Source: Komagataeibacter diospyri
Lineage (GTDB): Bacteria; Pseudomonadota; Alphaproteobacteria; Acetobacterales; Acetobacteraceae
Length of the DNA: 64,000 bases
Direction: 5' to 3'
Assembly (NCBI RefSeq): GCF_006538165.1
Contig: NZ_BDLU01000001.1
Location: 1 to 64,000 of the forward strand
The notes below the pieces were generated by a model. The model was given only the letters and a program-made list of their open reading frames with translations, did not search any database and was not told the origin of the DNA. Shown piece by piece: positions 1 to 64,000 of the stretch. The position numbers and the translations under genes were made by a program. How positions within the stretch are numbered: position 1 is the stretch's first letter; every line of letters begins with the position of its first letter.

Positions 1-117
1 GAGAACTTCTTCTGCAAGCTCAAGGAGTTCAAGCGCATCGCCATGCGCAGCGAAAAAACAGACAGATCATTCGAAACCATGATCTATCTCGTTGGCGCAA
101 TCATCAATTCAAGATAA
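1..117 (+). mobile_element. IS5-family transposase, C-terminal fragment
   Basis: The window opens inside a reading frame that encodes about 38 residues and stops at TAA. The peptide begins ENFFCKLKEFKRIAMR and continues through a hydrophobic tail ending INSR. This is the C-terminal signature of IS5-type DDE transposases: the first E is the last catalytic acid and the K seven residues later is the conserved basic partner. Only the 3' end is visible, so it cannot be said whether the element is intact to the left. No clear terminal inverted repeat was identified downstream. Family assignment is from pattern recognition; the exact IS cannot be named. Confidence 0.75.
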
Positions 118-129
118 TTCCCAACAGGC

Positions 130-170
130 CCTGAAAAAAAGCTTCAACAAAAACGTCTTTATGACTGCAG
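130..170. repeat. dispersed intergenic repeat, copy A
   Basis: A short AT-rich block with the core CTGAAAAAAAGCTTCA followed by ACAAAAACGTCTTTATGA. It is a partial member of a family seen at six other intergenic sites in this window. It matches the 3' half of the family, where the usual text is GAAAAAAGCTTCA, then a CCAGAAACTTCTTT-like end. It lies directly after the transposase remnant. Confidence 0.6.
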
Positions 171-177
171 GCTGTTT

Positions 178-194
178 CCTGACCTGAGGTCAGG
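178..194. promoter_or_regulatory. 17-bp palindrome upstream of the SDR gene
   Basis: The sequence is CCTGACCT-G-AGGTCAGG: two perfect 8-bp inverted arms around a single G. It lies about 115 bp upstream of the SDR start codon, a plausible place for a dimeric repressor or activator. There is no T-run after it, so it is not a typical terminator. It could also be linked to the end of the neighbouring IS. Function is not known. Confidence 0.35.
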
Positions 195-310
195 GCAGAA
201 GAATCACGAAAACGTGTCATAAAATTATGAATGTTCTGTGTGGCGTCAATGCCCTGAATGAGAATTTCCTTATATTTTAAAGAAGGTTACTTATTCAGGA
301 GTATAAAAAC

Positions 311-1081
311 ATGGGACGCGTATCGGGAAAGGTGGCGCTTGTTACCGGCGCATCATGCGGGATCGGCAGGGCGACAGCCCTGCTGCTGGCGCGTGAAGGG
401 GCGAAAGTGGTTGTGGCCGACCTGAAGGCGGATGAAGGTCGGGCCGTCGTCTCCGAAATTACGCAAGCAGGGGGTGAGGCGCTGTTCGTCCCGCTTAACG
501 TTACGGCTGAAGATGACTGGAAGCAGGCGATGGCCGCCATTGCCGCGAAGTTCGGGCGGCTGGATATAGCAGTCAATAATGCTGGCATCCTCTATGCCGG
601 TTCTGTCGAGACAACCAGTCTTGCTGACTGGCGGCGTGTGCAGTCGGTCAATCTGGACGGGGTATTTCTGGGCACGCGTTACGCCGTGGAAGCCATGAAG
701 CCACATGGTGGGGGATCGATCATAAACCTGTCCTCCATCGAGGGGCTGGTTGGTGACCCCACGCTTGCCGCCTATAACGCCAGCAAGGGCGGTGTCAGGC
801 TGTTCACCAAATCAGCCGCACTGCATTGTGCGAAACAGGGTTACAGGATCCGGGTCAATTCCATCCATCCCGGCTACATCTGGACCCCGATGGTGCAGGG
901 CTTTACCCAGGAAACCCCGGACCAGGCCGCAGCCCGGCAGAAGCTGATTGACCTGCATCCGCTGGGTCATCTGGGGGAGCCGGATGATATTGCCTATGGC
1001 ATCGTATTCCTGGCATCCGATGAATCAAAATTCATGACCGGCAGCGAACTGGTCATTGATGGTGGCTATACCGCACAGTAA
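311..1081 (+). CDS. SDR-family NAD(P)-dependent oxidoreductase
   Basis: A 256-residue classical short-chain dehydrogenase/reductase, the usual length. The cofactor motif TGASCGIG is at residues 12-19, NNAG at 89-92, the catalytic serine near 141-142 in NLSSIEG, and Tyr155/Lys159 in YNASK. An aspartate (D37) after the second beta strand suggests a preference for NAD over NADP. The closest families by pattern are R-specific alcohol, cyclopentanol and 3-oxoacyl reductase types; the substrate cannot be read from sequence. An AGGAG box sits 10 bp upstream of the ATG. The gene stands alone, with a palindrome upstream and a convergent gene downstream. Confidence 0.9.
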   Translation: MGRVSGKVALVTGASCGIGRATALLLAREGAKVVVADLKADEGRAVVSEITQAGGEALFVPLNVTAEDDWKQAMAAIAAKFGRLDIAVNNAGILYAGSVETTSLADWRRVQSVNLDGVFLGTRYAVEAMKPHGGGSIINLSSIEGLVGDPTLAAYNASKGGVRLFTKSAALHCAKQGYRIRVNSIHPGYIWTPMVQGFTQETPDQAAARQKLIDLHPLGHLGEPDDIAYGIVFLASDESKFMTGSELVIDGGYTAQ

Positions 1082-1152
1082 TGCAGTCCGTATTCATTTG
1101 AACGAAGCAGGTATCCGCGCCCCGTGGTCAATGCCGGGACGCGGCTGCCTGT

Positions 1153-2139
1153 TTACGGACAGCGACGCGGGACATAGGACACGACCCGGTCCAGCAGCGT
1201 ATCCATTTCGGGCCGGGCAATCGGGTCGATGCAGGTCGCCACATAGGCGCGTGCGCGCTGCTTTATGGTATTGGCCGAGCGGAGGCTGATGGAAAGCGCG
1301 TCACTTTCTTCAATCAGGTCCGCAACCGTCATGTGCCGCTGGAACGCGGTGCGGGCAATGTCAAAGGCGATACGCTCCACCACCGTTTTCATTTCCGCGC
1401 GGCCAAAGGCCGACTGGCAGTTCATTAATTGTGCATTGGCCTGCGCATACAGACGGATGACCGGAAGCTTGCCACTACGGTGGAAATGCCGGTGGTGCCA
1501 TGACCGTGCCCATATATGTTCGCGGTGGGCAGTTTCATATTCATGTATGTCCGTGCTGTCATCCCGGATCAGGGCATGTACCGCACGCGCGGCAAGCCAT
1601 GCGGACGCAAAATCGGGATAGGCCTGTCCGTTCCATAGCGGTTCGACACCACGTGAACCGGTGGCGAAGCGGAAATTACGTTGCCCGTCCACACCATACA
1701 GGATGGAGACGGATGGGTCCGTTAACGGATCCTGCCCCACGACAAGGATATGCCCCCCGTCACCCGCATGCATGTGGCGTTGCAGGGTAAACAGGTCGAA
1801 CAGGGCATCATCGTCAGCCGAGCGTTCAGCATGCGCCTTTACATAGGTCAGGAAAAGCGGATTGCGCACGCCGGTCACGCCACGGGGGCAGAAATCAAAC
1901 CGCCACCACCGTGACATCCTGACCATGTGGAACGCCAGCGCATTGCGCAGCCGGGTCAGGGCGGGGGAGACGGCGCCATCGTTGCACAGGGCCTGTATGT
2001 CACGGAACCGGGCCGTCAGCATGTTGATCTGCCGGGCGAAAGGGCGCCGGGGATCAAGATAGTGAAGAAACAGGCCCGGTGAGGAATGTTCAAGGTGCCA
2101 GTCGGCCGTGCATCCTGTGGTTTCACTCATGATTGACAT
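1153..2139 (-). CDS. hypothetical protein
   Basis: A soluble protein of about 330 residues that I do not recognise. There is no signal peptide or membrane segment. It is rich in His, Arg and Trp in the middle (for example WHHRHFHR) and contains a GDGGHILVVGQDP segment and a C-terminal helical half. Length, GC-rich third positions and the absence of a better frame support real coding. The start is uncertain: an AGGGA lies close to the ATG chosen here. Another ATG three codons downstream, or one 12 codons upstream, is possible. It is convergent with the SDR gene and divergent from dps, sharing an upstream region with a possible operator. Confidence 0.6.
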   Translation of the reverse strand: MSIMSETTGCTADWHLEHSSPGLFLHYLDPRRPFARQINMLTARFRDIQALCNDGAVSPALTRLRNALAFHMVRMSRWWRFDFCPRGVTGVRNPLFLTYVKAHAERSADDDALFDLFTLQRHMHAGDGGHILVVGQDPLTDPSVSILYGVDGQRNFRFATGSRGVEPLWNGQAYPDFASAWLAARAVHALIRDDSTDIHEYETAHREHIWARSWHHRHFHRSGKLPVIRLYAQANAQLMNCQSAFGRAEMKTVVERIAFDIARTAFQRHMTVADLIEESDALSISLRSANTIKQRARAYVATCIDPIARPEMDTLLDRVVSYVPRRCP

Positions 2140-2266
2140 GGTCCCTGCATGAAAAAAAGGAGTGCGGCATCGCATTCGTGCGATGCCGCAGGAGTTTTCA
2201 CGGCGGTGTGCTGGGAAATCGACGGTTGGGAAAACTGCCTGATCGTGCCGTGAGTGCCTTGGTCTT

Positions 2267-2291
2267 ATTGCAAACGAATATCAATTGCAAT
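2267..2291. promoter_or_regulatory. possible metal or peroxide regulator site before dps
   Basis: ATTGCAA occurs twice, 17 bp apart, around an AT-rich centre (ACGAATATCA). The second copy extends to ATTGCAAT. TTGCAA is self-complementary, so the site reads as both a direct and an inverted repeat. It lies between the divergent hypothetical gene and dps, about 140-165 bp before the dps start. Dps genes are commonly controlled by Fur/Irr- or OxyR-type regulators; assignment to one of them is inference only. Confidence 0.3.
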
Positions 2292-2432
2292 ACAAAATCA
2301 CGGGGTGAAAACGATACCACCCATGCATGCCCGTCCACCACGAACCGCGCCCATCGCCCGGCGTTAAGGGGGGCAGCCACCACGTTTGCGCCCGGCCATG
2401 GCGGGTGCTGCACCAGAACAGGGGAAATGATG

Positions 2433-2972
2433 ATGACAGACAGGATGGCACAGGCAGGCGCGGCCCATGTCCGGACCTATCTTGGTACGCCAACGGGCCT
2501 TAAGCAGGCAGCAGTGCATGAAATCGCTACAGGCCTGAAGGCGGTGCTGGCGGATGTTTTCGCGCTGTATATCAAGACCAAGAATTTTCACTGGCACATG
2601 AGTGGCCGCCATTTCCGTGATTATCACCTGCTGCTGGATGAACAGGGGGAACAGATATTCGCCATGACCGATCCGCTGGCCGAACGGGCGCGCAAGATCG
2701 GGGGCACGACACTGCATTCGGTAGGGGAAATCGGGCGGCTGACAAAGGTTGCGGACAATGATGCGGAATATGTCACGCCGGAGGACATGCTGGCTGAACT
2801 GCGGGAAGATAACCTGGCCCTGACGGCACGCCTGCGTGCGGTCCATGGTGTGTGTGACGAGGGTCATGACGTTGCCACCGCCAGCCTGCTGGAAACATGG
2901 ATTGATGAGACCGAACGCCGGACATGGTTCCTGTTCGAAGCTACCCGTCCGGCCTTTGGCGGGAATGACTAG
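2433..2972 (+). CDS. dps: Dps family DNA-binding ferritin-like protein
   Basis: Dodecameric mini-ferritin that oxidises Fe(II) with peroxide and stores iron, protecting DNA. The 179-residue product carries the intersubunit ferroxidase ligands at the exact family spacing: His53 (in NFHWH), His65, Asp69, Asp80 and Glu84 (in DPLAER). The basic N-terminus is short. Three consecutive ATG codons occur; the third is chosen because AGGGGA then sits about 7 nt upstream, while the first two are too close. The frame stays open 300 bp upstream, but that part has no Dps similarity. A strong terminator follows, so the gene appears monocistronic. The TTGCAA repeat upstream may be its operator. Confidence 0.93.
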   Translation: MTDRMAQAGAAHVRTYLGTPTGLKQAAVHEIATGLKAVLADVFALYIKTKNFHWHMSGRHFRDYHLLLDEQGEQIFAMTDPLAERARKIGGTTLHSVGEIGRLTKVADNDAEYVTPEDMLAELREDNLALTARLRAVHGVCDEGHDVATASLLETWIDETERRTWFLFEATRPAFGGND

Positions 2973-3002
2973 GGCGGTTGCTCCGTGTCGGTTCATATGG
3001 AT

Positions 3003-3028
3003 GGGGCGGGCTTTTTCCGCCCCTTTTT
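3003..3028 (+). terminator. rho-independent terminator of dps
   Basis: GGGGCGG stem, 7-nt loop, CCGCCCC, then five T residues. It begins about 30 bp after the dps stop codon and fits an intrinsic terminator in the dps direction. Confidence 0.85.
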
Positions 3029-3263
3029 CATGCCCATGGCGCGTGACGCCACTTTCATGTCCGGAAATGTCGTGCTGTCACGCAATGCCCGACACGCGGA
3101 GATAGGCAGGAGGGGCGGGTTGGTGTTATTCATGCCCCATGAAGCGCAGGGACAGGAGTAACACGGATAAGGGAATGGGACGCAGCTGTGGTTATGTGCA
3201 GGGGCTGGTGCGGGTTCTGTTTGTGTCGGCAGTCGGCCAGCAACGGGGCGGCAGGGGATGCAG

Positions 3264-4358
3264 ATGACGCCAGCCGGTCCTGATACGGCCTCCTCCCAGA
3301 TGGATGCCCCCCCCGCGGGCAGTCCGGAACTGGGGCAGTTCGCGTTGCAGATACCGGGCATGCACCTGAACAAGCTGTTGCAGGTGCTGGAATCGCGTGG
3401 TGTATCCGTTGCCCATATCCTGACCCGTTTCGGGCTTGACCGCTCCGGCCTGCGGCTGGGGGGATCGCATATCCTGTACGGGGATTATGTGCGCCTGCTG
3501 GACTGTATCCTGACGGAAGTCACGGTACCGGGGCTGGGTTTTCTGGCCGGGCGGCATATCAACGCAGCCGATTTCGGGGTGGTGGGCTATGCCTGCATCA
3601 GCGCGCCGACATGGCGGGAAGCCATAAGCCGCTTCATCCGTTATCAGGCCCTGCTGGGCTATGGCATCCGCATCCGGCAGAATCTGGTCGAAGATGCCCG
3701 CCATGCCGTGATCGGCGCGCGTGTCCTGCCCGAACTGCCCGCGCGTACCCTGCTGTATCTGGTGGAAGAATGGCTGGGTAACTGGAGCGCGTGGCTGGAA
3801 ACCAGTGGGCTGGACCTGGCGGAAATCCGTCTGGTGGTGCCTCGACCGGATCATGCAGCGCTGTACATGCGGTATTTTTCCTGTCCGGTGCGTTTTTCAT
3901 GCGCGGAAAATGCAATCCGCATCTGCCGCAGCCATCTGGGCAGCATGCCCGAAATGGCGAATGATATCGCAGCCAACATGATGGCGGATTACTGTGAAAA
4001 CATGTTGGCGCGGATCAACCAGAGCCTGAGCATTGTCGAACGCGTCCGACAGAGCATAAGCGCCCAGTTCCGCGCGCCGCCAAATGCCGCACGTCCCACG
4101 CTGGAGGTCGTCGCCGCCGATCTGGGCATGGGCGCGCGGACCCTGCGCCGCATGCTGGCGCTGGAGGGGGTGCGCTTCCAGGATCTTGTCAACGAACATA
4201 TGGCCCGTCTGGCGCAGGCCATGCTGCGCGACAGTGACCGTTCCATCAAGGAAATCGGCTTTTCGCTTGGCTATACAGAAGTGTCCGGCTTTCACCGTGC
4301 CTTCCGTTCATGGACCGGCGTGACCCCTGGTGCCTATCGAGAGGGCCGGGACGGATAG
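3264..4358 (+). CDS. AraC-family transcriptional regulator
   Basis: A 364-residue DNA-binding regulator. The N-terminal two thirds match the arabinose-binding-like ligand domain found in OruR/ArgR-type AraC proteins, including the segment ADFGVVGYACISAPTW. The C-terminal ~90 residues are a standard double helix-turn-helix: LEVVAADLGMGARTLRRML, then IKEIGFSLGYTEVSGFHRAF and the closing GVTPGAYR. An AGGGG box six nt upstream favours this ATG over one two codons earlier. The target is unknown; the next gene downstream is a 2-hydroxyacid dehydrogenase on the same strand after an AT-rich gap, a plausible but unproven target. Confidence 0.9.
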   Translation: MTPAGPDTASSQMDAPPAGSPELGQFALQIPGMHLNKLLQVLESRGVSVAHILTRFGLDRSGLRLGGSHILYGDYVRLLDCILTEVTVPGLGFLAGRHINAADFGVVGYACISAPTWREAISRFIRYQALLGYGIRIRQNLVEDARHAVIGARVLPELPARTLLYLVEEWLGNWSAWLETSGLDLAEIRLVVPRPDHAALYMRYFSCPVRFSCAENAIRICRSHLGSMPEMANDIAANMMADYCENMLARINQSLSIVERVRQSISAQFRAPPNAARPTLEVVAADLGMGARTLRRMLALEGVRFQDLVNEHMARLAQAMLRDSDRSIKEIGFSLGYTEVSGFHRAFRSWTGVTPGAYREGRDG

Positions 4359-4749
4359 GGATGGTTTGCATGAATTTAAAGTAAACTACGTATTATTGAT
4401 ATTTTGCAGGGGAGTGCCTACCCACTATCGTAACGTTTCCATTGGCATGCGTCGGCATACTCATGCCGTGTATGAAATGAACTGGTTTTGTGTATTGTAT
4501 TGAGTGTGGTTTTGTAGTATTTACTTATATTTTGTTTGTTTTATTTAATAATTTTGTCAATTCCTGAATGAATTATACAGTCAGTATTGTAAAAATTGTC
4601 CGTTCTGTCCATTGTGCATGTTGGCTGAAAATGGATGCGACGGGAAACAGCGCGTATTCGTAAAACCAGGTCACGGCAATCATGCCTGCCGCCGTCAGGA
4701 AAGTAGGCCATGGCGCAGGAACGGCAGGCCATTAAGGGAGAGAGAGTGG
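4359..4749. other. AT-rich intergenic region before the dehydrogenase gene
   Basis: No gene is seen. The stretch from about 4440 to 4610 is clearly AT-rich compared with its flanks. It holds a short inverted repeat (AATTC-CTGAAT-GAATT, around 4559-4574). It probably contains the promoter of the downstream gene. An AAGGGAG box close to the right end serves that gene's start. Confidence 0.5.
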
Positions 4750-5691
4750 ATGGCACGGCTTATTATCAGCGCGGATGGACCCGGTGCCGTGGCAGGATGG
4801 CGCGCCGTCTTCCATCATGTCGCCCCGGATCTGGAAACCTGTTCATGGTATGACCCCGGTCTGGAGCCGCAGGCGGATGATTACGCGCTGGTCTGGACAC
4901 CGTCCTCCACTGATCTGGCCCGCATGAAGGGATTGCGTGCGATTATCTGCACCGGGGCAGGTGTCAACCACCTGCTGGATGACCCTGCCTTTCCCGTCCA
5001 TGTCCCGCTGGTCCGCATGGGCGGGGACCAGACGGCGGGCCTGATGGCTGATTATGTATTATGGGCGGCGCTGGGGTTGCTGCGCGATGCCCGGACATGG
5101 GCGCTGCAGCAGGCGGTGGAAGTATGGCGCAATAACCGCGTGTCGCGCACCAGCACCGAGACGCGGGTAGGCATCATGGGCATGGGGCACCTGGGTGCGT
5201 ATGTGGCGCGTCACCTGCACCATGTCGGTTTCATGGTGTCGGGCTGGCGACGTTCGCCCCGGGATGTGCCGGGGATCCGCGTATTCGCTGGTGATGAAGC
5301 ACTGCCCGGATTCCTGCGTGACGTGGATATTCTGGTCAACCTGCTGCCCAGCACGACCCAGACGCGCGGCATGATCAATTATGACCTGCTTGCGCAACTG
5401 CCGCGCGGGGCGGGGCTGATCAATGTGGGCCGGGGCAATCATGTGGTGCAGGCGGACCTTATCCGCGCGCTGGATGAAGGCGTGCTGGGCGGGGCCGTGC
5501 TGGATGTGACCGTGCCCGAACCGCTGCCGGCAGGGGACCCGTTATGGAGCCATGAACGGATCACGGTCACGCCGCATGTGGCATCCGAAGCCTCGCGGGA
5601 GGCACAGGTGCGTTATGTCGTGGATGTCATCGGCCAGATGGAACGCAACGAGCGTCCCGCGCTGCTATGCGACCCCGGTCGGGGATACTGA
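4750..5691 (+). CDS. D-isomer-specific 2-hydroxyacid dehydrogenase (GhrA-like)
   Basis: NAD(P)H-dependent reductase of 2-oxo acids, most like the glyoxylate/hydroxypyruvate reductase A group. The 313-residue protein has the dinucleotide motif GMGHLG at 144-149 and the catalytic trio Arg228 (NVGRGN), Glu257 (PEPLP) and His276 (TPHVA). Length is typical. The open frame extends 46 codons further upstream, but AAGGGAG and the start of similarity both indicate this ATG. The exact substrate cannot be told from sequence. A dispersed repeat follows the gene. Confidence 0.88.
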   Translation: MARLIISADGPGAVAGWRAVFHHVAPDLETCSWYDPGLEPQADDYALVWTPSSTDLARMKGLRAIICTGAGVNHLLDDPAFPVHVPLVRMGGDQTAGLMADYVLWAALGLLRDARTWALQQAVEVWRNNRVSRTSTETRVGIMGMGHLGAYVARHLHHVGFMVSGWRRSPRDVPGIRVFAGDEALPGFLRDVDILVNLLPSTTQTRGMINYDLLAQLPRGAGLINVGRGNHVVQADLIRALDEGVLGGAVLDVTVPEPLPAGDPLWSHERITVTPHVASEASREAQVRYVVDVIGQMERNERPALLCDPGRGY

Positions 5692-5735
5692 TCTGTCAGG
5701 GATTTCTTCAAAACAACGTATTGATAAAAAATAAC

Positions 5736-5820
5736 AAGGTTTCTTTTGCACCCTCTTTTTGAAAAAGGGGTTCCCCCCTGATGTCTTTTTGGAAAAAAGC
5801 TTCATTAAAAAATTTCCCTG
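5736..5820. repeat. dispersed intergenic repeat, copy B
   Basis: A long member of the repeat family. It reads AAGGTTTCTTTTGCACCC, a loop region with TTTTTGAAAAAGGGG, then TGTCTTTTTGGAAAAAAGC and TTCATTAAAAAATTTCCCTGG. The order of blocks is the same as in copy F, with several substitutions. It lies between the dehydrogenase gene and the fluoride riboswitch. Confidence 0.65.
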
Positions 5821-5993
5821 GTAGCGTTTGAAACTGTCCCGCACACGTTCGGGATCCTGATGGTATGCGGCACGCATCCATGATGCGTGCTGTCTGTCAG
5901 GAATGATGCATGACCGTAGCCCGGGCAGGAACAGTGTTGCGGTCATGTGATCATGCTTGACCATAGTCGCGATCCGGGCTTTTAAGGATGGAC

Positions 5994-6060
5994 GGCAATG
6001 GACTCTGCCGGACCATGTTGGTCGAACCGCTCCCTGCCAGTGGGAGCTGATGATTCCTAC
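5994..6060 (+). ncRNA. fluoride riboswitch (crcB motif)
   Basis: The aptamer layout is visible. GGCAATGGACTCTGCC forms the first stem region and is followed by a small hairpin (GACC-ATGTT-GGTC). Next come GAACC and the perfect stem GCTCCC/GGGAGC. The closing conserved CTGATG-N2-CCTAC starts at the last base of that stem. This matches the known fluoride aptamer consensus, including the 3' CTGATG and CTAC blocks. The gene about 120 nt downstream encodes a CLC-F type fluoride/proton antiporter, the classic partner. Fluoride binding would be expected to switch on expression; the expression platform lies in the next ~115 nt and was not resolved. Confidence 0.9.
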
Positions 6061-6178
6061 CCAATGCCATTACGGCAACAAGGGGAGGAATCCGTGTAGG
6101 GTCATAGACATCATGTCCGCGTGCAGGCCGGAACTGCCTGCTATTCCATGAAAAAATTGCCGGGTCTGGCGAATATCA

Positions 6179-7555
6179 ATGAATATTGACGTAATAATGC
6201 GCGATGGCTGCCGTGTGGCGGTCATGTTGCTGAAATGGGCGTGTCTTCTTGTCGGGCTGTCAGCGTGTGTCGGCAGTGCGTGCGCCGTGTTCCTGTGGTT
6301 GCTGGATCAGGCGGCAGGGACACGGGTGTCCCACCCATGGCTGCTGTATGGCCTGCCGGCGGCCGGGATTGCGATCGGTCTGCTCTATCACTGGTTCGGT
6401 CGCACGGCGGAGGGGGGCAATAACCTGATCGTGGACCAGATTCACGAACCCGGCGGCGGCGTGCCCCTGCGCATGGCGCCACTGGTGCTGGTGGGGACGG
6501 TTGTCAGCCACCTGTTTGGCGCATCGGTCGGGCGCGAGGGCACGGCGGTGCAGATGGGCGGCAGCATCGCCAGTGCGATCGGGCGCCTGTGCCGCCTGCG
6601 TGACGTGCATGAAATCCGCATCCTGCTCATGTCCGGCATTGCCGCAGGTTTTGCCGCCGTATTCGGCACGCCGGTGGCGGGGGCCGTGTTCGGTATGGAA
6701 GTGCTGCGGGTGGGGCGCATTGAATATGGCGCGCTGGTTCCCGTTATCCTTGCCGCCACGGTGGCCGACTGGGTCTGTCATGCATGGGGGATCGAACACG
6801 TGCCCTATACCCTTGGCTTCCATGGTTATGCCGGGCGGGATGGGCGATTTTTCCATGCGGACATCATCCTGCTGGCCAAGGTGATGGTGGCGGGTGTGGC
6901 GTTTGGCCTGGCCAGCCTGTTGTTTGCTGAATCCGTACACCGGGTTGCCGCCCTGTTGCGGCGTGCCTGCCCAATGCCGTGGCTACGGCCCGGCATTGGC
7001 GGGGTGCTGACCATTGCGCTGGTATGGATATGCGGGTCACGGGATTATCTGGGGCTGGGAATTATCGCCCCGGAGGATGGGGGCGCGTCGATCCTCGATT
7101 TCTTCGGCCCGGGGCACTATCCACTGGCATGGGCGTGGAAGCTGGTCTTTACCGTTGCGGTACTGGCAGCGGGCTTCAAGGGCGGGGAGGTTACGCCCCT
7201 GTTTTTTATCGGGGCCGGATTGGGCAATACACTGTCCGGTATCCTGCATGCGCCGGTGGACCTGCTGGCGGCAGTGGGGTTCGTGGCCGTGTTCGCCGGT
7301 GCGGCCAATACGCCACTGGCCTGTACGCTTATGGGGGTTGAACTGTTTGGCGCGGCGGATATCGTCTATTTCGCTACGGGCTGTTTCGTGGCTTATGTCT
7401 GTTCGGGGCATTCAGGGATCTATCTGGCGCAACGCATCGCAGTGCCCAAGCGGTACACAGCACGTTCAATGGCGGGCGTGACACTACGGCAGGTCCGCGC
7501 GGGATATCAGCCTGATATACCCGGACCATCGATGGACGGAAAAACATCATCATGA
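6179..7555 (+). CDS. CLC-F type fluoride/proton antiporter
   Basis: A 458-residue inner-membrane CLC-family transporter with many hydrophobic segments. The usual chloride-selective GSGIP is replaced by GNNLI (residues 80-84), and the gate motif is GREGT (118-122, gating Glu120) rather than GREGP. Both are marks of the CLC-F fluoride-exporting branch. GFAAVFGTPVAGAVFGME and GGEVTPLFFIGA are also conserved. The fluoride riboswitch upstream strongly supports fluoride as substrate. The start has no good ribosome site; an in-frame stop ten codons upstream limits the options, and an ATG six codons downstream is an alternative. Its stop overlaps the next gene's ATG (ATGA), so the downstream genes are probably co-expressed. 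Confidence 0.9.
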   Translation: MNIDVIMRDGCRVAVMLLKWACLLVGLSACVGSACAVFLWLLDQAAGTRVSHPWLLYGLPAAGIAIGLLYHWFGRTAEGGNNLIVDQIHEPGGGVPLRMAPLVLVGTVVSHLFGASVGREGTAVQMGGSIASAIGRLCRLRDVHEIRILLMSGIAAGFAAVFGTPVAGAVFGMEVLRVGRIEYGALVPVILAATVADWVCHAWGIEHVPYTLGFHGYAGRDGRFFHADIILLAKVMVAGVAFGLASLLFAESVHRVAALLRRACPMPWLRPGIGGVLTIALVWICGSRDYLGLGIIAPEDGGASILDFFGPGHYPLAWAWKLVFTVAVLAAGFKGGEVTPLFFIGAGLGNTLSGILHAPVDLLAAVGFVAVFAGAANTPLACTLMGVELFGAADIVYFATGCFVAYVCSGHSGIYLAQRIAVPKRYTARSMAGVTLRQVRAGYQPDIPGPSMDGKTSS

Positions 7556-8053
7556 CCATGGATCCCGCCATTTTTCATGTCTCCACGCCATCTGGCCGCG
7601 TGGGGCGCGCCATGGCCACAAGCGGGCTGTGCCTGGCGGCTGTCTGCGTGGGACCGTTTGCCGACGCGCGGGCGACGGAAAATGTGTCCCCTTCGCCCGT
7701 GGCACAGCGGATCATCACACAGCGCATCACCGCACTGCCCGCGCGGGAGCGTCCCGGTATCATGGGACAGGACATGGCGTGGCAGATGACCACCTTCCTG
7801 TGTCAGGACGTTGCGCGCTCGGTGCTGGTGCGCAGGGGTGGCGCTGCCACATCGCTTCTTCCTGCAGGACGATCGTCCCGGTAGTCAGGTCGTGCTCAGT
7901 CCGGCCCTGATAGAAGGGCGCGGCCAGTACATGCCAGCCACAGGTCCGATGCGCTGGGTGGCGTTTACATGGGCCTGTCATCTTGACCCAGCTACCGGCC
8001 ATGTCGTGCATTTTGACGTAAATCCGGCGGCACGGCAGCGCCGGGGGTCATGA
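7552..8053 (+). pseudogene. secreted protein gene with frameshift
   Basis: The first frame encodes a signal-peptide-like start (MATSGLCLAAVC ... ADARA, from the internal Met21) and a domain up to about CQDVARSVLVRR, then soon stops. The next frame continues from VALPHRFFLQDD through MRWVAFTWACHLDPATGHVVHF and ends exactly at an ATGA overlap with the next gene. Removing one G from the GGGG run at 7835-7838 would join them into one protein of about 166 residues. The second part ends in a translationally coupled junction, so it was coding until recently. Causes could be a real mutation, phase variation at the G-run, or a sequencing error. No known domain was recognised. Confidence 0.7.
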
Positions 8054-8547
8054 TGCGGTGGCTGGCGACAGCCATGGCTCTTGGTCTGTTCCTCCTGCCG
8101 TTATGCGGCCATGCCCGTTCCGTGCGTGACTGCACATTCCGTCACACGGTCATGATGCTGGATGATGGACAGGGTGTGTTTGATGGCATGATGCATGGTG
8201 GCATGTGGCTTGTATTACGCAACACGGGTCCACGGGCCTGTTCGCTGGCATCATTCGGCCCGCTGCTGTTTGAGGACGAGCACCATCGCGCCATTCCGGT
8301 CCGGTGGCAGCAGGCCGTAGCCATGCCAGACAGCGTGCTGCGCCCGGGCGGGCAGGTCAGGACAGCCCTGCGCTGGGTGTCAGGCAATGCGTTTGATCCG
8401 GGTTACTGCATCATGCCTGCGACCCTTGTGCTACCGCTGCGCAAAGGCGCGCTGAGGCAGGCTTTCGGTCGTAGCCTGTGCGCCCCGTCCGGCATGCCGC
8501 CCATGCTGGAACAGCAGCCATGGCAGGCAGGACCGGAACGGCAATAA
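8050..8547 (+). CDS. secreted DUF4232-like protein
   Basis: A 165-residue exported protein. The N-terminus (MMRWLATAMALGLFLLPLCGHA) is a clear Sec signal peptide with cleavage after GHA. The mature part has a C-x(n)-LVLRNTGPRACSL ... GPLLFEDEH ... VLRPGGQVRTALRW ... YCIMP pattern that resembles the small beta-sandwich DUF4232 fold; that assignment is tentative. Four to five cysteines could form disulfides. It is the third gene of the run that begins with the fluoride riboswitch, overlapping its predecessor by ATGA. A role in the fluoride response is inferred only from position. Confidence 0.7.
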   Translation: MMRWLATAMALGLFLLPLCGHARSVRDCTFRHTVMMLDDGQGVFDGMMHGGMWLVLRNTGPRACSLASFGPLLFEDEHHRAIPVRWQQAVAMPDSVLRPGGQVRTALRWVSGNAFDPGYCIMPATLVLPLRKGALRQAFGRSLCAPSGMPPMLEQQPWQAGPERQ

Positions 8548-8548
8548 A

Positions 8549-8600
8549 CAGAAGTTTCTGGTCAAGCTTTAAAAAAAGCGGCACCCAAAACGTTTAATAT
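8549..8600. repeat. dispersed intergenic repeat, copy C
   Basis: AAGTTTCTGGTCAAGCTT followed by TAAAAAAAGCGGCACCCAAAACGTTT. It starts with the same 10-mer (AAGTTTCTGG) as copy F and retains the AAAAAGCGGCA block. It lies between two convergent genes and may also act as a terminator. Confidence 0.65.
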
Positions 8601-8612
8601 TTCAAATTCCTT

Positions 8613-9443
8613 TTAGCGGGTCAGGGACTTGAAGTTGCGGGTCTGTTCGGTCAGGGCGAGTTCAACCGGCAGGCGTTCCATGCTGGAGGCACCGTAAAAG
8701 CCATGGCAGTCCGGGCAGGCGGACAGGACTTTCTGCGCATCAGCCGGCATGGCAATCGGGCCGCCATGGCACAGGGCGATGATGTCAGGGCGCACGCTGC
8801 GCGCGGCATCGGTAATCGCATTGATGCGTTCAATGCAGTCATCCAGCGTAAAGGCGGTTTCCGCCCCGATCGCGCCGCCAGTCGTCAGCCCCATATGGGC
8901 CACCAGCACGTCAGCGCCCGCTTTTGCCATATCCACGGCATTGGCGGGGTCAAAGACATAGGGCGTGGTCAGCAGGTCTTTGTGGTTGGCGCGGGCGACG
9001 ACGTCCACCTCCATGCTGTAGCTCATGCCGGTTTCCTCAAGGTTCTTGCGGAAATTGCCGTCAATCAGTCCCACGGTGGGAAAGTTCTGGATGCCCGAGA
9101 AGCCGACGCGCTTGACGTCGTCAAGGAAGACATCAAAATCCACGAACGGATCGGTGCCATTCACTCCCGCCAGTACCGGCGTATTGGGCACGACGGGCAG
9201 GACTTCACGTGCCATTTCCATGACGATCTGGTTGGCGTTGCCGTAGGCCAGCAGCCCCGCCAGCGACCCCCGGCCCGCCATGCGGTAACGGCCGGAATTA
9301 TAGATCACGATCAGGTCGATCCCGCCTGCCGCCTCGCATTTGGCAGACAGGCCGGTACCAGCGCCACCACCCACGATGGGCTTGCGCGTGGCGATCATGG
9401 TACGGAATTTGGCAAGGATCTCACTGCGGGGAATGCTGGGCAT
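8613..9443 (-). CDS. phosphoenolpyruvate hydrolase family TIM-barrel protein
   Basis: A 276-residue protein of the PEP-hydrolase/TIM-barrel signal-transduction family, related to PEP mutase folds. Recognisable segments are [61 protein letters not shown], a [14 protein letters not shown] loop and HGGPIAMP. Length is typical. Its start overlaps the end of the upstream Tm-1-like gene by 23 nt, and this gene pair recurs in many bacteria. The enzymatic reaction of these pairs is poorly established. It is the last gene of a four-gene minus-strand operon. Confidence 0.85.
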
Positions 9444-10653
9444 TATCTGTGTCCTTCATGAAAATACGGGAAAATTCATGCGAAAGCGCATCGGCAAAGG
9501 CCGGGTCGTTGATCGCATGGGGCAGGCGGATCAGCTTTCGGCGCGGGGTCTGGTCCAGTGTTTCGGACAGGGCGTTGTAAAAGGCTTCATCCGCCACCGG
9601 ATCGTGAAACGGCGCGCCCGGCTGGTCCAGCAGGGAAAAACCGCCCTCGGGGTAAAGGAAGCGGACCTCCCCTTCGCACCGGTTCAACTGGTGGCCGATC
9701 ATATGACCCATGGCGCGGCACTCTGCCGGGCTGGTGCGCATAAGGGTGATCTGGGGATTGTGTTCGACAAACACGCGGTCACGGTAGCGTTCGGGCACAC
9801 TGGCGCGCGCGCCGAAATTGACCATGTCCAGCCCACCGCAACTGCCCACATACGGGTATTGCGTGCGGATGACGGCACCAAGGCGGTCCGTATCGCACGG
9901 GAAAATGCCGCCTGCCACCAGATCGCAGAACTCGGTCAGTGTCACATCAATGAAACCGCGCATGACCCCGTCATCCGCCAGTCGTTCCATCGCCTGTCCG
10001 CCAGTGCCGGTGGCATGGAATACCAGGCAGTCAAACTGTCCCGACAGGTCATGGACGATATGATCAACACATGGCGTGGTCACGCCAAACATGGTCAGGC
10101 CAATGGCGGGACGGGGATCTGGGGGAATATGGCATGGGGCCAGCACCATACCCGCCATGGCATTGGCGGCGTTGCACAGGATAACGCGCGACAGGCGGTT
10201 CAGCCCTTCCATGTCGGTTACGGAATACAGCATGGCAATGTCCGATCCCCCGACATAGGGCGCGGTATTGCCTGACGCCACGGTGGAAACCACAAGCTTG
10301 GGCAGCCCCAGCCGCAGCGCCTGCAACGCAGGCGCCACCAGCGCCGTGCCACCGGACCCGCCAACGGCGATCACGCCCGTCATGTCGGTGCGCGCCAGCA
10401 GGTAATGGCGCAGGGCAACAGCCATTGCGCCGATGGAACGCCCGCGTTCGCCACGGAATACGGCGCTTTCGCCATCGGGGTGGAAGGCCGCCACCGTGCG
10501 TGCGCTGACATCCGCATCCGCAGGCGTACCGCGCGTGCTGACATCCACGATCAGTCCCGTAACCCCACGTGCATGCAGGCATTGGCGGATATAGACCAGT
10601 TCCGCATGTTTGGTGTCACAGGTGCCAAGGATATAGACGGGACGCGCCGTCAT
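9421..10653 (-). CDS. Tm-1-like ATP-binding domain protein (UPF0261)
   Basis: A 410-residue member of the UPF0261/Tm-1-like family, named after the tomato resistance protein Tm-1. Visible family segments include [13 protein letters not shown] at the N-terminus, DVSTRGTP, the glycine-rich [31 protein letters not shown] and the C-terminal [12 protein letters not shown]. It overlaps the MFS gene upstream by 4 nt and the PEP-hydrolase-like gene downstream by 23 nt, so the products probably act together. The biochemical function is unknown. The C-terminal HAIND motif indicates a full-length protein. Confidence 0.85.
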
Positions 10654-11843
10654 GCTGGTTTTTCCTCATGCCAGCCATTGAGCAGGCCAAGGATGATGGC
10701 TGCACCGCCCGTAGCGCACAGCCCCCCCACCAGAAAGACGACGCCATATCCGTAACGGTCCGCCAGAAGCCCGGCCAGTGGCCCGGTCGCGCCATAGGCC
10801 AGATCCTGAAACGCGGCAAATCCACCCAGCGCCGTGCCGCGCATGTGCGGGGCGACCAGTCGCACGACCTCCACCCCAAGGGAGGGATAGACCATGGAAC
10901 ATCCGGCCCCGGTCAGCACCGCGCCCGCCAACGCCAGCAGTGGCGTGGGCGCATACCATAGCAGGTACTGTCCCGCTGCCTCGATCAACAGGGAAAACAG
11001 CGCCACCTTCAGCCCGCCAATACGGTCGGGCAGGTGCCCGCATATGACGCGGCCAGCTACGAACGCCACCCCGAAACAGGTCAGTCCCAGCCCGGCATAA
11101 GGCCAGTGTGCATGCAGGAAACGCAGTGGCAGGAAGGCACCAAGGGCTGCAAACCCCACCCCCTGCAACGCCACCGCGATACCCTGCCAGCGGATGGTGC
11201 CCAGAATACGCCAGAACGGGGGCCTTCCCCCCGCATGCGGCCGGGAAGGTGGTACGCTGTGCACCAGCGCCAGCCCCACCAGCGGCAGCAGGGCGGATAC
11301 CAGCATAAGGACACCCAGCCCCCAGTAGTTGTATATCGCAAGCCCGATCGGTCCCCCCACGGCAAAGGCCCCATACATGGCCGCCCCCGTCCATGCCAGT
11401 ACCCGTCCCGCGCGCTGCTGGCCCATAAGGCCGATACCCCAGCCCAGCATGCCCACTATGGTCAGGCTTTCCCCGATCCCCAGCAGCAGCCGTCCCGCGA
11501 TTACGATGGCATAGCGTGCGCCATGGGGCAGGCCGGTCACTCCCGCCAGCACGCAGATCAGGCTGGCCGCCACATACAGCGCCAGCCCCGCGCGCATGCA
11601 CGGTCGTCCCCCCTTGATGTCGGCAAAGGCGCCGGCATGATTACGGCTGAGGATGGTGGAAAAGAATGCAATGCCCACCGCCAGTCCTGCCAGCCCGTTG
11701 CCGTAACCCGACCAGTGCAGGATGGCGACCGGCAGGGCCGCCAGCGGTAGCGCCACCGCCATGTAGGACAGGAACAGCGCGATGGCGAGGCGGCCCAGCT
11801 GCCGCAGCGGTCCGGTATCAGATTTCACGTGTAATGCGCACAT
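10650..11843 (-). CDS. MFS transporter
   Basis: An inner-membrane major facilitator of about 397 residues with roughly 12 hydrophobic segments. Features include a G-rich loop near GIGESLTIVGMLGWGIGLMGQQRAGR and the usual central cytosolic linker. It resembles arabinose-efflux-type MFS proteins; the substrate is unknown. The frame is open 45 codons further upstream, but those codons overlap the ABM-domain gene and are not transporter-like, so ATG at MCALHVKSD is used (26-nt overlap with the upstream gene). It shares the operon with the Tm-1/PEP-hydrolase pair, suggesting uptake or export of that pathway's compound. Confidence 0.85.
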   Translation of the reverse strand: MCALHVKSDTGPLRQLGRLAIALFLSYMAVALPLAALPVAILHWSGYGNGLAGLAVGIAFFSTILSRNHAGAFADIKGGRPCMRAGLALYVAASLICVLAGVTGLPHGARYAIVIAGRLLLGIGESLTIVGMLGWGIGLMGQQRAGRVLAWTGAAMYGAFAVGGPIGLAIYNYWGLGVLMLVSALLPLVGLALVHSVPPSRPHAGGRPPFWRILGTIRWQGIAVALQGVGFAALGAFLPLRFLHAHWPYAGLGLTCFGVAFVAGRVICGHLPDRIGGLKVALFSLLIEAAGQYLLWYAPTPLLALAGAVLTGAGCSMVYPSLGVEVVRLVAPHMRGTALGGFAAFQDLAYGATGPLAGLLADRYGYGVVFLVGGLCATGGAAIILGLLNGWHEEKPA

Positions 11844-12114
11844 GCAGCGGTTCGGCCAGCGCGGTTTTGAACACTTCCGCCATTGCCTGAAAATGTGGCG
11901 TGGTTTCATGTTCGGCCAGCGCTTCAGGGCTGGTCCAGCGTTCCACGAACACAAGAACCTCACGATCCGATATATCACGATGGCATTGGTAGGAGATGTT
12001 GGTTTTTTCCAGCCGGGATGCCTTCACACAGTCATGGATGGCAGCGATTGCCACTTTTTCATGGTCGGGACGGACGCGTATGGTGGCGATGACCGTAATG
12101 GGCTGCTCTGTCAT
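11818..12114 (-). CDS. antibiotic biosynthesis monooxygenase (ABM) domain protein
   Basis: A 98-residue single-domain protein of the dimeric alpha+beta barrel ABM/YgiN-type family. Typical features are ITVIATIRVRPDHEKVA, the small core SYQCHRDISDREVLVFVERW, and the C-terminal HETTPHFQAM segment. Such proteins act as small monooxygenases or quinone/aromatic-handling enzymes. AAGGA seven nt upstream fixes the start. It is the first gene of the four-gene operon, just downstream of the palindromic site by the MocR gene. Confidence 0.85.
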   Translation of the reverse strand: MTEQPITVIATIRVRPDHEKVAIAAIHDCVKASRLEKTNISYQCHRDISDREVLVFVERWTSPEALAEHETTPHFQAMAEVFKTALAEPLHVRITREI

Positions 12115-12159
12115 GGACTGTCCTTGGCTTACTGTCTGGTCCGCGGATGATAGGATGCT

Positions 12160-12198
12160 GTGACACTTTTCTTCTACGAAGAAAGTGTCACGTGACAC
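12160..12198. promoter_or_regulatory. palindromic operator-like site between MocR gene and ABM operon
   Basis: GTGACACTTTTCTTC and GAAGAAAGTGTCAC form a long near-perfect inverted repeat around TAC. The right arm continues into GTGTCAC-GTGACAC, a perfect 14-bp palindrome that reaches the MocR stop codon. Three GTGACAC-type half-sites are thus present. The site lies 45-85 bp upstream of the first operon gene. Lack of a T-run argues against a simple terminator. Binding by the adjacent MocR regulator is inference. Confidence 0.55.
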
Positions 12199-13550
12199 TA
12201 TTGTTGCATCCTCTCATGTACGTGACGCAGGCGGTGCAGGGCTTCCGTCAGGTCGGGCAGGCCAGCCGGGCCAAGGCACAGCCGTATGCCGCCCTTTGTG
12301 CAGGTATCCGGATCCGCCATGAAGGGCTGTGCCGGGGTGACCCGCACATCTTGACGTGCGGCGGCACAGACAAACGCCGCAGCCTGTTCCACCGACATGG
12401 GCATCCATGCGTGAAAGGCGTCATAGGACGGCGCTGTCAGGACCGGGCCGAGAAGGCGCAGGGCCAGTTCGCGCCGTCGTCCTGCCTCGCCCCGTAATGC
12501 GCGCCGGACGGAGGCCGCAGTGCCATCCAGCATCCACTGCGCCATCATGGCATAGGACAATGGCGCGATCATAAGCGATGAATTCAACAGGGCGTCCTGT
12601 GCCGCGGCCATGAAACGGGCAGGGGGCGCAAGTGTTCCGATACGCAATCCGGGGCTGAGGGTCTTGGACAGGCTGTTGACGTAAAACGTCCGCTCCGGTG
12701 TCAGCGTCACCAGCGGCGGCAGAAGGTCGTCGCGCGCGCAGTCATAGACATCGTCCTCGATAATCAGGGCATCATGCGCCCGGCATATCCGCGCGATATC
12801 ATGCCTGCGGGTCTGATCCATGGTGGCGGTGGTGGGATTATGCATGGTGGGGGTCACATACAGCACGCATCGGCCTGTCCCGTGGGCGCGCAGCATGCGC
12901 TCAAGCGGTCCGGGCAACAGGCCATGCCGGTCCATGGGCAGGCCATGGGGCAGCAGCCCCGCCTGTCGCAGCAGGGACAGCATGCCGGGATAAGCCAGTT
13001 CTTCGGTTATGACGATGGTGCGGACCCTGCGGCATACGCTTACGGCCACGCCAAGGGCCTGCTGCGCCCCGCTGGTCAGCAGCAGGCGGTCGGGGGGCAT
13101 ATCCACCCCCAGTTCCGTCAGCCAGTGGCTCATGATCCGGCGGTGTTCGATATGCCCGGCGATGGGGGGATAGACATTGAACAGTGCCGGATCGACCGTA
13201 TGGGCAAGGCGGTCCAGCGTGCGGGCCAGGGCGCGATTGCCGAACATGGGCGGCGGCATGTTGGCCGACAGGTCGATCATATGCCCCGACCCGCCGGGGC
13301 GGGAGGCCACGAACATGCCGCGCCCGCGCACGCTGCGCACCAGTCCGCGACGTTCCAGCATGGCATAGGCGCGCGTAACGCTGCCCACCCCTATGCCCAG
13401 TCGCCACGCCAGGTCACGATGCGCGGGCAGGCGGTCACCCGCATCCAGCTTTTCCCTCAGGATGTCATCCGCCAGCGCGTCCGCCAGACGTTCGGCGGGG
13501 GACGCATCACCGGGTGGCAGGTGCGGGTGCCATGGGGAATGCAGGCGCAT
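12198..13550 (-). CDS. MocR-type transcriptional regulator (GntR HTH + aminotransferase domain)
   Basis: A GntR-type winged helix (RLPAHRDLAWRLGIGVGSVTRAY ... VRSVRGRGMFV) is fused to a class I aminotransferase fold. The PLP lysine lies in FYVNSLSKTLSPGLRIG, and the LYVTPTMHNPT and IIEDDVYD segments hold the Asn and Asp that contact PLP. About 450 residues, typical of MocR. The ATG used here lies just before the HTH; an ATG 31 codons upstream is open but that stretch is not MocR-like, and neither start has a clear ribosome site. It precedes the ABM-MFS-Tm-1-PEP hydrolase operon on the same strand and is divergent from the sugar-transporter gene. Either could be its target. Confidence 0.88.
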   Translation of the reverse strand: MRLHSPWHPHLPPGDASPAERLADALADDILREKLDAGDRLPAHRDLAWRLGIGVGSVTRAYAMLERRGLVRSVRGRGMFVASRPGGSGHMIDLSANMPPPMFGNRALARTLDRLAHTVDPALFNVYPPIAGHIEHRRIMSHWLTELGVDMPPDRLLLTSGAQQALGVAVSVCRRVRTIVITEELAYPGMLSLLRQAGLLPHGLPMDRHGLLPGPLERMLRAHGTGRCVLYVTPTMHNPTTATMDQTRRHDIARICRAHDALIIEDDVYDCARDDLLPPLVTLTPERTFYVNSLSKTLSPGLRIGTLAPPARFMAAAQDALLNSSLMIAPLSYAMMAQWMLDGTAASVRRALRGEAGRRRELALRLLGPVLTAPSYDAFHAWMPMSVEQAAAFVCAAARQDVRVTPAQPFMADPDTCTKGGIRLCLGPAGLPDLTEALHRLRHVHERMQQ

Positions 13551-13711
13551 GTGGGAGCCAAGCCTGTCCTGTTGTGGGTCACGTCCGGCATAGCAGGTCG
13601 CGTCCAGGCACGAAATATGCAGGTTTGCGGCCGTCATTTCCATGTATCATGTTGCGTATCCATTACAATCAGGGCGCGGCACAGACTGCACCCCGGCAGA
13701 AGGGAAACGAC

Positions 13712-14998
13712 TTGGCCCAGCATCGTATGGCGGGAATGGACAGCGCCCATGGCATGCGCCCACTGGCTGTCATGGCCGGGCTGTTTTTCATCATCGGCTT
13801 TGTCACATGGCTGAACGGGCCATTGATTACCTTCGTGCAGGTGGCTTTCGGCCTTGGCCCGGTGGGGGCGTTTCTGGTGCCGATGTGTTTTTACCTGTCC
13901 TATCTTGTTTGCGCCTTTCCCGCGATGGGACTGGCGCGGCGGATGGGACTGCGCGACGGGATTGTGCTGGCCCTTGTCATCATGGCGGCAGGCACGTCGG
14001 TATTCGGCGAATGCGTGGGTGGGCGCTGGTATCCCGGTGCGCTGGCGGGACTGTCCGTGCTGGGGGCGGGGCTGACGCTGCTGCAGGTCACGGTCAATCC
14101 ATATGTTACCATGCTGGGGCCGCCACAGGGGGCGGCACGCCGTATCGCGACCATGGGGATCGCCAACAAGGTATCAGGAATTATCGCACCAATTATATTT
14201 TCTGTTCTGGTCATGTACGATATTGGCGACGTCATGACCCATCTGGCCAATGCAGGGGACAGGGAACAGCGCGAGGCTGTACTGGCTACATTCGCCCATG
14301 CCGTGGTGATGCCCTATCGCTGCCTGGCGGTTGTTCTGCTGCTGGTAGCCCTTGGGCTGCGCCATGCGGGCCTGCCTGATATCCGGCTGGTTGATACCGA
14401 TGACACCATGCCACGTTCCGGGCGTATGCCCGTCCGGGCATGGGTGGGGATTGCCGTGGTGTTCATATATGTGGGTGTGGAAGTCATGGCGGGGGATGCC
14501 ATTGGCGTTTATGGGCGGGGGATGGGAATTTCGCTGGGGCAGGCGCGGTTCCTGACCTCACTTACACTGGGGGCCATGCTGGCGGGTTATGCGGCCGGGA
14601 CGGTCATGGTACCCGCCCTGTGCGGGGCAGTCCGCTATCTGCTGTCATCCACTGTTCTGGGGATGGTACTGTGTTTTGCCGCGACCATGATGCCGGGTGT
14701 CGGGTCGGTCCTGTGCGTGGCACTGCTGGGGCTGGCCAACGCCATGATGATGCCGATCCTGTTTCCCCTTGTCCTGCAGGTGGCGGGCAACGGGCAGTAT
14801 CTTGCTACGGCACTGCTGGTTATGGCGTTTTCAGGAGGGGCGTTCATGCCGCAGCTTTTCGCTGGCCTGATCCCGGTTGTCGGTATGAAGCCTTCCTTTA
14901 TGGGTATCATGCTGCTCGCCTATGGCATCATCGGCGGATATGCTCTGTGGATGGAGCGTGCGGGGCGGTCGAACCCGGACTTGGGGGACAGACGATAA
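13712..14998 (+). CDS. FHS-family MFS sugar transporter (NagP/FucP-like)
   Basis: Inner-membrane proton-coupled sugar permease of the fucose-galactose-glucose (FHS) branch. The first helix carries GFVTWLNGPLITFVQ, and later come GAGLTLLQVTVNPYV, GPPQGAARRIATMGIANK and a PILFPLVLQ segment, all FHS marks that are also prominent in the GlcNAc permease NagP. Length is about 428 residues. The start is taken as TTG, with AAGGGA six nt upstream; an ATG five codons later is the alternative. A secreted GH20 hexosaminidase follows, so uptake of N-acetylhexosamines is likely. Confidence 0.85.
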   Translation: MAQHRMAGMDSAHGMRPLAVMAGLFFIIGFVTWLNGPLITFVQVAFGLGPVGAFLVPMCFYLSYLVCAFPAMGLARRMGLRDGIVLALVIMAAGTSVFGECVGGRWYPGALAGLSVLGAGLTLLQVTVNPYVTMLGPPQGAARRIATMGIANKVSGIIAPIIFSVLVMYDIGDVMTHLANAGDREQREAVLATFAHAVVMPYRCLAVVLLLVALGLRHAGLPDIRLVDTDDTMPRSGRMPVRAWVGIAVVFIYVGVEVMAGDAIGVYGRGMGISLGQARFLTSLTLGAMLAGYAAGTVMVPALCGAVRYLLSSTVLGMVLCFAATMMPGVGSVLCVALLGLANAMMMPILFPLVLQVAGNGQYLATALLVMAFSGGAFMPQLFAGLIPVVGMKPSFMGIMLLAYGIIGGYALWMERAGRSNPDLGDRR

Positions 14999-15042
14999 TG
15001 GGGCAGCATACCGGGGCGCCTGTGCAATGTCGTGCAGATTAT

Positions 15043-15090
15043 AAGGAAATTTTTTGGTGAAGCCTTCTTCAGAAAATTAAGGGCGCACTT
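15043..15090. repeat. dispersed intergenic repeat, copy D
   Basis: GGAAATTTTTTGGTGAAGCC, then TTCTTCAGAAAATTAAGGGCGCACTT. This is a diverged member of the family: the TTTTTGGTGAAGC start and the final GCGCACTT block (compare GGCACTTTTT in copy F) are recognisable. It lies between the transporter and hexosaminidase genes. Confidence 0.5.
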
Positions 15091-15153
15091 GGAATTTTTA
15101 TTCTTTTCCAATGCTTTATACTGAAGTGCTTCTTTACGGGGAATAGTGCCGCC

Positions 15154-17331
15154 ATGCCCGATATCCGCCGTTTCCGTTCTGGCCTGCCGCTTGTGTTCAT
15201 GGCGGGACTATGTGCGCATATGCCTGCGGCGGTGGCAGGGTCTGCACTGATGCCGCAGCCACGGGCTTACCATCTTCAGTCCGGCGCAATGCCGCTGACC
15301 GGAGGGGTGGTGGTGGAATGGCAGGGGATGCGATCCGCCTTGCTGGACCATGCGGTGGAACGTTTCACGCAACGCCTTGCCGCCCTGTCCGGGCGTGACG
15401 CCGCACCGGTGGGGCGACCGGGGCTGACCTTGCGTATCCATTGCCTGGCGCGGGATGCGGATATGCTGTCCATTCACATGCATGAACACTACACCCTGCG
15501 GACCGATACACAGGGGGCGACGCTGGAAGCGGATGGACCGGCGGGCGTGCTGCGTGGTCTGGCAACGCTGCTGCAACTGGTGGAACGGCGGGATGGCGGG
15601 CCGGTGCTGGATGCGGTCGGGATTGATGACGCCCCGCGTTTTGCATGGCGGGGCCTGCTGGTGGATGTCAGCCGGCATTTCATGTCCCTTGCCGCGCTTG
15701 AGCGCCAACTGGACATGATGGAGCTGACAAAACTGAATGTGCTGCACCTGCATCTGTCAGACGGGCAGGGGTTCCGGGTGGAAAGCAGGCTGTATCCCCG
15801 CCTGCAGCAGGTGGCGTCTCACGGGCAGTATTATACGCAGCGGCAGATACGCGAACTGGTGGCCTATGCGGCGCAGCGCGGTATCCGCATCGTGCCGGAA
15901 TTCGATACGCCGGGGCATAGCTACGCATTGCTGCTGGCCTATCCGCAATATGCGGCCCAGCCCGTGGCTGCCCCCATGGATCCCAAACGGGTGGTCCGGG
16001 CCGCGATTGACCCGACCAGTCCGCAGGCCCGTGATTTTATCGCCCGGCTGTACCATGAAATGGCTGGACTGTTTCCCGATGCCTATTTCCATGTGGGTGG
16101 TGATGAAGTCCGGCCCGATGAATGGACGGGAAACCCACGTATAAACGCCTGGATGCAGCAGCATGGCTATACCACCGCCGCCCTGCAGGCCATGTATACG
16201 CAACATGTGCATGACATGCTGACACGTGATGGCAAGATCATGATGGGTTGGGACGAACTGCTGGACGCCCCGATACCCGCCAGCATCATGATCGAGTCAT
16301 GGCGAGGGTCACGGTATACGGCGGCGGCCACGCAGGCGGGGCATCCGGTTGTGGTGTCGTCGGGATATTACCTCGACCTGCTGTTGCCTGCGGTGGCGCA
16401 TTACCGGGTTGACCCACTGGACCCACAGGGCAACGGCCTGCCGCCCGATCAGGTGGCGCAGGCCCATGCACCTTTTCTTGAACCCTTCGCACTGGATCCT
16501 GCAGCTCGTATGACGCCGGCGCAGGATGCCCGTGTCATGGGGGCGGAAACCGCCCTGTGGACGGAAATCGTGACGGAGGAAATGCTCGATAACCGGCTGT
16601 GGCCACGGGCCGCCGCACTGGCAGAACGGTTCTGGTCGCCAGCCAGTGTGCGTGATGAGGCCAGCCTTGCTGCCCGCCTGCCGGTTGTTCAGGCGGAACT
16701 GGAACTGCTGGGCAATCGCGCCACGGCTGACCGTGCGCGTATGATGGCGCGACTGGTCCCCGATGATGTGACGCCACTGGCGACCCTGCTGTCCGTAACC
16801 AGTCCGGTGCGCAATTACGCCCATAACCATGTATTTGGCCCCAGCCGTGTTACCCCCACCGCAGATCCGCGCCCGCTGGATCGTGCCGCTGACATCGCGG
16901 CGACGGACAATGCGCAGGCCACCCTATTTTACCATGATGTGCTGTCTTATCTTGCGGGGCAGAAGGATCTGGCTGCCAGCCTGCATGCCCGGCTGGAAAA
17001 CTGGCGGGGAAATGACATCCGCCTGCGGCGGCTGGCACAACGTGATCCCTCTGTTGCGGAAGTGCTGCCCGCATCCGCCCTGCTGGCGCAACTGGCGCAG
17101 GCGGGGCTGGATGCCATGGATCGTCCCGCAACCAGTTGGCGTGAACGCGCCGAAGCCGTCGTCGCAACGGCGCAGGGACAGTCTGCCGCATCGGCTTCCA
17201 TGCTTGCGGTCCGCGGCCACGCCCAGCCCGCGGGTGACCTGTTGCCTGATATTACCCCCGGCATCGTGGCATTGGTGCAGGCTGCGCCAACACCGGGAAA
17301 GGTATTGCAGCAGGACGTGGGGCAACAATAA
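15154..17331 (+). CDS. beta-N-acetylhexosaminidase (GH20), secreted
   Basis: Retaining exo-hexosaminidase that removes terminal GlcNAc/GalNAc from chito-oligosaccharides or glycoconjugates by substrate-assisted catalysis. A 725-residue protein with a Sec signal peptide (cleavage near AVAG), a GH20b N-terminal domain (about 30-155) and the GH20 barrel from FAWRGLLVDVSRHFM (163 onward). The catalytic pair is Asp317-Glu318 in YFHVGGDEV; LHLHLSDGQGFR and EFDTPGHSYA are also typical. A C-terminal helical region of about 200 residues follows the barrel. GGGGAA lies upstream of the ATG. Context with the FHS permease suggests a scavenging role. Confidence 0.93.
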   Translation: MPDIRRFRSGLPLVFMAGLCAHMPAAVAGSALMPQPRAYHLQSGAMPLTGGVVVEWQGMRSALLDHAVERFTQRLAALSGRDAAPVGRPGLTLRIHCLARDADMLSIHMHEHYTLRTDTQGATLEADGPAGVLRGLATLLQLVERRDGGPVLDAVGIDDAPRFAWRGLLVDVSRHFMSLAALERQLDMMELTKLNVLHLHLSDGQGFRVESRLYPRLQQVASHGQYYTQRQIRELVAYAAQRGIRIVPEFDTPGHSYALLLAYPQYAAQPVAAPMDPKRVVRAAIDPTSPQARDFIARLYHEMAGLFPDAYFHVGGDEVRPDEWTGNPRINAWMQQHGYTTAALQAMYTQHVHDMLTRDGKIMMGWDELLDAPIPASIMIESWRGSRYTAAATQAGHPVVVSSGYYLDLLLPAVAHYRVDPLDPQGNGLPPDQVAQAHAPFLEPFALDPAARMTPAQDARVMGAETALWTEIVTEEMLDNRLWPRAAALAERFWSPASVRDEASLAARLPVVQAELELLGNRATADRARMMARLVPDDVTPLATLLSVTSPVRNYAHNHVFGPSRVTPTADPRPLDRAADIAATDNAQATLFYHDVLSYLAGQKDLAASLHARLENWRGNDIRLRRLAQRDPSVAEVLPASALLAQLAQAGLDAMDRPATSWRERAEAVVATAQGQSAASASMLAVRGHAQPAGDLLPDITPGIVALVQAAPTPGKVLQQDVGQQ

Positions 17332-17538
17332 TAAAAAGGCCGTCTGCCGTCGGACTGATGGCGTAAAGGTCCCGCATTCATGATGGAATGACCGGATTGT
17401 GGCTGAACTCACCGCTGTTCGCGTAATCCCTGCGATTGAAAACGATGCCGGCGGTTATTGTCAGATACCTGTGTCGTTGCCGGTGTCTTGCATGAATCTG
17501 CACGAACCGGGCAGGAACATGATGCGCAAGGCACCTGA

Positions 17539-18365
17539 ATGAAAAACTGGCTGTTTGTAATGCTGTTGCTGCTCGTTGGGACGGCACGGGCGGCGGAACC
17601 ATCTTACGACAGGTATGGTAACTGGTTTGTCGCCTGTGATAATCGGCTGTCCTGCGAGGCCAGAGGCTTTGCCGATGATAGATAAGGACTATTATACCAC
17701 TGATGGGGTTTGTCACGGCCCAGTCACGGATTGATGAACGGCAGGGTCGTGTGAGTGGCCCGACCGCATTGATACGCAGGGGAAACCGCCCGACCAGTGC
17801 GGTTCCTGTTCCGCCGACATTGCCATACATTTCCGTCTTTCACCCGCATATCGTGCTTGAACGGGGCGAACAGGATCGCCTGATGACCCGGACGCGAAAG
17901 ATGCTGGCACATTTCATCAGCAGCCAGTCCTGTGATCCGCCCACAGGTGGGATACAGGAATTCCAGGAAAATGGCGTGTATGGGCTGGATCAGGATAATG
18001 CCCTTGTCGTGATCGGCTGCCAGATGGGGCCATATCAGGGGAATGCGATCCTGTTTGGGGCGCCACGCGACGGGGAAGGCAGGCCGACACCCGTGCGGTT
18101 ACCCGTACCCCGCCCGCACCACAAAGATACGGGTCTTTATGGTCCCGTTCTTACAAACCCGGACTTTGATCCGGCGACCGGCGCCTTGGTAACACTGGTT
18201 ATGGGATGCGTCCGGAATGATTGTGGAACCCGGGCTGAATGGTATTGGAGGCAGGCACATTTCATACTGACGAGCATGAACGTTCAGGAGACCTGTGGAG
18301 GAAGTGCGCCATTAGGGAACTGGCCCAGCCTATATCGCGCCACGCTGTCGAGTGTAGAAAAATAG
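17539..18365 (+). pseudogene. DUF1176 protein gene, decayed
   Basis: The 5' part begins with a signal peptide (MKNWLFVMLLLLVGTARA) and the DUF1176 start YGNWFVACDNRLSCEARGFADD, then stops after 48 codons. In another frame the family's middle and end follow: IDERQGRVSGPTALIRRG, SAVPVPPTLP, LTNPDFDPATG, DCGTRAEWYW and WPSLYRA. Compared with the usual 340-370 residues, roughly 120 residues between the two blocks are missing and the frame has changed. An internal deletion with loss of function is the simplest reading. The 3' frame is still open for 220 codons, so a shortened product cannot be excluded. Confidence 0.75.
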
Positions 18366-18422
18366 GGATTTGTATCATGGAGCAGGCCACAATGCCCTTT
18401 GGCATACCTATTAAATTCAATT

Positions 18423-18442
18423 CTGAACAACGGATTGTTCAG
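18423..18442. terminator. hairpin at convergent gene ends
   Basis: CTGAACAA-CGGA-TTGTTCAG is a perfect 8-bp stem with a 4-nt loop overlapping the DUF523 stop codon. It lies between two convergent genes. There is no strong T-run, so it may be a weak bidirectional terminator or an RNA-stabilising hairpin. Confidence 0.35.
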
Positions 18443-18924
18443 TCCATCATGGCTTCAAGGCGGGCAAACAGGGACGGGGCATAGACCGCAATTCCGTTGC
18501 GGCGCAGCAGTGCCGCCGTAACGCCCTGTCCCGCATGGCGCGTGCCAGTGAACCGACCATCATAAATGAAGCTGCTGCCGCAGGAAGGGCTGCCGTCCAT
18601 CAGCAGGGCGAACCGGCAGTCATGGCGCCGTGCCAGATCCAGCATCATGTAGGCCCCGGTCAGAAAGGGGGCGGAGACATCATGGCCGTCTGCTTCACAT
18701 ACGCGGCCTGATCCGTCCAGAACGGCGGCACCGTCCTGACTCCGGATGATTTCAGCGGGTGGCCGGGGTGTCGGCAGGCCTGCGGCGGTTTCGGGGCAGA
18801 AGGCTATGACCCGCCCCTCTGCCTGCCAGCGCGCCAGACTGTCCTGCATCAGTGTTCGCGCGGTGCCATCATACCGGACGGGCTGGCCGGACAGGCAGCC
18901 GCTGATGAGCAGGGTCGGTTTCAT
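18439..18924 (-). CDS. DUF523 family protein
   Basis: A 161-residue cytosolic protein of the DUF523 (YbbK-like) family. Conserved segments are SGCLSGQPVRYDG at residues 8-20, FCPETAAGLPTPRPPAEI, FLTGAY and LMDGSPSCGSSFIYDG, with conserved cysteines. The biochemical role is not established. Length is normal and the gene stands alone. It is convergent with the DUF1176 remnant. Confidence 0.85.
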   Translation of the reverse strand: MKPTLLISGCLSGQPVRYDGTARTLMQDSLARWQAEGRVIAFCPETAAGLPTPRPPAEIIRSQDGAAVLDGSGRVCEADGHDVSAPFLTGAYMMLDLARRHDCRFALLMDGSPSCGSSFIYDGRFTGTRHAGQGVTAALLRRNGIAVYAPSLFARLEAMMD

Positions 18925-19360
18925 GCCCTGAACATGACATGACCTGCCGAGGGAAGAAACCGGGCGGTGATGGTACGGAAGGATATTATGCAGGAGATGA
19001 CGTCAGGCATGCCGGGTCAGGCTTCTCGGCGGACGGGTGCAGGCGGGAAAATCGGGCCGTACGCGCATCATGGTTCAGGTCCGGCGGGCGCAGGCGGCTG
19101 TATGATCGCAATTAGAATATATCTGGATATGATATGGCCGGTATAAACCCTTGGACAAGGTTTACACATGCACCTGAAAAATTGTCTGAATGTAGACTAT
19201 GGATGGATAAATGCTTGCAGGTGCTTCCTTACTTTTTAAAGGCAGCGTTTTCTGAAGCTTTATGAAAGACACTTCACCCAAAACTTCTTTATCGTTTGCA
19301 GGTTTTTAAAACAGCCTTCAGGCGAAGATCTGGAACGTCCTGCATTTCAGGGGAAGCGAG
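18925..19360. other. intergenic region before tRNA-Cys
   Basis: No gene is seen. Apart from a copy of the dispersed repeat, there is a hairpin TAAACCCTTG-GA-CAAGGTTTA around 19144-19164. The rest shows no recognisable feature. Confidence 0.5.
19221..19300. repeat. dispersed intergenic repeat, copy E
   Basis: GTGCTTCCTTACTTTTTAAA, GGCAGCGTTTTCTGAAGCTT, then TATGAAAGACACTTCACCC and AAAACTTCTTTAT. The block order (GTGC-TCC, TTTTTAAA-GGC, TTTTCTGAAGCTTT, TTCACC, AAACTTCTTT) matches copies B and F, with indels. It lies in the gap before tRNA-Cys. Confidence 0.6.
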
Positions 19361-19434
19361 TGGAGGTCTGGGCGGGAATCGAACCCACGTACGCGGATTT
19401 GCAGTCCGCTGCATCACCATTCTGCCACCAGACC
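19361..19434 (-). tRNA. tRNA-Cys (anticodon GCA)
   Basis: Read on the minus strand, the acceptor stem is GGTCTGG/CCAGACC, followed by the discriminator T (U73, universal in tRNA-Cys) and an encoded CCA. The anticodon arm is GCGGA-CTGCAAA-TCCGC, giving anticodon GCA. The T arm contains GGTTCGATTCC. The total is 74 nt including CCA. All arms fold without gaps, so it appears functional. Confidence 0.95.
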
Positions 19435-19614
19435 TCAGCGGCTCTGGCGCTATATCTGCCGAAATGTGCCTCAGGTCAAGCCGTTGTGTGCAGGAAGGGC
19501 GTTGTTTCGGTGTAAAAGCGGCGCATAAATAGAAAAAAAGCCGGGAAAATGTTGCCCGTCCGGCCGGGCGGCCGAGATCTTTCCCGTCAGGGCATTGTGT
19601 TTCAAGGAAACGTT

Positions 19615-20301
19615 ATGGACAAGACAGACCCCGATTATGTGCCTCTTGATTTTGTCGCGGCCCGCCAGCGCATGGTCGATGCCCAGATCCGTCCCGCACA
19701 GGTCAGCAATCCCCATGTGATCGCGGCCATGCGCGCGTTGCCGCGCGAACTGGCGGTGCCTGATGCGCTGCGCGCCTTTGCCTATGCTGACCAGAACCTG
19801 CCGTTGGGGGAAGGGCGCTACCTGACCGAGCCGCGCGTGACGGGGCGCATGCTGCAGGTGGCGCAGGCCGTCAGGGGTGAACGCGTGCTGGTGGTGGGTG
19901 CGGGTACCGGATACCTCGCGGCATTGCTGTCCACCATGGGGGAGTCGCTGGAAGTTGTCGCCCTCGAATCGGAACGGCGGCTGGCGGATATCGGTCGCGC
20001 GCTGTGTTTCACATGGGCTCCCGATGTGCACTGGCGTGATGGCGCGCTGGTTCATGGCGCACCGGATGACGGGCCGTATGACCTTGTCATGATTGACGGG
20101 GCGGTACGCGAAATACCCCCGGCGGTACTGGCGCAACTGGCGCAGGACGGGCGTGTGATCGCGCCGGTCTGCGCTGATTCCGGGGTGATATCCGTCAGTC
20201 GCATCGTGCGCACGGCACAGGGCAGCGCGGTTCAGCCGCTGTTTGATGTCGCGGTTCCCCTGCTGCCGGAGCTTGAACCGGCCCCTGCCTTTGTCTTCTG
20301 A
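19615..20301 (+). CDS. protein-L-isoaspartate O-methyltransferase family protein
   Basis: SAM-dependent methyltransferase of the Pcm family (228 residues). The N-terminal RQRMVDAQIRPAQVSNPHVIAAM and the ALPRELAVPD segment are typical of the alphaproteobacterial Pcm-like branch. The SAM motif is VLVVGAGTGYLAALL, and YDLVMIDGAV is the later strand-loop. AAGGAA six nt before the ATG fixes the start. It precedes a tolC homologue, an arrangement common in alphaproteobacteria. Whether it repairs isoaspartyl residues or has another substrate cannot be told from sequence. Confidence 0.88.
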   Translation: MDKTDPDYVPLDFVAARQRMVDAQIRPAQVSNPHVIAAMRALPRELAVPDALRAFAYADQNLPLGEGRYLTEPRVTGRMLQVAQAVRGERVLVVGAGTGYLAALLSTMGESLEVVALESERRLADIGRALCFTWAPDVHWRDGALVHGAPDDGPYDLVMIDGAVREIPPAVLAQLAQDGRVIAPVCADSGVISVSRIVRTAQGSAVQPLFDVAVPLLPELEPAPAFVF

Positions 20302-20416
20302 AGAAGGGGGCATGATCGGGCAGCCGGGTTAACCCCTGCGCAATATCCTGTCCGTAAGGATGTCATGCGGGCCGCAATGCGTTCCCGCATGGCATTTCAG
20401 GCGGGCAGGGACGGTC

Positions 20417-21856
20417 ATGAGGGGAAACTGGGCAATCGGGGCGGGTAGTGCGGCAATCCTGTGCTGTGGCACGGCGCTGGCGCGCGTGCCGATGCCCCAG
20501 GCGGGAGGGGAGCAGGATACTCCCCATACCCTCAAGGCCGCGCTGGCCATGGCTTACCTGACCAATCCCGTGCTGCGGCAGGAACGTGCCACCCTGCGGG
20601 CGACGGATGAACAGGTCCCGCAGGCACTGGGTGGGTGGCGTCCCACCATTACCGGCAGCGCCAACATGTCCTATTATTCGGGACTGATGCGCATGGCCCC
20701 GGCTGCGGGGGAAGCCGGCGGGTATATGCGTCGTTACGACAGTCCTGGTTATTCCGGCGGGGTCAGCATTTCGCAGCCAATCTACAGTGGTGGCAGGACG
20801 ACGGCGAATACGCACAAGGCGCGGCATGCCGTCATGGCGGAGCGCGCGCGCCTGATCGAGGCGGAGCAGCAGGTCTTTTCCGATGTGGTCAGCGCCTACA
20901 TCAACGTGGTGGAAGATGAACAGATCCTGAGCATCGACATCAATAACGAACAGGTTTATGCCGCCCAGCTGCATGCGACCGAATTACGCGCGCATGGCGG
21001 TGAAATCACCCATACCGACGTTGCGCAGGCGCAGGGTGCGCTGGCCAATGCGCGCGCGGTCCGTCAACTGGCCGAAGGCACGTTGCAGGCTGACCGCGCG
21101 ACTTACCGGCAGGTGGTCGGCAGTGACGCGCCTGATGACCTGACGCCGCCCCAGCCGCTGGTGCTGCCGCTGCATACGGAACAGGACGCCATGACGCAGG
21201 CGGTGCAGAATAATCCCGAAGTCATCGGCGCACTGTTTGACGAGGCTGCGAAAAAGGACGCCGTAGGCGTGGCCTTTGCCGCCCTGATGCCTACAATCAA
21301 TGCCGAGGCAGCCTACTCGCACGCCATCAATCAGGAAGAGGGCCGTTCGCTGAGCGATAACAAATATGCGCTCGTCAGCGCCTCCATGCCACTGTATCAG
21401 GGTGGGGGCGAATATGCCGCCGTGCGTATGGCCCGCCAGCAGGCGGCCGAGGCCGCCCGTACGGTGGACGTGCGCCGCCGTGCCGCGATCCAGCTGGCAG
21501 CAGCCAGCTGGCAGCGCATGCAGGCCAACCGCGAGGCGATCGACAGCAACCGTGAAGCCGTCGCCGCCGACGCCGCGGCCCTGCACGGCATGCAGCGTCA
21601 GGCCATTGTGGGTACCACCACCACCCTTGCGGTACTGCAGCAGCAGGAAACCCTGCTTCAGGCGCAGATCGCGCTGGTGCGTAGCGCGGGCAACCTTGTA
21701 CAGTCCTCCTATCAGGCCACGGCGGCCATCGGGCGGCTGACTGCGCGCGACCTGAATCTTGATGTCCCGCTTTATGATGAACAGGCCTATTACCGCGCCG
21801 TGCATGACCGGCTGTGGGGGATCAGCGATTACGCCACCAGCCAGCCGGGGCGCTGA
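20417..21856 (+). CDS. tolC: TolC-family outer membrane efflux protein
   Basis: Outer membrane channel protein for type I secretion and RND/MFS efflux. The 479-residue product starts with a Sec signal peptide ending ALA. The two OEP repeats include TLKAALAMAYLTNPVLRQERATLRATDE, YSGGVSISQPIYSGGRTTANT in the first half, and YALVSASMPLYQGGGEYAAVRMARQQ in the second, each followed by long helices. The ATG used gives a proper signal peptide; an open frame extends 19 codons upstream. It lies about 115 nt after the Pcm-like gene on the same strand. Confidence 0.9.
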   Translation: MRGNWAIGAGSAAILCCGTALARVPMPQAGGEQDTPHTLKAALAMAYLTNPVLRQERATLRATDEQVPQALGGWRPTITGSANMSYYSGLMRMAPAAGEAGGYMRRYDSPGYSGGVSISQPIYSGGRTTANTHKARHAVMAERARLIEAEQQVFSDVVSAYINVVEDEQILSIDINNEQVYAAQLHATELRAHGGEITHTDVAQAQGALANARAVRQLAEGTLQADRATYRQVVGSDAPDDLTPPQPLVLPLHTEQDAMTQAVQNNPEVIGALFDEAAKKDAVGVAFAALMPTINAEAAYSHAINQEEGRSLSDNKYALVSASMPLYQGGGEYAAVRMARQQAAEAARTVDVRRRAAIQLAAASWQRMQANREAIDSNREAVAADAAALHGMQRQAIVGTTTTLAVLQQQETLLQAQIALVRSAGNLVQSSYQATAAIGRLTARDLNLDVPLYDEQAYYRAVHDRLWGISDYATSQPGR

Positions 21857-22065
21857 CGCGATACGCATGTATTGCCGATCACATCCGGCAGCGGATGACA
21901 TGACCTGTGCATGATTGCAGGTGGTTCCGGTCAGGGCGGGTGGACGTGGGGCCGATAAAGATTGCATGCGCGCCGTTCCCTTCGCGCCGGTTTGGGGTAT
22001 ATCTGCCCTTGGCCGGGCGCGTTGTCCTGCCCTGCGTCTGATTATGGTGGATCTGGTTTTTCGTG

Positions 22066-24759
22066 ATGCTTGACAAGTCGTTCTCCCCCGACGGGACAGA
22101 AACTTCCCTCTATGCCCTGTGGGAGGCCAGTGGCGCTTTCAGCGCCCAGCCGAGCAGTGCTGCCAGACCCTACACCATCATGATTCCGCCCCCCAACGTC
22201 ACGGGCACGCTGCATATTGGCCATGCCCTGACCATGACCCTGCAGGATACGCTGATTCGCTGGCGGCGCATGCAGGGGCGCGATACGCTGTGGCAGCCGG
22301 GCACTGATCACGCGGGCATCGCGACCCAGCTGGTGGTCGAACGGATGTTGCAGAAGGAAGGCACATCCCGGCAGGAAATGGGCCGTGATGCTTTCATTGA
22401 ACGCGTATGGGAATGGAAGGCCGAATCCGGCGGCGGCATTACAAAGCAGTTGCGCCGCCTTGGCGGGTCACTGGACTGGCCGCGTGAACGCTTTACCATG
22501 GATGATGGCCTGTCCGATGCGGTGAAGGAGGTGTTTGTCACCCTCTACCGCGAAGGGCTGATCTATCGTGACCGCCGGCTGGTCAACTGGGACCCCGCCT
22601 TCCGCTCCGCCATTTCAGATCTGGAAGTCGATAACCGCGAAATGCGTGGCAACCTGTGGTATATCCGCTACCCTGTTGAAGGGCAGCCAGGTCGTACCAT
22701 CACGGTCGCCACCACCCGTCCCGAAACCATGCTGGGTGACATGGCCGTGGCCGTGCACCCGGAAGATGAACGTTTTGCTGACCTGGTGGGCAAGAATGTC
22801 ATCCTGCCGCTGACGGGCCGGCGTATCCCCATCGTGGCCGATGAACACTCGGACCCGACCAAGGGTAGTGGCGCGGTCAAGATCACGCCTGCCCATGACT
22901 TCAATGACTTTGAGGTCGGTCGCCGCCACAAGCTGGATATGCCAAGCGTGCTGGATGAGGAAGCCCGCATTACCCTTGCCGAAATCAAGGCGGAACTGCG
23001 CGCCGAGGACGGTCTGGCCGATCCCGCCTTCGTCCGTGCGCTGGAAGGCATGCCGCGTGATGAAGCGCGCAAGGCCATGGTGGCGGAACTTGAGCGCCTG
23101 GAATGGCTGGAAAAGATCGAACCGCACACCAATCAGGTGCCCCATGCCGAACGCAGTGGCGCAGTGGTCGAGCCGCGCCTGACCACGCAGTGGTACTGCG
23201 ATGCCAAGACGCTTGCCGGTCCCGCGATTGACGCGGTGGAAAGCGGCAAGATCGAATTCGTGCCCCGGCAGTGGGAAAACACCTTCTACGCCTGGATGCG
23301 GGACATCCAGCCATGGTGTATCAGCCGTCAGTTGTGGTGGGGCCACCGCATCCCGGCATGGTATGGCCCGGATGGGCATGTATTCGTTGCCCATGACGAA
23401 ACTGACGCAGCGGAACAGGCACGGACCCATTATGGTCAGGACACGGTGCTGACGCGTGATGAAGACGTGCTGGATACGTGGTTTTCCTCCGCGCTGTGGC
23501 CGTTCTCCACGCTGGGCTGGCCGCAGCAGACGCCGGAACTGGCCCGCTATTACCCGACCGACGTGCTGGTCACGGGCTTTGACATCATCTTCTTCTGGGT
23601 GGCCCGGATGATGATGATGGGCCTGCATTTCATGAAGGACGTGCCCTTCCGGCAGGTATTCATCCATGGGCTGGTGCGTGATGAACGCGGGCAGAAAATG
23701 TCCAAGTCCAAGGGCAATGGCATCGACCCGCTGGAAATGATCGACAGTTATGGCGCGGACGCCATGCGGTTCTGCATCTGCTCGCTGACCGGTCTGGGCC
23801 GTGATGTGAAGCTGGGCCGCAGGAAGGTGGAGGAATACCGCTCCTTCATTACCAAGATCTGGAACGCCGCGCGCTTCTGCGAAATGAACGGCGTGGCCCC
23901 GGTCGCGGGCTTCAGCCCCGCCAGCGTGCAGTCCCCGCTGGGCCGCTGGATACTGGCGGAACTGGCGCAAGCGGTGGAAGATGCGTCAAAGGCGCTGGAA
24001 TCCTTCCGATTCGATGAATACGCCGCCGTCTGCTACCGCTTTGTCTGGAACTGTTTTTGTGACTGGTTCCTTGAACTGGCCAAGCCGGTCTTTGCAGCAG
24101 GCGACACGGCGAAAGCGGTCGAGACCCGCGCGGTTGCCGCCCACGTGCTGGGTACCATCATGCGGCTGCTGCAGCCCGTCACCCCGTTCGTGACCGACAG
24201 CCTGTGGCAGCATTTTGGCTTCGGGCCGGAAGGGTCGCTGATTACCGCACCGTGGCCGCAGCCCGAACATCTGGAAGGGGCAACGGAAGCGCGTGCGGAA
24301 ATGGAGTGGCTGATCCGCTTTATCAGCGCGATCCGCACCGTGCGTTCCGAAATGAATGTGCCGCCGTCCCGTCTGGCCCCGGTCCTGCTGCGTGACGCGT
24401 CCCCGGCAACCGTGGCGCGAGCCGCCAAATGGTCGGAAGCGATCGGGCGCATGGCCCGCGTATCCGAAGTACTGCCGCTGGAAGGTGAAATGCCGCAGGG
24501 TGCAGCCCAGCTGGTGGTGGACGAAGCGACACTGGTCATTCCCCTTGCCGGGATTATTGACCTGGCGGTTGAACGCCAGCGGCTGGAAAAGGAATGTGCT
24601 AAGGTCGATGGTGAAATTACCAAGGTCGAGCGCAAGCTGGGCAATGCCGATTTCGTGGCCCGCGCCAAGCCTGAAGTCGTTGCTGAAAACCGCGAACGCC
24701 TTGAGACGTTCCAGGCGGAACGCGTAAGGCTGAAAGCGGCACTTGCACGGATTGCGTAA
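22066..24759 (+). CDS. valS: valyl-tRNA synthetase
   Basis: Class I aminoacyl-tRNA synthetase charging tRNA-Val. About 897 residues. The HIGH motif lies in PPPNVTGTLHIGHAL (near residue 45-58) and the KMSKS motif in GQKMSKSKGNGIDPLEM (near 544). The editing (CP1) domain contains TTRPETMLGD. The anticodon-binding domain and a C-terminal coiled coil (AVERQRLEKECAKVDGEITK) complete the usual layout. A GTG one codon upstream could also start translation. It is followed by a dispersed repeat and msrA. Confidence 0.96.
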   Translation: MLDKSFSPDGTETSLYALWEASGAFSAQPSSAARPYTIMIPPPNVTGTLHIGHALTMTLQDTLIRWRRMQGRDTLWQPGTDHAGIATQLVVERMLQKEGTSRQEMGRDAFIERVWEWKAESGGGITKQLRRLGGSLDWPRERFTMDDGLSDAVKEVFVTLYREGLIYRDRRLVNWDPAFRSAISDLEVDNREMRGNLWYIRYPVEGQPGRTITVATTRPETMLGDMAVAVHPEDERFADLVGKNVILPLTGRRIPIVADEHSDPTKGSGAVKITPAHDFNDFEVGRRHKLDMPSVLDEEARITLAEIKAELRAEDGLADPAFVRALEGMPRDEARKAMVAELERLEWLEKIEPHTNQVPHAERSGAVVEPRLTTQWYCDAKTLAGPAIDAVESGKIEFVPRQWENTFYAWMRDIQPWCISRQLWWGHRIPAWYGPDGHVFVAHDETDAAEQARTHYGQDTVLTRDEDVLDTWFSSALWPFSTLGWPQQTPELARYYPTDVLVTGFDIIFFWVARMMMMGLHFMKDVPFRQVFIHGLVRDERGQKMSKSKGNGIDPLEMIDSYGADAMRFCICSLTGLGRDVKLGRRKVEEYRSFITKIWNAARFCEMNGVAPVAGFSPASVQSPLGRWILAELAQAVEDASKALESFRFDEYAAVCYRFVWNCFCDWFLELAKPVFAAGDTAKAVETRAVAAHVLGTIMRLLQPVTPFVTDSLWQHFGFGPEGSLITAPWPQPEHLEGATEARAEMEWLIRFISAIRTVRSEMNVPPSRLAPVLLRDASPATVARAAKWSEAIGRMARVSEVLPLEGEMPQGAAQLVVDEATLVIPLAGIIDLAVERQRLEKECAKVDGEITKVERKLGNADFVARAKPEVVAENRERLETFQAERVRLKAALARIA

Positions 24760-24780
24760 CGGCTTGTTTTAAGGGGATAA

Positions 24781-24858
24781 AAGTTTCTGGGTGCTGCCTG
24801 TTCTTAAAAAGGCGGCACTTTTTGAATGTCTTTTGAAAGAAAGCGTTACCAGAAACTT
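24781..24858. repeat. dispersed intergenic repeat, copy F (complete, with terminal inverted repeats)
   Basis: The most complete copy, 78 bp. It begins AAGTTTCTGG and ends CCAGAAACTT, a perfect 10-bp terminal inverted repeat. Inside are GTGCTGCC ... GGCGGCAC, which can form an inner hairpin, and TTTTTGAATGTCTTTTGAAAG. Fully folded, the RNA would be one long stem. It sits between valS and msrA. Confidence 0.7.
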
Positions 24859-24900
24859 CCAGAATATTCTCTTCACGGCAACTTGGGGAAGGAAGCCACC

Positions 24901-25455
24901 ATGACCAAAAACGCATTGGAGACACTGGTGCTGGGTGGAGGCTGCTTCTGGTGCCTTGAGGCGCCGCTGAAGGAACTGCGTGGCGTGGAGGGGCTGGAAC
25001 CCGGTTATGCCGGAGGGCATGCCGCCAGCCCTACCTATGAACAGGTCTGTTCGGGCCGCACCGGCCATGCGGAGGTCGTGCGGGTGACGTTCGATCCCGC
25101 TGAGCTGTCATGCGCCGACCTGCTGCGCATTTTCTTCGTCATGCATGATCCCACAACCCTCAACCGACAGGGCAATGACGTGGGGACGCAGTATCGCTCC
25201 GCCATATTCTGGCAGGGACCGGAACAGGAAATGACGGCCTATGCCATCCGTAACGAAATTGCGGAGGCAAAGGTGTGGCCGGACCCGCTGGTGACCGAAA
25301 TCGCGCCGCTGACGCATTTCTGGCCAGCCGAGGATTATCACCGGGATTATTTTGCCCGTAATCCCGGCAATCCGTATTGCAGCGCCGTGATTCCGCCCAA
25401 GATCGCCAAGATGCGTCGGCTGTTTCGTGACCGGCTGGTGGATACGGCGGGCTAG
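24901..25455 (+). CDS. msrA: peptide-methionine (S)-S-oxide reductase MsrA
   Basis: Reduces methionine-S-sulfoxide in oxidised proteins using thioredoxin. The 184-residue protein has the catalytic GGGCFWCLEAPL near the N-terminus. YAGGHAASPTYEQVCSGRTGHAE, DPTTLNRQGNDVGTQYRS and the C-terminal CSAVIPPKIAK follow the family pattern. AAGGAAG just upstream sets the start; the open frame extends 25 codons upstream into a dispersed repeat. Convergent with the ABC ATPase gene. Confidence 0.95.
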   Translation: MTKNALETLVLGGGCFWCLEAPLKELRGVEGLEPGYAGGHAASPTYEQVCSGRTGHAEVVRVTFDPAELSCADLLRIFFVMHDPTTLNRQGNDVGTQYRSAIFWQGPEQEMTAYAIRNEIAEAKVWPDPLVTEIAPLTHFWPAEDYHRDYFARNPGNPYCSAVIPPKIAKMRRLFRDRLVDTAG

Positions 25456-25461
25456 GGCCGT

Positions 25462-26817
25462 CTATTCGGTTTCGTCGTCTAGGAAAAGCTGGTCGGCTTC
25501 TTCATCAAAATCGAACAGTTCGGCATAGCGTGCCCAGCCGATCAGCGTCTGCAGTGTCTGACGGGCATAATCGGGGGACATGCTGTCTTCCAGTTCGTCA
25601 CGGAAGCGTTCGGCGCTGGCGCGGTGATTGGGGCGTTCATCCAGCACGGCGCGGATGGTGCGCACCATGGGAATGTTATGCAGCATGCTGTGCCACAGGA
25701 TGTTCTTGCGGGTGTCATGCTCGCTCTGGACAAAGCGCATGCCTTCGGGGGTGAGCATGATATCGCCGTCCTCCAGTTCGGCAAAGCCCAGCAGTTGCAG
25801 CGACTCGCCTAACGGAAACAGGTCATCCAGCTCAAGCTGCAAGCGGCTGGCCAGCAGCGGCAGGTCGGCGCGTCCGTGAAGCGGGTCGGCCGCCAGCGTT
25901 TCCATCATGCCCACGATGGTATTGATCGGCAGCGCGGGCAGGGCCACGGCGTCGGCCGTAATCTGCACATGCTTCATATCCGGGTCGGTCATGTCCGCTT
26001 CTGATACCACGGGCGCACGACGGGTCATGAGCGCGTAAATCCGGTCCACGAACTGCCGGAAGGCTGCGTCCTCCCGATTGCGGGGATGTTCAAAGGGCAC
26101 CTGCAGCTCATAGGCGACCCGACCGGGGTTGGACGAAAAGATCAGGATGCGGTCGCACATCAGCACCGCTTCTTCGATATTATGCGTCACCAGCAGGATG
26201 GACTGTATGGGCAGCTTCTTTTCCGCCCACAGTTCCACCAGGTCGGTGCGCAGGTTTTCGGCCGTCAGCACATCCAGCGCCGAAAATGGCTCATCCATCA
26301 GCAACAGGTCAGGGTGTACCACCAGCGCCCGCGCCAGCCCCACACGCTGGCGCATGCCCCCCGACAGTTCCTTGGGATAGGCGTTTTCATACCCACCCAG
26401 ACCGATCAGCCCGATCGCGTCTTCGGCCAGCTTGTGGCGCTCGGCCATGGGCACGCCCTTCGCCTCCAGCCCCAGCTCCACGTTTTTCTGTACCGTCAGC
26501 CACGGGAACAGCGCAAATGACTGGAACACCATGGAAATGCCGTCAGCCGGGCCTTCCAGTTTCTTGCCTTTCCATATCACTTCGCCCGCCGTGGGCGGCA
26601 GCAGGCCCGCGATAATGCGCAGCAGCGTGGATTTGCCCGACCCCGACCGGCCCAGCAGCCCCACGATTTCCCCACTGCGGATGGACAGGTTCACGCCATC
26701 CAGCACCACCAGGTCGGTGGCACTTTCCTTGTGATAGGCCTGCCGACAATTGATGATCCGGACAAGCTCCGTCCCGGACTTGGGTGGGGGAGGGGCGGTG
26801 TCAGGCTGCTGCATCAT
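25462..26817 (-). CDS. NitT/TauT-type ABC transporter ATP-binding protein with AAA-associated C-terminal domain
   Basis: Cytosolic ATPase of a nitrate/sulfonate/bicarbonate-type importer, 451 residues. Walker A is GLLGRSGSGKSTLLRI, the signature LSGGMRQRVGLARAL, Walker B LLLMDEPFSALD and the H-loop ILLVTHNIEEAV. After the ATPase (to about residue 270) there is an extra C-terminal domain, the ABC AAA-associated domain seen in this branch. The permease gene lies 6 nt upstream. No substrate-binding protein gene is adjacent, so the substrate is unknown. Confidence 0.9.
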   Translation of the reverse strand: MMQQPDTAPPPPKSGTELVRIINCRQAYHKESATDLVVLDGVNLSIRSGEIVGLLGRSGSGKSTLLRIIAGLLPPTAGEVIWKGKKLEGPADGISMVFQSFALFPWLTVQKNVELGLEAKGVPMAERHKLAEDAIGLIGLGGYENAYPKELSGGMRQRVGLARALVVHPDLLLMDEPFSALDVLTAENLRTDLVELWAEKKLPIQSILLVTHNIEEAVLMCDRILIFSSNPGRVAYELQVPFEHPRNREDAAFRQFVDRIYALMTRRAPVVSEADMTDPDMKHVQITADAVALPALPINTIVGMMETLAADPLHGRADLPLLASRLQLELDDLFPLGESLQLLGFAELEDGDIMLTPEGMRFVQSEHDTRKNILWHSMLHNIPMVRTIRAVLDERPNHRASAERFRDELEDSMSPDYARQTLQTLIGWARYAELFDFDEEADQLFLDDETE

Positions 26818-26823
26818 GAACTC

Positions 26824-28542
26824 TCAGTCAAAGGTGTAATGCCGCGCGGCATAATTGGATAACGGACGCCACAGGGCGCGATTGAGCAGGAGCACGAACG
26901 CCGCCATGATCGCCATGCCCAGCCCCACCTGGTCGGTCGCACCCGCCACGGTGGCATGGGCGATATAGGCACCCAGCCCGTTAGCGCTCAGGGTCGTGTC
27001 TCCCCAGCTTGCGACCTCGGTCGCGATGGCGGCGTTCCACGCGCCACCCGATGCGGTCAGCGCACCGGTAATGAAATAGGGCGTGATGCCCGGCAGCATG
27101 ACGCGCCGCCACCACAGCCAGCCCCGGACATGGAAGTTCTTGGCCGCTTCCAGCAGGTCACCGGGATAGGACGATGCCCCCGCCACGATGTTGAACAGGA
27201 TATACCACTGCGTGCCCAGCAGCATGAGCGGCGTCAGCCAGATATTGCTGTTCAGGTGCCAGCGCACGATCACCACCACCACCAGTGGAAAGAACAGGTT
27301 GGCAGGGAAGGCGGCCATGAACTGCGCCGCCATCTGTGCACGTCGTGCCCGTCGTGGTGACAGGCCCAGCCATATTCCCAGCGGCACCCATATCAGTGAC
27401 GCCACAATGACCGTCACCATCACGCGCGCCAGCGTGACACCACCCAGCATGGTGACATGCAGCATCTGTCCCGCCGTATAATGGGTACTGGCATATGCCC
27501 ATGTCTTCCACCCGATGGTGATGGCGCAGACAGCCAGTGCCGCGATCCATGCGCTGTCCAGCAGGCGGGATGGGACAAGCGGTCGCCGCGGGGCGGATGG
27601 GCGCGGCCCCAGTGGCAGCCAGCCGATGCGGGTCATCATGCCACCCAGTCGCAGGCAGGCCTGACGCAGCAGGTGCGTGCGCCGCAGCAGGGTCAGCACC
27701 CATGGGTCGGGTGCTGCAAGCGTCGTGCCCTCGTCGGTCTGGAAGCGTGCCGACCATGCAACCACCGGACGGAACAGTAGCTGGTCATAGGCCAGGATGA
27801 CCGCCAGCATGGCGGCAATGGCATAGAAGATCGCCCATATGTTGCGCTGTTCGATCGCAACGCCCACATACGACCCGATTCCCGGCAGGGCAATATCGGT
27901 ATTCCCGACCGTGATCGTTTCGGAATAAACGACCATGAACCATCCGCCGGACATGGAAATCATGGTGTTCCATACCAGTGACGGGATGGCGAATGGCACT
28001 TCCAGCCGCCAGAAACGCTGCCACGGCGTCAGGCCGAAGCACAGGGCCGCTTCCTCCAGGTCAGGGGGTACGGTGCGCAGCGCCTGATACATGGCAAAGG
28101 CCATGTTCCATGCCTGACTGGTGAAAATGGTGAAGATGGCGGCCAGTTCCGCCCCCATCATCCGCCCGGGGAACAGACCGAGGAAGAAGACCACCGTAAA
28201 CGTCAGGAAGCCAAGGATCGGCACCGATTGCAGGATATCCAGCAGCGGGATCAGCACCTGTCCCGCGCGCCTGCTCTTGGCGGCCCAGACAGCATAGGTG
28301 AAGGTAAAGACCAGCGACGCGGCAAGGGCTGCGAACATGCGCAGCGTGGTTCGCACGGCGTAGGCGGGCAACCATGCGGGGTTGAGGTGGATGGTCCCTG
28401 CCTCACTGGCGGGAATGGGCACCAGCATGTGGCGCCCGGCGGTGGCGACAATAACAGCCCCCGCCATGATCGCCAGCAGGCCAAGCAGGTCTGGAACATT
28501 GGGGCGGACCCGCAGGTTCCCCGGCAGGCTACCGTCTGTCAC
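26824..28542 (-). CDS. ABC transporter permease, two fused permease domains
   Basis: A 572-residue inner-membrane protein containing two BPD-type permease domains in tandem. Two EAA-like cytoplasmic loops are visible: [23 protein letters not shown] in the first half and [22 protein letters not shown] in the second. Each half has five to six hydrophobic segments, joined by a linker near residues 270-310. One chain thus replaces the usual permease homodimer. Its start overlaps the dut stop by 4 nt, and the ATPase gene follows at 6 nt. By family it would import anions such as sulfonates, nitrate or a similar compound. Confidence 0.88.
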
Positions 28543-29000
28543 CCTGCGGTGCCCGTGCTGCCAAAGCCGCCCATGCCACGATCCGTTTCCTCCAGTTCCG
28601 AATATTCAACCCATGTCCCGCGCACGACCGGGGCAAGCACAGCCTGTGCAATGCGCATGCCACGCTCGACCACAAAGGGTTCGCTACCGGTATTCATGAC
28701 GATGATGCCGATTTCCCCACGGTAATCCTCATCAATCGTGCCGGGGGCGTTGGGCAGGGTGATGCCGTGTTTGAGGGCAAGGCCCGACCGCGGGCGGATC
28801 TGCATTTCATACCCACGCGGCAGCGCGACACACAGCCCCGTGGGTACCAGCGCGCGGCTTCCGGCCCCTATGGTCACCGGTTCGGTCACGGCTGCCAGCA
28901 GGTCCATTCCGGCCGCGCCATCGGTGGCGTAACCAGGCAGCGGCAGCCCATGGGCATGGGCCAGGCGGCGGACTTGGATGGGCAGGGGGGAGGAAGTCAT
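28539..29000 (-). CDS. dut: dUTP diphosphatase
   Basis: Trimeric dUTPase that hydrolyses dUTP to dUMP, preventing uracil misincorporation and supplying dTMP synthesis. 153 residues with the five family motifs: [45 protein letters not shown], and the glycine-rich C-terminal [10 protein letters not shown]. The start is placed at MTSSPLPIQ, where similarity begins; the frame is open further upstream. It lies 16 nt after coaBC and overlaps the ABC permease gene. Confidence 0.95.
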
Positions 29001-29016
29001 GGCAGGGTCCGTCGGA

Positions 29017-30240
29017 TTATTCAGGTTTGGGGTGTGGCGTTTGCAGGAATGTGGCGATCCGCGCAACCAGCCTGTGCGCGACCTGCGTCTTGTCCAGTCG
29101 GGGCCAGTGTTCACAGCCCGCAGCATCTATCAGGGTGACCTCGTTTTCCGTACCGCCCATGATCCCGGTGCCCGGGCTGACATCATTGGCTACGATCCAG
29201 TCACAGCCCTTGCGTTCGCGCTTGGTGGTGGCATGCGCCAGCACATGCTCGGTTTCCGCCGCGAATCCGATAATCAGTCCTGGTCTTGTCGGGCCAGGCT
29301 GGCTCAGCGTCGCAAGGATGTCGGGGTTGGGAAGCAGTTGCAGCGCGGGCGGCGCCGCATCTGCTGTTTTCTTGATCTTCTGGGTTGCCGGGGCAACATG
29401 CCAGTCCGCCACGGCGGCGGTGCATACGGCAATGTCGCAGGGCAACGCATGGCGGCAGGCATCCAGCATGTCACGTGCCGTTTCCACCCGCACGGTGTGC
29501 ATGCCTGCCGGATCGGGCAGGGTGGTCGGGCCACTGACCAGTGTTACATCCGCCCCGGCCGCCGCAAGGGCTTCGGCAATGGCATATCCCTGCATGCCGG
29601 AGGAACGGTTGGCGATGTAGCGCACGGGGTCAATCGGTTCGTGCGTGGGGCCTGCGGTCACCAGCGCGCGGCGGCCCGCCAGTGGCCGGTCGGGTGACAG
29701 CCCGCGCAGGATGGCTGCAAGGATCGCATCCGTTTCCGCCAGCCGTCCCGGTCCGGATTCGTTACATGCCATGAGACCGGATTCCGGCCCCACGAAGGCC
29801 ACGCCACGCGCACGTAGCGTGGCGACATTCGCCTGTGTTGCCGCATGGGTCCACATGCGTACGTTCATGGCGGGAGCGACCAGCACAGGTGTGTCGGTGG
29901 CCAGCAGCACGGTGGTGGCCAGGTCACCGGCCAGTCCGGTGGCCATGCGGGCCAGCAGGTCGGCGGTAGCGGGGCAGACCACGACCAGATTGCTGCTGCG
30001 TGACAGGGCGATATGTCCCATCTCGCTTTCATCGGTCAGGGAAAACAGGTCGCTGAAGACACGTTCGCCACTCAGCGCCTGAATGGACATGGGGGTGACG
30101 AATCGTGCCCCCGCATCCGTCAGCACGGTGCGTACGCGCAGGCCGTGTTCGCGCAGCCTGCGAATCAGTTCCAGCGTCTTGTAGGCGGCAATGCCCCCAC
30201 CCACGACCAGCAGGACAGAACGGGTCGCCCCATCCCCCAT
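29017..30240 (-). CDS. coaBC: bifunctional phosphopantothenoylcysteine decarboxylase / phosphopantothenate-cysteine ligase
   Basis: Two successive steps of coenzyme A synthesis in one 407-residue protein. The N-terminal CoaC half is a flavoprotein with [35 protein letters not shown], the PAMNVRMW motif and a catalytic cysteine in [12 protein letters not shown]. The C-terminal CoaB half starts at [30 protein letters not shown] second CoA gene, coaE, occurs elsewhere in the window. The gene overlaps the ubiE stop (TGATG) and precedes dut. Confidence 0.95.
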
Positions 30241-31037
30241 CAGATTTTCCAGCCGGAATGGATCGCGGCAATCCCGCCGGACAGGTTCTGGTAAGATACC
30301 CGTTCCAGCCCTGCTTCACGCATCATGTCCGCCAGCGTTTCCTGATCAGGGAACATGCGGATGCTTTCTGCCAGGTACTGGTAGCTTTCACGGTCACCCG
30401 CGATCGCGGCTCCCATGCGTGGCAGCACGTGAAAGGACCAGGCGTCGTAAACCGGGGCGAAGGCCGCGACCTGAACGCGGGAGAATTCAAGACACAGGAA
30501 CCGCCCGCCCGGGCGCAGGATGCGATGGGCCTCGCGCAGCACCTGCAGCTTGTCCGTGCAGTTGCGCAGGCCGAAGGCGATGGAGACGCGATCAACCGAA
30601 TTGTTGGCCAGCGGAATGGCTTCGGCATCAACAGCCAGAAAGTTGAGGCCCGAGACAAGCCCGCGCTCCAGCGCGCGGTTGCGGCCCACCGTCAGCATGC
30701 TGACATTGATGTCGGACAGGATGGCCGGGCCGCCACCGCCACGCAGCCACCCGAAGGAGATATCACCCGTCCCGCCCGCAAGGTCGAGCAGCGACAGGTC
30801 GGGGTGGGGGGCGAGTTCGTTGACGAAAATCTTCTTCCACGCGCGGTGGATGCCCAGCGACATCACGTCGTTCATGATGTCGTATTTGGAGGCCACGCTG
30901 TCAAAGACATTCCGGACCAGGGATTTCTTCTCGCGCAACGGCACGTCGCGGAAGCCGAAATCGGTGGTATCCGCATGGCGGTCATCGGGACGGCCTGCGG
31001 AAGGGGAGGGATGGTATGGCTGGCTAATGTCGGTCAT
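30240..31037 (-). CDS. ubiE: demethylmenaquinone/ubiquinone C-methyltransferase UbiE
   Basis: SAM-dependent C-methyltransferase of ubiquinone (and, where present, menaquinone) synthesis; acetic acid bacteria depend on ubiquinone for their periplasmic oxidase chains. 265 residues with FDSVASKYDIMNDVMSLGIHRAWK, the SAM motif LLDLAGGTGDISF, FGLRNCTDKLQVL and GRFLCLEFSR, and the C-terminal LSGGIAAIHSGWKI. Divergent from mutM with only 29 bp between the start codons, so each promoter must extend into the other gene. Confidence 0.95.
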   Translation of the reverse strand: MTDISQPYHPSPSAGRPDDRHADTTDFGFRDVPLREKKSLVRNVFDSVASKYDIMNDVMSLGIHRAWKKIFVNELAPHPDLSLLDLAGGTGDISFGWLRGGGGPAILSDINVSMLTVGRNRALERGLVSGLNFLAVDAEAIPLANNSVDRVSIAFGLRNCTDKLQVLREAHRILRPGGRFLCLEFSRVQVAAFAPVYDAWSFHVLPRMGAAIAGDRESYQYLAESIRMFPDQETLADMMREAGLERVSYQNLSGGIAAIHSGWKI

Positions 31038-31066
31038 GATGCACAGGTATAAACCCAGATGAGGCC

Positions 31067-31948
31067 ATGCCGGAACTACCTGAAGTCGAAACTGTGATGC
31101 GCGGGATGCGAGTGCATCTTGAAGGTCACACTATTTCACGCGCCAGCACGCACCATACGGGCCTGCGATGGCCCTTTCCGACTGGTCTGGCGACGGCGCT
31201 GCAGGGGCGGCGGGTCGATGGATTCGCCCGGCGGGGAAAATATATCCTCATCACGCTTTCGGGCGGGATGGTTGTGGTGCTGCATCTGGGCATGTCCGGC
31301 CGCGTGCTGCTGTCACGCCCAATGGCGGCTGAGCGCGACCTGCCGCCCGCATTGCACGAACATCTTGTGATCGAGACGGCGCAGGGCGCGCGCTGCGGGC
31401 TGGTGGACCCCCGGCGTTTCGGCATGGTTGATCTGGTGGCGGCGGCAGATGTGGAAAATCACCGCCTGCTGGCGGGTATGGGGCCGGAACCGCTGGGTAA
31501 CCGGTTTGATGGCGCGTGGCTGACAGCGCGTGCCCGCGGGCGGCGTACCAGCATCAAGGCCCTGCTGCTGGACCAGCGCGTGGTGGCTGGGCTTGGCAAC
31601 ATATATGTGTCCGAAGCCCTGTTTCGTGCGCGTATCCACCCCGCGCGGGCGGCAGGTGACATCAGTGCGGCGCGGTATGACATCCTTGCCACCGAAATCC
31701 GTGCGGTGCTGGAGGAGGCAATTGCCGCTGGTGGCTCAAGCCTGCGTGATTACGTGCAACCGGATGGGGAGTTGGGCTATTTCCAGCATGCCTGGCGCGT
31801 GTACGGGCGGGAGGGGGAGGGGTGCCCCGACTGCCCCGGTCCACCGGCATGCGACGGGGTGGTCCGGATCACCCAGTCCGGGCGTTCAAGCTTTTTCTGT
31901 CCCCGCCAGCAGGGGGTGGAAAATGATTTAGGCAAAGACTTGTCTTGA
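31067..31948 (+). CDS. mutM: formamidopyrimidine-DNA glycosylase
   Basis: Base-excision repair glycosylase/AP lyase for 8-oxoguanine and formamidopyrimidines. 293 residues. Pro2 and Glu3 of MPELPEVET are the catalytic N-terminus and Lys58 (FARRGKYI) the conserved lysine. The helix-two-turn-helix region has [21 protein letters not shown]. The C-terminal zinc finger is unusual: Cys253, Cys256 and Cys278 are present, but the fourth ligand in the normal CPxCQ is Gln281 (FFCPRQQ). Cys262, five residues after the first pair, might substitute. The rest looks intact. Confidence 0.94.
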
Positions 31949-32052
31949 CGAATGGGGTCAGGGTGGACTAGATCGCCAGCCTGATATGGGATGTCCGCAA
32001 CGATCGGGTGGCGGACCGCCGTAACCTGATTTATGCAGATGAACTGAGAGCA

Positions 32053-32322
32053 ATGGCCAATACAGCATCAGCGCGCAAGCGCATCCGCCAGAACGAACGC
32101 CGCAACGCCCGTAACACGGCACGCCTGTCGCGCGTCCGCACCTTCGTGAAGAAGGTCGAGGTCGCCATCGCGACCGGCAAGAAGGACGACGCTGCCGTTG
32201 CGCTGCGCGCGGCACAGCCGGAACTGCAGCGTGCGGTTGGCAAGGGCGTTCTTCACGCCAACACTGTTGCCCGTCGTATTTCGCGCCTGTCCGCACGTAT
32301 CAAGTCGCTTGCTGCTGCGTAA
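32053..32322 (+). CDS. rpsT: 30S ribosomal protein S20
   Basis: Small basic 16S rRNA-binding protein, 89 residues: [17 protein letters not shown] at the N-terminus and [13 protein letters not shown] at the end, both typical. The open frame extends 15 codons upstream, but similarity and the usual N-terminus place the start here. A possible promoter is TTGACG at 31945-31950 with only a weak -10. A strong terminator follows. It lies directly upstream of dnaA, a common alphaproteobacterial arrangement. Confidence 0.97.
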
Positions 32323-32365
32323 AAGGCTGCTGATTTCTTTCATATGAAAGAATGAGGCAAGTAAT

Positions 32366-32410
32366 AAAAAAGGTCGTATATCGCCATTAGTAGCGATAGC
32401 GGCCTTTTTT
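32366..32410 (+). terminator. rho-independent terminator of rpsT
   Basis: AAAAAGGTCG-TAT-ATCGC, an 8-nt loop region, then GCGAT-AG-CGGCCTTTTTT. The stem is long with a small internal mismatch and ends in six T residues; the A-run on the left makes it possibly bidirectional. Confidence 0.85.
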
Positions 32411-32689
32411 GTTTGCCATATTCATGTGGTGTGATCGGGTTTTGATGGGTTGGAGGCAGATTCCCGTTGCTTCGGCCGATTCCCTGCTCTACCTTATGTG
32501 GATAATTCCAACGTCATCTGTTGCCTTGGGGCCTGGGGGCCGGGTTGTAGGTCGTGTACAGGTGCGCGGCTGGCTTCCTGTCCGCTGCATGCAGGGCTGA
32601 TGACGGGCGGTAACAGTTATGGATGGAGCGGGGGCACGAATGCATGCGCGGGGGTGCATGTTTCGTGTCTCATGTAGCCGGGAGTGGAT
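32411..32689. promoter_or_regulatory. dnaA upstream region with one DnaA box
   Basis: A perfect DnaA box (TGTGGATAA, reverse of TTATCCACA) lies at 32497-32505, about 185 bp before the dnaA start. Only this one perfect box was found. One box fits autoregulation of dnaA better than a replication origin, which normally needs a cluster plus an AT-rich unwinding region. GGGAG near the right end is the dnaA ribosome site. No gene is seen in this stretch. Confidence 0.6.
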
Positions 32690-34153
32690 ATGACGGGCGG
32701 ACTGGAAGGCTATGACGCGGTTGCGGAAGCCAATGCGCAGAAAAGTGTGCTCGCCATTCACTGGTCGCGCATCTGCGAACGGCTGAAGGCCGAGGTCGGG
32801 GAAGTCGAATACCGCACATGGCTGCGCCAGATCACGGTCGGTCCGGTGGATGAGGATGAGATTACCCTCTACCTGCCCACCCGATTCCTGCGCGACTGGG
32901 TGCGTGGACAGTATGGCGACCGGCTGGGCACGCTGTGGAATGCCGAGGTGCCCGCCATCCGTCGCGTTGAACTGCAGGTCGCACGCCCCGGCAGCGCATC
33001 CGCAACGTCCCCCGCAGATGGTGTGACCGTCCCCGCCGCCACGACAGAGGCGCGTGAGGAGGCGGTTTCCCGTCCGGCAGTCCCCGCCCCGGTCGCGGAA
33101 GAACCGCGCCACGCTGAAGTGCGCAGCGACCTTGCCGCCCCCCTGGACCCGCGCTTCACCTTCGATACCTTTGTCGTGGGTAAGCCCAACGAATTTGCCT
33201 ATGCCTGCGCCCGCCGGGTTGCGGAACGGCCGTCCAGCCCCGGTTTCAACCCGCTGTTCCTGTATGGAGGCGTGGGTTTGGGCAAGACGCATCTCATGCA
33301 CGCGATCGGGGCCGAACTGTTGCGCGAGGGCAGGGTGTCCGTTGCCTACATGTCGGCGGAAAAGTTCATGTACCGCTTCATCGCGGCCATCCGGTCCCAG
33401 TCCACCATGGAATTCAAGGAACAATTGCGCTCGGTCGATGTGCTGATGATCGACGACCTGCAGTTCCTGATCGGCAAGGACAACACGCAGGAAGAATTCT
33501 TCCACACCTTTAATGCACTGGTCGACGCGGGGCGGCAGATCGTGGTGTCGGCCGACAAGTCGCCTTCCGACCTGTCGGGGCTGGAGGACAGGCTGCGCAC
33601 CCGCCTGGGCTGTGGCATGGTGGCGGATATCCATGCCACCACGTTCGAGCTGCGTATTTCCATCCTTGAAGCCAAGGCCAGCGCGTCCGGCGTGGTGGTG
33701 CCCGCCAAGGTGCTGGAATTCCTTGCCCACAAGATCACCTCGAACGTGCGTGAGCTTGAAGGCGCGCTGAACCGCCTGATCGCGCATGCCAACCTGTTTG
33801 GTCGTCCGGTCACGCTGGAGGCGACGCAGGATGTGCTGCATGATATTCTCAAGGCCCATGACCGCCGCGTTACCATCGAGGAAATCCAGCGCAAGGTGGC
33901 TGAACACTGGAATATCCGCCTGACCGACATGTCCTCGGCGCGGCGTGCGCGCGCTGTGGCGCGGCCGCGACAGGTGGCGATGTACCTGGCCAAGCAGTTG
34001 ACCAGCCGCTCCCTGCCCGAAATCGGGCGCAAGTTCGGCAATCGTGATCATACGACGGTCATGCATGCCGTGACGCGGGTGACGGAACTGATGGAACAGG
34101 ACCCGGCCTTTGCCGAGGATGTGGAACTGCTGCGTCGCATGCTCGAAAGCTGA
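32690..34153 (+). CDS. dnaA: chromosomal replication initiator DnaA
   Basis: AAA+ initiator that binds DnaA boxes and opens the origin. 487 residues. Domain I is at the N-terminus (VEYRTWLRQITVGPV), followed by an Ala/Pro-rich linker. The AAA+ domain has Walker A GGVGLGKTHLMHAIG (near 190) and Walker B LMIDDLQFL (near 250). Domain IV ends with the DnaA signature RDHTTVMHAVTRV (near 451). The ATG is preferred over a GTG two codons earlier because GGGAG then has proper spacing. First gene of dnaA-dnaN-recF-gyrB. Confidence 0.97.
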   Translation: MTGGLEGYDAVAEANAQKSVLAIHWSRICERLKAEVGEVEYRTWLRQITVGPVDEDEITLYLPTRFLRDWVRGQYGDRLGTLWNAEVPAIRRVELQVARPGSASATSPADGVTVPAATTEAREEAVSRPAVPAPVAEEPRHAEVRSDLAAPLDPRFTFDTFVVGKPNEFAYACARRVAERPSSPGFNPLFLYGGVGLGKTHLMHAIGAELLREGRVSVAYMSAEKFMYRFIAAIRSQSTMEFKEQLRSVDVLMIDDLQFLIGKDNTQEEFFHTFNALVDAGRQIVVSADKSPSDLSGLEDRLRTRLGCGMVADIHATTFELRISILEAKASASGVVVPAKVLEFLAHKITSNVRELEGALNRLIAHANLFGRPVTLEATQDVLHDILKAHDRRVTIEEIQRKVAEHWNIRLTDMSSARRARAVARPRQVAMYLAKQLTSRSLPEIGRKFGNRDHTTVMHAVTRVTELMEQDPAFAEDVELLRRMLES

Positions 34154-34263
34154 ATGAATTTAGGATTTAACGGCCTCTTTACCAGCGTCGTCCCGCGCTG
34201 CTAGACTGGTCGCCCCCCGTCTGTACGTGCCTGACGTGACGGGATGTGGAGGATATCGTACCG

Positions 34264-35388
34264 ATGAAGTTGAAGGCCGACCGCGTAACGCTGCTCAAGG
34301 CACTGGCCCATATCCAGAGCGTTGCCGAGAAGCGCAATACCATCCCCATCCTGGCCAACGTGCTGATCAATGTCGTGGATGGCGCCATGACACTGACGGC
34401 GACCGACATGGAAATCGCGGTGGTTGAAGGGGTTGCGGCCGAAACCCAGCGTGATGGCGCGGTCACGGCACCTGCGGCCGTCCTGTATGAAATCGTGCGC
34501 AAACTGCCCGATGGCGCGCATGTCGAACTGGACCATGCCGGAGGCGATGCACCGCTGGGCCTGCGGGCGGGCCGGTTCGCGACCAGCCTGAACGTCCTGG
34601 ACGTGGATGACTTCCCGTCCATGATGGCAGGCAGCCTGCCACATGAATTCAGCATTCCGGCACAGGTGCTGCGTGGCCTGATCGACCGCACGCGGTTTGC
34701 CATCTCCACCGAGGAGACGCGCTATTACCTCAACGGTATCTTCCTGCACGTGGCCGAAGGCGATGCGGGACAGGTGCTGCGCGCGGTGGCGACGGACGGG
34801 CACCGTCTGGCCCGGGTCGAGACCGAACTGCCCGCGGGCAGCGCCGGCATGCCCGGCGTGATCGTGCCGCGCAAGACGGTGGCCGAACTGCGCAAGCTGC
34901 TGGACGAAGGACCGGAGCAGGTTGATGTGGCCCTGTCCGATACCCGCATCCAGTTTTCCATTGGCAACATCACGCTGACGTCGAAGCTGATTGACGGCAC
35001 GTTCCCTGAATATGAGCGTGTGATTCCACACGGGAATGACCGCATCCTGCGCGTGGGCAAGAAGATCTTTTCTGATGCCGTGTCCCGCGTGGCCGCGATC
35101 AGTCAGGAACGCTCCCGTCCGGTCAAGCTGAGCATGGCGCATAACCTGCTGACACTGTCAGCCGCCAGCCAGGACCAGGGTACCGCGACGGAAGAACTGG
35201 ACGAAAACCATGTCTCCTATGATGCCGCCCCCATCGAGATCGGCTTTCAGGCGCGCTATCTGAACGACATTACCGATCAGGTGGAAAGGGAAGTGGAATT
35301 CGCCTTTTCCGACAGCTCCGCCCCCACCATCGTACGCGATGTGGACAGCCCGTCCGCGCTGTATGTCCTGATGCCGATGCGCGTGTGA
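34264..35388 (+). CDS. dnaN: DNA polymerase III beta subunit (sliding clamp)
   Basis: Ring-shaped dimeric processivity clamp, 374 residues with three similar domains. Typical text: MKLKADRVTLLKALAHIQSV at the start, VVDGAMTLTATDMEI, FAISTEETRYYLNGIFLHV, LRAVATDGHRLARVETELP, and the C-terminal LYVLMPMRV. The frame is open six codons upstream from a GTG, but GGAGG with an 11-nt spacer and the conserved MKL start support this ATG. It lies 110 nt after dnaA. Confidence 0.97.
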   Translation: MKLKADRVTLLKALAHIQSVAEKRNTIPILANVLINVVDGAMTLTATDMEIAVVEGVAAETQRDGAVTAPAAVLYEIVRKLPDGAHVELDHAGGDAPLGLRAGRFATSLNVLDVDDFPSMMAGSLPHEFSIPAQVLRGLIDRTRFAISTEETRYYLNGIFLHVAEGDAGQVLRAVATDGHRLARVETELPAGSAGMPGVIVPRKTVAELRKLLDEGPEQVDVALSDTRIQFSIGNITLTSKLIDGTFPEYERVIPHGNDRILRVGKKIFSDAVSRVAAISQERSRPVKLSMAHNLLTLSAASQDQGTATEELDENHVSYDAAPIEIGFQARYLNDITDQVEREVEFAFSDSSAPTIVRDVDSPSALYVLMPMRV

Positions 35389-35410
35389 CCGCGCGCGGCC
35401 ATCAGGTCGC

Positions 35411-36535
35411 ATGGCCTGCGTAACGCGGCTGGTTCTTACGGATTTCCGTAATTACCACCATCTTTCATGGAAACCGGCGTGCCCGGTCACGGTCATTACC
35501 GGTCCGAATGGCAGCGGCAAGACCAACCTGCTTGAGGCGGTGTCGCTGCTGGTGCCAGGGCGTGGCCTGCGGGGGGCGCGCATGGACGAACTGCCCCGTC
35601 ATGGTGCGGTCCTGTGGGGTGTCGCAGCCGATGTCGCGGCGCAGTGGGGTGATGATGCCCTGTCCATCCAGATTGCCACCGGGGCCGATCCCGTCCGGCC
35701 CGAACGGCGGGCGTTTCGCGTGGATGGGCAGGCCCTGCGCAATCGTGACGCCGTAGGTGAATATTTTTCTGCCGTATGGCTGACACCACAGATGGATCGG
35801 CTGTTTCAGGAAGGGGCAGGTGGTCGTCGCCGCTTTCTGGACCGGCTGGTGCTGGCGCTTGAACCCGGTCATGCGCGTGAACTGGCAGCTCACGACCGCG
35901 CAATGATGCAGCGCAGCCGCCTGCTGGCGCAGCATGGGGCGGATAAGGACTGGCTGGCTGCCCTTGAACGCACCATGGCGCGTCATGCCGTCGCTACGGT
36001 TGCGGCCCGGGTGGATATGGTGGCCCGCCTGAATTCGGATGAACAGGCGGTAGCTGACGGCTTTCCTGCGGCATGGCTGGAGCTGGATTGTCCGATTGCC
36101 GGCCGGTTGCGCGAAATGCCGGCCCTTGCGGTGGAGGATTGGCTGGCGGAACAGATCGCGGCGATGCGCATGATCGACCGCCAGCGCGGGGGAAGTCGCT
36201 TTGGCGCGCACCGCACCGACCTGCGCATGGCCGACCGGCTGAGCCGACGCCCGGCCAGCCAGTCCAGCACCGGCCAGCAGAAGGCGCTGCTGCTGGGCAT
36301 CGTCCTGTCACATGCGCGCATCCTTGCCGCGTGCCGGGGGCAGATGCCGATGCTTTTGCTGGATGAACCACTGGTACATCTGGATGATGTGCGGCGCGAC
36401 GCCCTGTTTCAGGCCATCGGACGGATGGATACCGGCGTGTTTCTGACCGGAACGGACGATGAACAGTTTGCGCCGTTGCAGCGGATTGCCGAATTCGTGA
36501 CGCCGGGTATGGGTAATCTTGCGCCGCATGCATGA
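35411..36535 (+). CDS. recF: DNA replication and repair protein RecF
   Basis: SMC-like ATPase that, with RecO and RecR, loads RecA at gaps. 374 residues: Walker A GPNGSGKTN at 31-39, the ABC-like signature SSTGQQKALLLGIVL near 283, and Walker B MLLLDEPLVHLDD near 313. LTDFRNYHHL is the usual N-terminal motif. It lies 22 nt after dnaN and 90 nt before gyrB, so the genes are probably co-transcribed. Confidence 0.96.
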   Translation: MACVTRLVLTDFRNYHHLSWKPACPVTVITGPNGSGKTNLLEAVSLLVPGRGLRGARMDELPRHGAVLWGVAADVAAQWGDDALSIQIATGADPVRPERRAFRVDGQALRNRDAVGEYFSAVWLTPQMDRLFQEGAGGRRRFLDRLVLALEPGHARELAAHDRAMMQRSRLLAQHGADKDWLAALERTMARHAVATVAARVDMVARLNSDEQAVADGFPAAWLELDCPIAGRLREMPALAVEDWLAEQIAAMRMIDRQRGGSRFGAHRTDLRMADRLSRRPASQSSTGQQKALLLGIVLSHARILAACRGQMPMLLLDEPLVHLDDVRRDALFQAIGRMDTGVFLTGTDDEQFAPLQRIAEFVTPGMGNLAPHA

Positions 36536-39094
<2,559 letters not shown>

Positions 39095-39098
39095 CCGG

Positions 39099-39776
39099 TT
39101 ACGCCGGCACCAGTTCGGCAGCCAGATGAGGGATCTCGGAAATGGAATCGGCGCCGACCGTGGCACCCGCTTCCATTTCGGGGCGGCCATATCCCCAGCG
39201 GGCGAAAATGGCGGGGACATGCGCCCCGATGGCCGTGGCCATGTCGTTGTGATGGTCGCCGGTCATGATCGTCCGCGTTGGACTGCCATGCGCCATTTCA
39301 ATCGTGCCCAGCAGGTGGCGCGGGTCGGGCTTGCGTACGCTGAAGCTGTCGCCCCCGCCCACGGCCACGAACCATTTTTCCAGATCAAGGACCTGCAGGA
39401 TGTGGCGTGCTGCGGCAACGGGTTTGTTGGTGCATACGGCCATGTGCCATCCGGCGGCCCGCATGTCTTCCAGCATGCCTGCCGTGCCGGGAAAGGGGCG
39501 GGACAGGTCGGTTGAATGAGGCGTGTAATCGGCCATGTAGCGTGTCGTGGCATCCGTCACGTCAATGCCGGTGGCGGCGGCCCCTGCATGCACCAGCAGG
39601 CGGCTGACCAGGGCTGCCACGCCATCGCCGATCATGGGACGGACCTGTTCCACTGCGATGGGGGGCAGGCCGTAATGGGCCAGAAGCCGGTTGGCGCAGG
39701 CCGCAAGATCGGGAAGGCTGTCGATCAGCGTGCCGTCCATGTCAAAAACGGCCAGGCGGGGTGGGAAAGAGTTCAT
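39099..39776 (-). CDS. gph: phosphoglycolate phosphatase (HAD family)
   Basis: HAD-superfamily phosphatase that removes 2-phosphoglycolate, a product of DNA-end repair and other oxidation. 225 residues with motif I FDMDGTLIDS (nucleophile Asp12), motif II VCTNKP, a lysine in SVRKPDPRHL, and motif IV MTGDHHNDM. The long open frame upstream is not homologous; AAAGG upstream fits this ATG or the adjacent one a codon earlier. Convergent with gyrB and divergent from glmU. Confidence 0.9.
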   Translation of the reverse strand: MNSFPPRLAVFDMDGTLIDSLPDLAACANRLLAHYGLPPIAVEQVRPMIGDGVAALVSRLLVHAGAAATGIDVTDATTRYMADYTPHSTDLSRPFPGTAGMLEDMRAAGWHMAVCTNKPVAAARHILQVLDLEKWFVAVGGGDSFSVRKPDPRHLLGTIEMAHGSPTRTIMTGDHHNDMATAIGAHVPAIFARWGYGRPEMEAGATVGADSISEIPHLAAELVPA

Positions 39777-39890
39777 CATGAACGCCTTTGAGTGTGTGAA
39801 TGAAGTAGCAATCGGAAATTCTAAGTGATGGTATCGCGCACGCATAAGGGTTTGACAGGGTACGCAGGTGCGGAGTACCCGCACACTGCC

Positions 39891-41258
39891 ATGAATACCC
39901 AGACCGATACCGCAGTATCCGCCCCCACACGCGTCCTGTCGACCGCTGTCATACTGGCCGCGGGGCGTGGCACGCGCATGAAATCGCAGCGTCCCAAGGT
40001 CATGCATCCGTTGGCGGGGCAACCCATGCTGCGCTACCTGCTGGATAATGCGGCTGAAGTCTTTGACCGCATCGTGGTAGTCGTGGGGCCGGACATGGAC
40101 GATGTGGCGGCTCTTGCCGCCCCGCATCAGGTCGTGGTGCAGGTAGACCGCCTTGGCACCGGTCATGCAGCACGACAGGCGGAAACTCTGTTTGGCGATG
40201 GTGATGTCGCGGTCCTGTATGGCGATAATCCCCTGATTACGCCCGATACGATGCGCGGCCTTCTGGCGCAGCGCCGTAGTGGTGATACGGACCTTGCCCT
40301 GCTGGCCATGGAACCGGCCGATCCGGCGCGTTACGGCCGGGTGGTGGCGCATGACGGGCGGGTCGAGCGGATCGTGGAATGGGCGGATGCCACCCCGGCG
40401 GAGCGGGCAATCCGGCTGTGCAATGCTGGCGTGCTGTGTGCCGACGCGGTCGATTTCCGCCATTGGCTGGACGAAATCAATAACGACAATGCACAGGGCG
40501 AGTACTATCTGGGCGACGTGGTGACCCGGGCCGTGGCGGATGGTCGCAGCGTGCGGGCCGTCGTTGCGGCGGAAGACGAACTGCGCGGCATCAACTCACG
40601 CGCCGAACTGGCGCAGGCGGAAGCCTGCGTGCAGGCCCGCCTGCGCCGGGCGGTGATGGATGGTGGCACGACGCTTGTCGCCCCCGATACGGTTTTCCTG
40701 TGTGCCGACACCGTACTGGAACCCGATACGGTGGTGCATCCCAACGTGGTGTTCGGCCCCGGCGTGCATGTGAAAAGTGGTGCGGAAATCCATGCCTTTT
40801 CGCATATCGAAGGGGCCGTTGTCGGCCCGGATGCGCAGATCGGCCCCTATGCCCGCCTGCGTCCTGGCAGTGATGTCGGGGCAAAGGCGCGGGTTGGCAA
40901 TTTCGTTGAAATCAAGGCTACGACGCTGGGCGCGGGTGCGAAGGCCAATCACCTGACCTATCTGGGCAATGCCACGGTGGGCAGCGGGGCCAATATCGGC
41001 GCGGGCACCATCACCTGCAATTATGATGGCGTGTTCAAGCACCGGACCGAAATTGGCGCGGGCAGCTTCATTGGCTCGGATTCCGTGCTGGTTGCCCCGG
41101 TCAGACTGGGTGCGGGCGTGATTACGGCGGCTGGCAGCGTGATTACCCATGACGTGCCTGATGACGCCATGGCCATTGGTCGGGCACGGCAGGCCAACAA
41201 GGCGGGATATGCCGGATCGTTTCGCGAACGGCTGAAGAACAGGAAGGAACGGGGCTGA
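39891..41258 (+). CDS. glmU: bifunctional UDP-N-acetylglucosamine pyrophosphorylase / GlcN-1-P N-acetyltransferase
   Basis: Last two steps of UDP-GlcNAc synthesis, needed for peptidoglycan and lipopolysaccharide. 455 residues. The uridyltransferase domain has LAAGRGTRMKSQRPKVMHPLAG (about 23-44) and LYGDNPLI. From about residue 250 onward, left-handed helix hexapeptide repeats carry the acetyltransferase, with FVEIKATTLGAGAKANHLTYLG and GAGTITCNYDG. The start ATG gives the normal N-terminus. Its stop overlaps the glmS ATG (TGATG), so the two are translationally coupled. Confidence 0.96.
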   Translation: MNTQTDTAVSAPTRVLSTAVILAAGRGTRMKSQRPKVMHPLAGQPMLRYLLDNAAEVFDRIVVVVGPDMDDVAALAAPHQVVVQVDRLGTGHAARQAETLFGDGDVAVLYGDNPLITPDTMRGLLAQRRSGDTDLALLAMEPADPARYGRVVAHDGRVERIVEWADATPAERAIRLCNAGVLCADAVDFRHWLDEINNDNAQGEYYLGDVVTRAVADGRSVRAVVAAEDELRGINSRAELAQAEACVQARLRRAVMDGGTTLVAPDTVFLCADTVLEPDTVVHPNVVFGPGVHVKSGAEIHAFSHIEGAVVGPDAQIGPYARLRPGSDVGAKARVGNFVEIKATTLGAGAKANHLTYLGNATVGSGANIGAGTITCNYDGVFKHRTEIGAGSFIGSDSVLVAPVRLGAGVITAAGSVITHDVPDDAMAIGRARQANKAGYAGSFRERLKNRKERG

Positions 41259-43081
41259 TGTGTGGCATTGTAGGGGTTGTCGGCAGCAGTCAGGCCACGC
41301 CGGTTATTCTGGATGCCCTGCGCAGGCTGGAATATCGCGGTTATGATTCCGCTGGTATCGCCACGCTGGAAGAAGGTCACGTTGAACGCCGTCGCGCGGC
41401 AGGCAAGCTGGACCATCTGGCCACCCTTCTGGCGCGCATGCCGCTGCCGGGTGTGACAGGTATTGGCCATACACGCTGGGCCACGCATGGGGCGCCCACC
41501 GAAAACAATGCCCACCCCCATGGGACGGAACGCGTATCGGTCGTCCATAACGGCATTATCGAGAATTTCGAGGAACTGCGCCAGGAACTGGAGGCGGCCG
41601 GACAGGTCTTTTCAACCGATACGGACAGCGAGACGATCGCCCAGCTGGTTGATTACCACCTGCAGCGCGGCCTTTCCCCACGGGAGGCAGCGCATGAATG
41701 TCTCAAGCGGCTTGAAGGAGCCTATGCGCTGGCCATGATTTTCGCGGGTCATGATGGCATGGTCATCGGTGCGCGCCATGGTGCGCCGCTGGTGGTGGGC
41801 TTTGGCGATAACGAGATGTTCCTTGGTTCCGACAGCCTGGCCCTTGCGCCGCTGACACGCCGCATCGCCTATCTGGATGATGGGGACTGGACCGTGGTGA
41901 CACCCGCGGGCGCTGCGTTCTTTGACATGGCGGGGAATCCGGTTGAACGCCCGGTCAGGCTGACCGCGCTGATTGCGGCATCGGTCGGCAAGGATGGCTA
42001 CCGGCATTATATGGAAAAGGAACTGCACGAACATCCCGTCGTGATCGGGCAGACATTGCAACGCCTGATCGACCCGGCCACCCGGCGCGTCGTGATGCCG
42101 GACCTGCCATTCGACCTCGCCACCATCCCGCGCGTGGTGCTGACGGCCTGCGGGTCGGCTTTTTACGCTGGCATGATCGGGCGGTACTGGATCGAACAGT
42201 ATGCGCGCCTGCCAGTCGATATCGATGTAGCGAGCGAGATGCGCTACCGCAACCCGCCACTGGCCACGGGCGGGCTTGGGCTGCTGATTTCCCAGTCGGG
42301 CGAGACGGCGGATACGCTGGCGGCCCTGCGTGGCATGCGGGCGGCGGGGCAGCACATCGTCTCGGTTCTCAATGTGGAACAGAGCAGCATGGCACGGGAA
42401 AGCGATGCCGTGCTGGGCACCGTGGCGGGCCCGGAAATATCGGTTGCCAGCACCAAGGCCTTTACCGCGCAGCTTTCCGTCCTTGCGTGCCTGACCATCG
42501 CCCTGGGGCGTGCGCGCGGGCTGATTACCGCGCAGCAGGAAGAAGGCATGGTGACCGCCCTGCTGGACCTGCCCAGCAAGGCGACCGAGATATTCGAACG
42601 TCATGACGAAATCCGCCGCATGGCCACCATCGTGGCGGATGCGCGTGACGTGCTATACCTTGGTCGTGGGGCAATGTTCCCCGTGGCGCTGGAAGGGGCG
42701 CTGAAGCTTAAGGAAATCACGTATATCCACGCTGAAGCCTATGCCGCGGGCGAGATGAAGCACGGCCCGATTTCACTGATCGACAGTACGGTGCCAGTGG
42801 TGGCGACCGTGCCGTCCGGGCCTCTGTTTGAAAAAACGCTGTCCAACCTGCAGGAAGCCAGGGCCCGTGGTGGTCGCCTGCTGGTGTTCACGGACATGGC
42901 GGGGGCGCCGCGGCTACGTGAAATCGCGGAATGCGTGGTGGCGATCCCGACAGTAGATGAATTCGTGGCCCCGATCCTGCAGACCATCCCGGTGCAGATC
43001 CTGGCCTATGAAGTCGCCCTGCTGAAGGGCACGGATGTGGACCAGCCGCGCAACCTCGCCAAATCCGTGACTGTTGAATAG
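41258..43081 (+). CDS. glmS: glutamine-fructose-6-phosphate aminotransferase (isomerizing)
   Basis: First committed step of amino-sugar synthesis: fructose-6-P plus glutamine to glucosamine-6-P. 607 residues. Cys2 of MCGIVGVVG is the nucleophile of the N-terminal glutaminase. Two SIS domains follow, with TACGSAFYAG, ISQSGETADTLAAL and STKAFTAQL, and the C-terminus ends PRNLAKSVTVE as in the family. It is coupled to glmU, and the thi genes start 56 nt later. Confidence 0.97.
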   Translation: MCGIVGVVGSSQATPVILDALRRLEYRGYDSAGIATLEEGHVERRRAAGKLDHLATLLARMPLPGVTGIGHTRWATHGAPTENNAHPHGTERVSVVHNGIIENFEELRQELEAAGQVFSTDTDSETIAQLVDYHLQRGLSPREAAHECLKRLEGAYALAMIFAGHDGMVIGARHGAPLVVGFGDNEMFLGSDSLALAPLTRRIAYLDDGDWTVVTPAGAAFFDMAGNPVERPVRLTALIAASVGKDGYRHYMEKELHEHPVVIGQTLQRLIDPATRRVVMPDLPFDLATIPRVVLTACGSAFYAGMIGRYWIEQYARLPVDIDVASEMRYRNPPLATGGLGLLISQSGETADTLAALRGMRAAGQHIVSVLNVEQSSMARESDAVLGTVAGPEISVASTKAFTAQLSVLACLTIALGRARGLITAQQEEGMVTALLDLPSKATEIFERHDEIRRMATIVADARDVLYLGRGAMFPVALEGALKLKEITYIHAEAYAAGEMKHGPISLIDSTVPVVATVPSGPLFEKTLSNLQEARARGGRLLVFTDMAGAPRLREIAECVVAIPTVDEFVAPILQTIPVQILAYEVALLKGTDVDQPRNLAKSVTVE

Positions 43082-43137
43082 ACACAAGGGCCATAACCGG
43101 CACAATCACCGCTAGTACATACAACCGGAACAGGGGC

Positions 43138-44142
43138 ATGACGCACATGGCAGTACAAACGGCAATCCCCCATGGGGCAGGACCGTCTGTCCTTGTGCGC
43201 GGTGCGGGCGTGTCGGGTCTGACGGCGGCCGTGACCCTGGCTGAACGCGGCGCGCGGGTCAGCGTGCATGAATGTGGCGGGCGTGTCGGCTGGGGGGCGT
43301 CATGGAAGGCTGGCGGCATGCTGGCCCCATGGTGCGAGGCCGAGTCCGCCACCCCGGACGTAACCGCACAGTCCCTTGCTTCCCTTGACTGGTGGGACGC
43401 ACATGTGCCCGGCGTGGACCGCAATGGAACCCTTGTGCTGGCGCCGCCGCGTGACGTGCGCGAAATCATGCGTTTCGCGCGCCGTACCTCACATTATTCC
43501 ACGATTGGCGAAGGTGAGATCGCGCAGCTTGAACCTGACCTTGCCGACCGTTTTTCCCGTGCGCTGTTTTTCGCGGGCGAAGGACATGTCAATCCGCGCG
43601 ACGCCCTGCAGGCGCTGGCTGTAAGGCTGGTGGAACTGGGGGGGAGCCTGCAGTTCAATGTGCCACCTGACACCAGTACGGCAGGCTATGACTGGGTGGT
43701 GGACTGCACCGGTATAGCGGCGCGCGACCAGATGGCGGACATGCGTGGGGTGCGGGGTGAAATGCTGCTGCTGCGCTGTCCCGATGTCACGCTGCATCGC
43801 CCGGTGCGCATGTTGCACCCACGTATTCCCATCTACATCGTGCCCCGTGCGGGACATGTATATATGGTAGGGGCAACCATGATTGAAAGCGAGAACGCAG
43901 GCCCCATGACCCTGCGTTCGATGGTGGAGATGCTGGGGGCGGTCTATGCCCTGCACCCGGCATTCGGGGAGGCCGAGATACTGGAAACCGGCACCGGCCT
44001 GCGCCCGTCCTATCCCGACAACATGCCCGCCGTCAGGCAGTCGGGACGGCATATCCATATCAACGGCATGTATCGCCATGGCTTCCTGCTTTCCCCTGTT
44101 CGCGCGGCCGAGGCGGCTGATATCGTGTTGGGTGAAGGCTGA
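43138..44142 (+). CDS. thiO: FAD-dependent glycine oxidase ThiO
   Basis: Flavoenzyme that oxidises glycine to the imine used in making the thiazole of thiamine. 334 residues of the DAAO/GlpO fold. The dinucleotide motif is VRGAGVSGLTAAVTLAERGARV near residues 20-41; GWGASWKAGGMLAPWCEAE, MVGATMIESE and HINGMYRHGFLLSP are ThiO features. An ATG three codons downstream has better spacing from the AGGGG box and could be the true start. First gene of thiO-S-G-E. Confidence 0.9.
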   Translation: MTHMAVQTAIPHGAGPSVLVRGAGVSGLTAAVTLAERGARVSVHECGGRVGWGASWKAGGMLAPWCEAESATPDVTAQSLASLDWWDAHVPGVDRNGTLVLAPPRDVREIMRFARRTSHYSTIGEGEIAQLEPDLADRFSRALFFAGEGHVNPRDALQALAVRLVELGGSLQFNVPPDTSTAGYDWVVDCTGIAARDQMADMRGVRGEMLLLRCPDVTLHRPVRMLHPRIPIYIVPRAGHVYMVGATMIESENAGPMTLRSMVEMLGAVYALHPAFGEAEILETGTGLRPSYPDNMPAVRQSGRHIHINGMYRHGFLLSPVRAAEAADIVLGEG

Positions 44143-44165
44143 ACCCGGCAGAAGGGGGAATGGAC

Positions 44166-44366
44166 ATGCAGATTCTGGTGAATGACGAACATCATGATGT
44201 TACGGCAGCAAGCCTGGCTGCGTTGCTTGATGAACTGGGTTATGATGCCACTGCCCGTATCGCCACTGCGGTGGATGGCTGCTTTGTTGCGGCCAGCAGG
44301 CGTGCGGCCCATCCCCTGCATGATGGGGCGCGGGTGGAAATTCTGGCCCCCATGCAGGGAGGATAA
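44166..44366 (+). CDS. thiS: sulfur carrier protein ThiS
   Basis: Ubiquitin-fold sulfur carrier; its C-terminal Gly-Gly is thiocarboxylated and donates sulfur to ThiG. 66 residues ending [17 protein letters not shown] lies about six nt upstream of this ATG; an ATG two codons earlier is too close to it. Sits between thiO and thiG. Confidence 0.92.
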
Positions 44367-44371
44367 CCGCA

Positions 44372-45142
44372 ATGACCCTTTTTTACGGCACTGAACTGTC
44401 GTCACGCCTGATGCTGGGCACGGCGCAGTATCCGTCCCCCGAAATACTTGCTGATGCCGTCCGTCGCGCAGGGGCCGGAGTGGTCACCGTGTCACTGCGG
44501 CGCGAGGCGGCGGGGACGCGCGCGGGACAGGCGTTCTGGGCGCTGATCCGTGAACTGGATGTGCCCGTCCTGCCCAATACGGCGGGCTGTCATACCGTGC
44601 GTGAAGCGGTGACCACGGCACAGATGGCGCGTGAAGTGTTCGGCACGGACTGGATCAAGCTGGAGGTGATTGGTGAATCCGATACCCTGCAGCCCGATAT
44701 GTTTGCACTGGTCGAAGCTGCCCGTATCCTGACGGAAGACGGGTTCAAGGTCTTTCCCTACATGACCGAGGATCTGGTCGGTGCGGAACGCCTGCTGCGC
44801 GCGGGATGTGAGGTACTTATGCCATGGGGTGCGCCCATCGGGTCAGGCAAGGGGCTGAACAACCTGTTCGGGCTGCGCGCACTGCGCGCACATTTTCCCG
44901 ATGTGCCCATGGTGGTTGATGCCGGGATTGGCGTACCATCCCACGCAGCACAGGCGATGGAACTGGGATATGACGCGGTGCTGATCAATACGGCGGTAGC
45001 CAAGGCAGGCAACCCCGCGGAAATGGCGCGGGCCTTTGCCATGGCGGTGGAAGCAGGCCGCATGGCCTATGTTGCCGACCCGATGGAGGAACGTGACATG
45101 GCCGTGCCCTCCACCCCCGTGATCGGGCAGGCCGTACTATGA
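44372..45142 (+). CDS. thiG: thiazole synthase ThiG
   Basis: Forms the thiazole phosphate ring from deoxyxylulose-5-P, the ThiO imine product and ThiS thiocarboxylate. 256-residue TIM barrel with [27 protein letters not shown], the Schiff-base lysine in [11 protein letters not shown], and [23 protein letters not shown] lies upstream within the thiS 3' end. It overlaps thiE by 4 nt. Confidence 0.95.
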
Positions 45143-45759
45143 ACACCGCTCTCCCGTCGCGCATCTATCCGGTCGTGGACGCGGCGCACTGGGTTGGCAG
45201 TCTGGGACAGGCGGGCGCACGACTGATCCAGTTGCGGCTCAAGGATATGGCGGAAGACAATCTGCGCCGTGAAATCCGTGAAGGTATCCGCCTGGCCCGT
45301 GCGCATGATGTGTGCCTGGTGCTGAATGATTACTGGCAGCTTGCGATTGAGGAAGGGGTGGATTTCATTCATCTGGGACAGGAAGATCTGGATACGGCGG
45401 ACCTTTCGGGCATTCGCGCGGCGGGACTGAAGCTGGGGGTCAGCACCCATAGTGATGCTGAACTGGAACGCGCGCTGTCGGTTGCCCCCGATTACGTGGC
45501 GCTGGGGCCGGTCTGGCCCACGAAACTGAAGAAAATGCCCTGGGGACCGCAGGGCACGGAAAAACTGTCGATATGGAAGCAGCGCATTGGCGATATTCCG
45601 CTTGTCGCCATCGGGGGGATTACCCTTGCGCGCGCGCCGCTGTGTATTGCGGCGGGGGCCGACTGCGTATCGGCAGTGTCCAATTTCATCCGCATGCCGG
45701 ACCCGCAGGCACAGGTCAGGGCATGGCTGACCGCCACTGACCACGCGGTCAGGGTGTGA
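45139..45759 (+). CDS. thiE: thiamine phosphate synthase
   Basis: Joins the pyrimidine and thiazole halves to give thiamine phosphate. 206 residues, TIM-barrel with [60 protein letters not shown] and VAIGGITL. Last gene of the thi cluster. No thiC or thiD is present here, and there is no TPP riboswitch before thiO. Confidence 0.93.
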
Positions 45760-45982
45760 AATTCTGGAACATAATGTGATGCATCATGTGTTGTTGATGC
45801 AACGTTGGTGTGGCATTATTGATACTTGGCATATGGGGCTGCGAAGGAACGTCTTTCACGGCCAGATGTTGGTCTTGTAAGCCGGATTCTGTTGATCTGA
45901 AACGTGGTGGACATAATCTGTTCATGGTCAGCCATTAGGATCGGGCTGTAAGCGCAATATGGCCGGAAATCGGGGATTTTGA

Positions 45983-48607
45983 ATGGAGATAGCGGGTCTG
46001 GCAGCAATTCTGATGGCAATTGCCGTGCTGCTTGTCGTGGTCAGCGCGGTCCAGCCGCTTGCCCGCCGTCTGGAACTGTCCGAAACCGTCCTGCTTGCCA
46101 TTGTGGGTATCGTGATCGGTGGCGCCGCCGACCTTGTGCTGCGCAATTCCCATCTGGAAATCTTCAATGGCGCGGCGCAGACGCTGCTGGATTTTCCCCT
46201 TAACAGCGAAGCATTCCTGCTGATTTTCCTGCCCATACTGGTATTCCAGGGGGCGCTGGGCATTGATGTGCGCAGGCTGGCGCATGAAACCGCGACCGTG
46301 CTGTTGCTGGCAGTGGTGGCGGTGGCGGTCTCGACCGCAGCCATTGGATTCGCGCTATATCCCTTTGCGGGTATGCCGCTGGCGGTGTGTCTGCTGCTCG
46401 GTTCCATTGTCGCGACGACGGACCCTTCGGCAGTCGCAGGAATCTTCAAGGAAATCGGTGCGGCAAGCCGCCTGACGCGACTGGTGGAAGGGGAGGCGCT
46501 GCTGAATGACGCGGCCGCCATTTCCATTTTCACCATCCTGCTTGGCTCCATCACCTCGCATCACAAGATCATGCTGGGTGGCGCGGTGCTGGAGTTCCTT
46601 GTCTCCTTCATTGGCGCGCTGATTATCGGCATCGTGTTCGGCCGCCTGACCCTTATGGTCATTCCGGCTCTGGGGGCGGTACCCGCGGCGGAGGTCACGC
46701 TGACGGTGGCGCTGCCATACCTGTCCTATATCGTATGTGACGAATTCCTGGGTTTTTCCGGCGTGGTGGCCACGGCTGCGTCTGGCCTGACGATTTCGAT
46801 CTACGGCCCGTCCACTTTCCGGCCACAGACCTGGCGATTCCTTAACGAATTGTGGCAGCAGCTTGTCTTCTGGGCCGGGTCGCTGGTGTTCGTGCTGGCA
46901 TCCATGCTGGTGCCGCGCCTGCTGGTGGGCATGACCAAATGGGACTGCGTGCTGATCCTGCTGGCCGCAGGCGCGGGGCTGCTTGCGCGCGGAGCGGTGG
47001 TGTTTGGCATGCTGCCCATTCTTGCCGCCACCAAGCTGTCGCCGCCCGTGCCGACCCCGTTCAAGGTCACGATGGTATGGGGGGGGCTGCGTGGCGCCAT
47101 TACGCTGGCGCTGGCGCTGGCCGTTACGGAAAACGAACATGTTTCCAGCAGTATCGCCCACTTCATCGGTATTATCGCCACGGGATTCGTGCTGATTACC
47201 CTGTTCGTGAACGGGATGTCGCTGCGCTATCTCGTGCTGTTCCTCAAGCTGGACCAACTGCCGCTGATTGATCAGGCGCTGCGTCACCAGATCCTTGCCA
47301 TAGGGCTGGGGGAAGTGCGAGACCAGACGCGGGAGGTCGCGGGCGAACTGGGCTTTTCCTCCAACGTCACCAATACGGTGGTGGAGGTAATTGATCGCCG
47401 CGTCCATTCGGAAGAACAGGCCAATACCTTTGACACCGCCCTGGGGGACCGGCAGCGCGTCACGCTGGCGCTGATTGTCGTTGCCAACCGGGAGCGCTCC
47501 ATCCTGCTGGACCTGTTCCGCATACAGGGGTTGTCGCGCCGCGTGATGGAAACGCTGCTGCGTTCGGCCGAGGCAATGGTGGATGGCGCACGGCTGGAGG
47601 GACGTTTTGGCTATGTCCGCGCCCTGCGCCGCCGCCTGCGCCCATCGCTGCGTTTCCGTGTGGCGCAGGTCATCCACCATCGGTTCAATTTCGACACCCC
47701 CCTCATGTATTGCATGATGGAGCGGTTCGAGATGCTGATGATCGGCTATTTCGTTTCCCTGTCACTGACCCGCTTCATGCGCCAGCGCATGGAGCCGACG
47801 CTGGGGACACGTATCAGTGAAATCGTGGGTGAAGTGCTGGGGCGGCAGTGCAAGCTGCTGGATGAGGCATTGCAGACCCTGCGACTGCATTACCATGGGT
47901 ATTCCGAGGCGCTGGAAAACCGTATGCTGCGCCAGATTGCACTAAGGCTGGAAGAAGAAAAATACGATACCCTGATGTCCGAATCGCTGTTGAGCGAGGA
48001 ACTGCACCGGGAACTCCACCGCGATGTGGAACACCGGCGCGAACAGCTGGATTTCAGGCTGAAATTCAATATCCGTGCGGGGATCGAAAGCCGCATCCAT
48101 AAATTCCCCCTGTTTGAGGGGATGGCCGATGGCGTGCTGCATGACATCGCCATGAAAATGTCCATCCACTTCTCTTCTCCCGGGGAGCGGCTGTACCGCA
48201 AGGGACAGAAGGTACGCACGGTCTATTTCATCAGCGCGGGTCTGGCGGAGACCCATTACCCTAAGCACGACGTGCGCTTTGGCGCAGGGGCTGTTCTGGG
48301 TGGGGAAGAAGCGTTGAAGGATGAACGTGTCACCGCGACCAGCCGTTCGCTGCAGTTCGGGCATTTCATGACGATGAGCGCACGCAACTTCCGCAAACTG
48401 GTGGAAGATTACCCCCGTATTGGCGAAAACCTTGAACGTCTGGCACAGGCCCGTAACAAGGGTGAACTGCCCGATGCCCAGCTTCTACCGCAGGATGGGG
48501 AAGGCGCACCGCAAAGTCCTCCATCATATGATGCCATCGACCTTGCCACGGCACCCGTTACCCGCGCCATTCCCGTCCGGCAGGATGGTCAGGTCAGTGA
48601 CGCCTGA
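45983..48607 (+). CDS. CPA1-type cation/proton antiporter with cyclic-nucleotide-binding-like C-terminal domain
   Basis: An 874-residue inner-membrane antiporter. Residues 1 to about 420 hold some 12 hydrophobic segments with the CPA1 motifs LPILVFQGALGIDV, IVATTDPSAVAGIFKEIG and EGEALLNDAAAISIF (the carboxylates of the transport site). A long soluble region of about 450 residues follows, rich in charged helices. Near 707-815 a cyclic-nucleotide-binding-like beta barrel starts with FPLFEGMADGVL and contains PGERLYRKGQKVRTVYFISAGLAE. Eukaryotic SOS1 and some bacterial NhaP-type proteins have similar layouts. The typical phosphate-binding RxA is not obvious, so ligand binding is uncertain. Stands alone. 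Confidence 0.88.
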   Translation: MEIAGLAAILMAIAVLLVVVSAVQPLARRLELSETVLLAIVGIVIGGAADLVLRNSHLEIFNGAAQTLLDFPLNSEAFLLIFLPILVFQGALGIDVRRLAHETATVLLLAVVAVAVSTAAIGFALYPFAGMPLAVCLLLGSIVATTDPSAVAGIFKEIGAASRLTRLVEGEALLNDAAAISIFTILLGSITSHHKIMLGGAVLEFLVSFIGALIIGIVFGRLTLMVIPALGAVPAAEVTLTVALPYLSYIVCDEFLGFSGVVATAASGLTISIYGPSTFRPQTWRFLNELWQQLVFWAGSLVFVLASMLVPRLLVGMTKWDCVLILLAAGAGLLARGAVVFGMLPILAATKLSPPVPTPFKVTMVWGGLRGAITLALALAVTENEHVSSSIAHFIGIIATGFVLITLFVNGMSLRYLVLFLKLDQLPLIDQALRHQILAIGLGEVRDQTREVAGELGFSSNVTNTVVEVIDRRVHSEEQANTFDTALGDRQRVTLALIVVANRERSILLDLFRIQGLSRRVMETLLRSAEAMVDGARLEGRFGYVRALRRRLRPSLRFRVAQVIHHRFNFDTPLMYCMMERFEMLMIGYFVSLSLTRFMRQRMEPTLGTRISEIVGEVLGRQCKLLDEALQTLRLHYHGYSEALENRMLRQIALRLEEEKYDTLMSESLLSEELHRELHRDVEHRREQLDFRLKFNIRAGIESRIHKFPLFEGMADGVLHDIAMKMSIHFSSPGERLYRKGQKVRTVYFISAGLAETHYPKHDVRFGAGAVLGGEEALKDERVTATSRSLQFGHFMTMSARNFRKLVEDYPRIGENLERLAQARNKGELPDAQLLPQDGEGAPQSPPSYDAIDLATAPVTRAIPVRQDGQVSDA

Positions 48608-48906
48608 CCTTTTGGGACGATACCGATCCATCTGATTATATGGCTGCTGCATGCAGCCGGGTCCGGTGCAGTTCAGGTACCTGCCTTGGAATGGCGACTG
48701 GGGGCCTGCAGGGCCTTATCTTGCTGCTGTGTGCAAGCAAGTGCTGCCATGCAGGGCGCGATGGTGGTTGTGGTATGGGGACCGCTTCTTTCATGAAGGT
48801 GGCGTTTCCAGACGCATTCTGAAAAAAGCTTCATCAGAAACTTCTTTGTGATTTCCGGACTGTTTCAAACAGTGCCTCAATTCACGCCAGAAACGTCATT
48901 ACAGCC
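48608..48906. other. intergenic region between convergent genes
   Basis: No gene is seen; the short open frames here have no recognisable features. The right part holds a dispersed repeat that may double as a terminator between the convergent antiporter and DUF4175 genes. Confidence 0.5.
48797..48846. repeat. dispersed intergenic repeat, copy G
   Basis: GGTGGCGTTTCCAGACGC followed by ATTCTGAAAAAAGCTTCATC and AGAAACTTCTTT. The last two blocks are close to the same parts of copies A, B and F (GAAAAAAGCTTCA, CAGAAACTT). Confidence 0.6.
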
Positions 48907-51654
48907 CTAGAAAGCACGGAGCAGGCGGTCGAGGTATTCCAGTTCTTCCGGCGGACGGGTACGGTCGGCGTCGCGGCGGCGCAGTTCCTGTTCAATCTCG
49001 CGCGCGCGTTCGCGGCTGGCATTGTCAGGTACGTGGGTATCGTTGTCCATGCCCGCATGGGTGCCACCGGTCTTGCGGCCCAGCGGGTCACGATCGCCTT
49101 TGCCTTCGGCCTGCTGGTCGGTGTCGTCATCGTCATCCTGCCCGCCGGGATGATTGCCGCCACTGCCATGGCTGCCCTTGCCATTATCCTGCGACATCAT
49201 GGGCAGGAACACGGTCATGCCGCCATGCGCACTCTGGCTGCGCATGGACTGACGCATCTGCTGGTCACCCTGCTGCAAGTCGGCCAGAACCTTCTTTTCA
49301 GCCGCAGCCGCATCGGGATCCTTGCCTGCGCCAAGGGCCGCGCGCACGGCCTTCATATCCGTCTGAGCCTTGTCCAGTGCAGGCATGTCCTTGCCGCTGG
49401 CCTGCCTGAATTCGCGCTGCAATTCATGCAGGGCGCGCGACAGGGCGTGCTGCACGGCCCGGTCGGCATGCTGTTGCGCCGTGTGTGCTTCGGGCGTCAT
49501 GCTTTCCGGCGGTGAAGGGGACGCTGCCTGTGGCTGTGGCGCGCTGCCCGACGGCGTAATGCCCAGCTGGCGCAGCAGGTCGGCGGTGGACATGGATGAC
49601 AGGTCGCCGCCATCTTCATCCATGTCAGTCTGGTGGCTGGCGGCATCACGTTCCTGCTGGCGCTGGGTCTGGTCCATGCGTGACTGGGCGTGGTCCAGCA
49701 ACTGCGACTGACGACTGACCAGATCGCGCAGCGCACGGCGCAGTTCCTTCGCCTGCTGGCGGGCCTGCATCTGCCGGGCCAGCTGCATCATGTCCTGCGG
49801 GGTGGCGTTGCGGATGCCGTTGGCCATGTCCTCCATCTGCTGCAGTTTCTGCATGGCATCGGCATCGCGGCCATTGGCGGCGTCATCCTGTAACTGCTGC
49901 ATCATCTGGGCCATGTTCTGTTCGCCACGCGATGTCATTTCGGGAATCGCGGGAATGGCGGAATGATCGCGCATGGCCTGTTGCGCCAGCGCCTGCATCT
50001 TGCGCGAAATCGCGTCCTTGAGTGCCTGCATGCGGTGCTGCAGTTCGGCCTGCTGCTCCGGCCCCTGACCCTTGGCTCCCATTTCGCGCATGTGTTCGAG
50101 CTGTTCACGCACGGCGTCCTGTGCTGCCTGCACGCCAAAATCAGCCTGTTCGTTATCTATGTCCCGACGGTTATGTTCGATATCCAGCGCAAGGAACCAC
50201 AGCCGCCCGGTAGCCTGCGTAATGGCGTAATCGTCGGTTACGTCATCTGCATCCCCCAGCACGGCGGCCACACTGGTCAATGCCAGCAGCAGGCCGGCAT
50301 GGTGGGTCAGCATGGTGTCGGCCTGACCCAGCGCCAGCAGTTCGCGCGCCGCCTGCGCGCGGTTTTCGCGGTGCAGGGCAACACGCTTGCGGATATCCAG
50401 TACCGCCTTGGCCAACGGGTTGTTGAAAGGCCGCGCGCCCATGCGCAGCCGGATGGGGGCGGAGGTCGCGGTCATGCCACTGGTGCTGGTGGCAACCAGT
50501 CGCGCGGTCACGTCTTCCCCCGCCCATGGATTTTGCGACAGGTCGGGTGTTGCTACGTCATCGGCTACGCGCGGATGGCCGTTCAGCGGGATCGGGACGG
50601 TTACGATATCATGCGGACTGTCCGGCATGACCAGTTCCGCATGCATTGATGCGATGCCGTATGGCTGGGCTACGTGATAGGGCAGGCGGGTACGCCATTC
50701 CCCTTCATGGCTGCCCGGCTCCTTGCCCCATGCGATCTCTGGCGCGGGGTTGGGGGTTACGTTCAGGTTCCATTGTCCCAGCGTGCGGCCCCGGCCGCGC
50801 AGGCGCAGCGTGCCACTGGCCAGAAGGGTAGCCTGCGCATTCCAGCTTGCGTTGCCCAGGGCGCGGAAATCATGGGGGCCGATGGCGGGTAGCGATCCTC
50901 TGGCATGCATGCGCAGGGCCGGATGGCCATTCAGCCCGTTCAGCGTGACGGTCAGCTGCGCACCGGCGGGAATGGCTGCACTGGTGTGCGTCGCATCAAG
51001 GAAGACCGGCGCGCCGGGTGCGTAATCAGGCATGGTGATCCATGCATTGACCTGCGGGGCAGGGGTGTCGGCATCATCCATGCCTGGCAGGAAGGCGGCC
51101 GTAATCCGGCTTGCGGCATGATCGCCGGTCCACATCATGCCACCAGCCAGCAGCACGGCAAGGACCGGGGTGGGCGCCCACCATGTGATGCCGTCGGGCA
51201 GGCATGGTCGTGGCCACCCGCCCCGCAGACGGCCCAGCGCCGCCGTGGTGCGGTGCAGGTGGACCTGCCACAGATAGATGATTTCAGGCGTGGGGGTATT
51301 GGCGGGCCTGTCATGTAGCGTGCGCAGCGGCTGGCCGGTCAGGCCGGACGCCTGTTCCACCCGCCGATCGGTTTCGGATGCGGTGGGGGCATGGATGCCG
51401 CGCCACTGCCGCCATGTGGCATAGGCAGCACTACCTGCCACCCCGGCCAGAAGGACAGCATGCAGGCTGTCGGGCATATATTGGGGCAGGCGCGCAAGTC
51501 CCAGCAGCGCAATACCCATGGCCGCGTCAAGCGTGGGCAGCATGAGCGGCCATAGCTGTTCCACCCACAGGGCACGGCGCGCCTGCTGGCGCGCACGGGC
51601 CAGGCGTTGCGGCAGGCTGCCGCCGGGCTGGGTGATGTCCTGCCCGGCTGTCAT
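48907..51654 (-). CDS. DUF4175 domain membrane protein (TIGR02302-like)
   Basis: A 915-residue protein of the alphaproteobacterial DUF4175 family. The N-terminal ~80 residues have two to three membrane segments, another lies near 170-195, and a large periplasmic beta-rich region follows (to about 480). The C-terminal half is a Gln/Met/Asp-rich helical, low-complexity region (many MQQLQD and HRMQALKDA type repeats). The function is not known; the family is regularly found beside lysA. The ATG overlaps the lysA stop (ATGA) with GGAGG upstream, which decides the start. Confidence 0.85.
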   Translation of the reverse strand: MTAGQDITQPGGSLPQRLARARQQARRALWVEQLWPLMLPTLDAAMGIALLGLARLPQYMPDSLHAVLLAGVAGSAAYATWRQWRGIHAPTASETDRRVEQASGLTGQPLRTLHDRPANTPTPEIIYLWQVHLHRTTAALGRLRGGWPRPCLPDGITWWAPTPVLAVLLAGGMMWTGDHAASRITAAFLPGMDDADTPAPQVNAWITMPDYAPGAPVFLDATHTSAAIPAGAQLTVTLNGLNGHPALRMHARGSLPAIGPHDFRALGNASWNAQATLLASGTLRLRGRGRTLGQWNLNVTPNPAPEIAWGKEPGSHEGEWRTRLPYHVAQPYGIASMHAELVMPDSPHDIVTVPIPLNGHPRVADDVATPDLSQNPWAGEDVTARLVATSTSGMTATSAPIRLRMGARPFNNPLAKAVLDIRKRVALHRENRAQAARELLALGQADTMLTHHAGLLLALTSVAAVLGDADDVTDDYAITQATGRLWFLALDIEHNRRDIDNEQADFGVQAAQDAVREQLEHMREMGAKGQGPEQQAELQHRMQALKDAISRKMQALAQQAMRDHSAIPAIPEMTSRGEQNMAQMMQQLQDDAANGRDADAMQKLQQMEDMANGIRNATPQDMMQLARQMQARQQAKELRRALRDLVSRQSQLLDHAQSRMDQTQRQQERDAASHQTDMDEDGGDLSSMSTADLLRQLGITPSGSAPQPQAASPSPPESMTPEAHTAQQHADRAVQHALSRALHELQREFRQASGKDMPALDKAQTDMKAVRAALGAGKDPDAAAAEKKVLADLQQGDQQMRQSMRSQSAHGGMTVFLPMMSQDNGKGSHGSGGNHPGGQDDDDDTDQQAEGKGDRDPLGRKTGGTHAGMDNDTHVPDNASRERAREIEQELRRRDADRTRPPEELEYLDRLLRAF

Positions 51655-53021
51655 AGGCCTCCGCCAGCAGGGAGAAGGGTGTTCTCCACCCAGTCGGGAA
51701 TGCGGTCGGCAGCCCACAGGTCTTCAACCTGCTGGCGTTCACGGATGACGGACCAGCGGGTGCCGTCCACCATCACCTGTGCTGCCAGCGGGCGGGCGTT
51801 ATAGGTGGAACTCATGACCATGCCATAGGCCCCGCAGTCCAGCAGCGCCAGGCGCGATCCCGCATCCATGTGTGGCAGGGTACGGTCATGGCCGAAAGTA
51901 TCACCGCTTTCACAGACCGGTCCCACCACATGCACCTGCTCGACGGGCGCTGTGGCCGTCGCGGCGGAAAGGGGGATGATGCCATGCCACGCGTCATACA
52001 GACTGGGGCGCATGAGGTCATTCATCGCGGCGTCCAGCACAAGGAATGGCGGCATGTCGTCATAGCCCTGCTTGCGCAGGATCACGGTGGATAGCAGCAC
52101 GCCCGCGGGGCCAGCCAGCCAGCGCCCTGGCTCAACAGCCAGCCGCGTACCCAGATCGCCCAGTTCGGCATGGATGGCGGCGGCAAGGGCTTCGGGCGCG
52201 CCTTCGGTTTCATCACGGTAGGAAATGCCCAGTCCGCCGCCGCAATCCAGTACCTCGACCGCAAGCCCGCGCGCGCGGATGGCCCGCACGAGGTCGGCAA
52301 GTCTGGCATAGGCGGTACGGTAGGGCTGCATGCGTACGATCTGGCTGCCAATATGCATTGCCAGCCCGACGGGCCGGATACCTGGTAAAGTGGCAGCACG
52401 CGCATAAAGTTCAACCGCGCGGTCATAGGGAATGCCAAATTTGTTGGTGGCGAGGCCGGTGGTGATCTTGGCATGGGTGCCTGCATCGACATCCGGGTTG
52501 ATGCGCAGGGCCACCCGGGCTTCCAGCCCTTCGGCTTCCGCCACGGCGGAGATGAGTTCAAGTTCCTCCGCGCTTTCGACATTGATCTGTGCAATGCCCG
52601 CCTGCAGGGCGAGGCGCATTTCCTCAAGGCTCTTGCCCACGCCTGAAAAGACGATTTTCCCTGCCGGGATGCCCGCCATCATGGCGCGGCGCAGTTCACC
52701 GCCACTGACCACGTCCGCCCCGGCCCCTTCGGCTGCCAGCACGCGCAGCACGGCCAGATGGTCATTGGCCTTGACGGCGAAGTGAATGGAAATTGGCCGG
52801 CCGGTGGCGGCAAGGGCTGTGGCAAGCCTGCGGTAGCGTGCGCGCAGGGTACCCGCGCTCATGACCCATGTGGGCGTGCCAAGCGCGTCGGCAATGGCGT
52901 TAAGGGGGACATCTTCCAGCACAAGCCCGTCCATGGCATGCATGGACAGCGCCGGACGGACGGCCAGAAGATCGGCAACGGATGGGTCCTGTCCACGACA
53001 GGTAGGGAAAGCATCAGCCAT
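51651..53021 (-). CDS. lysA: diaminopimelate decarboxylase
   Basis: PLP enzyme making L-lysine from meso-diaminopimelate. 456 residues, alanine-racemase-type barrel. The PLP lysine is in SIHFAVKAND; the later VVSGGELRRAMMAG, FSGVGKSLEEM, DCGGGLGISY and EPGRWLAGPAG segments are typical. The active-site cysteine region is GPVCESGDTF. The frame is open 111 codons upstream, but that part overlaps cdd on the other strand and is not homologous. Part of argH-lptM-lysA-DUF4175. Confidence 0.94.
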   Translation of the reverse strand: MADAFPTCRGQDPSVADLLAVRPALSMHAMDGLVLEDVPLNAIADALGTPTWVMSAGTLRARYRRLATALAATGRPISIHFAVKANDHLAVLRVLAAEGAGADVVSGGELRRAMMAGIPAGKIVFSGVGKSLEEMRLALQAGIAQINVESAEELELISAVAEAEGLEARVALRINPDVDAGTHAKITTGLATNKFGIPYDRAVELYARAATLPGIRPVGLAMHIGSQIVRMQPYRTAYARLADLVRAIRARGLAVEVLDCGGGLGISYRDETEGAPEALAAAIHAELGDLGTRLAVEPGRWLAGPAGVLLSTVILRKQGYDDMPPFLVLDAAMNDLMRPSLYDAWHGIIPLSAATATAPVEQVHVVGPVCESGDTFGHDRTLPHMDAGSRLALLDCGAYGMVMSSTYNARPLAAQVMVDGTRWSVIRERQQVEDLWAADRIPDWVENTLLPAGGGL

Positions 53022-53098
53022 GATGCGCGCACGATACCGCCTTGCCCTGTCGCTTCCAAGGTGCTTGACGCATGAAAGAACACGAAGGACAGACCGGA

Positions 53099-53497
53099 AT
53101 GAGCAATGACCCCCTGGTGCAGGCCGCCGTTGACGCGCGGCTGCGGGCATATGCGCCGTATTCGCGCTTTCAGGTCGGTGCGGCGGTCGAGGCAACGGAC
53201 GGCCGGATATTTGCCGGATGCAATGTCGAAAACGCGGCCTATCCCGAAGGAACCTGCGCCGAAGCTGGCGCAATCGCCGCCATGGTGGCACAGGGCGGGC
53301 GTCATATCCGCCGCGTGGTGGTATGCGGGGGTGGGGATGCCGCCTGCACGCCATGTGGGGGATGCAGGCAGAAAATCAGGGAATTCGCGTCCCCCGGGAC
53401 ACCTGTCACCATGGTTTCAGCCGGGGGAGCGGTCCTGCAGGTCCGCACGCTGGCGGACCTGCTGCCCGACAGTTTCGGGCCGGACAGCCTGACCTGA
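53099..53497 (+). CDS. cdd: cytidine deaminase
   Basis: Zinc enzyme of pyrimidine salvage converting cytidine/deoxycytidine to the uridines. 132 residues, the tetrameric type. The zinc site is CAEAGAI (Cys ligand plus catalytic Glu) and PCGGCRQ (two Cys). AYAPYSRFQVGAA and AGCNVENAAYPEGT are the substrate-binding segments. AAGGACAG upstream supports this ATG; an in-frame start nine codons upstream is less likely. It is divergent from lysA. Confidence 0.94.
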   Translation: MSNDPLVQAAVDARLRAYAPYSRFQVGAAVEATDGRIFAGCNVENAAYPEGTCAEAGAIAAMVAQGGRHIRRVVVCGGGDAACTPCGGCRQKIREFASPGTPVTMVSAGGAVLQVRTLADLLPDSFGPDSLT

Positions 53498-53501
53498 TCC
53501 G

Positions 53502-53663
53502 TCAGCGATCGGGGCTGGGATAGGTCGTGTAGTAGGCGTGGGAGTTGGAAGGCTGGCGTGGGGCGCCAATGCGCCCGCACGCCCCCAGCGATGAGGCGAT
53601 GACCAGACCCGCCAGCGTCAGCAGCATGATGGCGCGCCCGCGCGGGGAGGGTTGGATATTCAT
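53502..53663 (-). CDS. lptM: LptM-like small lipoprotein
   Basis: A 53-residue lipoprotein: [20 protein letters not shown], then the lipobox LGAC (Cys29) and a short tail CGRIGAP with a Tyr/Pro-rich end. The CGxxGxxxxP pattern after the lipidated cysteine is the mark of the LptM family, which helps LptD mature and fold in the outer membrane. Its position between argH and lysA, conserved in proteobacteria, supports this. The ATG overlaps the argH stop (ATGA); AGGAGA lies 11 nt upstream. Confidence 0.8.
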
Positions 53664-55099
53664 TTGCCGCTTTCTCCTGTCCCGAGCGTATCCAGCCAGC
53701 GCGCGGCCTGCGCGCGCACGTTTTTCGCCGCCGTGCCGCCGTGGCTGGTGCGTGAGGCGATGGAGGAATCGACATCCAGCACAGTGAAGATGTCGGCGGT
53801 GATGCCCGGTTCCTCCGCCTGCATGTCCTCCAGCGTAAGATCGGCCAGACCCACGCCCTTCGCCTCCGCCTTGCCGACCAGACGGCCCGTGACATGGTGG
53901 GCGGTGCGGAAGGGCACCTTCAGTACCCGCACCAGCCAGTCCGCGAGGTCGGTGGCGGTGGAAAAGCCGGACCCGGCATAGGCGCGCATCTGCCCGGCAT
54001 TGACACTGAGGTCACGGATCATGCCATCCATCGCAGCAAGGCTCAGTGCCGCGGCATCCGTCGCGGCGAAGACCGGTTCCTTGTCTTCCTGCATGTCCTT
54101 GGCATAGGCCAGCGGCAGGCCCTTCATCACGGTCAGCAGGCCGACCAGCGCGCCGGTAATGCGGCCACCCTTGGCGCGGACCAGCTCGGCCGCGTCGGGG
54201 TTGCGCTTCTGCGGCATGATGGAGGAGCCGGTGGTGAACGCGTCGGACAGGCGGATGAAGGAGAAGGGGGCCGAACACCAGATCACGATTTCTTCCGCCA
54301 GCCGCGACAGGTGGACGGCGATGATGGACAGCGCGGACAGGTATTCCAGAGCGAAATCACGGTCCGATACGGCATCGAGCGAGTTGGCGGTAGGACGGTC
54401 GAAGCCCAGCGCATGCGCCGTCATGTTCCGGTCGATGGGAAAGGACGTACCCGCGAGTGCTGCCGATCCCAGCGGGGATTCATTGAGCCTGCGCCGCGCA
54501 TCCGCAAGCCTGCCCCGGTCGCGGGCCAGCATCTCCACATACGCCATCAGGTGGTGGCCAAAGGTCACGGGCTGCGCGGTCTGCAGGTGGGTAAAGCCGG
54601 GCATGGGGGTGTCGGCATGTTCCGCCGCCCGCCGCGCAAGTGCCCGCATGAGGGACGCCGCCTGCTGGTCCAGCCCGTCGATCGCGTCACGTACCCACAG
54701 GCGGAAATCGGTTGCCACCTGGTCATTGCGCGAACGCGCGGTGTGCAGGCGTTTTCCCGCCTCGCCAATCCGGTCGGACAGGCGGGCTTCGATATTCATG
54801 TGAATATCTTCAAGTGCGGTGCTGAATTCAAAGGTGCCAGCCGCGATTTCCCGCCCGATCTGGTCCAGCCCTTCGGTAATGGTTTTGGCATCAGCATTCG
54901 AAATGATGCCGGTTTTCGCCAGCATGGCGGCATGGGCTTTCGATCCCGCGATGTCCTGCCGCCACAGGGCCTTGTCAAAACCGATCGAGGCGTTGATGTC
55001 CTGCATGATCGCCGCCGGCCCCCCGGCAAAGCGCCCGCCCCATTGCGCGTTCGCCTTCTGCGCGTCCTGATCCGTCAGCGTTTTTGCGTTCCCCGGCAT
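53660..55099 (-). CDS. argH: argininosuccinate lyase
   Basis: Last step of arginine synthesis, releasing fumarate from argininosuccinate. 479 residues. N-terminal [26 protein letters not shown], the substrate segment [39 protein letters not shown], and the fumarase/aspartase signature [16 protein letters not shown] with the catalytic serine. All key residues are intact. It overlaps lptM by 4 nt; the next 240 bp upstream hold no clear gene. Confidence 0.96.
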
Positions 55100-55337
55100 C
55101 CTGTGTTCCAGCTACCCCAAGTGTGAAAAGGATTGTGTCTGATACGTCGCGGCATAAAGCCATCGCATGCCGCGCACCCTACCCATCTGCCGCTGCAGAT
55201 ACAATCGTTCCCGTGTCCGGTGGCGGTCCCGTATGGTAGCCTCGTATGGCAACGCGGCGGGGTGGGGTGCGGCGGGGGGTCTTTCGCTCATGCGGGGGGA
55301 TCTGTAATATTGGTCGCCTACCCGCCCATGGCACAGG
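55100..55337. other. intergenic region between argH and the amidohydrolase gene
   Basis: A divergent promoter region. A minus-strand open frame of about 100 codons crosses it, but it has no recognisable features and overlaps the next gene. Nothing else was identified. Confidence 0.4.
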
Positions 55338-56168
55338 ATGTCCCGCACAATGCAGCATACAGCCCTTGCGCAGGAGCCATTACGGTTGCTGACGCAGGAT
55401 GACCCGGCTCCCGTCATTCAGTTCGGCACATCCGCGCTTGATGGCGTGATGCCACCGTCCGGCCTGCCATTCGTGCTGGTCAGTGACCATGCGGGGCGCA
55501 GCCTGCCATCCGCGCTGGGGAATATGGGGATCAGCGCCACCGATCATGCGCGTCATATCGCCTGTGATCTGGGCATGGCCGAAACCGGGCGGATGCTGGC
55601 GCGGAATCTGGACTGCGTGCTGATTGAACAGGCCTATTCCCGCCTGGTGATCGACTGCAACCGCGCGCCGGGGCATCCGACATCCATCGTGCGGGAAAGT
55701 GATGGCACGCGGGTTCCGGCGAATATCGATATCACGGCGGCGGAAGAAGGCAGGCGGGTGGAAGAAATCTTCCTGCCCTATCATGACCGGATCAGCCGGG
55801 AGATCTCGACGCGGCTGGAAGGGGGACTGCCCGTGGTGCTGGTGTCCCTGCACAGCTTTACCGACCGCATGAACGGCATGGCACGGCCATGGCATACGGG
55901 CGTGCTGCATAACCGCAATCCCGCTTTCGGCCTGCGGGTGCGCGACCTGCTGGTGGCGGAGGGCGGGCTGGTGGTTGGCAGCAACGAACCCTATGCCCTG
56001 ACGGATGTCAGTGATTATACCGTCCCCGTCCATGCCGAAGGGCGCGGCGTGCCCTATCTGGAAATCGAGATCCGCCAGGACCTGATCGCAACAGAACAGG
56101 GGCAGGCGGAATGGGCCGACCGCCTTGCGCGCGTCCTGCCGCAGGCGTGGGAAGATTTCAGGCACTAA
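55338..56168 (+). CDS. N-formylglutamate amidohydrolase-family protein
   Basis: A 276-residue zinc amidohydrolase of the FGase family. Recognisable are LVSDHAGRSLPSALGNMGI (metal ligand in DHAG), DLGMAETGRML, SRLVIDCNRAP, VLVSLHSFTD and LRVRDLLVAEG. The C-terminal half has DYTVPVHAEGRG and YLEIEIRQDLI. The family removes formyl groups from N-formylglutamate in histidine degradation, but no hut genes are nearby, so the true substrate is open. A second ATG four codons in is an alternative start. Confidence 0.85.
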   Translation: MSRTMQHTALAQEPLRLLTQDDPAPVIQFGTSALDGVMPPSGLPFVLVSDHAGRSLPSALGNMGISATDHARHIACDLGMAETGRMLARNLDCVLIEQAYSRLVIDCNRAPGHPTSIVRESDGTRVPANIDITAAEEGRRVEEIFLPYHDRISREISTRLEGGLPVVLVSLHSFTDRMNGMARPWHTGVLHNRNPAFGLRVRDLLVAEGGLVVGSNEPYALTDVSDYTVPVHAEGRGVPYLEIEIRQDLIATEQGQAEWADRLARVLPQAWEDFRH

Positions 56169-56218
56169 CGTTCCTGCCCGTGTAAGACGAACACACCGGA
56201 TCAGATGGATTGAAGATA

Positions 56219-57094
56219 ATGGAACGCAGGTTACGCATTGACGGCCATACCCTGCTGGCCGGGGTGACCGGCTGGCCGGTAGCGCATTCGCGCTCGCCGC
56301 TCATGCATAATTTCTGGCTGGAGCAACGCGGGATAAACGGGGCTTACGTGCCGCTGCCGGTGGTGCCGGGTTCGTTTGATGTCGCGGTCCGGGGGCTGCA
56401 GGCCGCAGGATTCCGTGGCGTGAACGTGACCATCCCGCATAAGGAATCGGCCTATCGCATCGTGGAGGAACACGGCCGTCTGGACCGTTCGGCACAGCGT
56501 TCGGGTTCGGTCAACACGCTGGTTTTCGCCCCTGATGGCCAGATCGAGGGCTATTCCACCGATGGCGACGGATTCGTGGCCAATGTGGAAGCGCATGGCA
56601 TTCCCGTCAAAAGCGGCCGTGCCCTGCTGCTGGGCGCCGGGGGGGCGGCGCGCGCCATTGCCGCAAGCCTGCTGGACCGGGGGGTAGATGTCGCTGTGGC
56701 CAACCGCACCCGTGCGCGGGCCGATGCGCTGGCCGCGCAGCTTTCGGGCATTGCGGTCATTGACTGGGCGCAGGCGGGTGATGTGCTGCCGTCGTGCCAG
56801 TTTCTGGTGAACACCACGTCCATTGGCATGGACGGGGGGGCAGATGCCACCTTCCCGCTGGACCTGGGGCGGGCGGATGCAGGGCTGGTCGTATGCGATA
56901 TTGTCTATGTGCCGCGGCAGACAGCACTACTCCGGCAGGCGGCCAGTCATGGGCTGCGCACTGTCGACGGGCTGGGAATGCTGATTCATCAGGCCGGTCT
57001 GGGGTTTGAGAAATGGTTTGGTGCGGCGCCGGAGATCGGGCCTGCGGTCGAAGCCCTGCTGGATGCCGACCTGCATTGCGCACATGCGGGCTGA
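56219..57094 (+). CDS. aroE: shikimate dehydrogenase (NADP+)
   Basis: Reduces 3-dehydroshikimate in aromatic amino acid synthesis. 291 residues. VTGWPVAHSRSPLMHNFWL binds shikimate; NVTIPHKESAY holds the catalytic lysine, and GSVNTLVF and STDGDGF the conserved Asn and Asp. The NADP motif is LLGAGGAARAIAASLL, followed by ANRTRARADAL, whose Asn-Arg-Thr fits NADP. C-terminal GLGMLIHQAGLGFEKWFG is usual. A TTG three codons upstream is possible but the ATG is more likely. coaE follows after 12 nt. Confidence 0.94.
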   Translation: MERRLRIDGHTLLAGVTGWPVAHSRSPLMHNFWLEQRGINGAYVPLPVVPGSFDVAVRGLQAAGFRGVNVTIPHKESAYRIVEEHGRLDRSAQRSGSVNTLVFAPDGQIEGYSTDGDGFVANVEAHGIPVKSGRALLLGAGGAARAIAASLLDRGVDVAVANRTRARADALAAQLSGIAVIDWAQAGDVLPSCQFLVNTTSIGMDGGADATFPLDLGRADAGLVVCDIVYVPRQTALLRQAASHGLRTVDGLGMLIHQAGLGFEKWFGAAPEIGPAVEALLDADLHCAHAG

Positions 57095-57106
57095 ACGGGA
57101 TCTTTC

Positions 57107-57736
57107 ATGCGCATACTGGGACTGACCGGCGGGATTGGCATGGGCAAGTCCACTACGGCTGCCCTGCTCAAACGCGCGGGCATACGGCTGTTTGATGCTG
57201 ACGCCACCGTCGCTGCGCTGCAGGCCCCGCATGGTGCGGCCCTGCCTGCCATCGGACGGCTGGTCCCCGGTTCGGTGCGTGATGGCGTGCTGGACCGGAC
57301 GGTGCTGCGGCAGGCGGCGCTGTCCAGTCCAACCGTGATGCAGGGACTGGAGGCCATCATCCACCCGCTGGTGCGTCGGGCACGACAGCGGTTTGTGCAG
57401 CGTGCGCGACGCGACGGTTGCCGGTGGGTCGTGCTGGATATCCCGCTTCTGTTCGAAACCGGGGCTGAGCGGATATGCGACCGGGTGGTGGTGGTCAGCG
57501 CGCCCGCGTCGATACAGCGCCAGCGTGTATTGCGGCGGGGGCGGATGACGCCGGCCCAGATTGACGCTGTCATTGCCCGTCAGATGCCTGATGCCGCGCG
57601 GCGGCGACAGGCCGATGTGATTATCGAAACCGGCCTGTCGCGCCATGAAACGGTGCGCCAGGTCAGGCGTTTGCTGTATGCGATGCGCGAAGGCAGTCCA
57701 GCCGCATGGGCTGCGGCCGGAGGAAAGCCTGCATGA
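57107..57736 (+). CDS. coaE: dephospho-CoA kinase
   Basis: Final step of coenzyme A synthesis. 209-residue P-loop kinase: Walker A GLTGGIGMGKSTTA at 5-18, DADATVAAL, GLEAIIHPLVRRA, and VLDIPLLFETGAE. It complements coaBC elsewhere in the window. It overlaps dnaQ by 4 nt (ATGA) and follows aroE closely; aroE-coaE-dnaQ is a common alphaproteobacterial order. Confidence 0.95.
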   Translation: MRILGLTGGIGMGKSTTAALLKRAGIRLFDADATVAALQAPHGAALPAIGRLVPGSVRDGVLDRTVLRQAALSSPTVMQGLEAIIHPLVRRARQRFVQRARRDGCRWVVLDIPLLFETGAERICDRVVVVSAPASIQRQRVLRRGRMTPAQIDAVIARQMPDAARRRQADVIIETGLSRHETVRQVRRLLYAMREGSPAAWAAAGGKPA

Positions 57737-58413
57737 AACGCACCATCCTGTTTGATACGGAAACCACCGGTCTTGATCCGCTGAAGGGGGACAGGGTCAT
57801 TGAAATCGCGGCCCTTGAACTGATTGGTGACCTGCCCACCGGGCGCAGTTTCCGTGTCCTGATCGATCCCGAGCGTGATGTGCCCGAAGAGGCATCGCGC
57901 GTGCATGGCTTTACCCGCGCGGACCTTGAAGGAAAGCCGAAATTCGCGGAGGTCGCCCCTGAATTCCTTGAATTCATAGGCAAAGATCCCCTGATCGCGC
58001 ATAATGCCCGCTTCGATTTCGGCTTCCTGAACGCAGAACTGGCGCGGGCACGGCTGCCTGAACTGGATATGGGGCGCATGGTCGATACGCTGGACATGGC
58101 GCGTGAGCGTTTTCCCGGCATGCCCAACAGCCTTGATGCGCTGTGCCGCCGCTTTTCCATCGACCTGTCGGAACGTACAACCCATAACGCGCTGCTGGAC
58201 TGCAGGCTGCTGGCCGCGGTGTATCTGGAACTGACCGGGGGCCGCCAGCGTGGGCTGAGCCTGTCGGTGGATGAAGGCGGCGGCGGCATTGCCACCTATA
58301 CCTATGTGCGGGCGGCGGGACATGTCTGTGTACGTGTCAGGCCGGATACCGCCGAACTGGAAGCCCATCAGGCCTTTGTCAGCCGCCTGTCCGAACCGTT
58401 GTGGCTGGGCTGA
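57733..58413 (+). CDS. dnaQ: DNA polymerase III epsilon subunit (3'-5' exonuclease)
   Basis: Proofreading exonuclease of the replicase. 226 residues, DEDDh type: Exo I is LFDTETTGLDPL (Asp8 and Glu10), Exo II HNARFDFGFLN, and Exo III has the conserved His and Asp in TTHNALLDCRLLAAVYLEL. The early VHGFTRADLEGKP is also typical. The start overlaps the coaE stop. The sensor gene begins about 100 nt downstream after a probable promoter gap. Confidence 0.94.
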   Translation: MKRTILFDTETTGLDPLKGDRVIEIAALELIGDLPTGRSFRVLIDPERDVPEEASRVHGFTRADLEGKPKFAEVAPEFLEFIGKDPLIAHNARFDFGFLNAELARARLPELDMGRMVDTLDMARERFPGMPNSLDALCRRFSIDLSERTTHNALLDCRLLAAVYLELTGGRQRGLSLSVDEGGGGIATYTYVRAAGHVCVRVRPDTAELEAHQAFVSRLSEPLWLG

Positions 58414-58512
58414 ATGGGCGGTATGTAACTAAAGGGAGTGGTCCCGGTGGTACGTTTGGGTTAGTCTGCGCCCGTTAGCCGTACCTGATTGTATTGAAAC
58501 AGGAAGAGAGCA

Positions 58513-60855
58513 TTGTCCACGGACGAGATTGTCGATCCCACGATTGCCCCTTCCGACCAGTTCCGGCGCTTTCTCTATCATATCGGCATTCCGGTGGCCG
58601 GTGTGGTTACGGTCATTGCCGTCATTGCCGGGGTGGGGTGGCATTCCTACCAGACCGTCCGCACTGGCGCGCTGACCCTGACGCATGACCTGCTGGTCAG
58701 CCAGCAGGAGTATATTGCCAAGGAAGTCAGTTCCTTCCTCATGCCCGCCTCCGCCGGGGCGATCGTGGCGCGCGACATGCTCGAGCATGGTGCCCCAGCG
58801 GTCGAACAGAAGATATTCAACGGCTACAGCAGCACCATGATGCGGAATGTTCCGCAGATCCAGTCCTTCTACATTGCCGACAGCGACGGCAATTTCAGTA
58901 CGCTGGAACATGGTGAACAGCCCGGCCAGACCGCACTTACAACCCTGCATGATGTGGGTACGCCCAAGGCGATCTTCACGCATGAACTGCGTGACGGCGA
59001 TGGCAAGCTGCTGAAGCAGTGGCAGACCCCGGCAGGTACATATGACCCCCGCGGGCATGCATGGTTTACCGATGCGGTCAAGGCCGGGCAGGAAATCTGG
59101 ACCCCTCCCTACCTTGTGGAAGTCACCAGGCAGATCACCATTACGGCGGCGGTTCCGTACAAGGGCAGTAATGACAAGACGTATGTCTATGCCATCAACA
59201 TGTCCCTCAACCACCTCAACAATTTTCTCAATTCGCTGAAAATCGGTGAAAGTGGTAACGCGATCCTGCTTCAGCAGGGCGGGAATGTTGTCGCCGGTCA
59301 CGGTATGCAGGAAACCCAGACCAAGGCGCAGGGTGATCCGGCCAAGATGACGCTGGATCCCGTGAAATATCCGGTCATGACCAAGGCATTTGATGAATAC
59401 CGCGTCCATGGTTATGGCGCACGTACCATCAAGGTGAATGGTCGACGGTATGTGACCATTACCGCCAACCTGCCGGTCGGCAAGGATAGCTGGGTGCTGC
59501 TGCTGGTGGCGCCCGAGGATGATTTCTCACGTTTCGCCATGGCGGGCGGACAGCAGAACCTGATCTTCTTCGTTCTGGTTGTGATCATGGCGCTGGGCTT
59601 CGGGCTGCTGCTGTTCCTGCAGGCGCGCCGCAGTGACGGCCTGCGTAACCTGATCGCCAGGATGAGGCGGGTCGCCGGTCACGAAAGTGATGCCCTGCAG
59701 GAGGTCGCGCAATACGAGGAACTGTTCAATCCCGAAGACAATGCCCTGATTCTGACCAAGAAGCTGGCTGAACAGTCCGAGGCCAGAAGGGCCGCCATCT
59801 GGCGGATCCTGCATGATGGCCATACGCTCATGTGCATCGATTCCTATGATCGATTGCAGGACGTGCATTCCGGCGGCTTTGAAATGTCCACCACGGACCT
59901 GAAAAGCTTTTTCGACGCCGTATTCCATGGTGACCGCCTGGCCACGACCGCTGCCGATACGGATGAGCACACGACAGCATTCTACCGTGTGTACATGCGT
60001 GCTTTTGGCAGTAAATCCCTGGTCTGCTGCCCGATCGTGGGGAATGGTGGTCCGGTCGGGGTCATCACGCTGGAAGATGCGCCGCAGGCGGAAATGGTCT
60101 ATCATTTCGTGCAGATGGTTGCAGGTGTGGCGGCGGTCCGTTTTTCCGCCCAGCATTATACTGCGGTGGCCGCCGCGCGTGAGGAACTGGAAACGGAGCC
60201 CGCAGCCACAGAGGAACTTCACGATCCCAGCCAGGGATTCCTGCTGGCCCCGGGTGCGTTGTCCATAAACGGACAGCCGAACGCTACGGACCTGAGCCAG
60301 ATGGAAGGATTCTATCCCGCCGTCACCATCATGGTCATCAGCCTGTCTGACATGATCATGACGGCCCAGAATGATCCGGCCGCCAATATCAAGCTGATTG
60401 ATGACATGGCGGCTGCGTTGCAGGATATTGCCCATCAGTGCGGGCTGTATTCCATCCGCATGCTGGGGCATCGCGTCGTCTGTATAGCGGGGTGTTCGCG
60501 CACGCCGGACAAGGGGGCGGTGTTCCGCATGGCGAATGCTGCGCTCATGATGCGTGAAAACGTGCTGGCCATGCTGTCGAAAGCGGATCTGGACCCGGTC
60601 TTCCGCATCGGTATTGATGTCGGGCCGGTATTTGGCGGCATGCTGGGCAAGAACCCGCAGGCGTTCAACCTGTGGGGGGATGCCATGGGCATGGCCGAGA
60701 TGATGGCGCAGGGCGCGCCGGATGTCGGCACGATCCAGGTATCGGAAAATGTTTACCAACGCCTGCGTCAGTACTTCCTGTTTCGTGAACGTGGCCGGTT
60801 CTTCATTCCTGGCATGGGGCTGACACGTACTTATGTGCTGGCCGGACGGCGATGA
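58513..60855 (+). CDS. membrane sensor with dCache, GAF-like and degenerate class III nucleotide-cyclase domains
   Basis: A 780-residue sensor. TM1 is at about 24-46, a periplasmic dCache-like domain at about 50-345 (WFTDAVKAGQEIWTPPY, GESGNAILLQQGG), TM2 at about 349-370, a GAF-like domain at about 400-550, and a cyclase-fold domain at about 600-780 (FRIGIDVGPVFGGMLG, FNLWGDAMGMAEMM). The first metal Asp aligns with Ser610 (VTIMVISLSD) and the second with His653 (MLGHRVV). The transition-state Asn and Arg align with Gly726 and Met730. Catalysis is therefore unlikely; a nucleotide- or partner-binding role is inferred. The TTG start has AGGAAGAG upstream. Overlaps the permease gene by ATGA. 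Confidence 0.85.
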   Translation: MSTDEIVDPTIAPSDQFRRFLYHIGIPVAGVVTVIAVIAGVGWHSYQTVRTGALTLTHDLLVSQQEYIAKEVSSFLMPASAGAIVARDMLEHGAPAVEQKIFNGYSSTMMRNVPQIQSFYIADSDGNFSTLEHGEQPGQTALTTLHDVGTPKAIFTHELRDGDGKLLKQWQTPAGTYDPRGHAWFTDAVKAGQEIWTPPYLVEVTRQITITAAVPYKGSNDKTYVYAINMSLNHLNNFLNSLKIGESGNAILLQQGGNVVAGHGMQETQTKAQGDPAKMTLDPVKYPVMTKAFDEYRVHGYGARTIKVNGRRYVTITANLPVGKDSWVLLLVAPEDDFSRFAMAGGQQNLIFFVLVVIMALGFGLLLFLQARRSDGLRNLIARMRRVAGHESDALQEVAQYEELFNPEDNALILTKKLAEQSEARRAAIWRILHDGHTLMCIDSYDRLQDVHSGGFEMSTTDLKSFFDAVFHGDRLATTAADTDEHTTAFYRVYMRAFGSKSLVCCPIVGNGGPVGVITLEDAPQAEMVYHFVQMVAGVAAVRFSAQHYTAVAAAREELETEPAATEELHDPSQGFLLAPGALSINGQPNATDLSQMEGFYPAVTIMVISLSDMIMTAQNDPAANIKLIDDMAAALQDIAHQCGLYSIRMLGHRVVCIAGCSRTPDKGAVFRMANAALMMRENVLAMLSKADLDPVFRIGIDVGPVFGGMLGKNPQAFNLWGDAMGMAEMMAQGAPDVGTIQVSENVYQRLRQYFLFRERGRFFIPGMGLTRTYVLAGRR

Positions 60856-61742
60856 CCGATACGCCAACCCAGGCCCCTGAGCGCGCGGCGCCACAGACAG
60901 GCCCCATGGCTGTTCCCCAGCCGGATGACGCCGGTCGTCTGGTGCATCTGCTGCGGCGTTTTGCGCCGTGGCTTGCAGCCCTTGGGCGGCTGACGCGGCA
61001 TCAGGTGCGTTACACCCTGCTGGTGATTGGCGCCGGGTGGGGCGTGCTGCGCGAAAGCATGCGGTCCAATTCATGGCGCAGGCCGGTTATCTATGAATTC
61101 CGCGCCACCCTGCGGCAGGTTGTCAGTGGCGGTTTCCTTAGTATCGTGATCACCGCGACGCTGACGGGTCTTATGGTGGTGTCACAGGCTGCGTACTGGC
61201 TGGGTTATGCAGGCATGGCGCAGATGACGGGGTCGATCCTTGTTTCCGTGCTGGTGCGTGAAATTTCCCCCATCCTTGTTGGCATCATCATCATGGGGCG
61301 CAGCGGCATGCTGTCGCTGACCGAAATCGGCATGATGGTGCTGGGTGGAGAAGTGCGGGCGTTACAGGCGCGCGGTATTGACCCGTTTCTGGCGCTGATC
61401 ATGCCGCGTACGTTCGCCTTTACGCTGGGTGGCTTTACGCTGGGCATGATCTTTGCCGTTGTATCGCTGCTGATGGGGTTTGTGGTCGCCCATTCCACGG
61501 GGGCCATCACGTCCTCGGTCTGGACATTCTTCTTCAATGTCCTTGCTGCGATGACGACATGGGATTACCTGATTATTCCGCTGAAATTCGTGCTGGTCGG
61601 TTTCTTTGTCGGGGTGGGGTCATGTGTTTCGGGCCTGACCGTCAGCAGCAATGACACGATGGCCACCATCATGCCGCGTGGATTTGCGCGCGGGATCATG
61701 CTGGTGCTGGTGGTCAATATCCTCTTCATGCTGGATTTCTGA
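60852..61742 (+). CDS. MlaE-type ABC transporter permease
   Basis: Inner-membrane permease of an MCE lipid-transport system, 296 residues. After a Pro-rich cytosolic N-terminus there are about five hydrophobic segments. LTGLMVVSQAAYWLGYAG, the central SPILVGIIIMGRSGMLSLTEIGMMVLGGEVRALQARGIDP loop and the C-terminal GFFVGVGSCVSGLTVSSND match the MlaE family. The charged AELG-type loop normally docks on the ATPase. Translationally coupled to the sensor upstream; the degenerate ATPase gene follows after 1 nt. Confidence 0.88.
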   Translation: MTDTPTQAPERAAPQTGPMAVPQPDDAGRLVHLLRRFAPWLAALGRLTRHQVRYTLLVIGAGWGVLRESMRSNSWRRPVIYEFRATLRQVVSGGFLSIVITATLTGLMVVSQAAYWLGYAGMAQMTGSILVSVLVREISPILVGIIIMGRSGMLSLTEIGMMVLGGEVRALQARGIDPFLALIMPRTFAFTLGGFTLGMIFAVVSLLMGFVVAHSTGAITSSVWTFFFNVLAAMTTWDYLIIPLKFVLVGFFVGVGSCVSGLTVSSNDTMATIMPRGFARGIMLVLVVNILFMLDF

Positions 61743-61743
61743 C

Positions 61744-62439
61744 ATGACAGCCAACGCTCCCCTGCTGGAACTGCGTGACGTCGTGCCGTCGTTCGAGGAA
61801 ACCGGCCTCATGCCTGCGCCATACAACCTGCGCATCATGCCCGGTGAATGCGCGGTGATCGATTGTCGCGATTTTGAACGGGCCGCCATGTTTGCCGACC
61901 TGTGTTCAGGCATGGTTTCGCTGACGCAGGGCAATATCAGGTTCATGGGGCTGGACTGGAGCGCCCTGCACGACCGGCAGCTCTATGCGCTGCGTGGGCG
62001 TATTGGCCGCATTTCGCGCAACAGCAGCTGGCTCAACCTGTTTGGCACGCATCTCAATATCATGCTGCCACACCTGTACCATACCATGGACCCGTTTGAT
62101 AACGTGGTCCTGCATGCCACTGAACTGGGGCATCGGTTTGGTTTTCCCGGCCTGCCAACGTCCGCGCCCGACCGGCTGTCGGGTGCGGATCTGGCTCGGG
62201 CGGCGTGTGTACGTGCCTTCATGGGGCGGCCGGACCTGCTGGTGCTGGAGGATATATCCGACACGCTGCCAGAAGAGAATGTCCTGCCGTTTCTTGAAAT
62301 GATGACCACGGCGCGGGATCGTGGCTGTGGCGTGTTATGGTTCGTCCGTTCCGCGGCGGCCTGGCATGAATATCGCAAGGCGGTGAATATCCACATGCGC
62401 CTTCTTGACGAAGGTCTTTTTCCCATGCGGGTGGTGTAA
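61744..62439 (+). CDS. ABC ATPase-like subunit lacking Walker A (pseudo-ATPase)
   Basis: A 231-residue ABC nucleotide-binding-domain homologue by position and outline. LLELRDVVPSFEETGL begins the domain; LSGADLARAACVRAFMGRPDLLVLED (145-170) contains an ABC signature and a Walker B-like strand. The P-loop is gone: the region after GECAVID reads CRDFERAAMF, with no GKS/T. The Q-loop segment is ISRNSSWLNL, without Gln; the usual DE after Walker B is ED, and the H-loop reads LWFVRSAA, without His. It should not hydrolyse ATP in the normal way. The reading frame is intact and coupled on both sides, so it is a maintained gene, not a pseudogene. Confidence 0.8.
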   Translation: MTANAPLLELRDVVPSFEETGLMPAPYNLRIMPGECAVIDCRDFERAAMFADLCSGMVSLTQGNIRFMGLDWSALHDRQLYALRGRIGRISRNSSWLNLFGTHLNIMLPHLYHTMDPFDNVVLHATELGHRFGFPGLPTSAPDRLSGADLARAACVRAFMGRPDLLVLEDISDTLPEENVLPFLEMMTTARDRGCGVLWFVRSAAAWHEYRKAVNIHMRLLDEGLFPMRVV

Positions 62440-63392
62440 TGGTCCAGAAACAACAGTCAGACGGAATCCGGCAGCTTGTGCGCGTCCGTTACGCCGATGA
62501 ATGGGTGGGGATACTGGTCCTTGTGGCCCTTGTCATCCTGCTTGGTGCGGTGATCGAGGCCGGCGTGCTGCGTGACTGGCTGACGCCGGCGGGCAGGCTG
62601 CGGATCGTGCTGCCCGAAAACGGTGTCAGTGGCCTGTCGGTTGGTGACGATCTGGAGGTCATGGGCATCCATGCGGGCACCGTGCGGCGCGTGCGGATCA
62701 ATCCGTCGGGGGGCATGTACGCCATTGCCGAGATCGATCCCGATATTGAACCCTATATCCGTCGTGACAGCACGGCCATCATCCGCAAGCGCTTCGTGGT
62801 GGCCGGGGCCAGCTACATCGATGTTTCACGCGGGACGGGGGACAAGCTGGACTGGAGCTATGCTGTGCTGAGCGCCACCAACGCGCCCAACCCGGCTGAC
62901 ACCATTACCCAGACCTTCAGTGACATCCGTGACCGTGTCATCCCGGTTCTGGACAATGCCCAGCACATGATGGCAACGCTGGACGCCACCATTACGGACA
63001 TGCATGCGGGCAAGGGCTCCATCGGGCGTCTCATGACCAATGACGACCTGATCCGTCAGGCTGAACAGATGATTACCAGCCTTAACGCCACCATTGCACA
63101 GCTGACACCGATCGAAAAACAGCTTGCGGGTGTCATGGACAAGGCGAGCGCCAGCATGACCAACGTGCAGAAGGCCACGGGCGACCTGAGCAACGCGACA
63201 CCGGCCATTACCCATAACCTGCAGGATGCCAGCCAGCAGCTGCCGGTGCTTCTGGTTCAGGCGCAGACAACCGCCAGCAGCCTGCAGAAGCTGGTCGATC
63301 AGATGCGCGGTCTGTGGATACTGGGCGGTAATGGCAACAAGGCGGCGAAGCATAACCATGCCCGCCTTCCGGCGCAGAAGGTGCAGCCATGA
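62439..63392 (+). CDS. MCE-domain (MlaD-type) substrate-binding protein
   Basis: A 317-residue inner-membrane-anchored periplasmic protein. One TM segment near 22-43 is followed by one MCE domain (about 52-133): IVLPENGVSGLSVGDDLEVMGIHAGTVRRVRI and IIRKRFVVAGASYIDVSRG. The remaining 180 residues are long helices, as in other single-MCE proteins that form hexameric rings with a helical needle or plug. Such rings carry phospholipids or other lipids between the membranes. The ATG overlaps the previous stop (TAATG). Confidence 0.9.
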   Translation: MVQKQQSDGIRQLVRVRYADEWVGILVLVALVILLGAVIEAGVLRDWLTPAGRLRIVLPENGVSGLSVGDDLEVMGIHAGTVRRVRINPSGGMYAIAEIDPDIEPYIRRDSTAIIRKRFVVAGASYIDVSRGTGDKLDWSYAVLSATNAPNPADTITQTFSDIRDRVIPVLDNAQHMMATLDATITDMHAGKGSIGRLMTNDDLIRQAEQMITSLNATIAQLTPIEKQLAGVMDKASASMTNVQKATGDLSNATPAITHNLQDASQQLPVLLVQAQTTASSLQKLVDQMRGLWILGGNGNKAAKHNHARLPAQKVQP

Positions 63393-64000
63393 GAATGAAG
63401 AAGGAATATGCAGTCCTCGGCCTTGCCTTTGCGCTGGCAGGATGTGGTGGGGGCCAGGCAGTTACCCAGCCGGGTGACGCCACCCTGTTGCAGGATATGG
63501 ATACCGCGAAGGATGCCGTGGGCCTCGAACGTCTTTCGGTGGCGGAACAGCAGTACCGTGCCGCAGGCCAGCGGGCTATCGCGCGTGATGATGTCACGGC
63601 CATAGGTGATGCGGGCTATAACCTTGCCACTGTCCAGCTGGATGAGGACAAGGCGCAGGATGCGCTGTCCACGGTAACCGCGACGCGTTCGGCTCTGGCG
63701 ATGCGGGGGCAGACGGGTGATGATGCCGGGCTGGATCTGGTGCAGGCGGGTGCCCTGCGTCGACTGGGGCGCGCTACCGAAGCAGCAGATGCCGCTACAC
63801 GTGCTGCGGCGGCACAGGACCCGGATATTGTGGAAAAAGCCCAACTGATCCGTGGCTTGATTGCCGATGACAGCAACGATCAGACCACGCTGGCATCCGT
63901 CGATGCCTATTTCGCGAACCTGACCGGAAAGGTACCGACAGGCTGGACGGCGGATGCAAAGGAAATTGCAGCCCGTAACCTGCTGGCTACAGGCGGTAGC
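63389..64000 (+). CDS. lipoprotein with TPR-like helices (partial, runs off the window)
   Basis: The first 204 residues are visible; no stop is reached. MRMKKEYAVLGLAFALAGC is a lipoprotein signal with lipobox LAGC (Cys19). The mature part is made of Ala-rich amphipathic helices in pairs (GYNLATVQLDEDKAQDALS, LVQAGALRRLGRATEAADAA), resembling tetratricopeptide-type repeats. It overlaps the MCE gene by ATGA and is probably the outer-membrane or accessory lipoprotein of the same system. It has no similarity that I can see to MlaC or to the usual ABC auxiliary lipoprotein fold. Confidence 0.75.
   Translation, partial: MRMKKEYAVLGLAFALAGCGGGQAVTQPGDATLLQDMDTAKDAVGLERLSVAEQQYRAAGQRAIARDDVTAIGDAGYNLATVQLDEDKAQDALSTVTATRSALAMRGQTGDDAGLDLVQAGALRRLGRATEAADAATRAAAAQDPDIVEKAQLIRGLIADDSNDQTTLASVDAYFANLTGKVPTGWTADAKEIAARNLLATGGS

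Follow-up and report, generated by a model that had tools for sequence, protein, structure and literature searches.

Lipid transporters of the MlaE type are regarded as ATP-driven pumps of disputed direction. Mycobacterial Mce operons have no working ATPase of their own, and we know of no pseudo-ATPase in the mycobacterial Mce/MceG systems. The Mpc operon of Brucella (chimeric Mla-Pqi) combines an MlaE permease, an ATPase-like subunit, an MCE protein, and a lipoprotein. According to PMC12436622, the Mpc ATPase is homologous to MlaF and the permease carries a STAS domain, and neither PqiABC nor LetAB, both of them MCE systems, includes an ATPase. These two systems contradict the premise of an earlier note on this DNA that known MCE systems need an active MlaF-type ATPase. 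As described in parts of PMC12436622 and PMC10897342, their MCE conduits have several MCE domains, the inner-membrane protein is PqiA or LetA, without an ATPase domain, instead of MlaE, no NBD-like subunit is present, and PqiC is an outer-membrane lipoprotein.

ORF analysis of positions 58513-64000 of the window (the whole stretch of DNA analyzed, 64,000 nucleotides) from Komagataeibacter diospyri revealed five translationally coupled genes encoding, from 5' to 3', a dCache-GAF-cyclase sensor, an MlaE permease, an ABC-ATPase-like subunit, an MCE protein, and a TPR lipoprotein (Table 1). The ORFs and junctions are as the earlier note claimed: an ATGA overlap between the sensor and permease genes, a gap of 1 nt before the ATPase-like gene, a TAATG overlap between the latter and the MCE gene, and another ATGA overlap between the MCE and lipoprotein genes. 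Two points are to be corrected: the fifth gene is truncated by the window edge, and its product, with a lipobox LAGC (read by eye), is a TPR-type alpha solenoid, as predicted from a model of the orthologue in locus L125. Scanning the window for Rfam families and tRNA genes yielded no match at the operon.

Table 1. Genes of the operon and segments of their products, with positions in the window.
Feature	Coordinates	Strand	Basis or remark
Pseudo-cyclase sensor	58513..60855	+	780 aa, TTG start; PF00211, dCache_1, and GAF profile matches
Class III cyclase domain without catalytic residues	60313..60843	+	Alignment to solved adenylate cyclases; family counts
MlaE-family permease	60852..61742	+	296 aa; PF02405
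Permease segment 157-186, putative coupling region TM2-TM3	61320..61409	+	Placed by alignment
Pseudo-ATPase	61744..62439	+	231 aa; predicted nucleotide-binding-domain fold of the ABC type, lacking the ATP-site motifs
Former Walker A GECAVIDCRDFERAAM, residues 34-49	61843..61890	+	Family alignment
Former signature motif LSGADLAR, residues 145-152	62176..62199	+	Asp family-specific, 124/127
Former Walker B DLLVLED, residues 164-170	62233..62253	+	Asp to Glu, 123/127
MCE protein	62439..63392	+	317 aa; PF02470
TPR lipoprotein	63389..64000 in window	+	Full gene 63389-64279 of contig, 296 aa

The permease is assigned to the MlaE family by PF02405 (E-value 6.4e-34, about 118 bits, 117.9-118.5, cut-off 22.5); its TIGR00056 match (5e-24) is under the family cut-off, and on PF02405 it scores 118.5 bits vs. 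246.8 for the canonical MlaE of the same genome. The MCE protein (PF02470, MlaD/MCE, 5.9e-10, 39.7 bits, cut-off 25.1) has one N-terminal TM segment (16-48, hydropathy), one MCE domain (63-132), and a long C-terminal region. Like MlaFEDB of the E. coli type, the operon combines an MlaE-family permease, a single-domain MCE protein with one TM segment, and an NBD-fold subunit; unlike MlaFEDB, it lacks the ATP-site motifs and has its own sensor and TPR lipoprotein. Judged by Walker A, signature, Walker B, and H-loop, no active ABC ATPase is encoded in the operon. It shares its four transport components with Mpc and differs in having neither a STAS-MlaE fusion (no STAS match in the permease at E-values up to 1) nor an MlaF-like ATPase (no P-loop). 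A separate Mpc-like operon, whose ATPase has an intact P-loop, lies on contig C37 of the K. diospyri genome. A putative MCE conduit and an inner-membrane protein without an ATPase domain are common to this locus and PqiABC/LetAB, the permease here being of the MlaE family and not PqiA/LetA. Mycobacterial Mce operons differ from this locus in being served by an unlinked active MceG (PMC9947336).

The ATPase-like protein falls under the Pfam ABC_tran cut-off (16.6 vs. 25 bits). Among 127 distinct orthologues (140 loci), none has the G-x4-GK[ST] P-loop or the LSGG(Q) signature, and the Walker A lysine is replaced by another residue in 126 and by a gap in one. The H-loop position is occupied by His in 2/127 and by Arg in 86/127, and the D-loop Asp is mostly lost. 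As a control, the 30 canonical MlaF proteins that scored highest in 42 genomes were examined, and 30/30 retain Walker A Lys, LSGG, Walker B Asp/Glu, Q, and H. The predicted model of the pseudo-ATPase is nevertheless a complete nucleotide-binding domain (pLDDT 88.9), which matches LolD with Z 25.1 over 223 residues and MlaF chains with Z 22-23; its two top structural matches are nucleotide-bound LolD. Sequence-profile matches to MacB, DppD, LolD, and FtsE (74-65 bits) exceed that to MlaF (61 bits), and descent from MlaF is therefore unsupported.

ABC permeases dock on the Q-loop/helical subdomain side of the NBD. Near-invariant residues of the pseudo-ATPases include A82-L83-R84-G85-x-I87-G88-R89, W96, H113, and F132-G133-x-P135-G136-L137-P138 around the Q-loop and helical subdomain. 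Mean majority frequencies are 0.66 (Q-loop), 0.58 (helical part), 0.67 (former signature), 0.54 (former Walker A), and 0.55 (whole protein); the docking side is not singled out by conservation. In the permease, the putative coupling region is conserved at 0.64 vs. 0.60 for the whole protein, and residues 121-156 are higher, at 0.72. In MlaE, the coupling helix lies between TM2 and TM3 and contacts MlaF (PMC7790496, in part).

The sensor consists of a TM segment (about 19-46), a periplasmic dCache domain, a second TM segment (about 341-373), a GAF domain (413-542), and a class III cyclase fold (601-777), with Pfam E-values of 3.7e-21 for Guanylate_cyc, 1.6e-13 for dCache_1, and 5.4e-8 for GAF. 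It is the sole PF00211 match in the genome, and its cyclase fold is assigned by sequence (76 bits, cut-off 21.9); the domain also scores 83.8 bits against a solved adenylate cyclase, presumably from Mycobacterium. Domain fold and C-terminal placement are those of class III adenylate cyclases, whereas the metal, adenine, and transition-state residues are lacking in the K. diospyri protein. Alignment to solved adenylate cyclases puts S610, R649, H653, N719, G726, and M730 at six catalytic positions, which we take to be those of metal Asp 1, Lys, metal Asp 2, Asp, Asn, and Arg, respectively, and neither metal-binding Asp of a class III nucleotide cyclase is present. Of 136 sensor loci, 132 (loci, not distinct sequences) exceed 690 aa and were counted, the short L074, L087, L154, and L171 being left out; metal Asp 1 is kept in 0/132 and metal Asp 2 in 2/132.

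Carriers were recognized at a threshold of 70 bits, placed where the scores drop from 71.6 to 49.7 bits (a fragment in G289, 40.7 bits, was left out). The system was found in at least 90/299 Acetobacteraceae genomes and 35/102 genera, these counts being lower bounds as 8 to 11 candidates were scored per genome, and also in two sampled genomes of other families. A feature limited to Komagataeibacter is ruled out by this distribution. Carriers include genomes of 1.7-2.1 Mb. The 140 loci yield 127 distinct pseudo-ATPases, some genomes being present twice; excluded from them are L102, where the ABC protein is unrelated (G044), and two flank stretches, L106 and L107. The five genes are conserved together, their order being kept in 124/140 loci. 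The earlier note had claimed two pseudo-enzymes with lost catalytic residues and had named as refutations relatives with an intact Walker A or cyclase metal residues and a lack of joint conservation of the genes. Both checks were made and neither refuted the claim: no such Walker A was found, the metal Asp counts and the conserved gene order are those given above, and the claim holds family-wide, in 127 distinct ATPase-like proteins and 132 sensor loci. Both pseudo-enzyme states are ancient and fixed; recent or local motif loss is ruled out, as 0/127 distinct orthologues have the motifs.

For 12 Komagataeibacter-like loci (66 pairs, Nei-Gojobori, operon genes only, without a canonical MlaF control), the median dN/dS of the five genes is 0.07-0.16, with 0.116 for the pseudo-ATPase, 0.119 for the permease, and the lowest value, 0.070, for the MCE protein. 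The dnaQ gene is directly upstream in 26/78 named loci with at least 1.2 kb of upstream sequence, and the neighbor genes differ in six other loci read by eye; no functional hint was found in the flanking genes of these loci.

The absence of key catalytic residues from the operon's own motor and sensor in the relatives examined suggests a lipid conduit without its own ATP motor. Our preferred explanation, to which we give about an even chance, is an envelope-spanning MlaE/MCE lipid conduit whose own motor subunit hydrolyzes no ATP. In this model, a pair of pseudo-ATPases would bind the coupling helices, clamp the permease dimer structurally, and keep it nucleotide-free; in MlaFEDB, the nucleotide-free state is the one open towards the MCE ring. 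Its own gradient could then carry phospholipid, probably outwards, between the inner membrane and the MCE tunnel, and at the outer membrane the MCE needle may be anchored or capped by the TPR lipoprotein. For its part, the dCache-GAF pseudo-cyclase might read a periplasmic and a cytoplasmic signal and tune the conduit by contact, because it should be unable to make cyclic nucleotides. This explanation is favored by (i) the motif counts in the pseudo-ATPases (0/127) vs. canonical MlaF (30/30), (ii) the predicted retention of the whole NBD fold, (iii) the replacement of ATP-site residues by family-specific ones, Glu at Walker B and Asp in the signature (counts in Table 1), and (iv) the low dN/dS in the pseudo-ATPase and sensor and the gene order held despite changed neighbors. 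PqiA and LetA, without an ATPase domain, provide a precedent (PMC12436622, in part).

A more specific version is a pseudo-ABC transporter in which all NBDs are dead by design: the permease would be held in the state that opens to the MCE tunnel and let phospholipid pass passively outwards (anterograde), and the pseudo-cyclase would switch it as a pure protein-protein signaling module; we put this version forward tentatively. A review (PMC10212509) favors a retrograde direction for Mla and contests an anterograde one, a view that counts against outward flow in the conduit model.

An MlaE system with a motor devoid of every ATP-use motif is retained by many acetic acid bacteria and constitutes a natural experiment: should it transport lipid, then MlaE and MCE proteins can conduct with no motor, and the direction in which lipid flows unpowered becomes measurable. 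The locus further offers a clear example of two co-conserved pseudo-enzymes in one bacterial operon. Among the titles and abstract starts listed, we found none on this operon or on an MCE-system pseudo-ATPase; as few subscription journals and preprints were covered, this speaks only weakly for absence.

An unlikely alternative to the unpowered conduit is that the same cell's canonical MlaF powers the permease in trans, the pseudo-ATPase being an MlaB-like adaptor or regulator or half of a mixed NBD dimer; an analogue is the unlinked MceG that serves several mycobacterial Mce systems. In K. diospyri, canonical MlaF and MlaE genes are on contig C49. Of 92 known carriers, 42 were tested for canonical MlaF, and its gene was found in each of them, with five in-frame stops in G126 and only a partial match in G009, so that no tested carrier argues against powering in trans. 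Canonical MlaE was found in 52/52 genomes, of which 45 are carriers and 7 are not, although its gene is in pieces in G126, and no carrier without canonical MlaFE turned up among the 45 tested for MlaE and the 42 tested for MlaF. Only G126 has both damaged, together with a damaged operon, in line with this alternative. However, the presence of MlaE is uninformative because 7/7 tested non-carriers keep it too, and the operon supplies its own NBD, of predicted full fold, for the place of the ATPase. Since the pseudo-ATPase lacks Walker A, LSGG, and mostly the D-loop Asp, no normal ATP site would form in a mixed dimer.

Rather improbable is a signaling scaffold, in which the permease-MCE-lipoprotein assembly senses the lipid state and informs the pseudo-cyclase sensor with no net transport. 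The lack of catalytic residues in both nucleotide-using modules and the position of the sensor, with its dCache and GAF domains, as the first gene would fit it. The lowest dN/dS of the five, however, belongs to the MCE protein, and the sensor is not obligatory, because L067 and L070 carry the other four genes with no sensor found beside them.

That the ATPase-like subunit still binds or hydrolyzes nucleotide via an altered site is very unlikely: the intact predicted fold, the nucleotide-bound LolD structures as top matches, and the conservation of acidic residues in the former Walker B and signature motifs are set against 127 distinct proteins without the Walker A lysine or a glycine-rich loop and against the H-loop counts. 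A decaying operon without function is scarcely credible, gene decay being largely ruled out by the spread over 35/102 genera, including the small genomes, and by the dN/dS medians. Damaged copies do occur: in G126 the sensor has 351 aa, the permease 90, the pseudo-ATPase 166, and the MCE protein 211, and the lipoprotein match is limited to residues 1-123; the sensor is short in L087, L154, and L171; and the lipoprotein has a stop codon in L142 and in L171 (at the coordinates used).

The five tightly packed plus-strand genes that an earlier note placed at the end of the window are indeed present. The first encodes a membrane sensor of 780 residues, with a periplasmic dCache domain flanked by two transmembrane stretches and followed by a GAF domain and a class III cyclase fold. 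It is followed by genes for an MlaE permease, an ATPase-like protein of 231 residues (the pseudo-ATPase), an MCE protein, and a lipoprotein, the last ending at contig position 64279, beyond the window. The host genome (3.76 Mb, 105 contigs) is Komagataeibacter-like, and the closest pseudo-ATPases among named records, a comparison from which the window's own genome was possibly left out, come from K. europaeus, K. swingsii, and Komagataeibacter sp. FXV3 (95% identity).

The motifs expected at an ATP site are absent from the pseudo-ATPase. Among 127 distinct orthologues from 140 loci, neither a G-x4-GK[ST] loop nor LSGG was found anywhere in the protein. The Walker A lysine position holds Ala in 103 of the 127, a gap in one, and Lys in none; Glu replaces the Walker B Asp in 123, Asp stands at the fifth position of the signature in 124, and Gln and His are kept at the Q-loop and H-loop positions in only 24 and 2, respectively. 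All 30 members of the reference set, the best-scoring canonical MlaF proteins of the same family from 42 genomes, retain Walker A Lys, the Q-loop Gln, LSGG, Walker B Asp/Glu, and the H-loop His. The sensor aligns with a solved adenylate cyclase (83.8 bits), and the six catalytic positions hold S610, R649, H653, N719, G726, and M730. In 132 of 136 loci (four short sensors were dropped), Asp occupies the first metal position in none and the second in two, the adenine Asp position is Asn in 129, and the cyclase Lys, Asn, and Arg are kept in 38, 15, and 3, respectively. Judging from these alignments, it is very highly probable that both nucleotide-using proteins lack their catalytic residues, as the earlier note had proposed. 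The pseudo-cyclase domain is the only match in the host genome to PF00211, which covers class III cyclases only.

Pseudo-ATPase orthologues scoring 70 bits or higher were identified in at least 90 of 299 Acetobacteraceae genomes and 35 of 102 genera. Every sampled genome is a carrier in 14 of the genera that are represented more than once (e.g., 7/7 in the window's genus), and six genera are patchy (e.g., 1/6, 2/6, or 4/6 genomes). The expectation that the five genes are conserved together also held, order and strand being kept in 124 of 140 loci. Of the 16 remaining loci, seven are truncated at the end of a contig, seven lack a tblastn match to the lipoprotein, and in two (L067 and L070) no sensor was matched alongside the rest of the operon. 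The neighbours of the operon vary between genera; thus, the five-gene block is the conserved unit. In a sample of 249 genomes of the phylum, three carriers were identified: the window's genome, G040, and G329. Among 337 genomes of the class, only G329 (248 bits) and G613 (253.5 bits) were identified as carriers outside the family, the next ABC proteins scoring below 90 bits. These single genomes of two other families have all five genes (loci L121 and L120, respectively), and no match came from the congeners that were sampled, a pattern suggestive of horizontal transfer.

In 66 pairwise comparisons of 12 Komagataeibacter-like loci, median dN/dS is lowest for the MCE protein (0.070), nearly equal for the pseudo-ATPase (0.116) and the permease (0.119), and highest for the lipoprotein (0.154) and the sensor (0.159). 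The AlphaFold2 model of the pseudo-ATPase (46 sequences) is a complete NBD (pLDDT 88.9, pTM 0.88), matching LolD over 223 residues (Z 25.1, rmsd 2.5) and also MlaF chains (Z 22-23). Its sequence profile is closer to MacB, DppD, LolD, and FtsE (74-65 bits) than to MlaF (61 bits), so descent from MlaF is unsupported. The protein has near-invariant residues of its own, many near the Q-loop and helical subdomain; mean conservation (Q-loop 0.66, former signature 0.67, helical part 0.58, former Walker A 0.54, overall 0.55) does not set that side apart. Conservation of the permease is only slightly higher in its putative coupling segment (0.64) than on average (0.60). The lipoprotein orthologue of locus L125 is modeled as a TPR solenoid (pLDDT 89.4) with generic TPR proteins as structural matches (E ~5e-5 and weaker).

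The earlier note's premise that MCE systems need an active MlaF-type ATPase fails, because PqiABC and LetAB are MCE conduits without an ATPase, according to PMC12436622. The literature searched listed no MlaE system that combines a conserved, full-fold pseudo-NBD with a pseudo-cyclase. According to a review (PMC10212509), the MlaFEDB permease without ATP is open to the MlaD channel, lipid transfer from MlaD to MlaC is reported without ATP hydrolysis, hydrolysis is said to block this transfer, and retrograde transport is favoured for Mla overall. By this precedent, if the attached NBD never takes up ATP, the permease would be expected to remain open, and lipid would run down its own gradient. 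The sensor may tune the conduit by contact, as gene order and the lost cyclase chemistry suggest. We give roughly even chances to the operon being such an ATP-free lipid conduit.

Alternatively, another ATPase of the same cell could drive the operon's permease. The window's genome encodes canonical MlaE and MlaF on contig C49, where no MCE gene was matched; short MlaD-like genes lie on contigs C56 and C29. It also carries an Mpc-like operon, in which the ATPase is intact and MlaE bears an N-terminal extension, possibly a STAS domain. Canonical MlaF was found in 42/42 carriers tested (matched only in part in G009) and canonical MlaE in 52/52 genomes (45 carriers, 7 non-carriers), so such borrowing is possible, but the operon's own NBD-like subunit would occupy the ATPase seat. 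In one carrier genome, G126, the five-gene operon is damaged together with canonical MlaE, which is in pieces, and MlaF, which has five in-frame stops; its congener G046 has both operon and canonical genes. MlaE systems may have been lost naturally in G126.

Coordinates of the operon and of other features in the window and the sampled genomes
Feature	Location	Strand	Remarks
Five-gene operon	window 58513-64000	+	neighbouring genes overlap or are 1 nt apart
Pseudo-cyclase domain	window 60313-60843		
Canonical MlaE and MlaF genes	L012 3989-5562 (contig C49)		adjoin radA-like gene (by eye)
Mpc-like second operon	L013 4365-7979 (contig C37)		MlaE, ATPase with intact P-loop, MCE protein, lipoprotein
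Damaged operon and canonical MlaE and MlaF genes of G126	L074; contig C1 near 1491020-1492364		
Fluoride riboswitch	window 5985-6066		Rfam RF01734, 43.3 bits
tRNA-Cys	window 19361-19434	-
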